Shown here in pieces: positions 1 to 64,000 of a stretch of 64,000 nucleotides of DNA. The notes beneath the pieces were generated by a model that made no database searches, had not been told where the DNA came from, and saw nothing but the letters and a program-made list of their open reading frames with translations. The position numbers and the translations under genes are program-made. Source of the DNA: Globomyces pollinis-pini (lineage: Eukaryota; Chytridiomycota; Chytridiomycetes; Rhizophydiales; Globomycetaceae); contig MU621101.1 of NCBI GenBank assembly GCA_025399215.1, positions 62,001 to 126,000 of the forward strand, in the 5' to 3' direction. Positions within the stretch are counted from its first letter, which is position 1. Each line of letters opens with the position of its first letter.

Positions 1-1769
1 CTCTTTTTTACAGGCTTCAGCTCGACTATGTCTTCTATCATATCACTATCGTCAAAAATAGGGCCTTCTTCTTCAATCACTTCAATTAATTGGATCTTTT
101 CGATTTTTTCCATTGCCAATCTGCTTAGAATATCTGAAAACCCATAAAATCCACAATCCGCAAGAAGCTGTGTTCCTACTTCTTTTCCTACAACTACACC
201 ACCAACTTGAACCCCAGCTGAAGGATTTGCTTCTGCGCTGTTCGTATTGTTTTTCAAAATTGATTCAGGAGTCTGAATTATTCCTGTTTCATTTACAACA
301 ACTGTACCAACTCCAGAATCATCCACAATCACATCACAGTCTTGACAACCCCTTAACGTGTACTTTAATAAATCCTGAGTTGAAAGTATTGCAAGCATTT
401 GTAGCGTAGAAACCATCATATAGTCACAAAGTTTAACAAACCGGGATAGTTTCTTGCATTCTGATCTCCTGGCGGCTTGTTCTGTGAAAGTCAATTTTTT
501 ATGTTCAGTTTTATCTGCTGCACTTCCAATCATTATCACCTCAAAGCCTGCATCATTAAGGCATTTTTTGGAAGAGGCTTCTACAATTTCACGAATACTG
601 GTTTCCCACGGATTTAATACATTAGCTGTAACATCTTCCACTAATCTTTTTTGTTCACGTATGAATTCGGTTAATTCTAGTGTTTTATTCTGTTTGATAT
701 TAAAGTACAACAATCATACCTCTTCGAAACTAACAAGTCTCTTTTTCATAATTATATCCATATTCAAAGAATTTATGTTTAGCAAAGAAGCTCTTAAGGT
801 TCCATGTAAAAGGAAGAGATTGTTATTTAGTTGCTTTTTAGCACGAACAATCTTTGTATGTAGAACAGTATTCTTCCATAATGTAAAACATTTCCAGCTT
901 CTATAACGCGAAAAGAATGGAATCTGTAATAGTTTATGATACAATTCGTATTCTCTACACCATTGTTCTAGTGGGGTAAATGAACCTTGACCCAAATTAT
1001 TTATATGTGTGACACCCTAAACGTCAATTGATTATGCTTTTTTTACCGAAGCAGACATTGTATAGTATCCTTCAGGGCTCTTTGTATTTATCTCAAAGAA
1101 ATCAACAATTTTCAATCTATATGGATTGAAAGATGTCTGTCCTTTGACTGAAGACACGACTGGTATCATATAAACAAATTCCTTGGTGTTTGGGTGCTCT
1201 TTTACAAACTTTAAAAATTCAAAATGATTGGAATCGCCTTCTAATTCCTGTTGCTGGTCCACCTGTATATTATCAATAACCATGGCGTCATCAAGCTTAT
1301 GCGTCACGACTGTTTGCTTTAATGGGGGCATTTCTACAACTGACTCTTCCCGTTCCGATGTGATTGGAGGAATGACTTTTGATTTCAAAAGGGTGTTTTT
1401 CAGTTCGACCGTTTTGTGTATAGCGGCCATTGGCACTCCTGGATTAATTTTTATTCTTTTGGCTTTCAACGGCTGTATTTGAGAGTCTACATTATCTGAA
1501 TAATCAGGTTGTTGAATAATGTAGTTAGAGAACAGAGACTTTGATCTCTGGTCATCTTTTTTAGCGAGTGACTTTCTTTTTAAATCAAAATGAGGAGGTT
1601 CAGTTTTCGATGAAATAGTGCATAAACGAGAAACAATTTGAGAGTATTTAGCAGTACTTTGTTCGGTTTGATTTCTAACTTTTGGCAAACGCGGTATTGA
1701 AGTACTTCTATCCTTTGCTATAGAATTCCGATCCGGTACTGAATCAGCAGATAGTCTAGGACTTGCCAT
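1..1769 (-). CDS. Axonemal dynein heavy chain, N-terminal stem (partial, runs off the window start)
   Basis: Motor subunit of a flagellar inner-arm-type dynein; only the N-terminal tail region is present. Exons are 1769-1047, 1016-720 and 689-<1, separated by two 30-nt introns. The first splice joins YYTMSAS to GVTHI, restoring a stretch typical of DNAH3/6/7/12-type chains; FTPLEQW, IPFFSRYRSWKCF and FTEQAARRSECKKL follow as in those families. The first ~240 residues are low-complexity and poorly conserved, as usual for this end. The reading frame stays open to base 1. The start is the first ATG, 108 bp from the divergent NAA15 start, so the two probably share a promoter. The family call is firm; the exact DNAH subtype is inferred. 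Confidence 0.88.
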
Positions 1770-1877
1770 GTTTGAATAACAATAAAAAGTCGCGTTCGTT
1801 GTTGTGAAGATGAGCTAGGGTTAGACAACCCTCACCGTTGATATTTTTTTTACTGATCCAATTGAACCAGATATTCA

Positions 1878-4763
1878 ATGATGGCAACAAGGAAAGAATT
1901 ACCTTTAAAGGAACAGCAAATCTTCAAAACTATTCTCGTATGATCTCCATATTTTTTTTTTGATTAGTAGAAATATTACGAAACTAAGGAATATAAAAAG
2001 GGTATCAAACAAGCTGAACAAATCTTAAAAAAAGTTCCAGATCATGGTGGTATTAAATTTTACTTCTTTAATGCGTATTATAGAAACTTTGGCTATGAAA
2101 GGATTATTTTGTAGTCATCTAGATAGAAAGGAAGAAGCACATGAAAATATTAAAAAGGGTTTAAGATTAGATATCAAATCCCCTGTATGTTGGCATGTCT
2201 ATGGGTTATTGCATAGAGGTGAAAAAAATTATGAGGAAGCCATCAAATGTTACACTCAATCTCTACGAATTGACAAAGCTAATGGTCAGATCTTAAAGGA
2301 TTTATCTATCTTACATATTCAACGCCGACACTACGAAGCCTTTAATGTATTTTATTTTCCAGATTAAATCATAGGAAACGTGTGGAAAAATACTGGAATC
2401 CAGACCACAACTAAAGGCAAACTGGTTAAGTTTTGCAATTTCATATCAGCTTGTTGGAAATCCAGAAGCTGCTGAGCGCGTATTAAAGGAATGTGAATAT
2501 ACATTCAAGGTATTTTGAACAAACCCTCATTCTAGGATGTGCCACCAGTGGTAGGACAACTGGTCGCATATGAGGAAAGCGAGCTATGCTTGTACTGGAA
2601 TAGTCTGATTGAAGAATGTGGAGATTTGGAACGAGCACTGCAGCACTTGGATGAAGTAAAACCTAGAGTCAAAGATATTCTTTCTTTGAAAGAATCTTAT
2701 GGTAATTCTGGTTTGAATTAATATTTCAGGTTAGAAGCATTATTTAATCAAATTTAGGGCGTATTCTTTTAAAGTTAGAAAGAGGGAATGAAGCTGAGGC
2801 ATATTACCAGGATTTAATATCCATGAACCCCGATCACGCTGGATATTTATCTGGATTAGAAAAAGCCAAAGGATTTAACGATGTGCTAACCGAAGCGGAC
2901 CGTGAGAATATTTTACAATTATATGCCGACTTGGCGGTGAAATATCCACACTCACATTTAATTCAACGTCGACCATTAGATTATGCAGTTGGTGAAACCT
3001 TTGAGGTCTTAGCTGATCATCATTTAATCAGTTTATTTCGTAAATGTCTACCATCTCTTTTCAACTCCTACAAAAGCTTGCTGAGAATTGAGGAAAAGGG
3101 AAAGATCGTACAAAGACTTGTGGAATCTTATTACGAAAATTTGGTTTCATATGGTACATTTAGACAAGGCGAAGACGGTATGAATGGTTCAGCTAACTGT
3201 TATAGTCAAAGAGTACCCATCATCATTGCTTTGGGTAGCTTACTTCCTGGCACAACTCTATGATTTCATGGGAGATTTTGAAAAAGCCCTAGAATACATA
3301 GATATTGCGATCAACCATTCTCCCACCGCAGTGGAATTATATATGGCCAAAGCTAGGTTTTACAAGGTACAGAAGTTATCTGTATTATAACTTTGTAGCA
3401 TGTTGGTGACTTTAATACAGCTATGAACGTACTAGAAGAAGGAAGACAATTGGATTTACAAGATCGTTTTGTCAATTCTAAATGCACGAAATATATGTTA
3501 CGAAATAATCAATTAGCTACAGCCTCTTCAACAATAGGACTTTTTGCAAAAGTAAGAAGGTCAACACTTATGATTAGGATAGTTCTTCAGTAGATGCCAA
3601 TGCAGATTTAACAGAACTGCAGTGTATTTGGTATGCCTTTGGAGCTGCCAAAGCCCATCAAAGATTGCATCAGTTTGGATTGGCATTAAAGAGATTTCAT
3701 GAAATTGACAAGCATTTCAATGATTTTATTGATGATCAATTAGATTTTCATGGGTATGCGGTTCGAAAGCAAACATTCCGCAGTTACGTTGATCTTTTAC
3801 ACACGTTTGAGGTGCTGAGGAATCATCCGTACTATGTTCGTGCTGCAAAGGCAGCTGTGGAGACTTACTTGACACTCTTTGAAGCTGGAGAAGCAGCTCA
3901 AGTTCTAATTGAAGGTGTTAGCTTAAGTAAATATTCAAGTCTTTAATCTTTAGTCGGATTATCAGAGGGCGAACGAAAAAAGGCAATTAAAAAGGCCAAA
4001 AAGGCCGAATTAAAAGCCAAAGAACAAAAGGAATTAGCTATTGATGCAAAACCAAAGACAGGAGTCGCAACACCTAGTGATTCGGTTAGTGATGAAGATA
4101 TCTTTGGAACAAAGTTTGTTGTTGGCGTTGATCACTTGAGCGAAGCTAATAAGTTTCTTTCTCAATTGCAAAAATATTGCGAGAACGATATTGACGTCCA
4201 ACGCCTTGCCTGTCGAGTCTACATGGGTCAAAGTAATAGTGTGTAAGGTTACTTATGTTTAGAAAAGTACCTTTTGGTTCTTCAAGCATTATACCGTGCT
4301 TTCAGAATTAACAAAGAGACTGACTGGATACACTTGTTCGTAGCTCTACTCAGCAAAGTTGCGGAAGATAGTGCTGTTGACCCAGCAGTTGTTGCTGCGA
4401 TCAAAACTAGCTTACCTGAACTATGTGGTCATGAAGGCACATTGGAATCATCACTTAGTATTAATGAATCTTACTTGAAATCTGATAATGCTTCTCAGAT
4501 TATCTTGGGTTTACGAGTAAATCTTGGAATAGAAAGAGATGCATCTTTACCAACAAGTTTGATAGAGATGGATGATAAATCTCTCGCAACATTTGATTTG
4601 AAGGTTTGGCTGTCCATGTTTTTAATATTTTTAGAATGCTGTAGAATTGTGTGAATTGATCGCAAATGGATTCTGTGATTTGTCTAATGCCACTACATTT
4701 AAAGAAAGGTTTGCAAAGCAATTTCCACTTGCAAACTACTTTCATCCTGCAATAAACCCTTAA
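1878..4763 (+). CDS. NAA15: NAA15, auxiliary subunit of N-terminal acetyltransferase A
   Basis: TPR scaffold that holds the NAA10 catalytic subunit on the ribosome for co-translational N-terminal acetylation. Twelve exons: 1878-1937, 1971-2049, 2084-2346, 2375-2509, 2536-2701, 2758-3177, 3206-3366, 3399-3551, 3578-3926, 3954-4232, 4263-4603, 4635-4763. They total 2535 nt, 844 residues, close to yeast and human lengths. Recognisable blocks are [13 protein letters not shown] at the N-terminus, [34 protein letters not shown] and [14 protein letters not shown] Lys-rich segment near residue 600 matches the basic helix of the family. Introns are 26-34 nt except the one at 2702-2757, which is 56 nt and looks like two 28-nt introns end to end. 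Start: tandem ATGs at 1878 and 1881 in the same frame. Confidence 0.95.
2702..2757 (+). other. Double intron (28 + 28 nt, no exon between) in NAA15
   Basis: The 56-nt interval between exons 5 and 6 of NAA15 splits exactly into two 28-nt pieces, 2702-2729 and 2730-2757. Each begins with GT and ends with AG. Using only the first acceptor gives an in-frame TAG at once; removing all 56 nt joins SYG to RILLKLERG, as the protein family requires. Confidence 0.7.
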
Positions 4764-4831
4764 TATTACTGTTCCATCATATCATGTTCTTTATAATACT
4801 GAAAAAAGGGAAATTCAAGGAATATGATTGT

Positions 4832-5356
4832 TTATTTCACTAATTGGGGGACAATTAATACAGGTACTTTAGAATGATGAACCAAATGTTGACTGACAGA
4901 ACCCAATAATACACTACTAAAAGCTCCTAAACCTCTGCTACCCATCACTACCATATCAGGAGCTGATCGATTGATTTTCAATTCCAATTCCTCCCTTGGA
5001 CTTCCACGCAAAGAAATTGCTTTACAATGAACACCATTATCCTGTAATAACTTTCCAAATGATTTTAATAACGCGAATGAATTCTGTTTAGCAGCATCTT
5101 CAATTTCATCGTAATATTGAGCAGGTAATACAAACCCTGATTCTATACTCATAGCGGCATCAATAGCAATTGACCTACAATGAAGTAACAATACTTCATC
5201 AGAATCTTTTTGAATCAAAGTTTTCATAGCCCAATCAATAACATATTTTGAAGAATCTGATTCATCTACCGGTATACAAATCACACGTTTAGGATGAAAA
5301 GGAATTTCTGTTTGATGTACAACTTCATGTACTCGATCTGACATTTGTTCTTGCAT
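4832..5356 (-). CDS. Universal stress protein A-like (paralogue 1)
   Basis: Single-exon gene of 174 residues. A UspA fold is indicated by an N-terminal beta strand followed by the Asp-containing VICIPVDES, and by the C-terminal nucleotide-binding signature GSRGLGAFSSVLLGSVS, which fits G-2x-G-9x-G-S/T of ATP-binding USPs. The protein ends with VPVLIVP as usual for the family. A ~30-residue N-terminal extension precedes the domain. It is divergent from paralogue 2 with 182 bp between start codons; a third paralogue lies at 11892-12356. A TATA-like element (5391-5396, reverse strand) lies 35 bp upstream of the ATG. Biochemical role in this lineage is unknown; stress-linked nucleotide binding is the family expectation. 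Confidence 0.93.
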   Translation of the reverse strand: MQEQMSDRVHEVVHQTEIPFHPKRVICIPVDESDSSKYVIDWAMKTLIQKDSDEVLLLHCRSIAIDAAMSIESGFVLPAQYYDEIEDAAKQNSFALLKSFGKLLQDNGVHCKAISLRGSPREELELKINRSAPDMVVMGSRGLGAFSSVLLGSVSQHLVHHSKVPVLIVPQLVK

Positions 5357-5538
5357 AATTTTTTTTAGAAATCATTTTAAAGAGTATGATTTTATAGACG
5401 TTTGTTGTACATGATGAGTCAAATTGAATTACAATTTTTCACACACATTTTGATTCATGACTAGAAATGAATCATATTGAGATATCAATGAAAAATTATA
5501 TAAAAGAGTATGTGAAATGTGAGAAATGAAATCAAGAA
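5357..5538. promoter_or_regulatory. Bidirectional promoter between two USP paralogues
   Basis: 182 bp between divergent ATGs. TATA-like TATAAA on the reverse strand at 5391-5396 (for paralogue 1) and TATATAAA at 5497-5504 (for paralogue 2), 35 and 35-42 bp from the start codons. An AP-1/Gcn4-like TGAGTCA lies at 5415-5421, and an 8-bp inverted repeat (TGATTCAT / ATGAATCA) nearby. The same TGACTCA motif occurs twice before the third USP gene. Confidence 0.55.
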
Positions 5539-6105
5539 ATGGACACCAAAAGAATTGAAGAATTAAAATTGTTAAAAGTACAAGTGAATGAAGTTGTTCA
5601 ACAAGTGGATTCCAATTTTAATCCAAAAAGAACTATTTGTATACCTGTAGATGAATCCGAAAATTCAAAATATGTTGTTGATTGGACAATTCAAAAATTA
5701 TTGAATTCAGAAACAGATCAAGTTGTTTTATTAAATGTAAGACCTATTCCTGTAGATTCATATTTAATGGATTCTGAATTTCCTTATCTATTACCATCAG
5801 AAACGATCAATAAAATGGATGAAACTGCTAAAGAATATTCACATCAATTATTAAAAAAATATGGTCGAATTTATCAAACAAATGGAATTCATTGTAGAGC
5901 AGTAGCATTAAGAGGTGATACTAGGCAAGAATTGGAACTTAAAATTGAAAAGATTCATCCTGATTTGGTTATCATTGGAACTCGTGGTTTGGGTTTAATT
6001 AAAAGAGCTCTTTTGGGATCTGTTAGTGAACATTTGATACATCATTTAAAGGTACCGGTATTAACTGTTCCTTTAAATGATACTGTAAAAACAAAATCGG
6101 AATAA
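5539..6105 (+). CDS. Universal stress protein A-like (paralogue 2)
   Basis: Intronless, 188 residues. It shares the same architecture as paralogue 1: CIPVDESENSKYVVDW near the N-terminus and GTRGLGLIKRALLGSVS as the ATP-binding loop (G-2x-G-9x-G-S). It differs by a longer charged N-terminal segment and a Lys/Ser-rich tail. Its closeness to paralogues 1 and 3 in sequence and position indicates local duplication. It is expected to be a soluble nucleotide-binding stress protein; no other domain is visible. Confidence 0.93.
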   Translation: MDTKRIEELKLLKVQVNEVVQQVDSNFNPKRTICIPVDESENSKYVVDWTIQKLLNSETDQVVLLNVRPIPVDSYLMDSEFPYLLPSETINKMDETAKEYSHQLLKKYGRIYQTNGIHCRAVALRGDTRQELELKIEKIHPDLVIIGTRGLGLIKRALLGSVSEHLIHHLKVPVLTVPLNDTVKTKSE

Positions 6106-6424
6106 AAATTATTGATCATTGCAATTGACATTTGTTGATTTATTTCTATGGAAAATGTACAATCGTATCTAGTTATGTACCTTGTTTGTCACATTATTGA
6201 ACTCTGATTTTTAAACTCCATTGATGACATTGAATTAGGGTGTGGTCACAAAACATGCAAGTGGGAAAAATATTTCGATACGGGGGTTGATGGTCAGTTG
6301 AGTTACTTAAATTTACATTTCATGTCATATATTTGATATGTACTATTTTTATCAAAAGGATCTAAAATAAAAAGATTTCATTAATAAATGTAGGATTGTT
6401 TATTTCTAAGTGATGATAAGAGAA
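6106..6424. other. Convergent intergenic stretch
   Basis: About 320 bp between the ends of USP paralogue 2 and the F-box/LRR gene. AT-rich; I see no credible exon, tRNA or repeat here. It should hold two 3' untranslated regions. Confidence 0.5.
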
Positions 6425-8008
6425 TTAATCGAAAACAGAACTACGCCGTTGATCAGCAATAATGGAAGATCTTTTATCGAGGATCTGGTTACGATTGAGT
6501 ACCAGATGGTGTTGACTTTGTATGATACTAGACCGTCGGGAAGGTGGTGAGAGTCTGGGTGGTGACATACTAGATTTCGCTGACACAAAGGAATCGGAAT
6601 CTGATTTGGGTGATTCGGAATCCATTGGTTCTTCCAAAGTGAGTTTAAATGGATTGAATGATTCTAATCCATTCATCGGTTTCTTTTGAGCAGTTTGATT
6701 TGTATACCATTCAATGATACGTTCACATCCATCCAGGTTGATTTCCGTTAGATTTGGGCATTTGGATGCCAACATGAAAATAGCAGGAGGTGAAATGTAG
6801 ATACAATTGGAAAGATTGATTTTGGATAAAGGAATAGTGTTTGATATAGTAGTGCTCACTTGAGGGATATATTCTTGAAAGGAGGAATAACTACCGGCAG
6901 ATTGTACTGTAGAATTGATTTTCTGATTTGACACTGAAAGATGTATTGCTAACGATTGAATTCCAATATCGGTAATATTTGTCACATCCGCGAAATTCAA
7001 TTCCGTGATAAATGAGCAATGCATAGCAATAGAGTTTAAAGAGGTATCTGTTAGGTTTTTACATCCATTAAAATGCAATATTTTTAAATTATCACAATGT
7101 CGACATAAGTAACCCACCATAGAATCTGTAAGTTCGGTAAAGGAAAGAGAGACATGTGATAGTACTGAATTTTTGTAATGTTTTAGAGTATCACCTACTA
7201 AATAATATTCTGATGCTTCATAATCAATAACCATATTTTCGGGTGAAGGTCTACATCCAGTCATATTTAAAGTTTCTAAAAACTGACATTCTCTAACGAT
7301 GACAGGTAAGACAGACAAGGTAATGTTTGTAAAAGAGATATCGATATGACGTAAGGAAGTCACCCCACGAATGAGTTTAAGCAAGAAATTATCCGAGATT
7401 GTACAGCCAGGTAGTTCTATTCTTGATAAAAAGGGAGTATGATCGATCAAGAACTGAGCCAAAAGTGTTGATAAGGAAGTACAAGATTCCAGCCTTATGG
7501 ACACCAAATTAGGACAAGCTTTTAACGCTTGTTGCAAGTCACCCATCAGTAGGTCATCAGCAAAGGGAGCTAAGATTGTGAGGGATACGTAATATACCAA
7601 TAAAGATGAATTCTCTAATCAATAGGGAATAAGGATGAATCGTATTTGATTTGGATAGTAAACTGATCAAACTAGGGAAAGCAGATAAGTTTAATAGGGG
7701 AGGAGTTTCGTAGAAAGCTTCAGCAGCAGGACCAGACCACATTTGACAGACTAGTAGCAATTTGACAGAGTCGGAGGGTAGTAAATATAACATAATATTT
7801 TGGAATATTTCCACATTAGGTAAGAAAGGAGGTTTAATCTATAATTAGAAATTATCATTACCCAAGACTGTTTATGTTCTCTTGTTTGATTTGAATGAAT
7901 TGAGTAAGCTTTAACAGAACGACGTTCAAAGGATACTTTTTTCTTATTTGGGACAGGGTTATTATTCCATTGACCTTTTAATAATGATAGTAATGCCCAC
8001 ACGAGCAT
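6425..8008 (-). CDS. F-box / leucine-rich-repeat protein
   Basis: Likely substrate receptor of an SCF ubiquitin ligase. Exons 8008-7862, 7838-7598 and 7569-6425 give 510 residues. An F-box-like segment (LPNVEIFQNIMLYLLPSDSV, then LLLVCQMW) spans about residues 57-85. It is followed by cysteine-containing LRRs of the FBXL type, such as LKILHFNGCKNLTDTSLNSI and LTEINLDGCERI. The last ~70 residues are Ser/Arg-rich and disordered (SRRSSII, KRSSII, QRRSSVF). Introns are only 23 and 28 nt; the 23-nt one (7839-7861) rebuilds the F-box in frame. Start is the first ATG in the open frame; the frame stays open ~20 codons further upstream without another ATG, so an upstream exon is possible. Confidence 0.8.
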
Positions 8009-8387
8009 GAGTTTAAAGGAATGTAGAAAGAAAAGGGGAGCCACAGATGGTGAGTTGAAACGCAAGACTGATTTGGAAGCACCAGTTAGGGAACTATAAC
8101 AAGCAACAGTAAAGGAATTATCAAAAGGGATATTAACAAAGACTTAGTTTAATTATAACACGTCATTAACAAGTTTTAGTACTAATAATGGACCAACATT
8201 GAACAAGTAATTTATGATTAGTTCATTAATCTTAATTCATTTCATAAAAGATACTTTCCTAAATAATTCCTTATTTTGTAATCATTCAAGTTTGTTGATT
8301 TTATACTTTGAATTGGAATAGCAATTTGTTAGGGTTACTGACTAGGGTTACTTTCTCAAAAAAGCAAATAAATCTTCACTCTTCATC
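8009..8387. promoter_or_regulatory. Divergent intergenic region, F-box gene / SND3
   Basis: About 380 bp between divergent starts. It is AT-rich with a repeated TAGGGTTACT just upstream of SND3 (near 8331-8352). No coding exon is convincing, although part may be 5' UTR or an upstream exon of the F-box gene. Confidence 0.4.
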
Positions 8388-9076
8388 ATGGCCACCGCTG
8401 CTCTCGCTAATATGGCTCTAGTCTTTGGTCTAGTACAAATTGCAAAGTATTATTTACTCTCTCATCCTTTATAGCAAATACGAACTAGATGCTCCTGAAA
8501 ATACTGAGTAATCAATCATAACTAACAAAAAAAGTATCTTACGAATCTCTTATGCTTCCGTTCAATTATTCTCTTTAGCTCTCATCGCTTACATGTACTT
8601 GAAAGTCACTAAAAAAAATGGTATCCCATTTCATATTTTATTAATTACTAGACCAAACTGAACTCATTTATAAAGATGCAAAACCTTCCTTTAATGCCGC
8701 TGATCAAGAACCTGAACTTATCAAAACGAATTTTAGAGATTACGATGTTTCTCAGCTGAAATCTTTGGCTTTTCAAGTACTCTACAAGTATCACTGACCT
8801 TAGACTGTCTTGGGTGTCGTCATCATTGCTGTCATGCATTTCAAATATGGTTACTTGAGACCTTTATTATTACAATCTGTTTTGGCTTTTAAAACTCTTT
8901 ATGGTGTTCCTCTTATCAAGGTTCATATCCTTGGTTTCCCTGCCACCGGTGAATTACAACGTCCTTGGAAAGCTCCAAATCCACTCGGAATCGAAGAACC
9001 TGCCACCGCTAAAGAGGTTAAGAAGGAAGAAAAGAAACAAGAAAAGAAAAAGATCTCTTCAAAGAAACATGATTAA
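8388..9076 (+). CDS. SND3: SND3/PHO88 family ER membrane protein
   Basis: ER membrane component of the SRP-independent (SND) targeting route, first known as Pho88. Five exons: 8388-8446, 8475-8507, 8535-8620, 8652-8776, 8804-9076, giving 191 residues. Introns are 27-31 nt. Family hallmarks are the FRDYDVSQL block before the second membrane segment, MHFKYGYLRPLLLQSV, KVHILGFPATGEL and QRPWKAPNPLG. N-terminal hydrophobic segments (ALANMALVFGLVQIA and later YASVQLFSLALIAYMYL) fit membrane spans. The C-terminus is a Lys-rich tail typical of cytosolic ends of this family. Start: first ATG, followed by a short hydrophobic N-terminus as expected. Confidence 0.93.
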
Positions 9077-10110
9077 TCTCTTTCCTATCTTAATAAAGGT
9101 TTAATTCATTATTCTCTTTTTTTACATTGTTTCTTTACTAAATTGTATAAGTCTAGGTTTTGCTATTTTAACTTTTCAACACGTTGCCATGTTTGTGTCT
9201 GTGTTGCAGAGACAGAATACACAGATATTTACTGTCCATCATTACCCTTTGACACATAATAGCCTTTCCCACTTTGATCATGTATTGATCTATCATCAAT
9301 TGTATTTTATGGCTTATGGACTTATAAATATTCAACTCTCATAGATCTACAGTTAGATCTAGCAATCAACTGTTCCTATTCTATGTACTTCCTACATTCC
9401 GTCATCTCCTTCCTGCTCTATCAACATTCTTCCCCATATAAGACATCTCAATCTTCTAGTATTAACTCTAATGAGTTCAGATCCAAAGATCTACAACGGA
9501 AATCCGAATGCAATTCTTGGTTTCCACAGAAATCAAGCAAGTAACCGATAGACACCAATCTATTTCACCTTCTTCAATAATCTTTCATAACATCAAGGAT
9601 AATGTCAACCAATACCAAATGGGTCATGGATGAACTCACAAACAACACTTGATGTAACGGTACTCACAGTAAGCAAGTTTGAATAATCAATGGTTTGTTC
9701 AACATTTCCTCCACTTTCACATGGAATCGTATCGTTGAATACACGAAATTGTAGGTGGACCATTTTGATTGGTCCACAAAACCACATGGTGGTACAGGTT
9801 AATAAATCGTCCATTTTGGGAATTTCATTTTCATCGTGTAACATTAAAATGGTTGAATGTAAACTTCAAAAAGTACAAAGGATACAATAGAATCGTGAAT
9901 ATTTTCAGTTTTGTTTTGGTAAATGTCATAGAATACCTTGTACTTTTCTGTCACTTCTAGAGACAAATAGTAGTGACTCGAAAAGAGTCGATAAGCAGGT
10001 TTTCTTACAATGCCACAGTTATCATTTACTATTCAGTTTATTTGTAAATTCAAACGATCCCTAGTCAACCAGGTCAATTTACAATTGCTATATTTAACTT
10101 CACTTTCGCC
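9077..10110. other. Unresolved ~1 kb stretch; possible small gene
   Basis: No recognisable gene. Two weak, mutually exclusive possibilities overlap. On the plus strand a two-exon frame (9383-9540, 9598-9652) would encode ~70 residues with a hydrophobic start. On the minus strand an open frame at 9605-9844 encodes 79 residues with three cysteines (CTTMWFC motif). A GTGTCTGTGTTGCAGAGACAG imperfect palindrome lies near 9197. In a genome this AT-rich an 80-codon frame is not strong evidence. I leave the stretch uncalled. Confidence 0.3.
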
Positions 10111-11556
10111 TTATCGATCCACAGTTAACCAGGACATTCGGTAGGAAAAACTCAAGACACAGATAGTGATGATTCCAGCAAGTATCCAGAAGTAGAATAC
10201 ACCCAATTCAAAGTGTAGTTCAGGAAAGAATTCAAAATTCATTCCATATATACCACAGAGTAATGTTAATGGTAAGAATAACAAACTAACAACAGCCAAG
10301 ATTTTCATGTTTTCATTTGTAGAATGAGCAATGGTATTGAATGCCAAATCAATCATACCTTTCACTGTTTCTTCCAATCCTTCAAAAGATTCGCGAATTG
10401 TTTGTGCATCGTCATTTACATCTTGTAGATAAACGGACGTCATTTTCGATATGTTATAATCTTGGTTTGGATCATCTACACCCATCAATCCTTCAAGTCC
10501 ATTTTTAGCAGAATTGATAGACATGATCAATCTTTCAGTTGGACCTAACGTTTTTTTCAATAATTTCAACTCTTTCAAAATACTATGTAACATTTTAATC
10601 AAAGATAACTTTGGTGTCATGATAATAGATTCTGATAATTCATTCACTTGATCATGGTAAAAATCCAAATTTTCAAAATGGTGATCTACAACTCCATCAA
10701 TTAAAGCATGTAACAAGAAACTTGGGTCGCAGGATTTACGTAATAAGGAAACACTGTTTTGTTTCAATCCAAATGAATGTTGATTACCATCTAATCGATT
10801 TTTGATATTTTCGGTAATTGTTCTGCCTTGTTTTTGAAAGATTGATAAAACAACGTTGTTGTTCAATAGAAAGAAACTACATTGTTCCATATCGCATGTT
10901 GGTCTAATGTATTTGGAAAGTTCATCAGAATTGAACCCCACTTTTTTCAAATATTCATTATCAAGTCCAAATAATACAGATGAAAAATCTGAAGGAGGTT
11001 CAGTTGTTGAAGTATCTATATCCTCAAAATTTCTTAATGAAAGAAGAATCATTGAAACGTACATGTGTTCTTCATAATGATCACATTTGATACGTTGAGG
11101 AACGTTAAAGGTATCTTCAATAGCTAAAGGATGTAAATCATATTTGAGACCAATGGTTTTAATGACATCAAAAGAAATTCCTTGACAAGATATCCAACGA
11201 ACTTTTCCAATTCGTGGTTGATCCAAAAATGATTTTAATGATTCATTTGTCAATTGTTTTGATATCAACATGGATTCATCATAATCAGTTACTTGAATTT
11301 CAACTTTTTGTAAAAGAGTTTCTATATAATGAGGTGGATGGTTCACGTCTACACCTGGAGCACATCCAACAGTTTTCTTTGTTGAATATTTGTTACGTAT
11401 TTGAAAATCTCTGACTAGTTTTTGAAATCGTAAATGACTCTGTTGAGTAGAAGAAAGTGTTGAATTGATTTGATTTGATACTTGAACTAGTATTGGTTGA
11501 ATTGATTCGGATTCATTCATTTCAGGTAACTTTTGATGTTTGTACAAAACACTCAT
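10111..11556 (-). CDS. CorA-type divalent metal (Mg2+) transporter
   Basis: Homopentameric membrane channel-transporter for Mg2+ or related divalent ions. The single exon encodes 481 residues with a large soluble N-terminal domain, a long coiled helix, then two C-terminal membrane helices. The first helix (ILAVVSLLFLPLTLLCGIY) is followed by the diagnostic YGMN motif (GMN near residues 438-440), and the second is FYFWILAGIITICVLSF. WISCQG, HPLAIEDTFNVPQRIKCD and YLQDVNDDAQTI match the bacterial/plasma-membrane CorA branch rather than the short mitochondrial Mrs2 type. It is intronless, unlike most neighbours, which may reflect retroposition or later acquisition. The start is the second ATG of the frame (11556); the first codons beyond it are non-ATG. 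Confidence 0.92.
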   Translation of the reverse strand: MSVLYKHQKLPEMNESESIQPILVQVSNQINSTLSSTQQSHLRFQKLVRDFQIRNKYSTKKTVGCAPGVDVNHPPHYIETLLQKVEIQVTDYDESMLISKQLTNESLKSFLDQPRIGKVRWISCQGISFDVIKTIGLKYDLHPLAIEDTFNVPQRIKCDHYEEHMYVSMILLSLRNFEDIDTSTTEPPSDFSSVLFGLDNEYLKKVGFNSDELSKYIRPTCDMEQCSFFLLNNNVVLSIFQKQGRTITENIKNRLDGNQHSFGLKQNSVSLLRKSCDPSFLLHALIDGVVDHHFENLDFYHDQVNELSESIIMTPKLSLIKMLHSILKELKLLKKTLGPTERLIMSINSAKNGLEGLMGVDDPNQDYNISKMTSVYLQDVNDDAQTIRESFEGLEETVKGMIDLAFNTIAHSTNENMKILAVVSLLFLPLTLLCGIYGMNFEFFPELHFELGVFYFWILAGIITICVLSFSYRMSWLTVDR

Positions 11557-11891
11557 GCACAATAAACGTCATTAAATACCAAATTTTAACTCGAATCAGA
11601 ACATCAACCTATTGAAATAGAATTTATTCTATTATGACTGGTTTCTTCCAAAATAGTTTATTTTTAAAGTTGACATTTAGCTAGTATGGATAGTAAACGG
11701 TTAAATTTATACTCATTTCCTTATTGCTCTTTTGTTAATTGAACCCCACCTTTGATTTGACTCATTATTGGACTATCCATTTGTGTGACATTGAAACACT
11801 TTGAATTGTGTTGACTCATTCTCAACAATACTCAATCATGTACACTATAAAAATGACAAATTAATGAATTGAATAGCAATAACAAAAAAAA
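11557..11891. promoter_or_regulatory. Divergent promoter, CorA gene / USP paralogue 3
   Basis: 335 bp between divergent starts. Two perfect AP-1/Gcn4-like TGACTCA sites at 11758-11764 and 11812-11818, 54 bp apart, and TATAAA at 11846-11851, 46 bp before the USP start codon. The same TGASTCA core is found in the promoter of the other two USP genes. Confidence 0.5.
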
Positions 11892-12356
11892 ATGACTGCA
11901 CAAGAACAATCTAAAGATGGCAAGAGAACTGTATGCATTCCAATTGATGCTTCTCAAAATGCTTCTCATGTAGTAGACTGGGCAATGGAAAATATCTTGA
12001 ACAAAGATAACGATAAAGTTGTACTCATAAATGTTCGTGAATGTCCAAAAGATGTATTCGGAGTTGAATGTGATTACAAATATTTCGAAGATCGTAAAGA
12101 AGAATCTTTGGCTTTACTCGATCGTACATCTAAACGAATGACATCCAATGGTTTTGAATGCAAAAGTATTGCTTTACGTGGTGAACCACGTACAGAACTT
12201 GAATGTGAGATTGGTCGATTGAATCCAGATTTAATCTTGGTGGGTAGTCGTGGTTTGGGAATGGTTGGTCGAGCATTGATGGGATCAGTGAGTACCCATC
12301 TAATTCATCATTGCAAGAATCCTATTGTGGTAGTTCCACCATTAATTAAACAATAA
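11892..12356 (+). CDS. Universal stress protein A-like (paralogue 3)
   Basis: Intronless, 154 residues, the shortest and most canonical of the three USPs here. RTVCIPIDASQNASHVVDW opens the domain; GSRGLGMVGRALMGSVS is the nucleotide-binding loop (G-2x-G-9x-G-S), followed by HLIHHCKNPIVVVP. It lacks the extensions of paralogues 1 and 2. The promoter has TATA and two TGACTCA elements. It is expected to be an ATP-binding cytosolic stress protein. Confidence 0.93.
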   Translation: MTAQEQSKDGKRTVCIPIDASQNASHVVDWAMENILNKDNDKVVLINVRECPKDVFGVECDYKYFEDRKEESLALLDRTSKRMTSNGFECKSIALRGEPRTELECEIGRLNPDLILVGSRGLGMVGRALMGSVSTHLIHHCKNPIVVVPPLIKQ

Positions 12357-12462
12357 AACTGTATTTTTTCATTGCCTTAACCTTTCGCTTTATATAATAC
12401 GTAAATTGATCTCTTCTGTTGTCAAGTTAATTCAAAGAGTTTTTCATTTTTAAAAAGAGATC

Positions 12463-14033
12463 ATGAATCAATACCAACCACTAGAACCTATCGGATCAGG
12501 ATCATTCGGCATCATCCGCAAAGTTAAACGATTATCTGATGGAAAAGTATCTAAAAACTAACAATTAACGGTGTTTAGTATCTAGCAAGGAAAGAAATCG
12601 ATTATAAAAAAATGACTGGTAACAATACTCACTAACAAATCAGAAAAAGAAAAACTTCAAGTAATTAGAATTCATTTAAATAATTAAAATAGTTGGTTGC
12701 AGAAGTAAATATATTACGAGAATTAAGACATCCAAATATTGTCCGATATTATGAACGTATGGTTGATCGAGAAAACAGTATGATCTATATCATCATGGGT
12801 ACTCTACCATTGACTCACAGTAGAATACTGCGAAGGAGGTGATTTGTCATCAGTCATTCGGAAATGTATAAAGGAAAAACGATACATCCCTGAAGATGTG
12901 ATTTGGAATTTACTCTCACAACTTATACAAGCGCTCAATGAATGTCATAATTCCAAATCACATTCGACTATTCTACATCGGTAAATCTAGCGACTAATGG
13001 TAGTGATATCAAACCCGAAAATGGTATATCATAATACTTATAATAGTGTTTTTGGATAAATGCTTAAATGTAAAATTGGGAGACTTTGGTTTATCGAGAA
13101 CGATTGAAAACCCTGAAGTGGAATTTGCAAAAACTTACGTCGGCACTCCTTATTACATGTCACCCGTAATATATCCAATTAACAATAAGGAATTAGTCGA
13201 TGAATCACATTACAATGCAAAATCGGATATTTGGGCCTTAGGTATTTTATCAACTTGTTCATCAACAGGATGTTTGATTTATGAATTGTCAACATTACAG
13301 TAAATAATTTGATGTTCTTATGTAGACCGCCCTTTCAATCGAAATCGCATTCGGGATTGGTTACAAAGATCAAAATGGGGAAAGTTCCTTCGATACCCAA
13401 TCATGTATATCTTTTGTTAAACTTAACATTAGTTTTCAAGAGATTTGGATATTATTATTAAGTCTATGTTTGTTGTGGATGTATGTGATATTATTATTAT
13501 TTATGCATAGTATCATCAGAGACCTGATGCGGTGGAGTTAATGGGGCATCCGCGGATACGGTTAGCGGTGAAGGAGCAAGAGATGTCAGGGATGTAAATA
13601 GATATGCGTTTCATTGTAGGCGTGAGAGATTGCGGTTGAAGGATGATGAATTGAGTCGGAAATCAGATATGTTGGATACAAGGGAACGACATTTGAATGA
13701 ATTTGAGAAACAGTTGTATCAATTGCAGGTTCAGTTAGAAGAACGGGAAAAACACTTGGTAGAGCGAGAATCGAAATCAAATCTGGGATTATCTGGATTT
13801 AGTCCAATGGAAGTATCTCCTGCACCAAAACTGAAGGTGAAATCTAACTTGCCTCTTTCTCCTATGTCATCCAGGTATGTGTTTTAGTATTGAATGTAAG
13901 TATGGTGATTACTCCAAATCCTCGTGAGAAGACGGCGGGGTCGATACCAGTGGATACGCTCCGCAAAGAGCGAATGATCAACAGTCCGTTGTTGATTCGA
14001 AGTAAAAGTTTGAAATATCCGGTGAAACGTTAA
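12463..14033 (+). CDS. NIMA-related (NEK2-type) Ser/Thr kinase
   Basis: Cell-cycle and/or flagellar-basal-body kinase family. Fourteen exons: 12463-12546, 12579-12618, 12644-12660, 12693-12798, 12821-12980, 13004-13023, 13047-13165, 13190-13241, 13269-13299, 13326-13404, 13433-13480, 13511-13593, 13620-13874, 13901-14033; 408 residues. Active-kinase residues are all present: GSGSFG P-loop, YLARKEID lysine, HRDIKPEN (rebuilt over an intron), GDFGLSR and GTPYYMSP. KSDIWALGCLIYELSTL and PPFQSK match NEKs. A coiled coil (~residues 285-330, ERHLNEFEKQLYQLQVQLEE) and a basic tail follow, like NEK2/NIMA. Thirteen introns of 22-32 nt interrupt 1.2 kb of coding sequence; two exons are only 17 and 20 nt. 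Confidence 0.93.
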
Positions 14034-14165
14034 TATGCACTTATATATTTGTTATTGAAATAGATTATCAATTTTATTAATATTTAACATCTTTTTTGTT
14101 TTTGTTTTGGTTGTTTACTTCACACAGTCGCGTCACGTTCAAGCTGTAAATTTTCATAGCTTGAT

Positions 14166-17100
14166 ATGCAACAATCAACAGTCTCCAATCCACCAGACGA
14201 GACCCCATTAATACTGACTATCAAAGTACTTAATGCGCAAAACATCAAAGGATCTCGAGCCAATCTAAGTTCCTTGTAAACTTATTCTCCATTAAATATT
14301 AGAATTCGAATTCAATTTGCTGATTTTGATTTCAAAGATGTAAATTCTAGTTGACTGATTTTAGTCTGCCATCATAACTGATAGTTGTAATCCAGAATAC
14401 AATTTAATTTATGAACAAAGTTTCAATGTTGATGATGTAAGAAAAGTATCATTAATTGAATAGACATTAATTGAAATCTTTGCCAATAGTTTAATTAATT
14501 TTACATTAATTGAATCATTACCAAAAGAGAAAACAAGTATATTAGGTACTTGTGAAATATCAATGTATAAACATTTCTTGAAATATTTCAATCGCGATGA
14601 TCCTGAATCCATTATCCCACCATGTCCATTGATGTTTCATCAGATTTTACCGATTAATTATGTGAATTCAAAAATGTTGGGGTTAAATCAAGATAATCCA
14701 ATTTTAGCAATAGAAGTCTTGATTTCAAAACCAATCATTCCAGTTGATGTACTGCAAAATGGGATCTTCGCTACTATTGTACCATCAGATGTTTATCCTG
14801 TACCTGAAGATTGGAGTTTGAGAGATCCAAATGAAAAAGATTTACATTCCAGTATGATATTGAATCTTTGATACTTAGATATGTTTCATTATACATTGAA
14901 TATTAAATTACCATCAGTAACGGGTGATGGGTATCGAGTGGTATCAATTCCTAATGGTGTATTAATGGCAACCGAAGAAAGAACATTACCAGGTATAATT
15001 TGCAGTCTTTAAAAACTTCATAGATCCATGTCAAAGTCGACCACAAGGTATATCAAAAACGGAGGTTTTGATTGATACCACTTTACATCATCGTGAAATC
15101 GAACCTAATGCTGTCCAATCAAATGATGAAATCAACCCAGAGAAAACAGATAAGGATATGAAAGAGGGTAAAATAGTAAAATGGAATCATCCTCAAATTA
15201 TTTGGTTATCACCTCCTGTAGTACTAAAATTACGTGAATTCGGTCAACATCGTCATCATGTTGAAATGGAAGTAAATTTGAATTTAAATCTTAAAATTGA
15301 ATAGTTGATACGTACGTTACAATCAAAATTTTCATCAGTTACTGATACCATATCACATAAATATCGAGGAAAGTCATTATTGGATATTGGATTGGCTATG
15401 AATCCCACTATTATTGGGATTAAAGGAAGGTTTAATCTTGAAACGAATGATCCGATGGAAACTGCTAGTAGTGCAGGACCAGATCATAAACATCGTAAAG
15501 GTTTGTTTCATTTTGCATACTGATATCAAGTGCATACCGTCGATCATTATAAAAATGTGGCGGCTACCATTGGATTAACTATTTTATTCTCATCTCCTAT
15601 ATTAGATAAGAAACGATTACAAGAAGTAATTCATATCTTTGTTGATGACATTTTTAGATTACCAAAACTGTACAGGATTACATTCCACGAAAGAAAATAT
15701 CAGCTGAACAGATTTATGAGAAGAAAGCTAATCAAGCAGAGTTGGAATATCAAAAGAAAATCAAAGCAATAGTACAACAACTTGTTAGTGAATTTCGTCA
15801 AGCCCTTCTCCTGGAAAAACAATCCAACCCAAAAGAACCTGATTGGCCAATCCTTCAAAGCCAATCGAAAGATCAAGAACAAATGGTAAGATCTTTCAGA
15901 ATCTAAAATATAGCGTAAAAAATTGTTCATGTATCATCTGAACAAAAGCGGTGCATATTTTAGTTTCAAAGAACAATTGAAGGCTTCCGTAGTACAAGTT
16001 GTTCGAGAAAAATTCAAAAAGAAATCACCATTTTCAACCAAATCCGAGTTACAACTATTCATGAGTGAAATCTATGTGTATCTTATTGATCAAATGCATC
16101 ACGTCATTAATAATGTAACAATTCATTTTAAAATTAACTTGATTAGTCTTACTTAAATGATAAAGAAAACAATTTACCAAATGTTACTTCGAAATCATTG
16201 GAAATGAATATGTTCAAATCATTTGCAGACTCTGCAGAATTCAATGGCGTGCTACACCTAGCCAGTAAATACCACCAAGAGCGAATCGTCAGATTTGATG
16301 ATAATTTGAATTGTTGGTAACTTTTGATACATTTTAAACATTAGGTTGGATTATAGTTCCTTCTGTATGAGAACTAATGATTTTGAGAAGGGTGAAGAGG
16401 GAATTCGAGAAATTTTGAGTAGAAATCCTAGACATGTATCTGCACTATTGGCTCAATCCATGATTGCATTAACTAAAGAGAATCATGAAGAAGCCAGAGT
16501 TTTTATTGAAATCGCAATCCAAAACGATCGTGAAAATCCTTTACCACACACTATCTTGGTAAACTACAATTTAATGTGATTCATTTTAGGGAATCTACTA
16601 TGAAATGATTCAGGAAGAAATGGAATCCGAAAAATGTCATACACATGCTAACACTTTGTATGATACCAATCCAAATGGTATCTATCCTCATTACTAATTC
16701 ATTTAAGGTTTACCTAGACCATTAATCCAAGTGGCTGAGTTTGCAATTAACATTAACTGTGTTTTGATGGCTGATAGAGCATTGGCTCAAGATCTTCTCA
16801 CGAATGGTCCAACGGTTGAACCTTATCTTCTATTATCACAATTACAAATTCAACATCTCAATTATACCAAAGCGAACGAATTTTTACTTGAAGCTTTGAA
16901 ATTAGACCAAAATAATGCAGCTATTTGGGCTTCCATAGGAAATTTGAATTATATTCAAAAACGGTACGATGAAGCTAAATCTGCTTTTGAAACCATTTTC
17001 TCTTTGAATTATGGTAATGAATCGTTTCTAAATTTATCTATTAGATCACGAAAAGATTCGATTACATTTGATTTATATTCGATTAGGTCATATTTATTTG

Positions 17101-17713
17101 AGATTGGCTTACTCTCTCACTGCCACTGATGAACTCGTAGAACATTTCTCAAAACATGCTGATGATAATTTGGCTATAATAGCCAAATCAATGTTTTTGA
17201 AATCTTGTGAATTGAAGAGTACCAGTCAAGCATGGCTAGGTACTGGTCAAGCTTGTTTTGCGTTGAAAGAGTATACTGAAGCTGAAACTGCATTTTCGGT
17301 AATCGTGACAATTAATATTTTAGGAAGCAAATATTTTGAATTATCATGATAGTGAAGTATGGGGATACTTGGCATTACTATCGTTACAGCTGGGTAGGAT
17401 TACAGATGCCAATCAAGCAATTGCCCAAGCGATCAGAATAGGCGTAACAGATTTCCACACCTTAAAGTAAGCTTTAATATTTTTTAACATCTTTTGAAGA
17501 GCTTTGGGTATTGCATTTATGAATAAAGACCAACAACCTCCGGCTGCAGAATTATTCAGACTTGCATTGGAAATAGCACCAAATGATTTGCAAATTAGAG
17601 ACCTGTTTAGTAAAGCAGTTTGTGGAAATGAGGAAGTTGCTATCCCACTCAATCGACATGGTTCAAGACCCGTGTCTCCGTCCAAAACTAAAAGTACCAT
17701 GCTTTCCATTTAG
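14166..17713 (+). CDS. CFAP70: CFAP70 (TTC18), flagellar outer-arm-associated C2/TPR protein
   Basis: Axonemal protein that regulates outer dynein arm activity. Seventeen exons: 14166-14275, 14303-14339, 14365-14436, 14464-14851, 14879-14992, 15024-15271, 15305-15500, 15531-15625, 15658-15885, 15914-16114, 16147-16316, 16345-16558, 16590-16677, 16708-17013, 17045-17298, 17324-17466, 17500-17713; 1025 residues. An N-terminal C2-like part is followed by KSGAYFSFKEQLKASVVQVV and SEIYVYLIDQMHHVINN, nearly matching vertebrate CFAP70. Then come TPRs, including LDYSSFCMRTNDFEKG and IYIRLGHIYLRLA. All introns are 25-33 nt. An apparent in-frame TAG at 15302 is the end of a 33-nt intron, not a stop. 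Confidence 0.93.
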
Positions 17714-18120
17714 TTTCGTTTAAGAATAAAGAATATTTTATGAATACAGTTTTTGCGGGCTTTTGCGTTTTAACTGTAGCTTACACATTTTATCCAGATC
17801 TACTACAAATTTTACTCTCGCCTAATTGAAGATGGTTTGGTTCAATTTCCATTCCTGAACAATCACTCCAACAGTCTATAGGAATCCGTCTATGCAAGAT
17901 TGTGAACAAAAACATGTTGATGCATTAAAAATGAACTCTGAAAGAAACTCATACAAAGTACAAAAAATAAAAGACTTTAGATTTGATATTTAAAAAGTTT
18001 ATTAAAATAATTCCTAAAGTAGTCAATTTGGGTCCTTGTCACAGCACGAAGGCATGCGCTACCGACTGTAACGGTTACTTCAGTTTGATTTGCACATTCC
18101 AGGCTAATCAAATTACCTTT

Positions 18121-18428
18121 TTAATCCAAGTTCAGATCCATCAGTTATTGCTTATTAAGGGAAGGCCCACTCCCAGCAACTATTGCGTTTATCCGATTTC
18201 CAATCTACTTTTTAGTAAAGAATACCGAGAGAAGTGCGGGCCTTTGATACATCGAGAGGTTGGCGGAGGCTTGCTTGATTCAAGTTCAGGTCCATCAGGT
18301 ATTGCCTATTAAGGGAAGGCCCACTCCCAGCAACGACGTAGTTTGTCCGATTTCCAATCAAAATTTTAGCAGAGAATACCGAGAGAAATGCCGGCCTTTT
18401 ATACATCAAGGGGCTGGCGGAGGCTTGC
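18121..18428. repeat. Tandem duplication, 2 x 154 bp
   Basis: Units 18121-18274 and 18275-18428 are exactly 154 bp each, align without gaps and are about 85% identical by eye (roughly 22 differences). Shared core: AAGGGAAGGCCCACTCCCAG and GAATACCGAGAGAA. The repeat is more GC-rich than its surroundings. Because 154 is not a multiple of three, the reading frame shifts between copies. Confidence 0.85.
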
Positions 18429-18837
18429 TTGAAGATGATTGGTTGGAATGGTGTGAATTTTTGGAAAATTAGATCCATCCTGAACGACAAAAGGTTTGAT
18501 TTTGCTCTAGAAAGCTTCATCAAGAAATAGATCAGTTTATAGGGTGAGTTTACTCTATGATTCTGTCTATACCCAACTGCTTCTTGGGAACAATAGCAAG
18601 TAATTTACCTATCCTTTTCCAATTAGAAATCTTGAGTGGCATCAGCAGACTTTTAAAATAATGACTTGACCAGAGAGTGATGTATATGATCTACTGATCA
18701 CTAGCTTGTTAATACTTCAATTCTAGTAAGTTACCTCCACCAATTACAGTACTAACATCGCCAGCAGCAAATCATCGACAATCTTGGATGTTACTAAAGC
18801 TGAGAATCAGTTAGCTTCGTTTGCAGGGTAGAGTGGT

Positions 18838-18861
18838 AGATCGGAAGAGTTTGTCTGAACT
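18838..18861. other. Illumina-adapter-like sequence (possible assembly artefact)
   Basis: The plus strand reads AGATCGGAAGAG, then TTT, then GTCTGAACT. The common TruSeq adapter has AGATCGGAAGAG, then CACAC, then GTCTGAACT. Twelve plus nine bases match in the right order, with a two-base shorter spacer. This suggests an untrimmed, error-containing adapter remnant at a join, though chance cannot be excluded. Confidence 0.45.
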
Positions 18862-19122
18862 TTCGAATCGTATGGTTACAATTTTTGATTTCGTATTACT
18901 GCTGAATATAGTAGCAAGTTTAATTACTTCAATTCCATTCAACTCATTACTTTAATGGAGCTGTAAATGGATGCAGGGTTGCAAAGTAATCAGTCTTGTT
19001 TTAATTTTACCAGCTGCCAACCATCACTGCAGTAATTGCAATTAGGTTCTACAAGAGTTATAAAACACTGGATAACATTAAGCTGGATTCTAATTTAGAA
19101 AATGAAAGATATTGATGGAATA

Positions 19123-19187
19123 GTTATGTTGATGTGATAGCCTATTGTGTGGTGTCTATCAATTCATAGGTTGTCACATTAACATAA
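19123..19187. repeat. Imperfect inverted repeat (23-bp arms, ~19-nt loop)
   Basis: The arm GTTATGTTGATGTGATAG(CCTAT) at 19123-19145 pairs with 19165-19187 with three mismatches, leaving a loop of about 19 nt. It lies just 3' of the candidate minus-strand gene. It could be a transcript 3'-end hairpin, a small non-coding RNA, or a fold-back element remnant. Confidence 0.7.
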
Positions 19188-19199
19188 CCACTTTTCGAA

Positions 19200-19758
19200 T
19201 CAAAACTTTCCAGCCATGTGTCTGTTTAAATATAAATTACCTAGGGGAAGCAATAATTCACACAACCCATGTGGATTCATGTAGATAGAGATAGTAGATA
19301 TTAACAAAAGGCTATTCAGTCTATCTCTAGCGGTTAATACTAGTTAAGTTATCGAATTAATTCAGCATTTAGTAACAAAAACACACCGATAAACGCATTT
19401 GTAACGATTGTTCCAGTTCATCTACAGTCTGAAGTTTTCCAACATCTGCATATTTCATAAACGTTAATAGCCTTTGAATTTTTGCGGTTACAAACCAGTC
19501 CAATCTTTTCATTTCATTCCTTGCCATTCATTATTTAGATGTTGTTAAATACGCGAAAAAGTCAATCAATAGTCGTGTGCCATACATACATCTACGGCAT
19601 GCTCACTTTACAAAACTAATTAAAAAATAATACGAACTTGATTTCCTTATCCACCATAACGGATATGATGTTAAATCTGGGTCCTTTACAAATTCGTCTT
19701 TCGCTAGAAACACATGCACAAAATAACGGGCTTGTTTCTTCAAACGACTTTGTTCCAT
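19200..19758 (-). CDS. Candidate multi-exon gene, unrecognised
   Basis: A manual model starting at ATG 19758. A first exon (YFVHVFLAKDEFVKDPD, then YPLWWIRKS) is joined by an intron of 36-42 nt to an exon reading MYGTRLLIDFF. A 33-nt intron leads to NEMKRLDWFVTAKIQRLL, followed by YADVGKLQTVDELEQSL. A longer gap of ~73 nt leads to a last exon containing NPHGLCELLLPL, ending near 19200 or, with a 19-nt intron, near 19146. Coding-like composition and well-spaced GT/AG signals support it. No domain is recognised and boundaries are uncertain; the total would be about 140 residues. A degraded pseudogene is an alternative. Confidence 0.35.
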
Positions 19759-20026
19759 CGCAAATGATCAATGATGTGAAATTGTTATGAACTAACATAT
19801 AAAGAATGAATGAATTGTGATACTTGCCACATACAAGACACGTTGCAATGTTTCTCTTGGCATTTCATTATCATTAACTCAACTTATACAGTTGTGCAAT
19901 TGTTTCCATTCAATGATGAACCGAAGATCTTTATAGAGTACATCTTGTCTTTAAAAAAGATCAATCACTGGACTTAATAATAAAGCAATTATAGTCCAAA
20001 CGATCTAGTACTGATAGCAATTATAT

Positions 20027-20888
20027 TTAAAACCCTTTAGAAGATAGTTTAAGTAAAATAAGGTACATAAATACACTAACAAGAACTATCAGATAAGTGT
20101 ACTTTTTAGAACTAGATGATGAAGAGTCTGGAGTATTGGAAGAGGACTGAGAGGAATTAGATTGTGCGTCTGAATTAACAGGAGCCCTTTGGGTTACAGG
20201 ATTCCTTTGAGTCAACTGCGAATTAGTGACGGTTTCAATCTCACGTCCCACTAATTCAGGAAATATCTCTAACAATTAAGCTTCAAATCAATACCTCTAA
20301 AATTGTACTGTCTTCTGTTCCATTCTCTGGAAATCTTAGCATAGTAACGCTTATCATCATCAGTGGTTCTAATACTACCAGTTGTATCTGTTGATTCCAA
20401 CTAAACATGAACATTAAAAACCATACCATAAAACTTAAGAGTCCAGTTAGAATGGTAGATACTGACCAAGCAGGATTCCAACTTCCAGCTAAATACATAA
20501 GCAAATATAATAAAAATTACGATGGTAATCACTCATAGACAAACATAGTCTAAAATCAGTCTTGAATCGACCATTTGGAGTGAATATTTTAATTGATGGT
20601 GGCTACAATTAGATTTAAAGAAATAAGATACTTTGAAAGGATAATCAGGAGGGAATGTAACTTTTCCATGGTATTCGCCTAGAATAAGTCTACGAATGAA
20701 ATTTACCATGAGCATAAGGAGAGTCTTCAGGACCGGTAATAACATAATGCTAACCAGAATTAGAAATTCAAACATACCCATTCTAAAATATTTGATTCCA
20801 ATGGTTTTGTTAGTATATAAGGGATGGGTAATTTCTGAATTGCCAAGTATTCCTTTGATAGTCTTTTAGTTGCACCTTTTGTTGCCAT
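20027..20888 (-). CDS. UBC6: UBC6 / UBE2J-type ER-anchored ubiquitin-conjugating enzyme
   Basis: Tail-anchored E2 of ER-associated degradation. Seven exons: 20888-20778, 20749-20707, 20678-20632, 20602-20521, 20488-20427, 20400-20295, 20268-20027; 230 residues. The UBC fold includes YHGKVTFPPDYPFK, TPNGRFKTDFRLCLSMSDYH with the catalytic Cys in RLCLS, and WNPAWSVSTILTGLLSFM, which is diagnostic of UBE2J2/Ubc6. A Ser-rich linker precedes the C-terminal membrane anchor (YLIVLVSVFMYLILL). Introns are 26-32 nt, one of them falling inside the codon for the Pro of DYHPGSWNPAWS. Confidence 0.95.
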
Positions 20889-21098
20889 TTAATTTGGTAT
20901 TGTTTGTTTTTTGTTGTTTGAAAAATGCAAGGATTTCTGTGACTTCATTTTGGTAGGCGTTTTATTTGTTTTGGAAATTAGTAGAAATTGATCGAATGGA
21001 AAATAAAGATAAAGGAATGGTTTATTAAATAGACGATTAGAGATTCATTATTATGTTGTCTTAGATATTGTTTCTTATGTGGTGTTCATTAAGAGTAG

Positions 21099-21845
21099 AT
21101 GGAAATCGATCATGGAAAAACTTGTCTTCATTTCTTCATTCAAATGGCATTGTTCAATATGAGAGTAAATTATACTTTAGGAAAACTTCTAGAAGCTGAA
21201 GCTCCTAGTTGTCCTTTCTCCCTCTTTGATGCTTGGTTTATGGAACATGGGCAAAATGTAAAGGATTCGGATTTAGTCGAGAAAAATGCCGTTTGTTTAG
21301 CTACTGCCGATCGTAATGCAAGACCATCTAATCGAATTGTATTATTAAAACAGTATGATAAACAAGGATTTGTATTTTTCACAAACTACCAATCAAGAAA
21401 GGCTACAGATTTGTTAGAAAACCCATTTGCTGCAATGACTTTCTACTGGGGTCAACGTTCAGTTAGGGTTGAAGGGAAAGTGGTCAAAGTACCAGAACAA
21501 GAGAGTGACGAATATTTTCTATCACGACCAATTGGTAGTCAACTGGGAGCATGGACATCTCCTCAAAGCCAACCTGTCGCTTCTCGTGAAGTGCTAGATG
21601 AATTTGAAGCTAAAACAAAGGAACGATTCCAAGTATGACCTATACATTTTCATTTACTTTTAGAATGAAGAATTAAAAAGACCTCCATTTTGGGGTGGAT
21701 ATCGATTAGTCCCAGATACAATTGAGGTAGTTTATAATGTGGTTAATATCTTTAGTTTTGGCAAGGAAGACCAAGCAGATTACATGACCGTCTTTTGTAC
21801 AAACTGAATGGCACAGAATGGACTATTACTAGGCTAGCTCCTTAA
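21099..21845 (+). CDS. PDX3: Pyridoxamine 5'-phosphate oxidase
   Basis: FMN enzyme that makes pyridoxal 5'-phosphate from PNP or PMP (vitamin B6 salvage). Exons 21099-21632, 21664-21726 and 21756-21845; 228 residues. SNRIVLLKQYDKQGFVFFTN and SRKATDLLENPFAAMTFYW form the FMN site; SRPIGSQLGAWTSPQS and WGGYRLVPDTIEFWQGRP are family blocks. The protein ends with RLAP as nearly all PNPOs do. The N-terminal ~25 residues are unusual, so translation may begin at a later ATG (21144 or 21159). Confidence 0.94.
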
Positions 21846-21939
21846 TATACTCCTACATGTTGTTATATCTGACTGTATTCTTCCTCATTTTGTAAGTATT
21901 TCCATTTAAGTTACAAAAATTCTTTATTCAAATGAACAT

Positions 21940-22945
21940 TTAACAATCTTGGTATTCAATTGGTGCTGACCAAACTTCTTCTACTTCAATTAAGCGAAGC
22001 TCTGATGGCTTCGAAACCAAATCCATTGCTTGAGCCGATTTGATTACCGTCGGATTGTTATTATCAGTCGATTTTATGTCTGATTGGACAGTATCAAATG
22101 GATCAATAGCTAAACCACCATATTTCTTGAAATAATTCTCACGCTTTATCCATTCTACTAAGGAAACTGGCGAATCTTTTAAATTGATCTAATGTGTAAA
22201 CTAATACTCTGCGGTAAATACCTTGGGAATAGTGACTGGATCTAAGAAATAGGATGACATATTCCAAGCCATCCAAAAAATCGTGTTTGTAGGAAATAGA
22301 TACATTTTGGAAAGCCTCTCTGGATAATGCTTTTGCAAAACTGGGATAATGTATGATGCCAATTGGCCATCACTTTTATCAGTTTTCATTCCATTTCTAT
22401 CAAAGACTATTGTTAATTTGTCCTTCAAGATGCCATCCTTTCTGCCCTTTTCAATAAAATAAACAATATCTAGGTTTAGTCTCCTATTCAATGTACATCT
22501 CATTTCCAAATCTCTTTCTTGTTGTGTTTTCGGTGCAACATGACGTGAACCATTCCAACAAGCTACTACAGATCCGTCCACTGCGACTCCATACCATTGT
22601 AGTTTCCCAGATTTTTCAAATACAGTAAAATCCTCTGTTAATATTTGGTCCACTTTATATGACTGTCTCCATGACTTTACATTAGAATTCAAAGGTTACT
22701 AAAGTTTCTGATAATGCCTCTAAACCTTTTCCTCGGTGTCCTCCTTTACCAAGCAGCCATTTAGCAATTTCATGATCTTGAAATGCATCAATTCCATCTT
22801 GTCGGTATAATTCTCGTGCCGTAACCACAAAATTCTATCATCAAAGAATGAAACTTACATTTATTTGAATCGCACGCTCTGCCTCATCAACACCTGTCAA
22901 TACATCATCAGGATCTATAAATTCTTGTTCTGTTTTTTTAACCAT
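21940..22945 (-). CDS. Sec14-like CRAL-TRIO lipid-transfer protein
   Basis: Exons 22945-22859, 22834-22700, 22674-22222 and 22188-21940; 307 residues. An N-terminal CRAL-TRIO helical part (HEIAKWLLGKGGHRGKGLE, then LSETLSWRQ) precedes the lipid-binding CRAL-TRIO domain. Recognisable segments are KLTIVFDRNGMKTDKS, IIPVLQKHYPERLSKMYL and YFLDPVTIPKINL. Sec14-type proteins exchange phosphoinositides and other lipids between membranes. The C-terminal ~60 residues are variable. Introns are 24, 25 and 33 nt; the last one removes a stop and rejoins PVTIPK to INLKDS. Divergence from classical Sec14 is considerable, so the ligand is unknown. Confidence 0.8.
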
Positions 22946-23082
22946 TAAAAAGTATATTTGGAGGTTAACTTTATTCTACGTGTCATATAAGCCACCAGGT
23001 TGACGTGATGCAAAATCTGAAGTGAGACTTTAAAAACAAGAAATTAGAAAACTGAACAACTTTATTCTTTATAAAATCAAAC

Positions 23083-23755
23083 CTAAGCTTGTTTTTGAAT
23101 TGGTAAAAACAATTTAAATTCTGGTGGTAATTCTTCTTCAGAATAAAGACGATCGGAAAAGTAGATACGACGAATACGACAATTGGCATGAATTTGCACT
23201 CGTAAAGTTTCAATATAGTTTGTACCATACGCACGACGTGTAAAATCCGAAAGATTAAACTGGATTTGATTCCAACCATCATCTAATCTCATTGGCATTG
23301 TACAAATAAACGGTTTCACTCTAGTGGTACTCTATTTTGATTAGATTTACAAGTATATTTTTTACCTGATAGTTGGATGCCCTAAATCTTCTTCGTACAT
23401 TTTTATCATCTAAAACCTGTACTTCAAATGTGAAATACTTTTTCAAATTCTTTATAATCATGACCAAGAAAGGTAGCTTGATACCCAATGTTCTATTCTG
23501 CTGAGCAGGGCAAGTAATGTAGTTTGTAGATACATTAGTTCCAATGATCTCCAATACAGATGATTGAATATCATTATCAGTAATACGTTTGATATGACCG
23601 TTACGAACCTTTTTATCCCATATTTGTAAAGGTTTAGAACTACTTGTCAGATATAAAGGAAGCGTTACCCTATACTATATAGAATGGAAAGAAATCCAGA
23701 CTAAAGACGTTAATAAGCATGAATATAGACGTACCTGAAATGTATTTCTAAACAT
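23083..23755 (-). CDS. CFAP20: CFAP20, axonemal inner-junction / doublet protein
   Basis: Exons 23755-23735, 23700-23669, 23639-23366 and 23331-23083; 191 residues against 193 in human. The spliced protein reads almost like the animal orthologue: [78 protein letters not shown] and [20 protein letters not shown]. Such conservation fixes every splice site, including the 34-nt introns at 23701-23734 and 23332-23365. CFAP20 binds doublet microtubules at the inner junction and is essentially restricted to ciliated/flagellated lineages (with some nuclear roles). Confidence 0.97.
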
Positions 23756-24082
23756 TTCTAATACAAAGTCGCTCTTCTTTACAACAAAACTGAAAAAACA
23801 AATGGACGCGATTTTAAGATGACAATGTTTGAATGACGTCAACATTGATTGTGCTTTGCGATTGATAAAAATGACATTCAAAAGAAGGTCAAGTTTATCA
23901 GAATAGAATCTAATAACAATTAAAAAAAAATAAGCTAAGGAATTCATCATAACAAAATTATACCCTTCAATCCATCGTAAACCATTCATTTCATAATTAG
24001 ATTCTTTCCATTAATAAATTAAAATCATAAACTCTTTCCCTTTTAGGGGTTGATTTCAACCTAATTTTTTTCTTTAAAAACG
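23756..24082. promoter_or_regulatory. Divergent intergenic region, CFAP20 / SUMO ligase
   Basis: 327 bp between divergent starts. AT-rich with runs of A and T; no distinct motif, exon or RNA gene is visible. Presumed shared promoter. Confidence 0.4.
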
Positions 24083-26887
24083 ATGTCAAACTATGTCAGT
24101 CGACCAACAGGAGGGTCTTTGATCACAATGGATATTGCAGCTGCAGATCATGTCAATAGATTGGAGATTTTAAGAAAACTTGAAGACCTTTACTCACAAC
24201 TATTGACTGATCCCAACCAAGTAGTCAATGTCATTTTCCAAGTAAACAGAATGCTAACTCAATCTAAAATGTTTTGCTGGGAATTTGCATTTGACCTGGC
24301 AAAGCTTCTAATTGTAATTTGATCCATTCATTTATCTTTCTAGTTGCTCATCAAGTATACCACACTTTCCCCTAACCAGAACTCAATAATCGTCTTTGAA
24401 TTCTTCAAAGATGTCATTCAACATAAAATGGAATGCAAATTTGCTAGTCCAGCTGCCTTCAATACCATAATAGATCATATCAAATCCATCCTTCCACTAA
24501 TCGCACATGGAAAAGGTCCTTCAAACTTTCCATTTGAATATTACAAAAGGTTCTTGACCATATGTGATCCTATGTTGAAGCAGCTATATGCTTATAGGCA
24601 AATAGGTTTAATGGATGTTTCTACTGCCGCTCAAACCCCAAACGTAAGTGTACAGTTCAATCAAGTTCTTCAATATAATTCTTATCAGCCCCAAGCAACA
24701 GTGTCTGGGAATGGCACACCAACACAAACCCCAACCTTGACGAATCCAGTACAGTATATGAATTCAGATCCCAATACTAATAATACTGGATATGCTATTC
24801 CTACACATGTAAATCCTATTAATGGAGTAGCCCATGGAAACCAGCATACTGCTCAACCGACCCAAAGTATCTTTAGTTTTCAAAATCAAGTATTGTCAAA
24901 TCAAAACAACCAACCCATTCAACAGAATAATCATATTAATCTAACCCAATCCAATTCCCAATACGGCAGTTCAATATACCAAAATGTTCCACAAACCAAC
25001 CCAAATCAAACAGCAGTATCTTCAAATCCAGCTCCATCTCCATCAGCTTCAATACCAATGCAACAGGCTAATGCTTCCCCTAGTAACCAATCAGGCCGGG
25101 CAATTTTCCCACACTTAATATCTAAACTAGTGGAATTTTTGCCAATCCCTATTGAATCAAAGAGTACCGTCGAATTTCAAATGGGTAGAGCAGAATCAGA
25201 ATATTTTAAGACCAATTTTAATACTCACATACGAATCAGATGCTCTCAAACATTTGACACTTCTCAAAAACATATTTGGCCTGATCATCTTTTGCAAATT
25301 CGAATCAATTCGAAGAATGTCAATTTTGCAAAGAAATCAAAAGAAATTTTAAGAGATGGCCGTGTACGTTACCACGGTGTTAATATCCCCCTGGATACGA
25401 ATTTATATATAAAGGAAGGAACTAATATCGTATATCTAGTGTTTGGAGCCATTAGTGATGCTGAACGAGTCAAGTTCAATATGGTTTTGCATATTGATCT
25501 TGTATCATTATTTTCCATTGAAAATTTCCAATCGCATATTAAATCACGTCGAATTCCAATTCAAGATTTCAAGAATGAAGGTATTTAATTAAAGATTAAC
25601 GCATTAATTTCCTTATATAGCCAACAAACTATTAAATCCTGATGATGATGATTGTATGATTGTTCAAGATTTTATACCACTGAGCCTCAAATGTCCATTA
25701 ACCTGTCGCCGAATCCTTATCCCCATTCGAAGTAACACCTGTCGACATTTGAATGTAATATTTTTAGTATTCTCACAATGAAGGGATTTGATTTGATGAC
25801 GTGGACCACGTTACTCAGTACCCGAAAGGACTTTATACAGCTAGAATGTCCAGTATGTGGTAAAAGCATTCATTCACAATCATTGTTTGTTGATGATTAT
25901 ATTGAAGATGTTTTAAAGCGAACGAGTGAGGATACTGAGATCGTACATATCACTAAAGATTTAAATTGGATCAATCCAAATGAAGAGCCAATGGAATCAA
26001 ATGCAGCCAAAAAAATCAAATTCGATCCGCAAGAAACTGTTAAATCAGCTAATTCAACTAGTTCAAATACACAGGTGGTTGTATTAGATGAAAGTGAAAC
26101 GGACGAACTTGAATCAAGCAACGAAAATACAGTTATAGTAGATACAAACCAGCCGATCGGTATTGCAATTGAGCAAACTGGATCTATTATGGCGCAACCT
26201 GCTGAAACTAATGCGCTGCCTGTACAAACAAAGAGTACTCATAGCACGCCCTTGCAGAATCCGACCGCGCCAACCGTACAGCCAATACCTAGGCAGAGTG
26301 AAGAGATACCCAAAAATAATCAAAACGAGCATGGACAAGAGACGGAAAATGAGCAACCAGATACAGCAAAGGATGCTAGCAGTCTGTCTCATCCTTCTAC
26401 GACTACTCCTTTACCGTCCCAATCCATCCATAATAAGCACAAGAATACAGACCGCACTGAATCATCAAAGTCTTTATCAGCATCACATGTATCGCAGTCA
26501 TCAAACAACACAAACGCTGCCAACGCCCCAAATCCCAACCATTCCCAATGCATCTCAACTACATCAGGTGCAAATGTTGATACAAACAAGAATAATTTAC
26601 CAAACGCAAACTCAAATGCAAACTCCAACAAATCTAGCACATCAAATGACAGCAATGTGAACGAAACGAGAAACACAAATGTATCCAACGCAAAGACCAC
26701 TGCATGTGAATCTATTGGAAAGAATACTACTGAGAGTGTAAGTACTGAATCATATCCAAGTCTCTTTGACTTGAATGATTCTGAAAAGAAGCAAATGGGC
26801 AATATCATCGAACCAGAGTTTGAAGATGATGCATTTTCGGATGATACAGTATCTGTTGCGGACTCTGATTCTGAATCCTTCACTTGA
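24083..26887 (+). CDS. MIZ/SP-RING (SIZ/PIAS/ZMIZ-type) SUMO E3 ligase
   Basis: Exons 24083-24313, 24344-25580, 25621-25754 and 25784-26887; 901 residues. A long Gln/Asn/Pro-rich segment (~residues 180-340) precedes a PINIT-like domain, then the SP-RING: LKCPLTCRRILIPIRSNTCR, HLNGFDL, then LECPVCGKSIHSQSLFVDDY. The zinc ligands C-x-H and C-x2-C are present, but the Cys usual in CFDL is Gly here. Downstream are SUMO-interaction-like motifs (QVVVLDES, NTVIVDT) and an acidic Ser-rich tail. Such proteins transfer SUMO to nuclear targets. The 40-nt intron at 25581-25620 is longer than the local norm. PIAS versus ZMIZ assignment is open. Confidence 0.85.
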
Positions 26888-27217
26888 AATATAATGTTTG
26901 TGACTGATTTTTTCTTTTTTGTATTTTGATTGTAAACGAAAGTAAAAGTACTGGATTGATTACACAGTTCAAGAATTTACCGAATAACTCAACTATTGGA
27001 TACTAAAAGGATACCCATACCATCCAATGGACTAAAGATGAATTTCTTCGATCCAAGGCAAAGAGGTCTAAAATCAAGAAGAAAAGGGATAAATAGATGG
27101 GATTGACCGTTTAGGGCAATACTGTTGTGAAAGGTAACATCACACAAATGAAATGTGATTGCAGTAGCACATGAACTATATAAACCACGAGAAAAAAAAA
27201 ACAGACTGAATCTCAAG
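26888..27217. promoter_or_regulatory. Intergenic region and promoter of the ion channel gene
   Basis: 330 bp. TATATAAA at 27177-27184 lies 34 bp before the ATG of the channel gene. No other signal or exon is seen. Confidence 0.45.
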
Positions 27218-28477
27218 ATGAATATACCAATACTGATATGTATGATACTGCAAGTGATATGCCAAGAGATATCATTAAACGATATCACCAACACTATCCT
27301 ACGAGGCTATGATAAACATATGCGACCTCAATTCAACAAATCTACCACAATCATCAAGACACAATACCGAATTGATCGAATATCCAATATCAATCATATC
27401 AACAACTGTTTTGATCTTGATATCATTGTCCGACTACAATGGATAGATGAACGATTAGTGTATAATCAAACTTTGGGTGAAGAATCTTTACGGGTGGATG
27501 AAGGTAGTATATGGTTACCAGATTTATATTTCCTTAATGAAATCGGTAAGATGGTGGTATTAGAAAGTACATTGAAAGTATCTAATACCGGATTAATCTT
27601 TTGGTCACGACATTTCATCATGTCATTTGCTTCACCTTTTAATCTATCACAATTCCCATTTGATCATCAAACTTTACCATTGAAATTGGTTTCCTATTCA
27701 TATCATCATGAACTTGTTGAATTAAAATTTTATGATGATTGGGAAGGTGGTGCAGTTTATCCGGATTTGAAAGGTTCGTTATTGTTATGGAATGTAGATG
27801 GAGTTGATGTGATTGATGGTTTGGTGAAATTTCGTGAAGGTACTCCAGAATTTGATTTGTTACAATTGGATATTCATATATCAAGATTATGGAGTACTTA
27901 TTTGATAAAGTATATTATTCCATTATACTTTATTGGATTATGTTCATCTATTGGATATTGGATTGATGTGACGGCTTTACCAACTCGAGGTGGATTTGCA
28001 GTTTCTCTACTATTATCAATTGTGACTTTAAATTTCGTAATGACATCTGATTTGCCTAAAGCCAGTTATTCCACCGCTTTGGATACTTTTATTTCAACTG
28101 TGTTTGGATATGTGTTGATGTCATTGATAGAGTATGCCGTTGTACATGTGATTGCTACTACTTGCCATAATTCGAGTGAATTAACGAGATTTATTGATGT
28201 AACTTTTCGGTATTCGCCCGTTGCTTTGAGCTGTTATGCGGTGTATGTGTTTAAGAATGATGGTAGTGTAAAGTGGCAGGTGTGGTTGAGTGTTTGTATT
28301 GCATTGGCTATTGTATTTGTGTTGAAAAGAATTTATGCGTATGTGATGGTCATTAGAGATAGGAAGGATAGAAGAAAAAGAAAGATAGTGATTGGAGAAG
28401 GTGATTGTGGTGAGGGTGAAAGCGGTAACTTAGTAATGGTGGAAGGTTGTGGTGGAGGGGACGTTGGGGCTATTTAA
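27218..28477 (+). CDS. Pentameric ligand-gated ion channel (Cys-loop superfamily) without the Cys-loop cysteines
   Basis: Intronless, 419 residues. A signal peptide (MNIPILICMILQVICQ) leads an extracellular ligand-binding domain with VRLQWIDERL, IWLPDLYFLNE and the Pro loop QFPFDHQT; the two cysteines that normally flank this loop are Ala/Ser and Leu. Four membrane helices follow: M1 (YIIPLYFIGLCSSIGYWI), M2 entered by LPTRGGFAVSLLLSIVTLNF, M3 (STVFGYVLMSLIEYAVVHVI) and M4 (WLSVCIALAIVFVLKRIY). DLPKASYSTALDTFI after M2 matches the LPKxSYxKAxD signature of GABA/glycine-type receptors, and the P-T-R before M2 resembles the anion-channel PAR. The M3-M4 loop is short, as in prokaryotic channels. 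The agonist is unknown; the membrane is presumably plasma membrane. Confidence 0.9.
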   Translation: MNIPILICMILQVICQEISLNDITNTILRGYDKHMRPQFNKSTTIIKTQYRIDRISNINHINNCFDLDIIVRLQWIDERLVYNQTLGEESLRVDEGSIWLPDLYFLNEIGKMVVLESTLKVSNTGLIFWSRHFIMSFASPFNLSQFPFDHQTLPLKLVSYSYHHELVELKFYDDWEGGAVYPDLKGSLLLWNVDGVDVIDGLVKFREGTPEFDLLQLDIHISRLWSTYLIKYIIPLYFIGLCSSIGYWIDVTALPTRGGFAVSLLLSIVTLNFVMTSDLPKASYSTALDTFISTVFGYVLMSLIEYAVVHVIATTCHNSSELTRFIDVTFRYSPVALSCYAVYVFKNDGSVKWQVWLSVCIALAIVFVLKRIYAYVMVIRDRKDRRKRKIVIGEGDCGEGESGNLVMVEGCGGGDVGAI

Positions 28478-28575
28478 ATGTTGGATATTATTATTTCATT
28501 GGCATAAAACAATTTAAAATGAAAATAAACCAAATACAATATATAAAATCGTAATATATTTTGTAATGTAGACGC

Positions 28576-30732
28576 TTATTCATCGAAATTGCCAAGTCCA
28601 AGTAGATACGCATTTGACCATCCAGGCAAGTTAACATCTTTCTTAAATTCATAGACAGGTTGTCGGAACGGATTACAATGAGGTGGTAATGTGACTTTAC
28701 CTCCGACTCTTGAAATGTTGGCACAGGTAGCACTGCATAACTGTTCAATACGTTCGGTCATGACAAATTTACGTTGGGATTGAATAATGGCAGCAGCGGT
28801 TTCAGCCCATTCTTGATGGGCAACTAATTCAGCATTGAGGGCAATGATAAGATCAGGTGGAGATTCTCCAAAATTTTGAGATGCCTTCACTTCGGCAGGA
28901 ACAGAGTCTGGGAGTTGGAATGCTTGGCCACTGATATGTTCTGCCTGATAAGGCACACTGTTAAGAGAGATAAAGAGAGTAGAATCATTAGCAACGGATC
29001 GAAGAATCATGGCACGTAATTCTGGTGGAATGGCACCGGATATGTTTGGACCAATCATATGAATACATAGATCAGTTTTTGGTAAAAATGCAAGTAAGAT
29101 TTCGAATAAAGGCAGTAAATCTGCTTCTCGTTCAACACCAATCAAATGAATAGTAATTCTTCTTCGTTCTAAAGTTCAAAAAATATATCTATACCTCCTT
29201 CCTTTAAAGGCTCGGATCGCTTCAAAATAAATTGATTGATACAGTGCCACACTGTCATTGGAGTATCTAAAATCAAGGCTGCAGGATTATCAAAGGAATA
29301 CTTCTTAGCCGTATAAAGTGCTTTCCAGCTATCAATTTCAGTTACGTCTACGTCAGCTGGGAAAGGAGCAGATAGTGGAAACATCTCTTGTGGTAATCCT
29401 AATGATTTAAACATTGTCTGTGGATCGGCTTGTTGAGTTCTGAATCGCTGAATTAAATGTGCGGAAATGGCACCTATGCATCAAAAATGTGGTGAACATA
29501 CCCCAAGGTAACTGGTTAAAGCATCCACATAGACGAGCAAAGAGTCCTACGTTGTGTCTTTTCTTTGAATCCAAGAATGGGACAACGTTGTAGTTGTTGA
29601 GAATGTTATCCTTATTGTAGTAAGTAAATGGGAAATCATGAAGGTTCCAATCACTTATATGAGACATGGTAGCCTTAAAATCAGCACATTGCATTTTGTG
29701 TGTTGGCCATCCTGCCTTCTATTCCGAGTTAGTATATATTCACAGAACATATTAAATAAAAAGGTTGTAAAGAAAACACAAATTCACCCAACCCCGTTAG
29801 AGTTTAATGAGATGTGCAAAATGTTTGAATAGCAAATCGAAACGCCGTCAGATATATTCAAATTGACGAAGTAAAATGAATGAATACTTACAGCACATTC
29901 AGGAGAGCAATAGATGACCGCTTTACATGCAGCACATTGACTTGCTAACGGTCAACAATAGAATCACATACCTTTTCCCAATATTTCTTTCTTACAAGCA
30001 AAGCAACCACGTGGAGGAGGAGAATTAGGTTTAATAGGTTCGCCAGGAGCTTGTTCAGTTGGTAATTGAAATGATTCGACTGGATTGGGAGGTGCAACGA
30101 AAGCCAAACGATGTTCTAGTAATTGTGGATACTTTTGAGACAATTCATCTACTTCTACGCAATCTATATCAAATTCTTTCAAAAGTTCTTTAATTTCTGA
30201 TTTCTGTTCATTGGTCAAAATAAAAGTTTCCAAAAAGAGCAAGACTTTTGGTTTGGAGATAACTGAAGATTCTGGGTCGATAGGATCAATGATAGACTTT
30301 AGTAAAGTGATGACACAATGTTCTGGAGTGGGAATGAGAGCATCTTTAGTGAATTCGATTGCTCTCAAAACACCATCTTCTTGGATTGATGCTGTTTGTT
30401 TTGAGGTACCAATTTCCCAAAGAGTATCAACTGGGGAAGCTTCCAGAACAGCATCACGATATGAGTCAATATCACCAAGGAGAGAATGCAAAGAATTTGA
30501 TTTTTTCTAGCAAGTTTTAGATATAAGAAGATACCTTTTTTAATGAAGGGAAAGCCCAAGAGAGAATGAAGGGAAGGGAGATTAAGATGAGAGTAGAGGC
30601 AACGACTGCAGGATGAGACAAGAGAGTATGCAGTGGGTCGTTGATTAACTGAACAGCAAAGCCAGTTAAATCTTCGTATAGTGAATGATGAGTGACATTC
30701 AATGGTACTGTGTGATTGCTTGTATCGTTCAT
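28576..30732 (-). CDS. MYND zinc-finger protein with MSS51-type C-terminal domain
   Basis: Exons 30732-30535, 30506-29972, 29944-29892, 29718-29502, 29473-29195 and 29168-28576; 624 residues. An N-terminal membrane helix (VVASTLILISLPFILSWAF) is followed by a central MYND finger split over two introns: CFACKKEILGK, CAACKAVIYCSPECA, then KAGWPTHKMQC, giving the full C-x2-C / C-x2-C / C-x3-C / H-x3-C set. The C-terminal half (DLCIHMIGPNISG, LIIALNAELVAH, SNAYLLGLGNFDE) resembles the domain found after MYND in Mss51-like proteins. Intron 3 (29719-29891) is 173 nt, the longest here, with a perfect TACTAAC branch-point sequence. Function is unknown; organelle membrane association is inferred. Confidence 0.78.
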
Positions 30733-30921
30733 TTAATTGGAAAAGAATTTTTAAGAAAAACAAAGGGATTTAGTTTGTGTTTTCGATAGTAAAGAATCCA
30801 ATGGAATAGAGTATAGTTTTTACCAATCCAATCGAATATCCAATAAGATTACTAGAGTTTTTTAAGCTGTAGCTGAAGTCAAAGCACGGTAGGGTTGTTA
30901 TCCACTTTCTCTTTTAAACAA

Positions 30922-32042
30922 ATGACCATAGTAAAAACAAGGATCCATTTAACCATAGACTATCCGAATTAGGTCTCATTTACAACCACTAACGATCACG
31001 GCTAATCCTGACGATTCTTTGCTTTCCTTAATCAATACCATAAAGACTTACCCTCAGTTTGAATCCCTCTCCTTTTCACTCAGAAACACTTATCCAAACG
31101 CTTTATTAAATGACTTGAACTTATCCTTACGCGATCTAAATATCTCTCATAATCACTCGTTGTTTCTCGAACTTAATAACTCTCAGCCAAATGTCAATAA
31201 ATCAATTACTCCCACCACTACCAGTAAAAGTACAAACAGCAACTCTATAGCAATCCCTGAAGGTATCGTCTCTGTCAGGGTCATGCTGGATGACAACTCT
31301 TGTTTATTCACATCTATTGCGTACTAAAATATCATTAACCAAAAGCTATTTATTTGAAAGAAATGTTGATAAAGCTCCAGAATTAAGAAAACTGGTCTCA
31401 AAGATTATCAAATCTAATACTGTAAAGTACTCGCAAGCTATTCTTGGTAAACAACCAGATCAATACTGTACTTGGATTGAGAATAATAACTCTTGGGGTG
31501 GTGCCATTGAACTATCTATCTTCTCTGAATTTTTCAAAACTGAACTATGTTCTGTGGATATTGCCACTGGTCGAAAGGACATTTTTGGTGAAGGAGCATA
31601 CTCTTCACGGGCATATCTCTTTTACAGGTTTGTCATACATCATCACTTATCTTTAACAGGTACACTCTACAAGATATCTAAAGTTTATTAGGTAGAATTG
31701 TGTTTCCATATTCATATTTAGGTAATATTGAAGAAGTTAATTGCAAGTGGAATTCATTATGATGCCGTAGCCCTATCCCCATCCACCGACTCTCCACCAG
31801 AATTTGATCAAGTCCTCTTCCAAGGTGAATTTATCCCCAAAATGGATCAAGCAGTCTCACAACTGGCTACTACTTGGAAAAAATTACATAAATTTACTGA
31901 TACTGCCAACTTTACTTTGAAATGCTCCGTTTGTCAATTGGTATTGTGTATATTTGATTTATTATAGGGACTTGTGGGAGAGAATTCTGCACAAAAGCAT
32001 GCGAATGAGACTGGGCATGCACAGTTTGTCGAATACAGTTGA
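30922..32042 (+). CDS. OTU1: OTU1/YOD1 deubiquitinase
   Basis: Cdc48/p97-associated OTU-family cysteine protease. Exons 30922-30930, 30959-31320, 31346-31627, 31748-31940 and 31968-32042; 306 residues. Domain order: ubiquitin-like N-terminal domain, catalytic OTU domain with DDNSCLFTSIAY (nucleophile Cys) and YSGIHYDAV (catalytic His), then a C-terminal C2H2 finger (KCSVCQLGLVGE, then HANETGHAQFVEYS). The first coding exon is only 9 nt (Met-Thr-Ile). Between exons 3 and 4, 120 nt must be removed to make YSGIHYDA; this interval divides into four adjoining GT...AG units. The family call is firm. Confidence 0.94.
31628..31747 (+). other. Stack of four adjoining introns in OTU1
   Basis: Units 31628-31659 (32 nt), 31660-31691 (32 nt), 31692-31721 (30 nt) and 31722-31747 (26 nt) each begin with GT and end with AG and abut without an exon. 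Splicing any one alone leaves stops or breaks the conserved YSGIHYDA sequence; removing all four restores it. Confidence 0.75.
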
Positions 32043-32139
32043 ACAGATTTAATAAAATATATTAGCTTTAGTTTGATGTTCGAATAGATTCCTGTTTAAA
32101 TTTCATTGAATTCATCCAATTTTTCAACTTTTCAAATTC

Positions 32140-33146
32140 ATGTCATTCGGTCAGTTGGTAATTGGCCCACCAGGATGTGGGAAAACTACATATTGCCATG
32201 GAATATCACAGTTTTATACAGCAATTGAAAGAGATCATGCAATCATAAACCTGGATCCTGCTAATGACGGAATCCCATACAAACCTGATATTGATATCTC
32301 TGATTTGATCACTCTATCTGATGTAATGGAAGAATTTAGTTTAGGGCCAAATGGTGGGTTAATTTATTGTTTGGAATACTTGGAAACAAATTTAGATTGG
32401 TTATTAGAGCAATTAGTGAAATTGAAAGGGAAATATTTGATTTTCGATTTACCTGGACAAGTAGAACTATTCACCAATCATATGTCTTTGCGTAACATTA
32501 TTCTAAAGCTTCAATCTTTGGATTATCGATTATGTGTTATCCATCTTTTGGATTCTCATTATTGTGTTGACCCCTCCAAGTACCTGTCAATGTTAATGGT
32601 CTCTCTTAAATCAATGCTTCTATTGGAATCACCGCATGTTAATGTCTTGTCCAAAATAGACCTGATTGAGTCTTATGGGGAACTTGGTATTTGATTTTCA
32701 CTAATTTACAATTAGCTTTCAATTTAGAATATTATACTCAAGTACAAGATTTATCTTTTATATTGGATAGATTAAATCAAGATACTTTTACTAAAAAATA
32801 TCAGAAATTAAATGCTTCTTTGTGTGAATTAGTAGAAGATTTTGGATTGGTAGGATTCTCAACACTATGTATTCAAGACAAAGATTCAGTATTAAATCTG
32901 GTCCGTATCATTGATAAAGCAAATGGGTACATATATGGTGGTTTAGAAGAAGGAAACGAGAGTATCTTTCAGGTTGCTGAACGGTGGGACATATGGGATC
33001 AATACACAAAAGAAGTTGCAGAAAAGTATATGAAGCGTCCTGAAGATATTGATGGGGATCTAGATATGGATGATATTCAAGAGATGTATCCAGGAATTGG
33101 TGGATTAGTCAATGAAACTATTTTAGAACATGAAGTGGAAAACTGA
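32140..33146 (+). CDS. GPN2: GPN-loop GTPase 2
   Basis: Two exons (32140-32686, 32716-33146), 325 residues. P-loop GPPGCGKTTYC, NLDPAND, the diagnostic GPN loop LGPNGGLIYC, FDLPGQVELFTNH and NVLSKIDLI (guanine specificity) are all present, and FNLEYYTQVQDLSFI is specific to the GPN2 branch. GPN GTPases help assemble and import RNA polymerases II and III. The single 29-nt intron is placed by GEL joining to AFNLEYY. Length agrees with the family. Confidence 0.96.
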
Positions 33147-33516
33147 ATCTACAGCGATCATTTACTTGATTTTATGATGTAATATTATTATTAAGGATAA
33201 CTGTTATTTGTCAATTTTTCATATTACTTTATAAGTTGGCAATCACTGGAGTTCAAACAGATCTAAAACTTAATTCAGTATTGATAACATAAGAGAGAGT
33301 GAGAGTTTTAAATCCAGGGTCAATTAATGCAACCAACGCGATAATCAATACAAATTCTACACAGGGATGTATGTAAATAATTACTAAGATACTGAATCTG
33401 GTTACTTGCATATCGTGACTAGACTAGTCTATCAATCGAGGCGTTTTACGCTTCCTCTTTTCGTTTTTCAACCTTGTTGACCACATAAACAATCTGGATT
33501 TGAACAGTCTATCATC
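33147..33516. other. Intergenic stretch
   Basis: 370 bp between tandem plus-strand genes. AT-rich; no exon, RNA gene or repeat seen. Presumed 3' UTR of GPN2 and promoter of the next gene. Confidence 0.45.
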
Positions 33517-35918
33517 ATGCCTTTTTCTCATGATCCCCAGTTTCAGGAAACTGTTCAAGATTTCCTTACATTATTTTCAACAAATGAACTGTTGTCACAA
33601 CCGTTTTTAAAACCTTATTTTGAAGAACAACTAAGTAGATGGGGTCGATGGTATTTACTTGAACGCTGATGCAATTAGGTCATCTCGTGGTAGAGCTCCA
33701 GCCCTTTGCTTTGAAGCTGCTTGTGTTGGTGGATTGGCCTATTTAAACAAAATTAATCAGGAACCGACCCCTTTGACAGCTAGAGCTGATGCCTTTTTGG
33801 CTAGATTGTTAGCTGGTTTGGTCATTGATGCGGTTGAACCAATGGTATCAATGTTAACAATAATAATATTATTAGGCAAGACAACAAGGTGGTGCAGTTC
33901 GAGATAAAGCAGTGGGTATAGTTGCTGATGAATTTTTAGCAAGAGCTGCTTCACCGCGAGTTGCTAACGTAAATTTATCTGTTATTTATTCGATTTAGAG
34001 TGCAAAGAAACGAATGAAGAAACGTAGGACGGTTATTAGAGTACCTAGTTTAATAGGACCAGCAGAACCACAGAAAGATGATGTCAAAGATATGATTTCA
34101 CCCATGACTTCTAACAATCAATTATTACCTGATAATCTTTTGCAATACAATCGACAAGATGCATTTTCACTTGGACCAGGCCCAAATGTTTATTATACCA
34201 ATTCTCCAAATCCTAATGGGCAGCGAAGGCGAAAAAATTCAAATGAAGCCGAACCAGGTGGTTTCAACCCAGAGTTTCGTGGCAATCAGCGTACTGGTAA
34301 TCAACGTAATCGAATGGGTTCTGTTACTGATCAGCCTACAAATGATCCTTATTATGTTGAGCGAAGTGTACAACAGCAAACTGCCAAAACCAAAGAATAT
34401 CGAAAAGAATCGAGTGATTCAAACCCAGCGGCAAAGAGTCGAAAAGAATCATCTGATACTAATTCTGATGTTGCTTATGAACGTGGAAATCGAAGTAGAA
34501 AGACTTCTGCAGACTCGAAATACAATGGTGATGGCCCATCACCAACCTTACCTTTTGATCAATTCTATGAACCTAGATATCAAGGAAACAGTAGCTATGA
34601 AGTTCCTGAACGTGGAATTCGATCTCGCCAAAATTCAAGTGATACAAATGCTTTACCATTAAACGCTCGAAACCAAGCTGCACCCCCAAACCGCCCTATA
34701 TTACCGTTTGACCCATCTCTGTATCCATATCCGAGTAACTCAGAATTGCCGAAACTTGATCGCTATGGACAGGTAATTTTTTATTGCTTACATTGTTAGC
34801 CTATTCACCCTGCTCGTCAACAGTCACTTCAGCCAGTTGCTAGGCGTCCAAGCAAGCCCATGCCTAGTTCAAATGCTGCCCCTAGAAAAGCACCACAACC
34901 ACCATTTTCTCGTTTTCCCCCTGATCAAATACCTTTGTCCCCAACAGAAGAATATCGACCAAGGCCTGAATTTAATCGAGTCCCTCCTGTAGGTGCATAT
35001 TCAGATTTCAGTCGAGGACCAGCACCTGGATCAGAATTACGGGGTGGTCCACCAACCAATCCAGATTTTAGAGGGCCTGCTCCTTTTATACCAGACTATC
35101 GAGGGCCACCCCCTGGTGCTGATTTAAGAGCACCACCTCCTGGAACAGAGTTTAGAGGACCACCTCCTCTTGGAATGGATTTTAGAGGTCCTCCTCCAGG
35201 AAGTGACTTCAGAGGTCCTCCTCCAGGAACTGAATTCAGGGGACCTCCTCCACCAGGCAACGATTATAGGGGTCCATTCCCTCCTAATGCTGATTTTAGA
35301 ATGCAAGGCCAAGTTGGTGGTGAATTCAGAATACCGCCTGGAGATTCTAATCGCAGAGCACCCAATTCAAATATGTTATTATCTAGATCTCCTCCCGAAG
35401 CCGCTGTCAATCGTGCCCAATCTCCTTTCCGAGCTCCAGCATATAGAGACCCTATACCAATTGCCGCCATTCGCCGGCCGTCCCAAGAAGCTGCATTTGA
35501 GGCAAATCCATCTACATCTCGATCGGCTTCACCCTTCAGGACTCCGTTTCGAAACGATGGTGGTAGTAATATTTCTTCTCGACGACCTTCCCAAGAAGTC
35601 GATTCTGGTATCAACAGGCCAAATTCTCCATTTAGGGGCAACAAATCACGGCGACCATCACAAGAAGATCGTAGTTACCCAGCGTTTTTGAACCAAGATC
35701 CACAGCAGCGGTATCAAGAGGAATCAAGTACACGAAGACCTTCACAAGACTATCCTTTAAGATCAAGGACGCCAACAACAGGAGAATCTAGAGTGCCACA
35801 GAGGGAGCGAAGATTAAATCGTTCCGGTAGTAACGATGGATTAAAAAACTTATTGCAAACAGTCCTAGCTGAATGTGAGGACTATATGGATGATTTAGAC
35901 AATAAGAATACAAAATGA
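33517..35918 (+). CDS. Disordered protein with FRGPPPG repeats and RRPSQE motifs
   Basis: Exons 33517-33650, 33679-33844, 33876-33968, 33999-34772 and 34800-35918; 761 residues; unrecognised. An Ala-rich helical N-terminal domain (residues 1-~130; DAFLARLLAGLVIDAVEPM, RDKAVGIVADEFLARAASP) is followed by a basic patch (KKRMKKRRT). The rest is disordered, with R-x-x-S sites (YRKESSD, SRKESSD, SRKTSAD, SRQNSSD), then about eight FRGPPPG-like repeats, then RRPSQE/RRPSQD four times with an interspersed SPFR motif. RRxS fits basophilic kinases such as PKA. The N-terminal fold may be a helical bundle; I do not know a homologue. Introns of 27-31 nt. Confidence 0.8.
35034..35300 (+). repeat. Coding repeat, FRGPPPG-type
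   Basis: Imperfect 10-13-residue repeats with core D/E-F/Y/L-R-G-P-P-P-G (DFRGPPPG, EFRGPPPG, DYRGPPPG, DLRAPPPG). DNA copies share the AGAGG(T/A)CC(T/A)CCTCC string. They probably arose by slippage; they could bind SH3/WW-type domains. Confidence 0.8.
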
Positions 35919-35963
35919 TTCACATTTAATAATAAAAACCAATAGTTGATAATCTCTATTAGT

Positions 35964-37802
35964 TTACGCTTGAACCCTATAATCCCTTGTCAAAATCTTG
36001 ACGATATTCATCTGGCCATTCGCTTTTGCATTTCGTAAACATTCGTTTTTGTTCACTGTGGGGTCAACTACATTTGAACTCAACAATGTTTTGAGAATAT
36101 CTTCATGGCCATTAACACATGCTTTTCTTAAGCAGTAATTATTTTCACATGAGGGGTCAACTCTTGTATCCAGCATTAATACTTTCAGAACATCATGATG
36201 GCCATTCCTACAAGCTGATTTGATGCATTCATTGTTCTGTGCTGATGGATCAACTCTTGAATCTGATATTAGCATCTTGTATATATTTAAATTTCCATTT
36301 GTGCAAGCATAAATAATGGCTAGATTATTTTGATCACCTGGATTGATTCGATCATCATCTAGGTTTTAAATACATTATACTTTACTCATTAATATCTTCA
36401 CTATTTTTTCACGATTATTTTGACATGCATTTAATAATGGTGTATTATCTCTAACTGCAGGGTTTACTTTGGAATCTAATAATAGTTGTTGAACAATTTT
36501 ATCATGTCCATTCTGACATGCAATTTGAATTAATTTGTTGTTTTCTACACTAGGATCGACAAACGGATTTTTTAATAGATGTTCCATGATTTGAACTCGA
36601 CCCTTCAAGACAGCTAAAGTGATTGGCTTTTGGTCAAGTATAGCAGGATCGATATGCTTTAATCCTTTGTTCATGATTAGATAATATAAGCAATACCTAA
36701 TAAATATTCTACAATTTTGACATGTCCATATTCACAAGCCAAAGTAAGTGGTGAATGATTACCATGACTATCATTAGGATCACATTTTTCAGTTTCTATC
36801 AACATTTTGCATATAATTACATGTCCTTGTCTACATGCAATCTTTAATGGATCGTTGTGTGATATAGCAGGGTCTGCGCGACCATCATCTAAAATCATCT
36901 GAACAATAACACTGAGTCCAAGAGTGCAAGCTAATCTTAAATTTTCATTGACGTAAGCTCGAGTAGTAGCTGAATTATCTCTCAGTATTAATTCAAGTAA
37001 CTTGATGTTTCCATTTTGAACAGCTGCTCTTATCACCTTGTATCACGTTAGTTTAACATTAGATTACCAATTCTTCAACTATACTATAATCTATGTGCTT
37101 TTTATGGTTTTCCAATAAACACATCAATATATGACTCTTCCCATGTTTAGCTGCCCGATCGAATATTCTTTGTAACGCAGATGATCCAAGATCAGATTTT
37201 AATGACATATTTTGAATGAATATCTTTTCATCGACGTTTATATGTAATTGATCTAAAAGTTCGGATTCATTTAGTTTTTGTCGTTCGGAAATATCAGACA
37301 CAACAAGACTTGCACGTCTCTTATCTAAAGATGATAAAGATAATTGACTTGATAGAATTTTGCTTCTGGATCTATCTATTGGAATATTTTGAGTTGAATC
37401 GTGAATGATATCGGGAGGGTTTAAATTTAAGAGTGATTTTATAAAGTTGTTTTGACTTGATAAATAACTTCCTATTGGTTCATTCTGACCAAATGTCTTA
37501 AATTCATCAGAACCGTCTTCAGTAATGGAAGAGGTAACAGATCCTGATTTGATTAAAGATGGTGGACATTGTACATCTGCAATTTCCACTGCATACATCA
37601 CTGGTCTTTTGTATTTGACCAATTCTTTTAAAGGCAGTTGGTGATCAATCGATTGATATAAGATGGAAGATCCATAAAGAGTAGAGTTTGATTTCCAATC
37701 AGCATTAGGCTTTGCAAACGAAAATGATTTCCTGTTACTATTAAGTTTACTGCTCTGAGTCAAAGACGAATATTTTGGTGGTTGATCTTTGGGGGTCTTC
37801 AT
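35964..37802 (-). CDS. Ankyrin-repeat protein
   Basis: Exons 37802-37068, 37036-36697, 36664-36386 and 36358-35964; 582 residues. The first ~220 residues are Ser-rich and unstructured. The C-terminal 350 residues carry about ten ankyrin-type repeats with a variant consensus V-D-P-S-x-x-N-N-x-x-L-x-x-A-C-x-N-G-H, for example VDPSVENNKLIQIACQNGHD and SPLTLACEYGHVKIVEYLL. The repeat variant with Asp-Pro and Asn-Asn resembles ankyrins expanded in protists and amoeboid lineages. Introns of 27-32 nt fall between repeats. No partner or function can be inferred. Confidence 0.88.
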
Positions 37803-37920
37803 CTAATTGTTACAAATCTTATTGATACATACACGTAGACAATAGAATCAACAATAGACAATGAAGATACGACAAATTTAATTTATTTGGCACAGATAAA
37901 GCAAACTATAATCTATTAAA

Positions 37921-39286
37921 TCATGTTCGTCCCACCACTCGTGGATGTCTAATTCCTGTTGGTTTTGGTGCATAGATATTCTTAATTTTTGCTGTTTGAT
38001 ACTTCGATACAGTCTCATCTAAACCCGGTCCCTAAATCTATTTAGTCTCATGTATATGCTTACGGCAGTTCCATCGTCCAGTATTGGATAATTGTACTGA
38101 AATTTGTTACACAAGGTAAATCCAGATCGCGGGATCATGTTACAGTCAACTCTTATGCTTGTATCTTTCTTGATTGGAGCAAATCTACTCCATAAATATT
38201 ATTATTTTACCTATCACTGGATTCAGACAAAAATCTATCAGTAGGGTTTGACTCAAACGTTTCTTTGTATGGATGATTATTTCGAATACTACCAGTATTC
38301 TGCTTATTCCCGACTTTCACTTCAGGATTATGTAAAGCCAATGTTTTCTTCATTGGTTGCAAGTCACAATGGTATTGACTATTTGTTATTGCGGTAAGTT
38401 CACTACCTTGATGTACTTTTTCCATTATCATGAGCTGCAAGCCATCTTTGAGGATCTGATCGCATCACTTTCCTTTCAATGTCTTCGTTTAATAAAAGAT
38501 CGGGCATTGGTTGAGAAGCGATCAAGCCCTGCCTCACTGAATTTGTATATCCATCTGCTTTCATTAATGTAGGATAACCTGAAATTGTATTCGGAACAGT
38601 CTTTATAGGTTCTTTCTACAGAATGATTAGAATTTTGTAGATTACTTCAAATGGCGAACTATTCGAAAACCCGAACTGATGGATATGCTCAACATCATTT
38701 GTAAATGCACTAGAGCATGGAGCAATATTCAGCTTCGAAAAATCACTTCCTTTAAGGCAATCTTTGCGATTAAATTGGCTTTTCATTTCTGATGGTGGTT
38801 TTTCATAATTCTTTCCTTGTTCAATGACACTGGATTTTGGAATAGTTGTAAATCCGGAATCCAGAATTTCCTGTGTTACAAATTCTGATTTTCCAAAATT
38901 CTCGGATGTAGGTCTTTTAGGGGTTTTATAAGTGCTATCATAGTCTGTTATAAAAGCGAGTTCAGAGAATCTACAACGCGATTTCAGCTAATAGAGACTT
39001 ACTTAGTATCAGTTTCATCAACTTCAGGATCATATTGTACAAAACTAATGCAGTTTTTACTGTAACCTGTTTGTTGTTTTCTAGATTTTGGTGGTAATGG
39101 ATCGGACAACTTTTCAGGTAATGGTTTTGTGCTAAGGTGCAGATTGAACTTTGTAGCTAGAGTTGGTAGCCAATCTCGATGTGTAGTGGAGTTTGTAGTG
39201 GAGTAAAAATTCATTTGATCATTTGGTGGTCCTCTAGACTCATGTACAATTGCATTCTGTCGACAATCGCAAGATTCTTTTGGCAT
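37921..39286 (-). CDS. SAXO4/PPP1R32-like axonemal protein
   Basis: Exons 39286-39003, 38970-38646, 38615-38407, 38378-38211, 38184-38064 and 38031-37921; 405 residues. Short family-like blocks occur in the same order as in vertebrate PPP1R32/SAXO4: MNFYSTTNSTTH, QQTGYSKN, FITDYDSTYK, DSGFTTIP, RSGFTLCNKFQYNYP and a C-terminal HPRVVGRT. These proteins are thought to sit on axonemal microtubules. The match is from memory of spaced motifs and is moderate. A 21-nt GT...AG segment at 38558-38578 is in frame without stops and is kept as exon. Confidence 0.65.
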
Positions 39287-39376
39287 TTTCTATGAATAAA
39301 GTGGAATTAAAATATCAAACGGTCTGGTTGTAAGAAATTAATGATTTATTTATTGTTGTTCATTTCTCAAATGACA

Positions 39377-42300
39377 TCATCCTTGGCATTGTTTTCGGTG
39401 TCTAAATATTTCTACCGTTGTTAACAGCAAATCTTTCGAGCAAATAGAGCATTCAAATGGTTTTCTTAACGTATCATTGGGAGTCTCTTCGGTGGAAGGC
39501 AAAACATCCACTTGTTTTTTTGACGAAACTGTTTTCTCATTTAAAGCTAGCATTAAAGGCTGTTTTACAACTCGAGGGAGTGCATACCCTTTTCTTCCTT
39601 TGGGAATATCTTCTACACGCTAAAATCGTTTTAAAAGAATCCATCTTACAACATAATATTTAAAGTTGGGTGTGACGTGAACTACATTTTTTACTCTTGC
39701 TTCACCGTTGTAAGGATCATATCCAAACAAGTCACTAATATGCGACATCTTAAGTTTTTTACACGTATAATCAACGTCTGTATCAACCAATTCTACCAAA
39801 CGATTCATTACATCTTCGTCCTCTATAGGCCCATCACTTGAAAGCCCTGTTTGAGCAAATCGGTGCCAGCATTGCCGCATTTCACTGATTGTTTCTGGAA
39901 TATGACCCAGACTCTCTAGCTGGATCACATCTTTAATTGTCTGTTTTGCATCACTGGGTTCATCTGTATCATTTTTGTCGAAATCCATTCTAGTTCCCAG
40001 CCCACCGAAACTTGGTGCCATTGTAGCTTTATTAAAAAACTAAATATGGTTAGGTAATCAATTTAACCCACCTCCAATTTCCGATTGACGACCGTTAGCC
40101 ATCCATAACGCAGCCAATTTCCTAATTCAAGCATTCTCTACTCATTATAAAGAGAAATAACATACCATAGAATCTTCTTTCGATGTAAATTCAATGTCTA
40201 GCCATTCATCAACAATTAAATGTAAGAAGTCTAAAGTAAGTCTCAAACTGTATACCTGAAGTAATATCTACTTGATTGGCAAAGAGTAAAGCCATCGGCA
40301 ATGCAGGGATTCTCATGACATTCATCAAATAAGGTTTAGTTGTTTCCAGCAATTGAAGATAGCATAAGACCTCCTTCTGCATTCGCTTTTTATGCAATGT
40401 TGTCAGAGTGTTCCCTTCTGATTCATCTACAATATAATTAATATTTTGCAGTCAATACCTTCCCTTTCTTGGCCTTGAAGTAGTTCTGGATTGTAGGCAA
40501 ACACACTCGTAGGAAGCATACTCAAAAACCTAGTGTTAATTTATAAAGTGGTAGATATACCGCTTCGATTTTGTATGATAAACTTGTTCTGTTGGAGGTC
40601 GCGAGTAGTTCGCCTCGTCGGATATCGCAATATGGGGATACAGACCAGAGCAGATGATCAATTTTAATATGGACAACTCACGATGAGACAATTGTGTCAC
40701 GTCGGATTGTTTTAATAGTGAATTTGCATCAGAAGATAACTTAAATTCCAATTCCTGAATGGTCTCTTCAACACCTTCAACAAAATCTAGCTTGATCAGT
40801 TGTCTACACTTTTACCATCATCATCTCCATCTGACTTTACAACCGTGTTCTCGTCCAGTTTAAGGAACTTTCTCGTACTGGTAATGGTTTCTCTTTTGCG
40901 TTTTTCAAGCATCCTTTTTTGAAATTTGCGTTGATAGTTAGGCATTCCCTTTACGTCAAATTTGTATATCATACACTAAGTCTCGATAGCATCTTATTAT
41001 CTTCCTCGGATAGCTGCTCCTCGTCTTGCAACTTCAATTTTTTGGTACTTCCGGTATATGAATCCAGCATTTTTTCAAATTGATTCTTCAATTTAACAAT
41101 TTCATACATTCGCTGTTCTTCCACTCCACGCTGCTTACACCATTTTCTGCTTTGTACCTAAAGTTTGGTATATTTAGACATACATCTTTATCAGATTTAG
41201 ATTCCAACCAACCACTAAATAGGTTCATCAAGGTAAATGGGTCTCCATGCGTTGAATGAAAATTTCGCCGTTTCTAAACTTTTAATATTAATCTTCTACT
41301 TCCGATATTCTATTTTCTGATTCTGACACTCGTGTAAAAGGTGACTGAACACTTAACACAGCCGCAATGGCCACTACAGGACCAAGCAACTCACTAATCT
41401 AACAATAAGTCTTAAAACTATACTGTTCCTAGCACTAACATCTTTCCCAACACCGCATCTACGGGCAACGCTGCTAATACCCTTCCCAAATCAGTAATAT
41501 TTTCGTTCCAGTCAATACACCCAAGATTATGAAGTTTTTCTAGTGATGCTGCTATATTGACTTCTGATGGTCGCTCAATAAAGTCGAATTCCCTGGGATC
41601 TCCTAAACCAAACGATTTAATTTCTAATATTATCGAATCAAGTGGCATTCGAAGAATTTCTGGAATAGGAAAATCGTTCATTCCTTCGTATTCTTTTTTG
41701 GAATAAAATCGATAACACTAATCCATTTAGAATGACAATAATTGTACTTCCCCTAATAAACGTATAAGGACAAATAATTGACCTTACCAGGTCCAGTTCT
41801 CCCGGCACGACCAGACCTTTGCTTAGCACTAGATTGGCTTATCCAAAATTCGGACAATTTTGATATTCCTATCAAGTGGTCGTGACCAATCTCTTTGACT
41901 TTTCCAGAATCAATTATGAATCGAATTCCGTCAATAGTCACTGACGTTTCTGCTATGTTTGTTGAAATGATACATTTTCTGAAATTATCCAAACCATAGT
42001 TTGATACCTGACTCCTTCTGGGGCAATATCAAAAGCTTTCTCTTGTTCCAAGACAGATAGGGCACTATGAAGCTCCAAGATGATCCAACGTCTATATATT
42101 TATTAAAATAGGGCCAGCACCTTGTATAAGTTGCATATGATCGCAACTCTTCACTTAAGATCCCAATTTCGTTCATTCCACTTACAAAAATGAGTAGATC
42201 TCCTCGTTCGGTGGAAGGAACTAGCTGGTCAATTTTTTCCATGATCTTTAAGTATGGACCTTGATTCGGGTAAGAACCGTTTTGCATACCAGCTTGTATT

Positions 42301-43416
42301 TTCTTTCCTCTACTAGCGATAGATTGTTTTTCACCTTCACGTCTTTCTTTCAAGAGTGATTCATCAGTTAATGCTGTGTCCTCCTCTTCTACTTCACAAT
42401 ATTCAATTGTTACTGGAAACATACGGCCAGGGATCTTGGATTAAAGAATGAGATTCTTACTTCTATAACTGGTGCATTAAAATAGTCACTGAAAAGCTGC
42501 GCATTAATAGTAGCAGACATCAAAACTAAACGGATGTCTTGTCTGTAATTCAAGATCCCTTTGAGGATGCCAAGCAGAAAGTCACCTAACATAAATGCTG
42601 TACGTCAAACCTGTTATATGTCTTTCGTGTACCTACATGTTTAGTAATATGGTATACCTCGTCAATAATGATCACACTATACATACTCAGGTATGGATCA
42701 CTGGCATACTGTCTTAACAGAACACCTGTGATTAACGCGAAGATCGGTACCCTACTATTAGCGTAAGCAAACACTTGCTTCTGTCAAGAATAATACTCTG
42801 GTATGCTCAGTTTTTGTTCCATCAAATCGCACTTGATATGCAACCTCAGAGCCATACTGGTTTAAACTTTCATAACTAACTCTCTTTGCCAATGAGTAAC
42901 AAGCGATTCTGCGAGGCTGGGTACATGCAATATTGTTGAATCCAGCAGCCATAAGATATTGAGGAACTTGAGTACTCTTTCCTGCTCCAGTATCAGCAGC
43001 GATCAGAATGACTTGATTTGTTTTAACGGCTTCTACAATATCTTTCTCAAATTGATAAACCGGTAATTCCTTTCTATCCTTTTCTATTTTAATCCTTAAC
43101 TTTTCCAACTTCTTTGCTTGAAATTGAGAGAATACATCAAGGACAGTTTGTAAATACTCATCGGTGTGTCTTCCTGGTTTAACTTTCTGGTATCTTTGAA
43201 AGAATACTAAAATGGATGAGAAACAATGGATGCGAGGGTATATCTAATTGGCATTTGCAGAAATCCATCAAAGATAGTTGATTTAAACTTACATAGAAAT
43301 TCATCATATTCTGCTGAGTACTTTTTAAACCGAGCAATCCCCGTATTGTATCCAAAATAGAATTTATCGGCATCTCTGTTCCAAGGCGGTTTTGCATTCG
43401 GATTTGGAACTGACAT
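39377..43416 (-). CDS. DHX34: DHX34, DEAH-box RNA helicase of nonsense-mediated decay
   Basis: Twenty-one exons: 43416-43293, 43206-42775, 42725-42658, 42632-42611, 42585-42461, 42434-42121, 42091-42008, 41978-41788, 41752-41748, 41717-41424, 41398-41300, 41273-41184, 41157-40975, 40948-40816, 40786-40561, 40529-40459, 40426-40256, 40230-40166, 40137-40072, 40039-39650, 39619-39377; 1131 residues against 1143 in human. Motifs: [64 protein letters not shown], then [26 protein letters not shown], and a terminal C-x2-C...H-x3-C finger (CSIC, HRKQC) as in DHX34. Two introns are long (86 and 49 nt); the 49-nt one (42726-42774) has a weak GTGTTT donor and is less certain. Confidence 0.93.
41748..41752 (-). 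other. Probable 5-nt micro-exon in DHX34
   Basis: Sequence GGGAA on the coding strand, flanked by a 35-nt intron (41753-41787, GTAAG donor) and a 30-nt intron (41718-41747, GTACA donor). It rebuilds RTGPGECYRFY, the expected helicase motif VI flank. A single 67-nt intron would need a GTCAAT donor and would give GPGKCYRFY, also acceptable for the family, so the alternative cannot be excluded. Confidence 0.6.
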
Positions 43417-43429
43417 TCAACTTTTTTCC

Positions 43430-43883
43430 ATGTTCCGTTCACTACTTCATCAATTTGGAAGTCATCTCAAGACTAAGCGATATATCACAATCCAAAACAA
43501 AGCCGTCTTTTATCAGTCCAAGTCATTTTATTCAACGTTGAACAGTCATGAACAATTGTTGAAATTAATCAAAGAGAATCCACTACTACAATCCAAAATC
43601 ATGCAATTTCAACAACTACTTGTTCAGAAAGGTTATAACTTGACTGGTAAACCTGGTAAGCTTAAACTTTTAATTTAAATTAGACATGAGTACCATCTTA
43701 AAAATGGCTCAAGATTCAGAACTATTAAATATCTTGAAAGATATTATACCTATACTACAAAAAGCAAACCTCAACCCAAAAGACTTTGATATGAGTGGTC
43801 TGATGAAATCCCTATCACTTCCTGCTGAGGAAAAGACCACTGGATTATCTGATAAACTAAAGAAGTTTGTGGGTACAAAATAA
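43430..43883 (+). CDS. Small protein with mitochondrial-type presequence, unrecognised
   Basis: Exons 43430-43655 and 43684-43883; 141 residues. The N-terminus (MFRSLLHQFGSHLKTKRYI) is rich in Arg, Lys, Ser and hydrophobics with no acid, fitting a mitochondrial targeting helix. The mature part is helical with two related halves (LLKLIKENPLLQSKIMQFQQ; MAQDSELLNILKDIIPILQK). I do not recognise a family. The start codon is only 13 bp from the divergent DHX34 start. Confidence 0.65.
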
Positions 43884-44000
43884 TTAATAACTCTGCTTTT
43901 ATTGGAAATAAAGAGTTGCTACTTAATTCTATTGCACTATAGAAAGTACAAAATTTTGTGTTTTCTTTGTTTGGAACGCGAAGAATATTGTTCGTTTGTG

Positions 44001-47000
44001 ATGCTGCATGAGAGCGGTTCAATTGAGAATCTTATTGCTGATACGCGAGATGTTCGAAAGTTAACGGATAGCCAAATCAATCTGTTGGCAATAGATAAAA
44101 TAGCTGCAGAGTTTCTTGTAGTGGTACAGTCATCATTGTCAAATTTACGAATAGGATGATGATAACTTAGAAACTAGACACTATCTGATTAAGACAACTT
44201 TACCAACTGTTGTAATAGCACTAGAACAACTATTGAAAGAATTAAACACAAAAGGTATTCCGCTAAATGCATCCAAACACACATTGGATAAAGACGATGC
44301 GATTCAAGCAGATAAACCGGTATCCAAATTTGACAGTCTTAATTGGCTCGGTAATTCATATGGATACTAATTCCACAGGACAATTCCTATTCAGAAATAA
44401 TCCACAATTCAGTAATGCGAACAACAACAATCCTTATAAATTACGAGTCGAAAAAATCTCAGTTATGTTGGAAGAAAGAATAGCAACTTTAAAAGCAGAA
44501 AGGGAGGCTAGAAGGATAGAAGAAGAAATACGAAAACAACAAGAAATTGAGCGAATGGAACGCGAAAGAATGGCACGATTGCAAGAAATCAAGACTCAGT
44601 ACATGGATTTCCTACAGCTGTCATTCAAACTGTGGATCAATTCGCTATGGAGAAAGAGTCCCGGAGAGCTGTATCGCTCTGAAATTGTAACAGTGACAAT
44701 TACTTATAAATAGATTGATATGTTTACCAAAGTTTCGAACTCCGCTGTTATTCAAGTAGATACACCTCTTTGCCAAAAAATTCTAGATTTGATAGAAAAC
44801 ATTACTGTTCCTGGAACAGCGTTTCCTGAATCCAACCCGGACAATTTATTTTTTGATCCAAACGATCCATTATACTTACTTGATTGCGCAGATATAGATA
44901 GATGGGATGGGGAGTTTTATATAAAGATAATGCTACGATTAATCATAAACTGGTCGGTAGCAGACTTGACCTCTTTCCTAAAGTGTCTATCATCTACACT
45001 GGCATATCAATCTACAGAATTGCTGACCATATTCAAAGAAAATTTATTCATTCCAAAATTTGCTGGTATATCGGTTGTACGTGACTGGCTCCAGCAGCTA
45101 CTACCCACCATTCAATCAATGGAGTTACCAAACAGCTTTCTAAAAGATTCTATTAAGAAGGCATGCGTTGGGTATTGTACTGGACGGGAAGATCCTAGGT
45201 TCACATTTACCAAAATTGCGAATTGTGAAGATGAAGTTATTGAAAATGATAATCCTGCAGTTGGTTTCTCGGAAACATCATATGTGAGATTTATGAAATG
45301 TATTCTTGGAGAGTTTGGGTTGTCGAACTATTTGCTTGTAATGAAACATATCGAAACAGAATTGGCTATGTTTATTAATACGACAAAACCTACAACAGCA
45401 AAAGCAGTAGAAAGTTTCGAGCCTTTAGAAACAATAGTAAAGACTATTAGTGAAAATGTACACTTTAAGATTCTTTCAATATTAAAAAAATTCCCAGAAA
45501 AGAATGGATTTCTTGTGATGTCTTATCTATTGCAGTTGCTAGATATGGGGTCCCAAAGAACGACATCAAGCTCTAATATTGGAAAGCTATTAAATCAGTA
45601 ATTAATTTTGTACTCTAATCTGAAGGTTTAAAACTTATATCGTGGTCAAAGAGAAGTTACATGTTGATCAATGTTGGAATATTTTGGAACAAACTGCAGA
45701 AAATGATGATGATGATGCTTTACTATTAGCAGAAACTCTTTTGGAATACCATCTTGAAAAACAAAAACTCGCAGAAGAGCAGGATTTACTTTCAAAGGAA
45801 CTGGAAGAAAAAAGACAATCAAGAGAAATTGCAGAATCAAATGCTATCAAAAAAATCAATTTGTTATCTCAAGACGTTAATTTATCAATGTTAAATGCAT
45901 GCAATCAACTTCGTGAAATAACAACGAATGCTTTTGAGATGATTTACCCAAACCGACAAATAATTTCCAGAGTTGCAATGAAAGAAACTGCTGCCACTAA
46001 ACTAATCGAAGGAAAAGAAATCATTAAAGAGGACGAACCGTTAGGAGGCAATACACTAATTGAAAGTTTCTTAAGGATTGTGTCATGTTCAGAAGTTGTT
46101 AGAAAAACTCTAATTGGGAAAACTATTCCCGATGGCAAAGGAATCGATTATCAAATGTTTACACTAAAGTCAGTTATTCGTGTGGCAGATTGTGCAGGCG
46201 ATCCAAACCTGAAGAATGATATATTTTTTACCTCACCACTTTTAAAAGAAAATATGAACAGTTATAATTACATTGGTATCCCTTTTGCAAATTCGAACAC
46301 TGAAGGCTTTGGGACATTGGGGTTTTTAATGCGTTTGGATATGTTTGAACAGGAAGATGTATACTTTTTAGAAGTATGTATTATTACAATTTCTAACGGT
46401 AGAGAGTGAACAATTCACTGGTAGCGCTGCTAGAAAGAATCAATTACAGACAAAAAATTACAGCACTAGCTCTTTCTGCAAAACAGTTTATAGACTCTAG
46501 ATTAGGTACCTCTATTAAATTATATCTTAATGAACGACCATTTGGGATATATTCTTTGAATGAAGCAAAGGATGCTCCTGATGATTCTGATGATCAGCAA
46601 TTGTATCAACTTGGTTCACCAGTCTTTACAAAACCAAAAACACATCTGGTGAAAGTTGATATGGAAAATCCTTTGTAATACCTTTTCATTGATTAGTTTA
46701 GGTTAGAATCAATTGGCGCGGTATTAGGATCTGGGGAAGTGGTGGAAAATGGAGGATCAGTTTTAGTTCCAGTGATCGAACCAGAGCTCAAAGAATGCGT
46801 TGCAGTTATTGAATTAACGAAAAAAGATTCCTCAGATCTCAAATTGAAAGATATACAACGTTATGCAGGTATTCTAGGAGAGGGATGTAAATCAATGAAG
46901 AATCAACATTTTGGATACGAACCTGATCAATCTGATCTTGGTAATTCAAATTGATTCTAAAAGTAGACGGTGAATTAATTGATGCCAATTCTCGACATAA

Positions 47001-47804
47001 TATGCTATTCTGCAAAGTAATGCTTTTAATTGCCCGAGAAAAATTGGGATTGATCGATTCAAGAGCCATTGCAGAACTTAAAAGCTACAGAAAACCTCCA
47101 CAGTCCGTTCATCGGATTTTAAAAGGTTTATTTTATCTCTTTGGGTACAAACCTCCTTCAGGTATGAATTGGCTCAATTAAATAGTAGTGAAAGCTTACA
47201 TGGAGACTGTGAAGGTATTATAGACATAATAGACTAACAGATAGTTACTCACTGTAGAATTTTTGAAGAAGGTAATCAGTTATGATCCTACTGCCATCCA
47301 AAAGAAAGCTCGAATAAAGAGAACCAAGAGCATATTAAAGAGTATGTGTGATATATCTAATATATAGTATTGTCGTGGGAGGACACCAAACAGAAAGGCT
47401 CAAAGCCAGCAGAAACGATTTGCGAATGGTTGATTATCAGCATGACACTTAGAGACATTGCGGTGGCAGCCAGGAAGTCCCGTCCAGATCTATTCGAAAG
47501 AATTTCCACGGCTTCATCTGCAGCCGATTCTGAAGTTCTAGATGATGAAGCAGACGAAGAGGATGAAGAGCAGAATCCAAATTTAGAAGACACTGATCCT
47601 ATAGTGGAAGATACAATTAGTTCATCGCTTGATGAGGAAGAACCTTTGAAGTCTCCACCGCCCATGGACACCATTAACTCTGATGCGGAAATGTTGAATG
47701 ATCAAGGAGAAGTTATCAATAATCTTCAAATTGCAGGGGAACTGGCCCATCATGAACCAGAAAAAACCGAAGACGACTTAAGCAATTCTAATACAACTGA
47801 ATAA
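44001..47804 (+). CDS. EFCAB5-like flagellar protein
   Basis: Eleven exons: 44001-44123, 44155-44350, 44379-44686, 44714-45597, 45626-46373, 46403-46674, 46702-46940, 46964-47161, 47186-47214, 47245-47341, 47368-47804; 1176 residues. Segments in the N-terminal part (AIDKIAAEFLVVV, RHYLIKTTLPTVVIALEQLL, NWLGQFLFRNNPQ) parallel EFCAB5, a protein of motile-cilium organisms. The middle has a charged coiled coil (EREARRIEEEIRKQQEIER) and a GAF-like region, the end KSYRKPPQSVHRILKGLFYL, ISYDPTAIQKKARIKR and an acidic tail. No clear EF-hand is visible. The orthology is by memory of spaced motifs; a related flagellar protein is possible. Two acceptor choices (46701 and 47244) were set by frame. Confidence 0.65.
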
Positions 47805-47880
47805 TTGTAATAAATTCGTGTTTCAAATTTACAATGACTAACATCAAAGACTGAATATTCAGATCAAAAAATAGAAATGT

Positions 47881-49397
47881 TTATTTTTTCATTTTAGCTT
47901 GTTGACTAACGTATGCCTTTAATCGAATAGCTTGAGTTTTGATAAATCCTTCAGATTCACTTGGATGGAAACCTTCTGTTTCGTCCATAGATGACATTTT
48001 CTCATCATAAAGTGAGTTTGGTGAAGATCGTCCCTCTACATAACAGTGGCCCTTGTATAATTTTACTAATGTCAATCAATTTAAAATCATTACATTTTAC
48101 GGATCCATTAACAACTGTTTGAGAGTGTGTTACACTAGCCATGAGAAACTCACGCTCAGCAGAAAACCAAAATCCGTTATAAATGATTTCGGCTAGTTTC
48201 TGTGTATATTGATCCTTTAGGCGACGAACTGATGTTAAACCCTAGCTAAAAATACCTTCACGATCAAGTGTTAGACCTTCTAAATCCACATGCGCTGCTC
48301 TTAAAAGCGTTCCTGCTGGGGTTTCATAACAACTAACCTTTAATGTCAAACTTCTATTACCCACGAGATTTAATCCCAATAAAGCGATTTTCAACTATAT
48401 CCAAACGACCAACTCCATGTTTACGAGCAACTTCATTCAAATAATTGAAAAGAGCCAAGTCACCATTTTCAACAACCTTCCCATTGGTGTTTTCAACCTT
48501 CACTGGGATTCCGTTTTTGAAATGAATAGTCTATTATTAGATTGGGCTATTTGTGGTTACAATTCGCTCTGGCTCATTTGGTGCATCTTCAGGATCAACA
48601 GTGAGCTTCCACATATCTTTTGGTGGGGTATTGTTTGGATTTTCAAGAATACCAGCTTCATAACTAACATTAACGATATCTATCTTACGAGATATGATAA
48701 ATATTTTCATCAGTTGACCAAGGTTTAGCAGCAGTTTGGACAACGGGAATTCCTTTGAGTGCAGCATATGCCAGTAATGCAGGTCGCCCAGGGAATTTTT
48801 TAAAGAATACTGAGCATAAATGAACTGAAATATATTACCAGGATCACGCCAAGGGGTGATGACTTGAATGGATGGGTGTAAGGAATAGTAACCTAGTTCA
48901 AATCGAACTTGATCATTTCCTTTTCCAGTGCATCCGTGCGAAACGAATTGGCAACCTTCTCTTTTGGCAATCTCAATCTTTTAACAAGTTAAAGTGCGGT
49001 GATCACTTACTTGTTTGCGACAGATGATTGGACGGGCAATAGCAGTTCCAAGCAGATAAACACCCTTCGATTAACATATTGTTATAGAAATACTTCATAA
49101 ATAAGATTGGATTGAACAGCAGGCCAAACAATGTCAGTGATAAATTCTTGTCGTAGATCCTGGGTTTAATATGCAATGAATTCATACTTCGATAAAAACC
49201 TTAGTAGCTAAATGTTTAGATCAATTCAAATTACCTCCAATCTTTAATGCTTTTGCTTCAGCAGCTTTAAAGTCTTCTTCTTGACCAATGTTTGCCATAT
49301 AGGCCATCACTTCGTAACCTTCATCTATCAACCAGGCCAAAATACACGAAGTATCTAAACCACCAGAATATGCCAATAAAACTTTTCCTTTTGTCAT
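47881..49397 (-). CDS. ARG1: Argininosuccinate synthase
   Basis: Joins citrulline and aspartate with ATP to argininosuccinate (arginine biosynthesis). Eleven exons: 49397-49235, 49207-49188, 49159-49094, 49064-49011, 48977-48839, 48809-48689, 48663-48561, 48530-48361, 48332-48256, 48228-48094, 48065-47881; 410 residues, the family length. [18 protein letters not shown] is the ATP pyrophosphatase P-loop; [78 protein letters not shown] and [14 protein letters not shown] follow. All introns are 25-33 nt. Presence suggests an organism not fully dependent on host arginine. Confidence 0.96.
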
Positions 49398-49702
49398 TGA
49401 GTAAATGATTATGAAAGAATTTCATGTGGTTTTTATGATGCAAAGCCCCAGATGATCACCAACCATCTCATCAACTTGAAGTAAAACGACCCGCAAGCAT
49501 CATTCGACTCATCGTTAAATGCAGTTAGAAGCTACTTAAATCGAATACAATACGATTTGACGCGACGGTTTTTGGAATAGTTTTACTGTCTTTGAAAAAG
49601 TCACATTTGTACACAATAGTTACACAAACTCACAGGGCCATATTGCTAAGTCCGGTTTATGAACAATTATATTACTAATCTATTAAAGATATACTTTGCT
49701 AT
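49398..49702. other. Intergenic stretch
   Basis: 305 bp between the ASS start and the end of the BEACH gene. No exon, RNA gene or repeat recognised. Confidence 0.45.
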
Positions 49703-58458
<8,756 letters not shown>

Positions 58459-58701
58459 TTGGTTTAATTTAAATTATTTGGTTTGGTAAAAATGAAATCC
58501 AATCAGTTACAAATAACTTGACAAACAGAACTAAAACACGAAAGGAAATGATGGTAAATGATGGATAGGAAACAATTGTTGTTCATTCGTGATACTTATA
58601 CTGATGTGTACAGTTTAGTCCTCAATCATAAAATTTAACGTATAATAAGAGCGTACTTTCATGTTATTTACAGTCATATCTAATTATGAGAGTTGATATC
58701 A

Positions 58702-59700
58702 TTAATCTTTCTCTTCCCACTCATCTGGTGGATTCTTCAACGCTACTTTAAATGCATCTGCCATAGCCAAGGCATCCTCATGTGATAATGAACTGATAAA
58801 TCGTTTAGGGGGCTCTGAGCTGGTAGAAAGCACAGTTGATGAGTTGTCAGTAAGATCAAAGAATGCTGGGTTGGGTAAACTAGTTGTTGAATGATTGATT
58901 TGCGATCCAAGTGGATTGGGATGGTCGACTTGGTGTTCAATATCTTTTTGATGCTTTTCAGGTCGGGGGCTATCCGAACTGGCCAGTTCACCTGTGGACA
59001 CGCGTCTTCTTGTAGCAATCCAGTATATCGTATACACAAGCATCAAAAGAACCATTAATGATACTAAAACTATAATCGCCAAAAGCCAAAGTGCAATTCC
59101 CTTTGTTTCCGATGATTTAGCGACGCTTGTTGGGATTGCTTGTGGTGTTGGTAATAATGGATCCACAACTACAGTTGTGGTTGATGAAGGTTCAATTGGT
59201 ATTTCTAGATAATAATTAAAGAATAAAATTTTACTAAGAGAAATATGATTGAAATTTTGAGTGACTATATATGGTCCTACTGAACAGAACAGATTAGCCA
59301 AGTGTCTAATTTGTAGAAAAAATCTGTTTGATTGACTGATGGTGCTTACTAACAAGTCGCTAGAAGGTATGGTGACATTAGAAATACCCATATTTCCGTC
59401 ATAAACTGCTGAAGAGAGAGGAAATGTGCCTAAACTGTTTGGTATTGAACAGTGATTGGGAGGAAAAACAGATAAATCACCAGCATATAAAGACAATACC
59501 AGTGTTGATGGAGGAGTTCCTGAAGGCAATTGATTCGTTGGCCAGTAGATATTAAAAGGCCTATTTAAATAGATTTCACGATTTTCTACACATAATCGAT
59601 CTGAATTTGTACAAATTTCTAAACAATCAATACATTTGAGCTAACCTGGAACTTGAGCAATAACGCCTATCAATAGAATATATAGAAATAAGAAGGCCAT
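58702..59700 (-). CDS. Single-pass type I membrane protein
   Basis: Exons 59700-59646, 59618-59235 and 59204-58702; 313 residues (323 if the 30-nt segment 59205-59234 is retained, which is in frame and stop-free). Signal peptide MAFLFLYILLIGVIAQ; ectodomain of ~150 residues with a few Cys; one membrane helix (ALWLLAIIVLVSLMVLLMLV) then the basic ATRRR stop-transfer; cytosolic tail of ~110 residues, Ser- and acid-rich with STSSEPPKRF and a helical end (HEDALAMADAFKVALKN). This layout resembles fungal plasma-membrane sensors and DUF7137-like proteins, but no domain is certain. It is divergent from the HExxH gene. Confidence 0.75.
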
Positions 59701-59932
59701 TGGTAGTAATAAAAAATGGACAATTCTACGAGTTGTTTTGTTTAGAAATTCGCTATTTGTTTGTTTGTAGATCAGAATTTATCAACCAAAACAAACGATT
59801 GGATTACGTTCATGAACAGTTGCTTCATTTCCATCATATAGCTATACTGAACCTTCTACATTTTGTGTTGTTGTCAAGTCTTCATCACTTTCACTTTCTT
59901 TATTCAAAACAAAACGGATTCAAAATTAATTC

Positions 59933-60815
59933 ATGAATGAAAAGAATGCGACAACTGGAATGCCAGGAGCATTAACATCTGGAGAGGTCTTACTGACTGA
60001 TAGCATCGCAACTTTGCAAATAGACAACCAAACTGGAAAGAAGAAGAAACAGAAACCTCCTAAACCTGGTTCAAAGAAAGCTCAATTGGTTAAAAAGTCT
60101 CCTCCAACAAACTCCAAATCAATTTTAAGAGAATCCATTGGAACTCCAATCATATATTGCGTTAAAACTGTCATTATAGTAGAATGCATTAATACAATTC
60201 AACTCAAAAACTGTCTGGAAAATGTACATGTATTTTATGAAAACAATAAATTAAATGGTCCTTTGAAAGGTATCTTATGAAGATTTAATTTGCACAGGTA
60301 TAAACTTTCCATTGTCTGTCTGGTTTGAATGGTTGAATCTGAACCATGACTCATTAAATTTAGATGAGTTGTACATCCAACGGGCTGTTGAGCAGTTTAG
60401 TGATGGAGTATATTTGATTGGATACATAAAAGGGGATCAACAAACATATATTCACGAATGGGCACATTCTCATTACTTTATTAGTTCAGAGTTCAGGAAA
60501 ATGGTTGCTGAGTTATGGGCAACCTTGGACACGAAATTAAAGTCAGTCATTGAAAGAGAATTGGTAAGTCTAACTACCCATTCACATTTGTATCCAATAA
60601 TTCTCTTCTTTTCTTTTGATTTAAATCTAATCTTTGCTTAGGTGATGCGAAATTATAAACCCGAGGTTTTCGAAGATGAATTTCAAGCGTATGTATTTGA
60701 AAGTCCTACCGATTTTGGCAATCGTTGGAAGTCATTACTATTACCGATCCATAAACAATTAAAATCCGTTATAGATGTTCCAAAGCTTGATGAATCAATG
60801 AAACTTAGAATTTAG
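59933..60815 (+). CDS. HEWAH-motif (HExxH) protein, putative zinc-peptidase fold
   Basis: Exons 59933-60269, 60298-60563 and 60642-60815; 258 residues. The Lys/Pro-rich N-terminus (KKKKQKPPKPGSKKAQLVKK) is probably disordered or nuclear-targeting. The folded part has VYLIGYIKGDQQTYIHEWAH with HEWAH fitting HExxH of zincins, and a downstream DEFQAYVFES that could supply a third ligand Glu about 55 residues later, as in gluzincins. I recall similar uncharacterised fungal and protist proteins with the HEWAH...DEFQAY pattern, but no named family. Intron 2 (60564-60641) is 78 nt, unusually long here. Confidence 0.75.
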
Positions 60816-60974
60816 ATGTATGACTACAGTTTTTATAATGATGGTCCATTCTGTTAGATTCCTTATAATACTATATAACACTGTAACTTATCAATATATG
60901 CAATAACTATATCCAATGGCATTGTCTTAGTTGGTACAATGAAATCTAGTAATACATGGGAACCAGTTTTAATA

Positions 60975-62355
60975 TTACACTTTATTGGTATTCCAGATAC
61001 TAGAAAATCGAATCAATTCTGAACAATCAAAACTATCATATTCAATTTGAAGTAGCTCTCCAATTGAAGATCGTTGTAGTAAGACGTTTCGCAATAAGAG
61101 TCGATCAATAGAAAAATAAGGTAAAATAAAAAATTCTTGAATCAAATACATCACGTCTCTTCGAACAATTGATTCCAGTAACAATAAATATCGACTGACT
61201 TGGAGTAGATGCTTAGCTTGTCTATTCATAAAAATACGTAGTTCAGTATCATAATCAAATATGTTTTGATTATTCAACATGAAATTTGGATTGATTCTAT
61301 TGATATTGGAAAGGGCTTTATCCAGAATCCAACTATCTGTAGTTTCAATAAGATTTGAATTAATCGAGACATAAGAAATTGTGGTGTTTAATGAGAGTCC
61401 ATCTAGAAGAGATGGCATTAGATCTGTTGAAGGATGGTTTGGTATTGATTGAGTAGATGGTAAATTATTTAACCCTTGAGTGATATTAAGTACCCCAAAA
61501 TCATTCAAAGTTGGATTATCTGGGATCACCTTTATGTAAAGTTGTTTCAATACTTTGGAATTTATCAGTAGTTGAGTTAAACAAATCATTGCGTCTGTAT
61601 CGATAGCAATAAATTCCACGTTTAACTTTTTCAAACGTTGATGAGAAATCAAGCTGTTGTTGAATGACTTTAAACATCTTAGATGAGGTTCAGAAATTGT
61701 CAAAGAAACCAAATGATTATTCAACTGTAGAAAACGTTTCAAATCCGCATAAACAAATTCAGGATAACCTAAATAAGCAGTGAAATGAGTTAAATCCTGT
61801 AAATTCAAAAGGGATTTGAAGACGTTTTTGATACCTTGATGATTTGATTTCATTTGTCCCAATTCCAACCTTTTCAATTTCGGTGATTTTATAAAGTAAT
61901 CACATAACCTTTCGGACTCGGTTGAAGTAATCTGATTGATTTGTAAAACCTCTAATGATTTTGGTAATTGAGCAAAACTTGTGGTAATAGATGCTACCAT
62001 TATTAAAATAATATACCTAAACTAAGACTGATTCTAAATTACCTGATATATTTAAATGAGTTAAATTTGGCAAGGTAGCTAACATTAAATAGAAAGCTTC
62101 CATTAGAAATGCAGGTAGGAACATAGTTTGAGATACTTTCCACAAAGATTGACTGAATCGTAAACATTTCACAACAAACAAGATATCTTCTTGAGAAAAG
62201 TAAGATTGATTCATAGTTTGGAAATCTACTATTTGACATTGGGATAGTGGTTCTATCAATGATGCTTTGATAGTTTGTAGGTCTGAGTAAGTCCCATTTC
62301 TCTCTTTGCATTCCCTCCATTGATTAAATTCCGGAATATCGTTTAATCGAATCAT
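60975..62355 (-). CDS. LRR-like (RNI-fold) protein, unrecognised
   Basis: Exons 62355-62043 and 61993-60975; 443 residues. Repeated L-x-x-L-x-L/I segments (LPNLTHLNIS, LEVLQINQI, LKRLELGQM, LKKLNVEFIAID, LKQLYIKVI) suggest an RNI/LRR solenoid; the last ~150 residues are helical. Between the exons 49 nt are removed, made of two adjoining GT...AG units. Just upstream of the start, in frame, DDGRISFDEFTKR (62371-62403) looks like part of an EF-hand loop, so the true start may lie in an unseen upstream exon. Confidence 0.65.
61994..62042 (-). other. Double intron (26 + 23 nt, no exon between)
   Basis: Coding-strand order: 62042-62017 (26 nt) then 62016-61994 (23 nt), each GT...AG. Removing only the first puts a stop (TTT TAA) immediately in frame; removing both continues LNISASITTSF in frame. 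Confidence 0.65.
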
Positions 62356-62593
62356 TGTTTTTCTTTTGGTAAATTCATCAAATGAAATTCTACCGTCATC
62401 AGTGTTACACGGTGGATTAAAAGAACTTCATCAAAGAAATCATCAACAGGGTAGATTAGCCAAGTCCAATTGATATCTGTGTAGCTTCACCAATGCCATT
62501 GTACCATGAATAAACGTATTAATCGAGAACACTCAAATCAAGAGTGACAAGTAGATTCAATGTTTTATTTTATTTCTAAGTTTGAATTTAAAA

Positions 62594-63972
62594 TCATGAA
62601 GAACATTCTAAAATAATGTTATGGATAACTTCATAGAAGAAATTGATCCATACTTCTTCATCATCATGACGTAATGAATCAACCTCCTTGAACAAATATG
62701 CATCCAAAGATTTGACAGTAACTCGATTTGCAATTGGTTTAATCAAAGATTTAAACAAAATTGTATCAAATGCTGCATCCGTATCAAATTCCTTTTCAAA
62801 TGCTGCCAAGAAATCATTCCATTTGGCATGGGATTTAAATTGCAATGTTTTCATTAAGTAACCTCCAGCAGTGTATTTGAATTCAGATGTGACGGTTGCA
62901 GATACTACAGTTTCCGATTTCTCATCTTCTGAGACACCAGCGTTGGAAAATGCTACAGATTCTGGTCTATAGTTATGATTGGCTGCTGGTAATACTGACA
63001 CGACTATTAGAATATTAACAATCTTTGTAAATAAACTTACATTTAGACATTGTAGGATGTGGTAAATGAAGTTTACCAAAGGTCAATTGGTCCAATTTAT
63101 CCAACTCTTCAATAACTTTATCGGATGTCGGACGAGTATCAGGGGATACATCAATACAAGAGAGCAATAAACTGGATAGAATTTCATTACTGATATTGCG
63201 TTTTAAGAACGTTTCCTTTTCAGTTCTGGATTTTGGAAATTGGTGCCATAAACTTGCATAATCTTCTAATGTAATAATATTAAGAAGGGACATTCCAAAA
63301 GCATAGATATCAGATTTGATTGTTTTCTGAAAGGTTAAATATAAATATTACCATCGATCCAGGGACATTTTCAGGTGCAATATATGCAGGAGTTTGTTCA
63401 ACATCTTCTGTTGCACCAATATATCTAGCGGATTTGAAATCTCCAATCTTTGCAATTAAAGTCTTATCTGGGTTTTGATGAATCAAAATGTTCTCAGGTT
63501 TGAAATTGAGATGAACAAAACCAGCATTGTGAATGAAAGACAATCCTTTTGCAGCCATGGTAGTTAATGAATGTGTGTTGGACAAAACCAAGTTATACTG
63601 GTCTAGACTATATTTAGCAATACGGAAAGTTGGAGGTTCAACTTTCAAATATTGTGCCAAATTTCCAAAATTCATAAATTCAACCAATAACGAAGATTGA
63701 GGCAAATAGCTTTGACCAGGAATCGGAATGTATGCATTGGTCATGTAATTCAATAATGCAACGGTATATGGAGATTGTACAAGTCTTAACACTTGACTTT
63801 CAGCATAGACAATATCTTCTTCGTCACCAGTACTTGGGATTCGAGCCACCGCGTTTCTACCTGCATAAACAGCTTTATATAAAACGCATTTCCCTTCACT
63901 TGCCATCTGTTTCTTGATCACTAATCTTGAATCGAATAAAGTTGATTCGTTGGTGCTAACCATTGCTGGCAT
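62594..63972 (-). CDS. Pseudokinase (protein-kinase fold, catalytic motifs lost)
   Basis: Exons 63972-63352, 63326-63041 and 63003-62594; 438 residues. The kinase fold is clear: AVYAGRNAVARI, SLLVEFMNFGNLAQYL, LSFIHNAGFVHLNFKPENIL, AKIGDFKSARY, TPAYIAPEN and KSDIYAFGMSLLNI. But the VAxK lysine is Arg (residue 44), HRD is HLN (154-156) and DFG is DFK (178-180), so phosphotransfer is not expected. The C-terminal ~150 residues (YTAGGYLMKTLQFKSHAKWN) are unrecognised. The frame is open upstream of the ATG to the window end, so an N-terminal extension is possible. Introns of 25 and 37 nt. A regulatory or scaffold role is inferred. Confidence 0.85.
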
Positions 63973-64000
63973 TTCAGATTTTCCAGGTCGACGCCGCGAG

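Follow-up and report, generated by a model that had tools for sequence, protein, structure and literature searches.

In Drosophila, according to the available portions of the paper, recursive splicing makes use of ratcheting points, or zero-length exons, within very large host introns that are removed from the 5' end (PMC2773006), and another partly available source gives recursive splicing a broader size range than before reported; size may not be a defining feature (PMC10156609). The fungal stwintron, in the accessible parts of four papers, is described as having two constituents, an external intron and, interrupting one of its splice signals, an internal intron, with removal from the inside out (PMC9024468, PMC7138796, PMC5639578, PMC8469720), and among these same sources is a stwintron-type case from Lipomyces starkeyi that can be removed by one or two reactions. 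In human UBC, tandem AGGT sites can each act as a donor or as an acceptor, the repeat unit being coding and the products varying in ubiquitin number (PMC10809524). Introns have also been described as arising when AGGT segments are tandemly duplicated, an intron of the fission yeast gene SPOG_01682 spanning four 24-bp duplicates (PMC4974935), and in Cryptococcus introns multiply inside a repeated gene region by repeat expansion (PMC2395259), both as given in the sections of these papers on which we draw. In those parts of the literature on recursive splicing, UBC, stwintrons, duplication gain, and Cryptococcus, no array of many complete minimal introns is described. Among the matches listed in our literature search none concerned stacked Globomyces introns or arrays in which three or more complete short introns follow one another, subscription papers lying mostly outside that search, and novelty is not proven.

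Here we analyze a 120-nt interval in the OTU1 gene of Globomyces pollinis-pini, Globomyces being a chytrid genus of the Rhizophydiales. We propose that this interval probably consists of four complete minimal spliceosomal introns lying head to tail with zero-length exons between them, that it is one of many such arrays, and that each unit is removed singly or together with a few others. Stacks of this kind offer a natural test both of intron multiplication and of removal by the splicing machinery.

A four-unit intron stack in OTU1

The window is the whole stretch of DNA that was analyzed, 64,000 nucleotides long (C12:62001-126000). It contains three open reading frames lying close together (4832-5356 on the - strand, 5539-6105 and 11892-12356 on the + strand) that we take to be universal-stress-protein-like, and an open reading frame at 27155-28477 (+) that presumably resembles a Cys-loop ligand-gated ion channel. 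The OTU1 gene model occupies 30922..32042 on the + strand and has a product of 306 aa. The exon 5' of the stack (31346..31627) ends in ...AYLFY(AG| and the exon 3' of it (31748..31940) begins with |T)GIHYDA, both being placed by the gene model and homology, so that the joined exons read ...RAYLFY(AG|T)GIHYDAVALSP. The earlier note had divided the 120 nt in between, 31628-31747, into four abutting GT..AG units, and this division is exact in the sequence: unit 1 lies at 31628..31659 (32 nt, GTTTGT...AACAG), unit 2 at 31660..31691 (32 nt, GTACAC...TATTAG), unit 3 at 31692..31721 (30 nt, GTAGAA...TTTAG), and unit 4 at 31722..31747 (26 nt, GTAATA...GCAAG), all on the + strand. The remaining introns of the gene measure 28, 25, and 27 nt, the latter two being ordinary single introns at 31321..31345 and 31941..31967 (+).

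Two further points of the note are borne out, namely that the units have the normal intron size of this genome and that OTU1 needs all of them out. Single introns no longer than 45 nt, of which there are 598, have a mean length of 28.3 nt (s.d. 2.9), and every one of the 15 combinations in which at least one whole unit is kept leads to a frame break or a stop. The interval contains three AG|GT junctions, in each of which an acceptor and a donor are juxtaposed, and its GC content is 28% versus 37% in the flanking exons. The branch-like motif YTNAY is present in all four units. The donors of units 1 to 4 are on the weak side, at the 12th, 15th, 5th, and 56th percentile of single introns, and the acceptors stand at the 13th, 35th, 74th, and 6th percentile.

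The gene finder used throughout is a simple hidden-Markov program that we wrote ourselves and ran on 232 kb of the 18.5 Mb assembly, namely all of C12, the window's contig, and C1:1-100000. At OTU1 it scores the stack at -0.3 relative to the best unchained model, which takes parts of the interval as exon. The decision falls to homology, which favors removal of the full interval, while our gene finder cannot tell. The public OTU1 protein of this species (BC833DRAFT_575656) is identical to the product with all units removed over 306 of 306 residues, an agreement that is no independent proof since public gene models agree with ours at OTU1 and disagree at the PhyH gene described below. Six other fungal OTU1 proteins align gap-free with the derived protein at the GIHYD motif, and so does the solved OTU1 structure 4boq, whose alignment is ungapped there.

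The public OTU1 model of Globomyces sp. JEL0801 (P0002, HDV02_000983) differs in having 27 extra residues before GIHYDA, and with it comes the alternative of a genuine coding insert made up of part of the interval. A frame through unit 1, part of unit 2, and unit 4 is indeed open once 39 nt are removed, a model of that kind scores equal to the stack in our gene finder, and another annotator chose it for JEL0801. Such an insert would, however, immediately precede the catalytic-His motif, and it is absent from the other seven aligned OTU1 proteins, G. pollinis-pini included, as well as from structure 4boq. It also needs a 39-nt intron, a length that borders the range and is found in 1 of 665 introns, and a like error is seen at a 10-unit array in the PhyH gene, where 19 extra residues of the public model are absent from five homologues. 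We thus consider a coding insert very improbable. The 27 residues are the translation of unit 1, the start of unit 2, and unit 4 with one residue changed; the sister strain therefore has at least those parts of the array, and its annotation misread them. The JEL0801 array is here read through the protein, in which unit 3 is invisible. The same JEL0801 protein also lacks the conserved OTU1 pieces YLFER and VCQL.

Intron arrays across the genome

The note had named no parallel to a four-unit stack. The OTU1 stack is not unique, being one of many arrays in the Globomyces genome. In the 232 kb the gene finder called 665 introns, 646 of them at 23-37 nt (mode 28) and 19 longer. Introns of 23-37 nt are unusually short for a fungus. 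The donor in this sample is little more than GTAW, positions +5 and +6 being variable, and lengths divisible by three are not avoided among single introns (190 of 598). When introns were allowed to be chained, arrays were found at 16 of 629 intron sites (nine of two units, one of three, four of four, one of five, and one of ten), and the chained score exceeds the unchained one at 14 of the 16. The first runs of the gene finder, without chaining, were set aside because their long introns and tiny exons look false; with chaining forbidden the program still calls long introns, and inspection shows that several of them tile into units. Two of the arrays accompany OTU1 in the window, one at 2702..2757 (+) with two 28-nt units and a weak one at 61994..62042 (-) with units of 26 and 23 nt (score difference -1.9). 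Scaled to 18.5 Mb, 16 arrays in 232 kb would correspond roughly to 1,300.

Seven further loci, which were picked by a pattern search for apparently long arrays, carry 6, 6, 7, 7, 7, 7, and 12 units, and at all seven the joined flanks form one open frame with at least 23 residues on each side. The 12-unit array, 365 nt long, lies inside NVKIT/DFGLSNF, which we take to be a kinase motif. Among the arrays from the gene finder, that of five units lies inside FLHDLG/LIHTDLKPEN of a CLK-type kinase, whose alignment with CLK2 is gap-free across FLHD...HTDLKPEN; the best 120 of 1194 matches to this kinase included no Globomyces entry. The 10-unit array lies inside a PhyH dioxygenase (C12:41650-42908), where the five aligned homologues are gap-free and the public model (P0121, BC833DRAFT_47563) has its 19 extra residues. 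Of six array proteins scanned against Pfam, four have a domain that spans the array junction, namely PhyH (10 units), Pkinase (5), DCP1 (4), and RNase_P_p30 (2), and in the other two, the Omp85 and OTU1 proteins, the matches stop short of the junction. Gene models can thus err at arrays: in a comparison of three public Globomyces proteins at an array, the OTU1 model of this species leaves out the whole array and the other two translate parts of it.

The spacing of the junction word AGGTA provides a test that is free of any gene model. Over the 232 kb, distances from one AGGTA word to another on the same strand have a peak at 24-35 nt and further ones near 56 and 84 nt; six unrelated five-letter words have no such peak, and ACCTA, being the other strand of TAGGT, does. 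Across the whole genome the triplet TAGGTA..AGGTA..AGGTA has 176 occurrences with its words about 21-36 nt apart, 3 with 38-52 nt between them, and 30 with 55-69 nt, the double spacing. A reversed-pattern control gives 38, 32, and 18, and the double spacing exceeds its control only modestly (30 versus 18). The mirror pattern, in which it is the last junction that has the fixed T, yields 191 matches versus 34, OTU1 being among them. As matches within one array overlap, these are counts of triplets and not of arrays. They bear on a further alternative, that an AT-rich intron happens to have AG|GT at handy distances. For OTU1 by itself the odds of this are small but not extreme: when the interval was dinucleotide-shuffled 20,000 times with its GT and AG ends kept, 7 of the shuffles tiled into units of 23-37 nt. 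Against it stand arrays of up to 12 units and the genome-wide excess at intron spacing, in which 176 matches in register versus 3 off it already refute chance for the genome as a whole, and we regard chance as very improbable for OTU1 as well.

Proposed removal and growth of the arrays

We propose that, most likely, each unit is removed as a minimal intron of its own and in any order. The Globomyces spliceosome would work mainly by intron definition over a short range (about 23-37 nt), such that each unit is recognized by itself, and each AG|GT junction would be the acceptor of one unit and the donor of the next. Because every partial product is simply a shorter array, all routes would end in the same mRNA. 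Removal unit by unit is the simplest reading in that each unit has the intron features of this genome. The outer GT and outer AG of the OTU1 stack also allow removal in one step, with the same mRNA either way, and the main alternative is accordingly that the 120 nt are one ordinary intron in which the inner AG|GT are unused relics of duplication.

A genuine untiled intron of 173 nt in the window speaks for this alternative. Located at 29719-29891 (-), where it interrupts the MYND finger of an MSS51-like protein, it carries GTAAGT and TACTAAC, has no AG after position 5 until its end, and is a rarity among introns of 23-37 nt. It shows that long one-step splicing is possible in this fungus, and it tells against making stepwise splicing obligatory, an option that the note had raised. 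A hard upper limit on intron length is thereby ruled out, and size alone is no bar to the removal of the OTU1 interval in one step. When introns longer than 45 nt are allowed, 12 of the 15 untiled long introns called gain less than 6 log units, which would suggest that decayed untiled long introns are few; the 173-nt intron, however, is among these 12, with a gain of only 5.8 log units, so that low gain does not mean artefact and other real long introns may hide among the 15. Pfam scans of eight proteins with 10 of the 15 untiled introns find a domain clearly across the junction in one, the MYND protein, which again would suggest that such introns are few. Of the remaining seven, one has a gamma-tubulin complex domain that ends just past the junction, one plainly joins two genes (MRP-L20 and UNC-50), two carry a domain to one side of the junction only, and three have no match above the cut-off.

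It speaks against one-step removal that the internal units still have the length of introns as well as donors, acceptors, and branch-like motifs, and that AGGTA triplets are spaced in quantized fashion (the 176, 3, and 30 given above). In 69 units selected by AGGTA at both ends alone, a set that is free of selection bias in the branch region, YTNAY is present near the 3' end in 77% versus 44% after shuffling, where the 598 single introns have 83% versus 49% and nine AGGTA-bounded pieces of the wrong length have 22% versus 30%. For the 32 internal array units without a similar partner, which are probably old for that reason, the figure is 78% versus 44%, though it is biased upwards as the score that selected them sees the branch region. 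In their donor and acceptor scores, array units come close to single introns and clearly exceed random GT..AG pairs (1.33 and 1.38), the inner units being slightly weaker than single introns (donor 3.58 versus 3.83, p 0.03; acceptor 3.42 versus 4.11, p 0.05) and the first-unit donors of arrays also lying below them (3.17, p 0.03). A search for U1 RNA gave no match, and its controls were likewise without a match. Considering both sides, we judge a single 120-nt intron to be unlikely.

How the arrays arise can be approached through the likeness of their units, which were called alike above a similarity of 0.28, a threshold set so that 25 of 5000 between-array pairs pass by construction. Alike pairs make up 14 of 81 adjacent pairs and 17 of 190 non-adjacent pairs of the same array, and 6 of 67 adjacent pairs when the two most repetitive arrays are left out. 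The PhyH array has two identical units, 2 and 3, and units 2-6 of another array (L027) are mutually similar. Above a similarity of 0.55 there are 13 of 271 within-array pairs versus 12 of 178,503 pairs of single introns. Such similarity inside arrays, rare as it is between single introns, fits local tandem duplication of whole introns and not a mobile intron. The note had offered intron duplication as one origin of the OTU1 stack, and this stands for other arrays, with their near-identical or identical adjacent units, but not for OTU1 itself, whose units are mutually unlike (six pairs at -0.28 to 0.13, the best falling below the threshold). Insertion of an intron into a splice site, also offered there, is possible, but no mobile intron family was seen in the 232 kb and the OTU1 stretch occurs at one place only in the genome. 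Introner-like elements were considered and rejected, as similar introns at many unrelated loci were not seen in the 232-kb sample, and so was AG microhomology at the exon edge as a driver of duplication, pre-array exons showing no significant enrichment in AG (10 of 23 versus 175 of 598, one-sided p 0.11).

We hypothesize that an array grows as whole introns are duplicated in the AG|GT register, through slippage or unequal exchange, that the duplication would be invisible to the protein, and that the copies would then diverge under selection for spliceability. The OTU1 array might in that case be old and diverged, or it might have been assembled by separate gains. Put in general form, Globomyces would have "intron minisatellites," head-to-tail arrays of minimal introns, perhaps more than 1000 of them, that grow by duplication of whole introns in the AG|GT register, are removed unit by unit in any order, and drift in length almost freely while sparing the protein, a view toward which we lean only slightly. 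Were it true, splicing by intron definition would be so local in this fungus that intron sites usually lengthen by the addition of whole introns, and a route of intron multiplication would be visible in which a whole intron is copied beside itself at no cost to the protein.

Comparison with known systems

The huge animal introns from which recursive splicing is known make the process hard to follow, and Globomyces may show it in tiny, legible arrays with units down to 23 nt, at many loci of a small genome. If so, the order and directionality of removal and the minimum unit that the spliceosome recognizes would be measurable by ordinary RNA-seq. By anatomy we file the Globomyces arrays, as read from the sequence, under recursive splicing with zero-length exons. 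As in Drosophila, so far as the available portions of that work describe it, acceptor and donor abut at AG|GT with no exon between, a site that would serve first as the 3' and afterwards as the 5' splice site; unlike the pieces of Drosophila ratcheting, those of Globomyces are minimal (23-37 nt) and fill the whole interval in numbers of 2-12 (PMC2773006). At 120 nt the OTU1 host interval has roughly four times the length of the mean single intron, and in absolute terms it is tiny.

The term "stwintron-like," which the note had also used, proves to be loose. What is shared with stwintrons, as the accessible parts of those papers present them, is a fungal intervening sequence made of more than one U2-type intron. 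We reject membership because the units abut at AG|GT, each with its own GT, branch-like motif, and AG, and no OTU1 unit interrupts the splice signal of another; the Globomyces introns lie side by side, and every order of removal would work. The tandem AGGT array as such is shared with human UBC, the Globomyces sites being putatively dual in use, and the difference from what the available text gives for UBC is that the Globomyces units are non-coding introns and the protein comes from full removal only (PMC10809524). With regard to origin, the gains described in PMC4974935 are alike in that tandem duplication in the AGGT register makes intronic sequence, although there, in the part of the paper at hand, one intron spans exonic repeats, and in Globomyces whole introns would be the duplicated unit and the arrays lie across the genome. 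The multiplication of introns in Cryptococcus, within the same limits of the source (PMC2395259), is likewise attributed to slippage or unequal exchange, but what would be repeated in Globomyces is the intron alone, with no exon between the copies.
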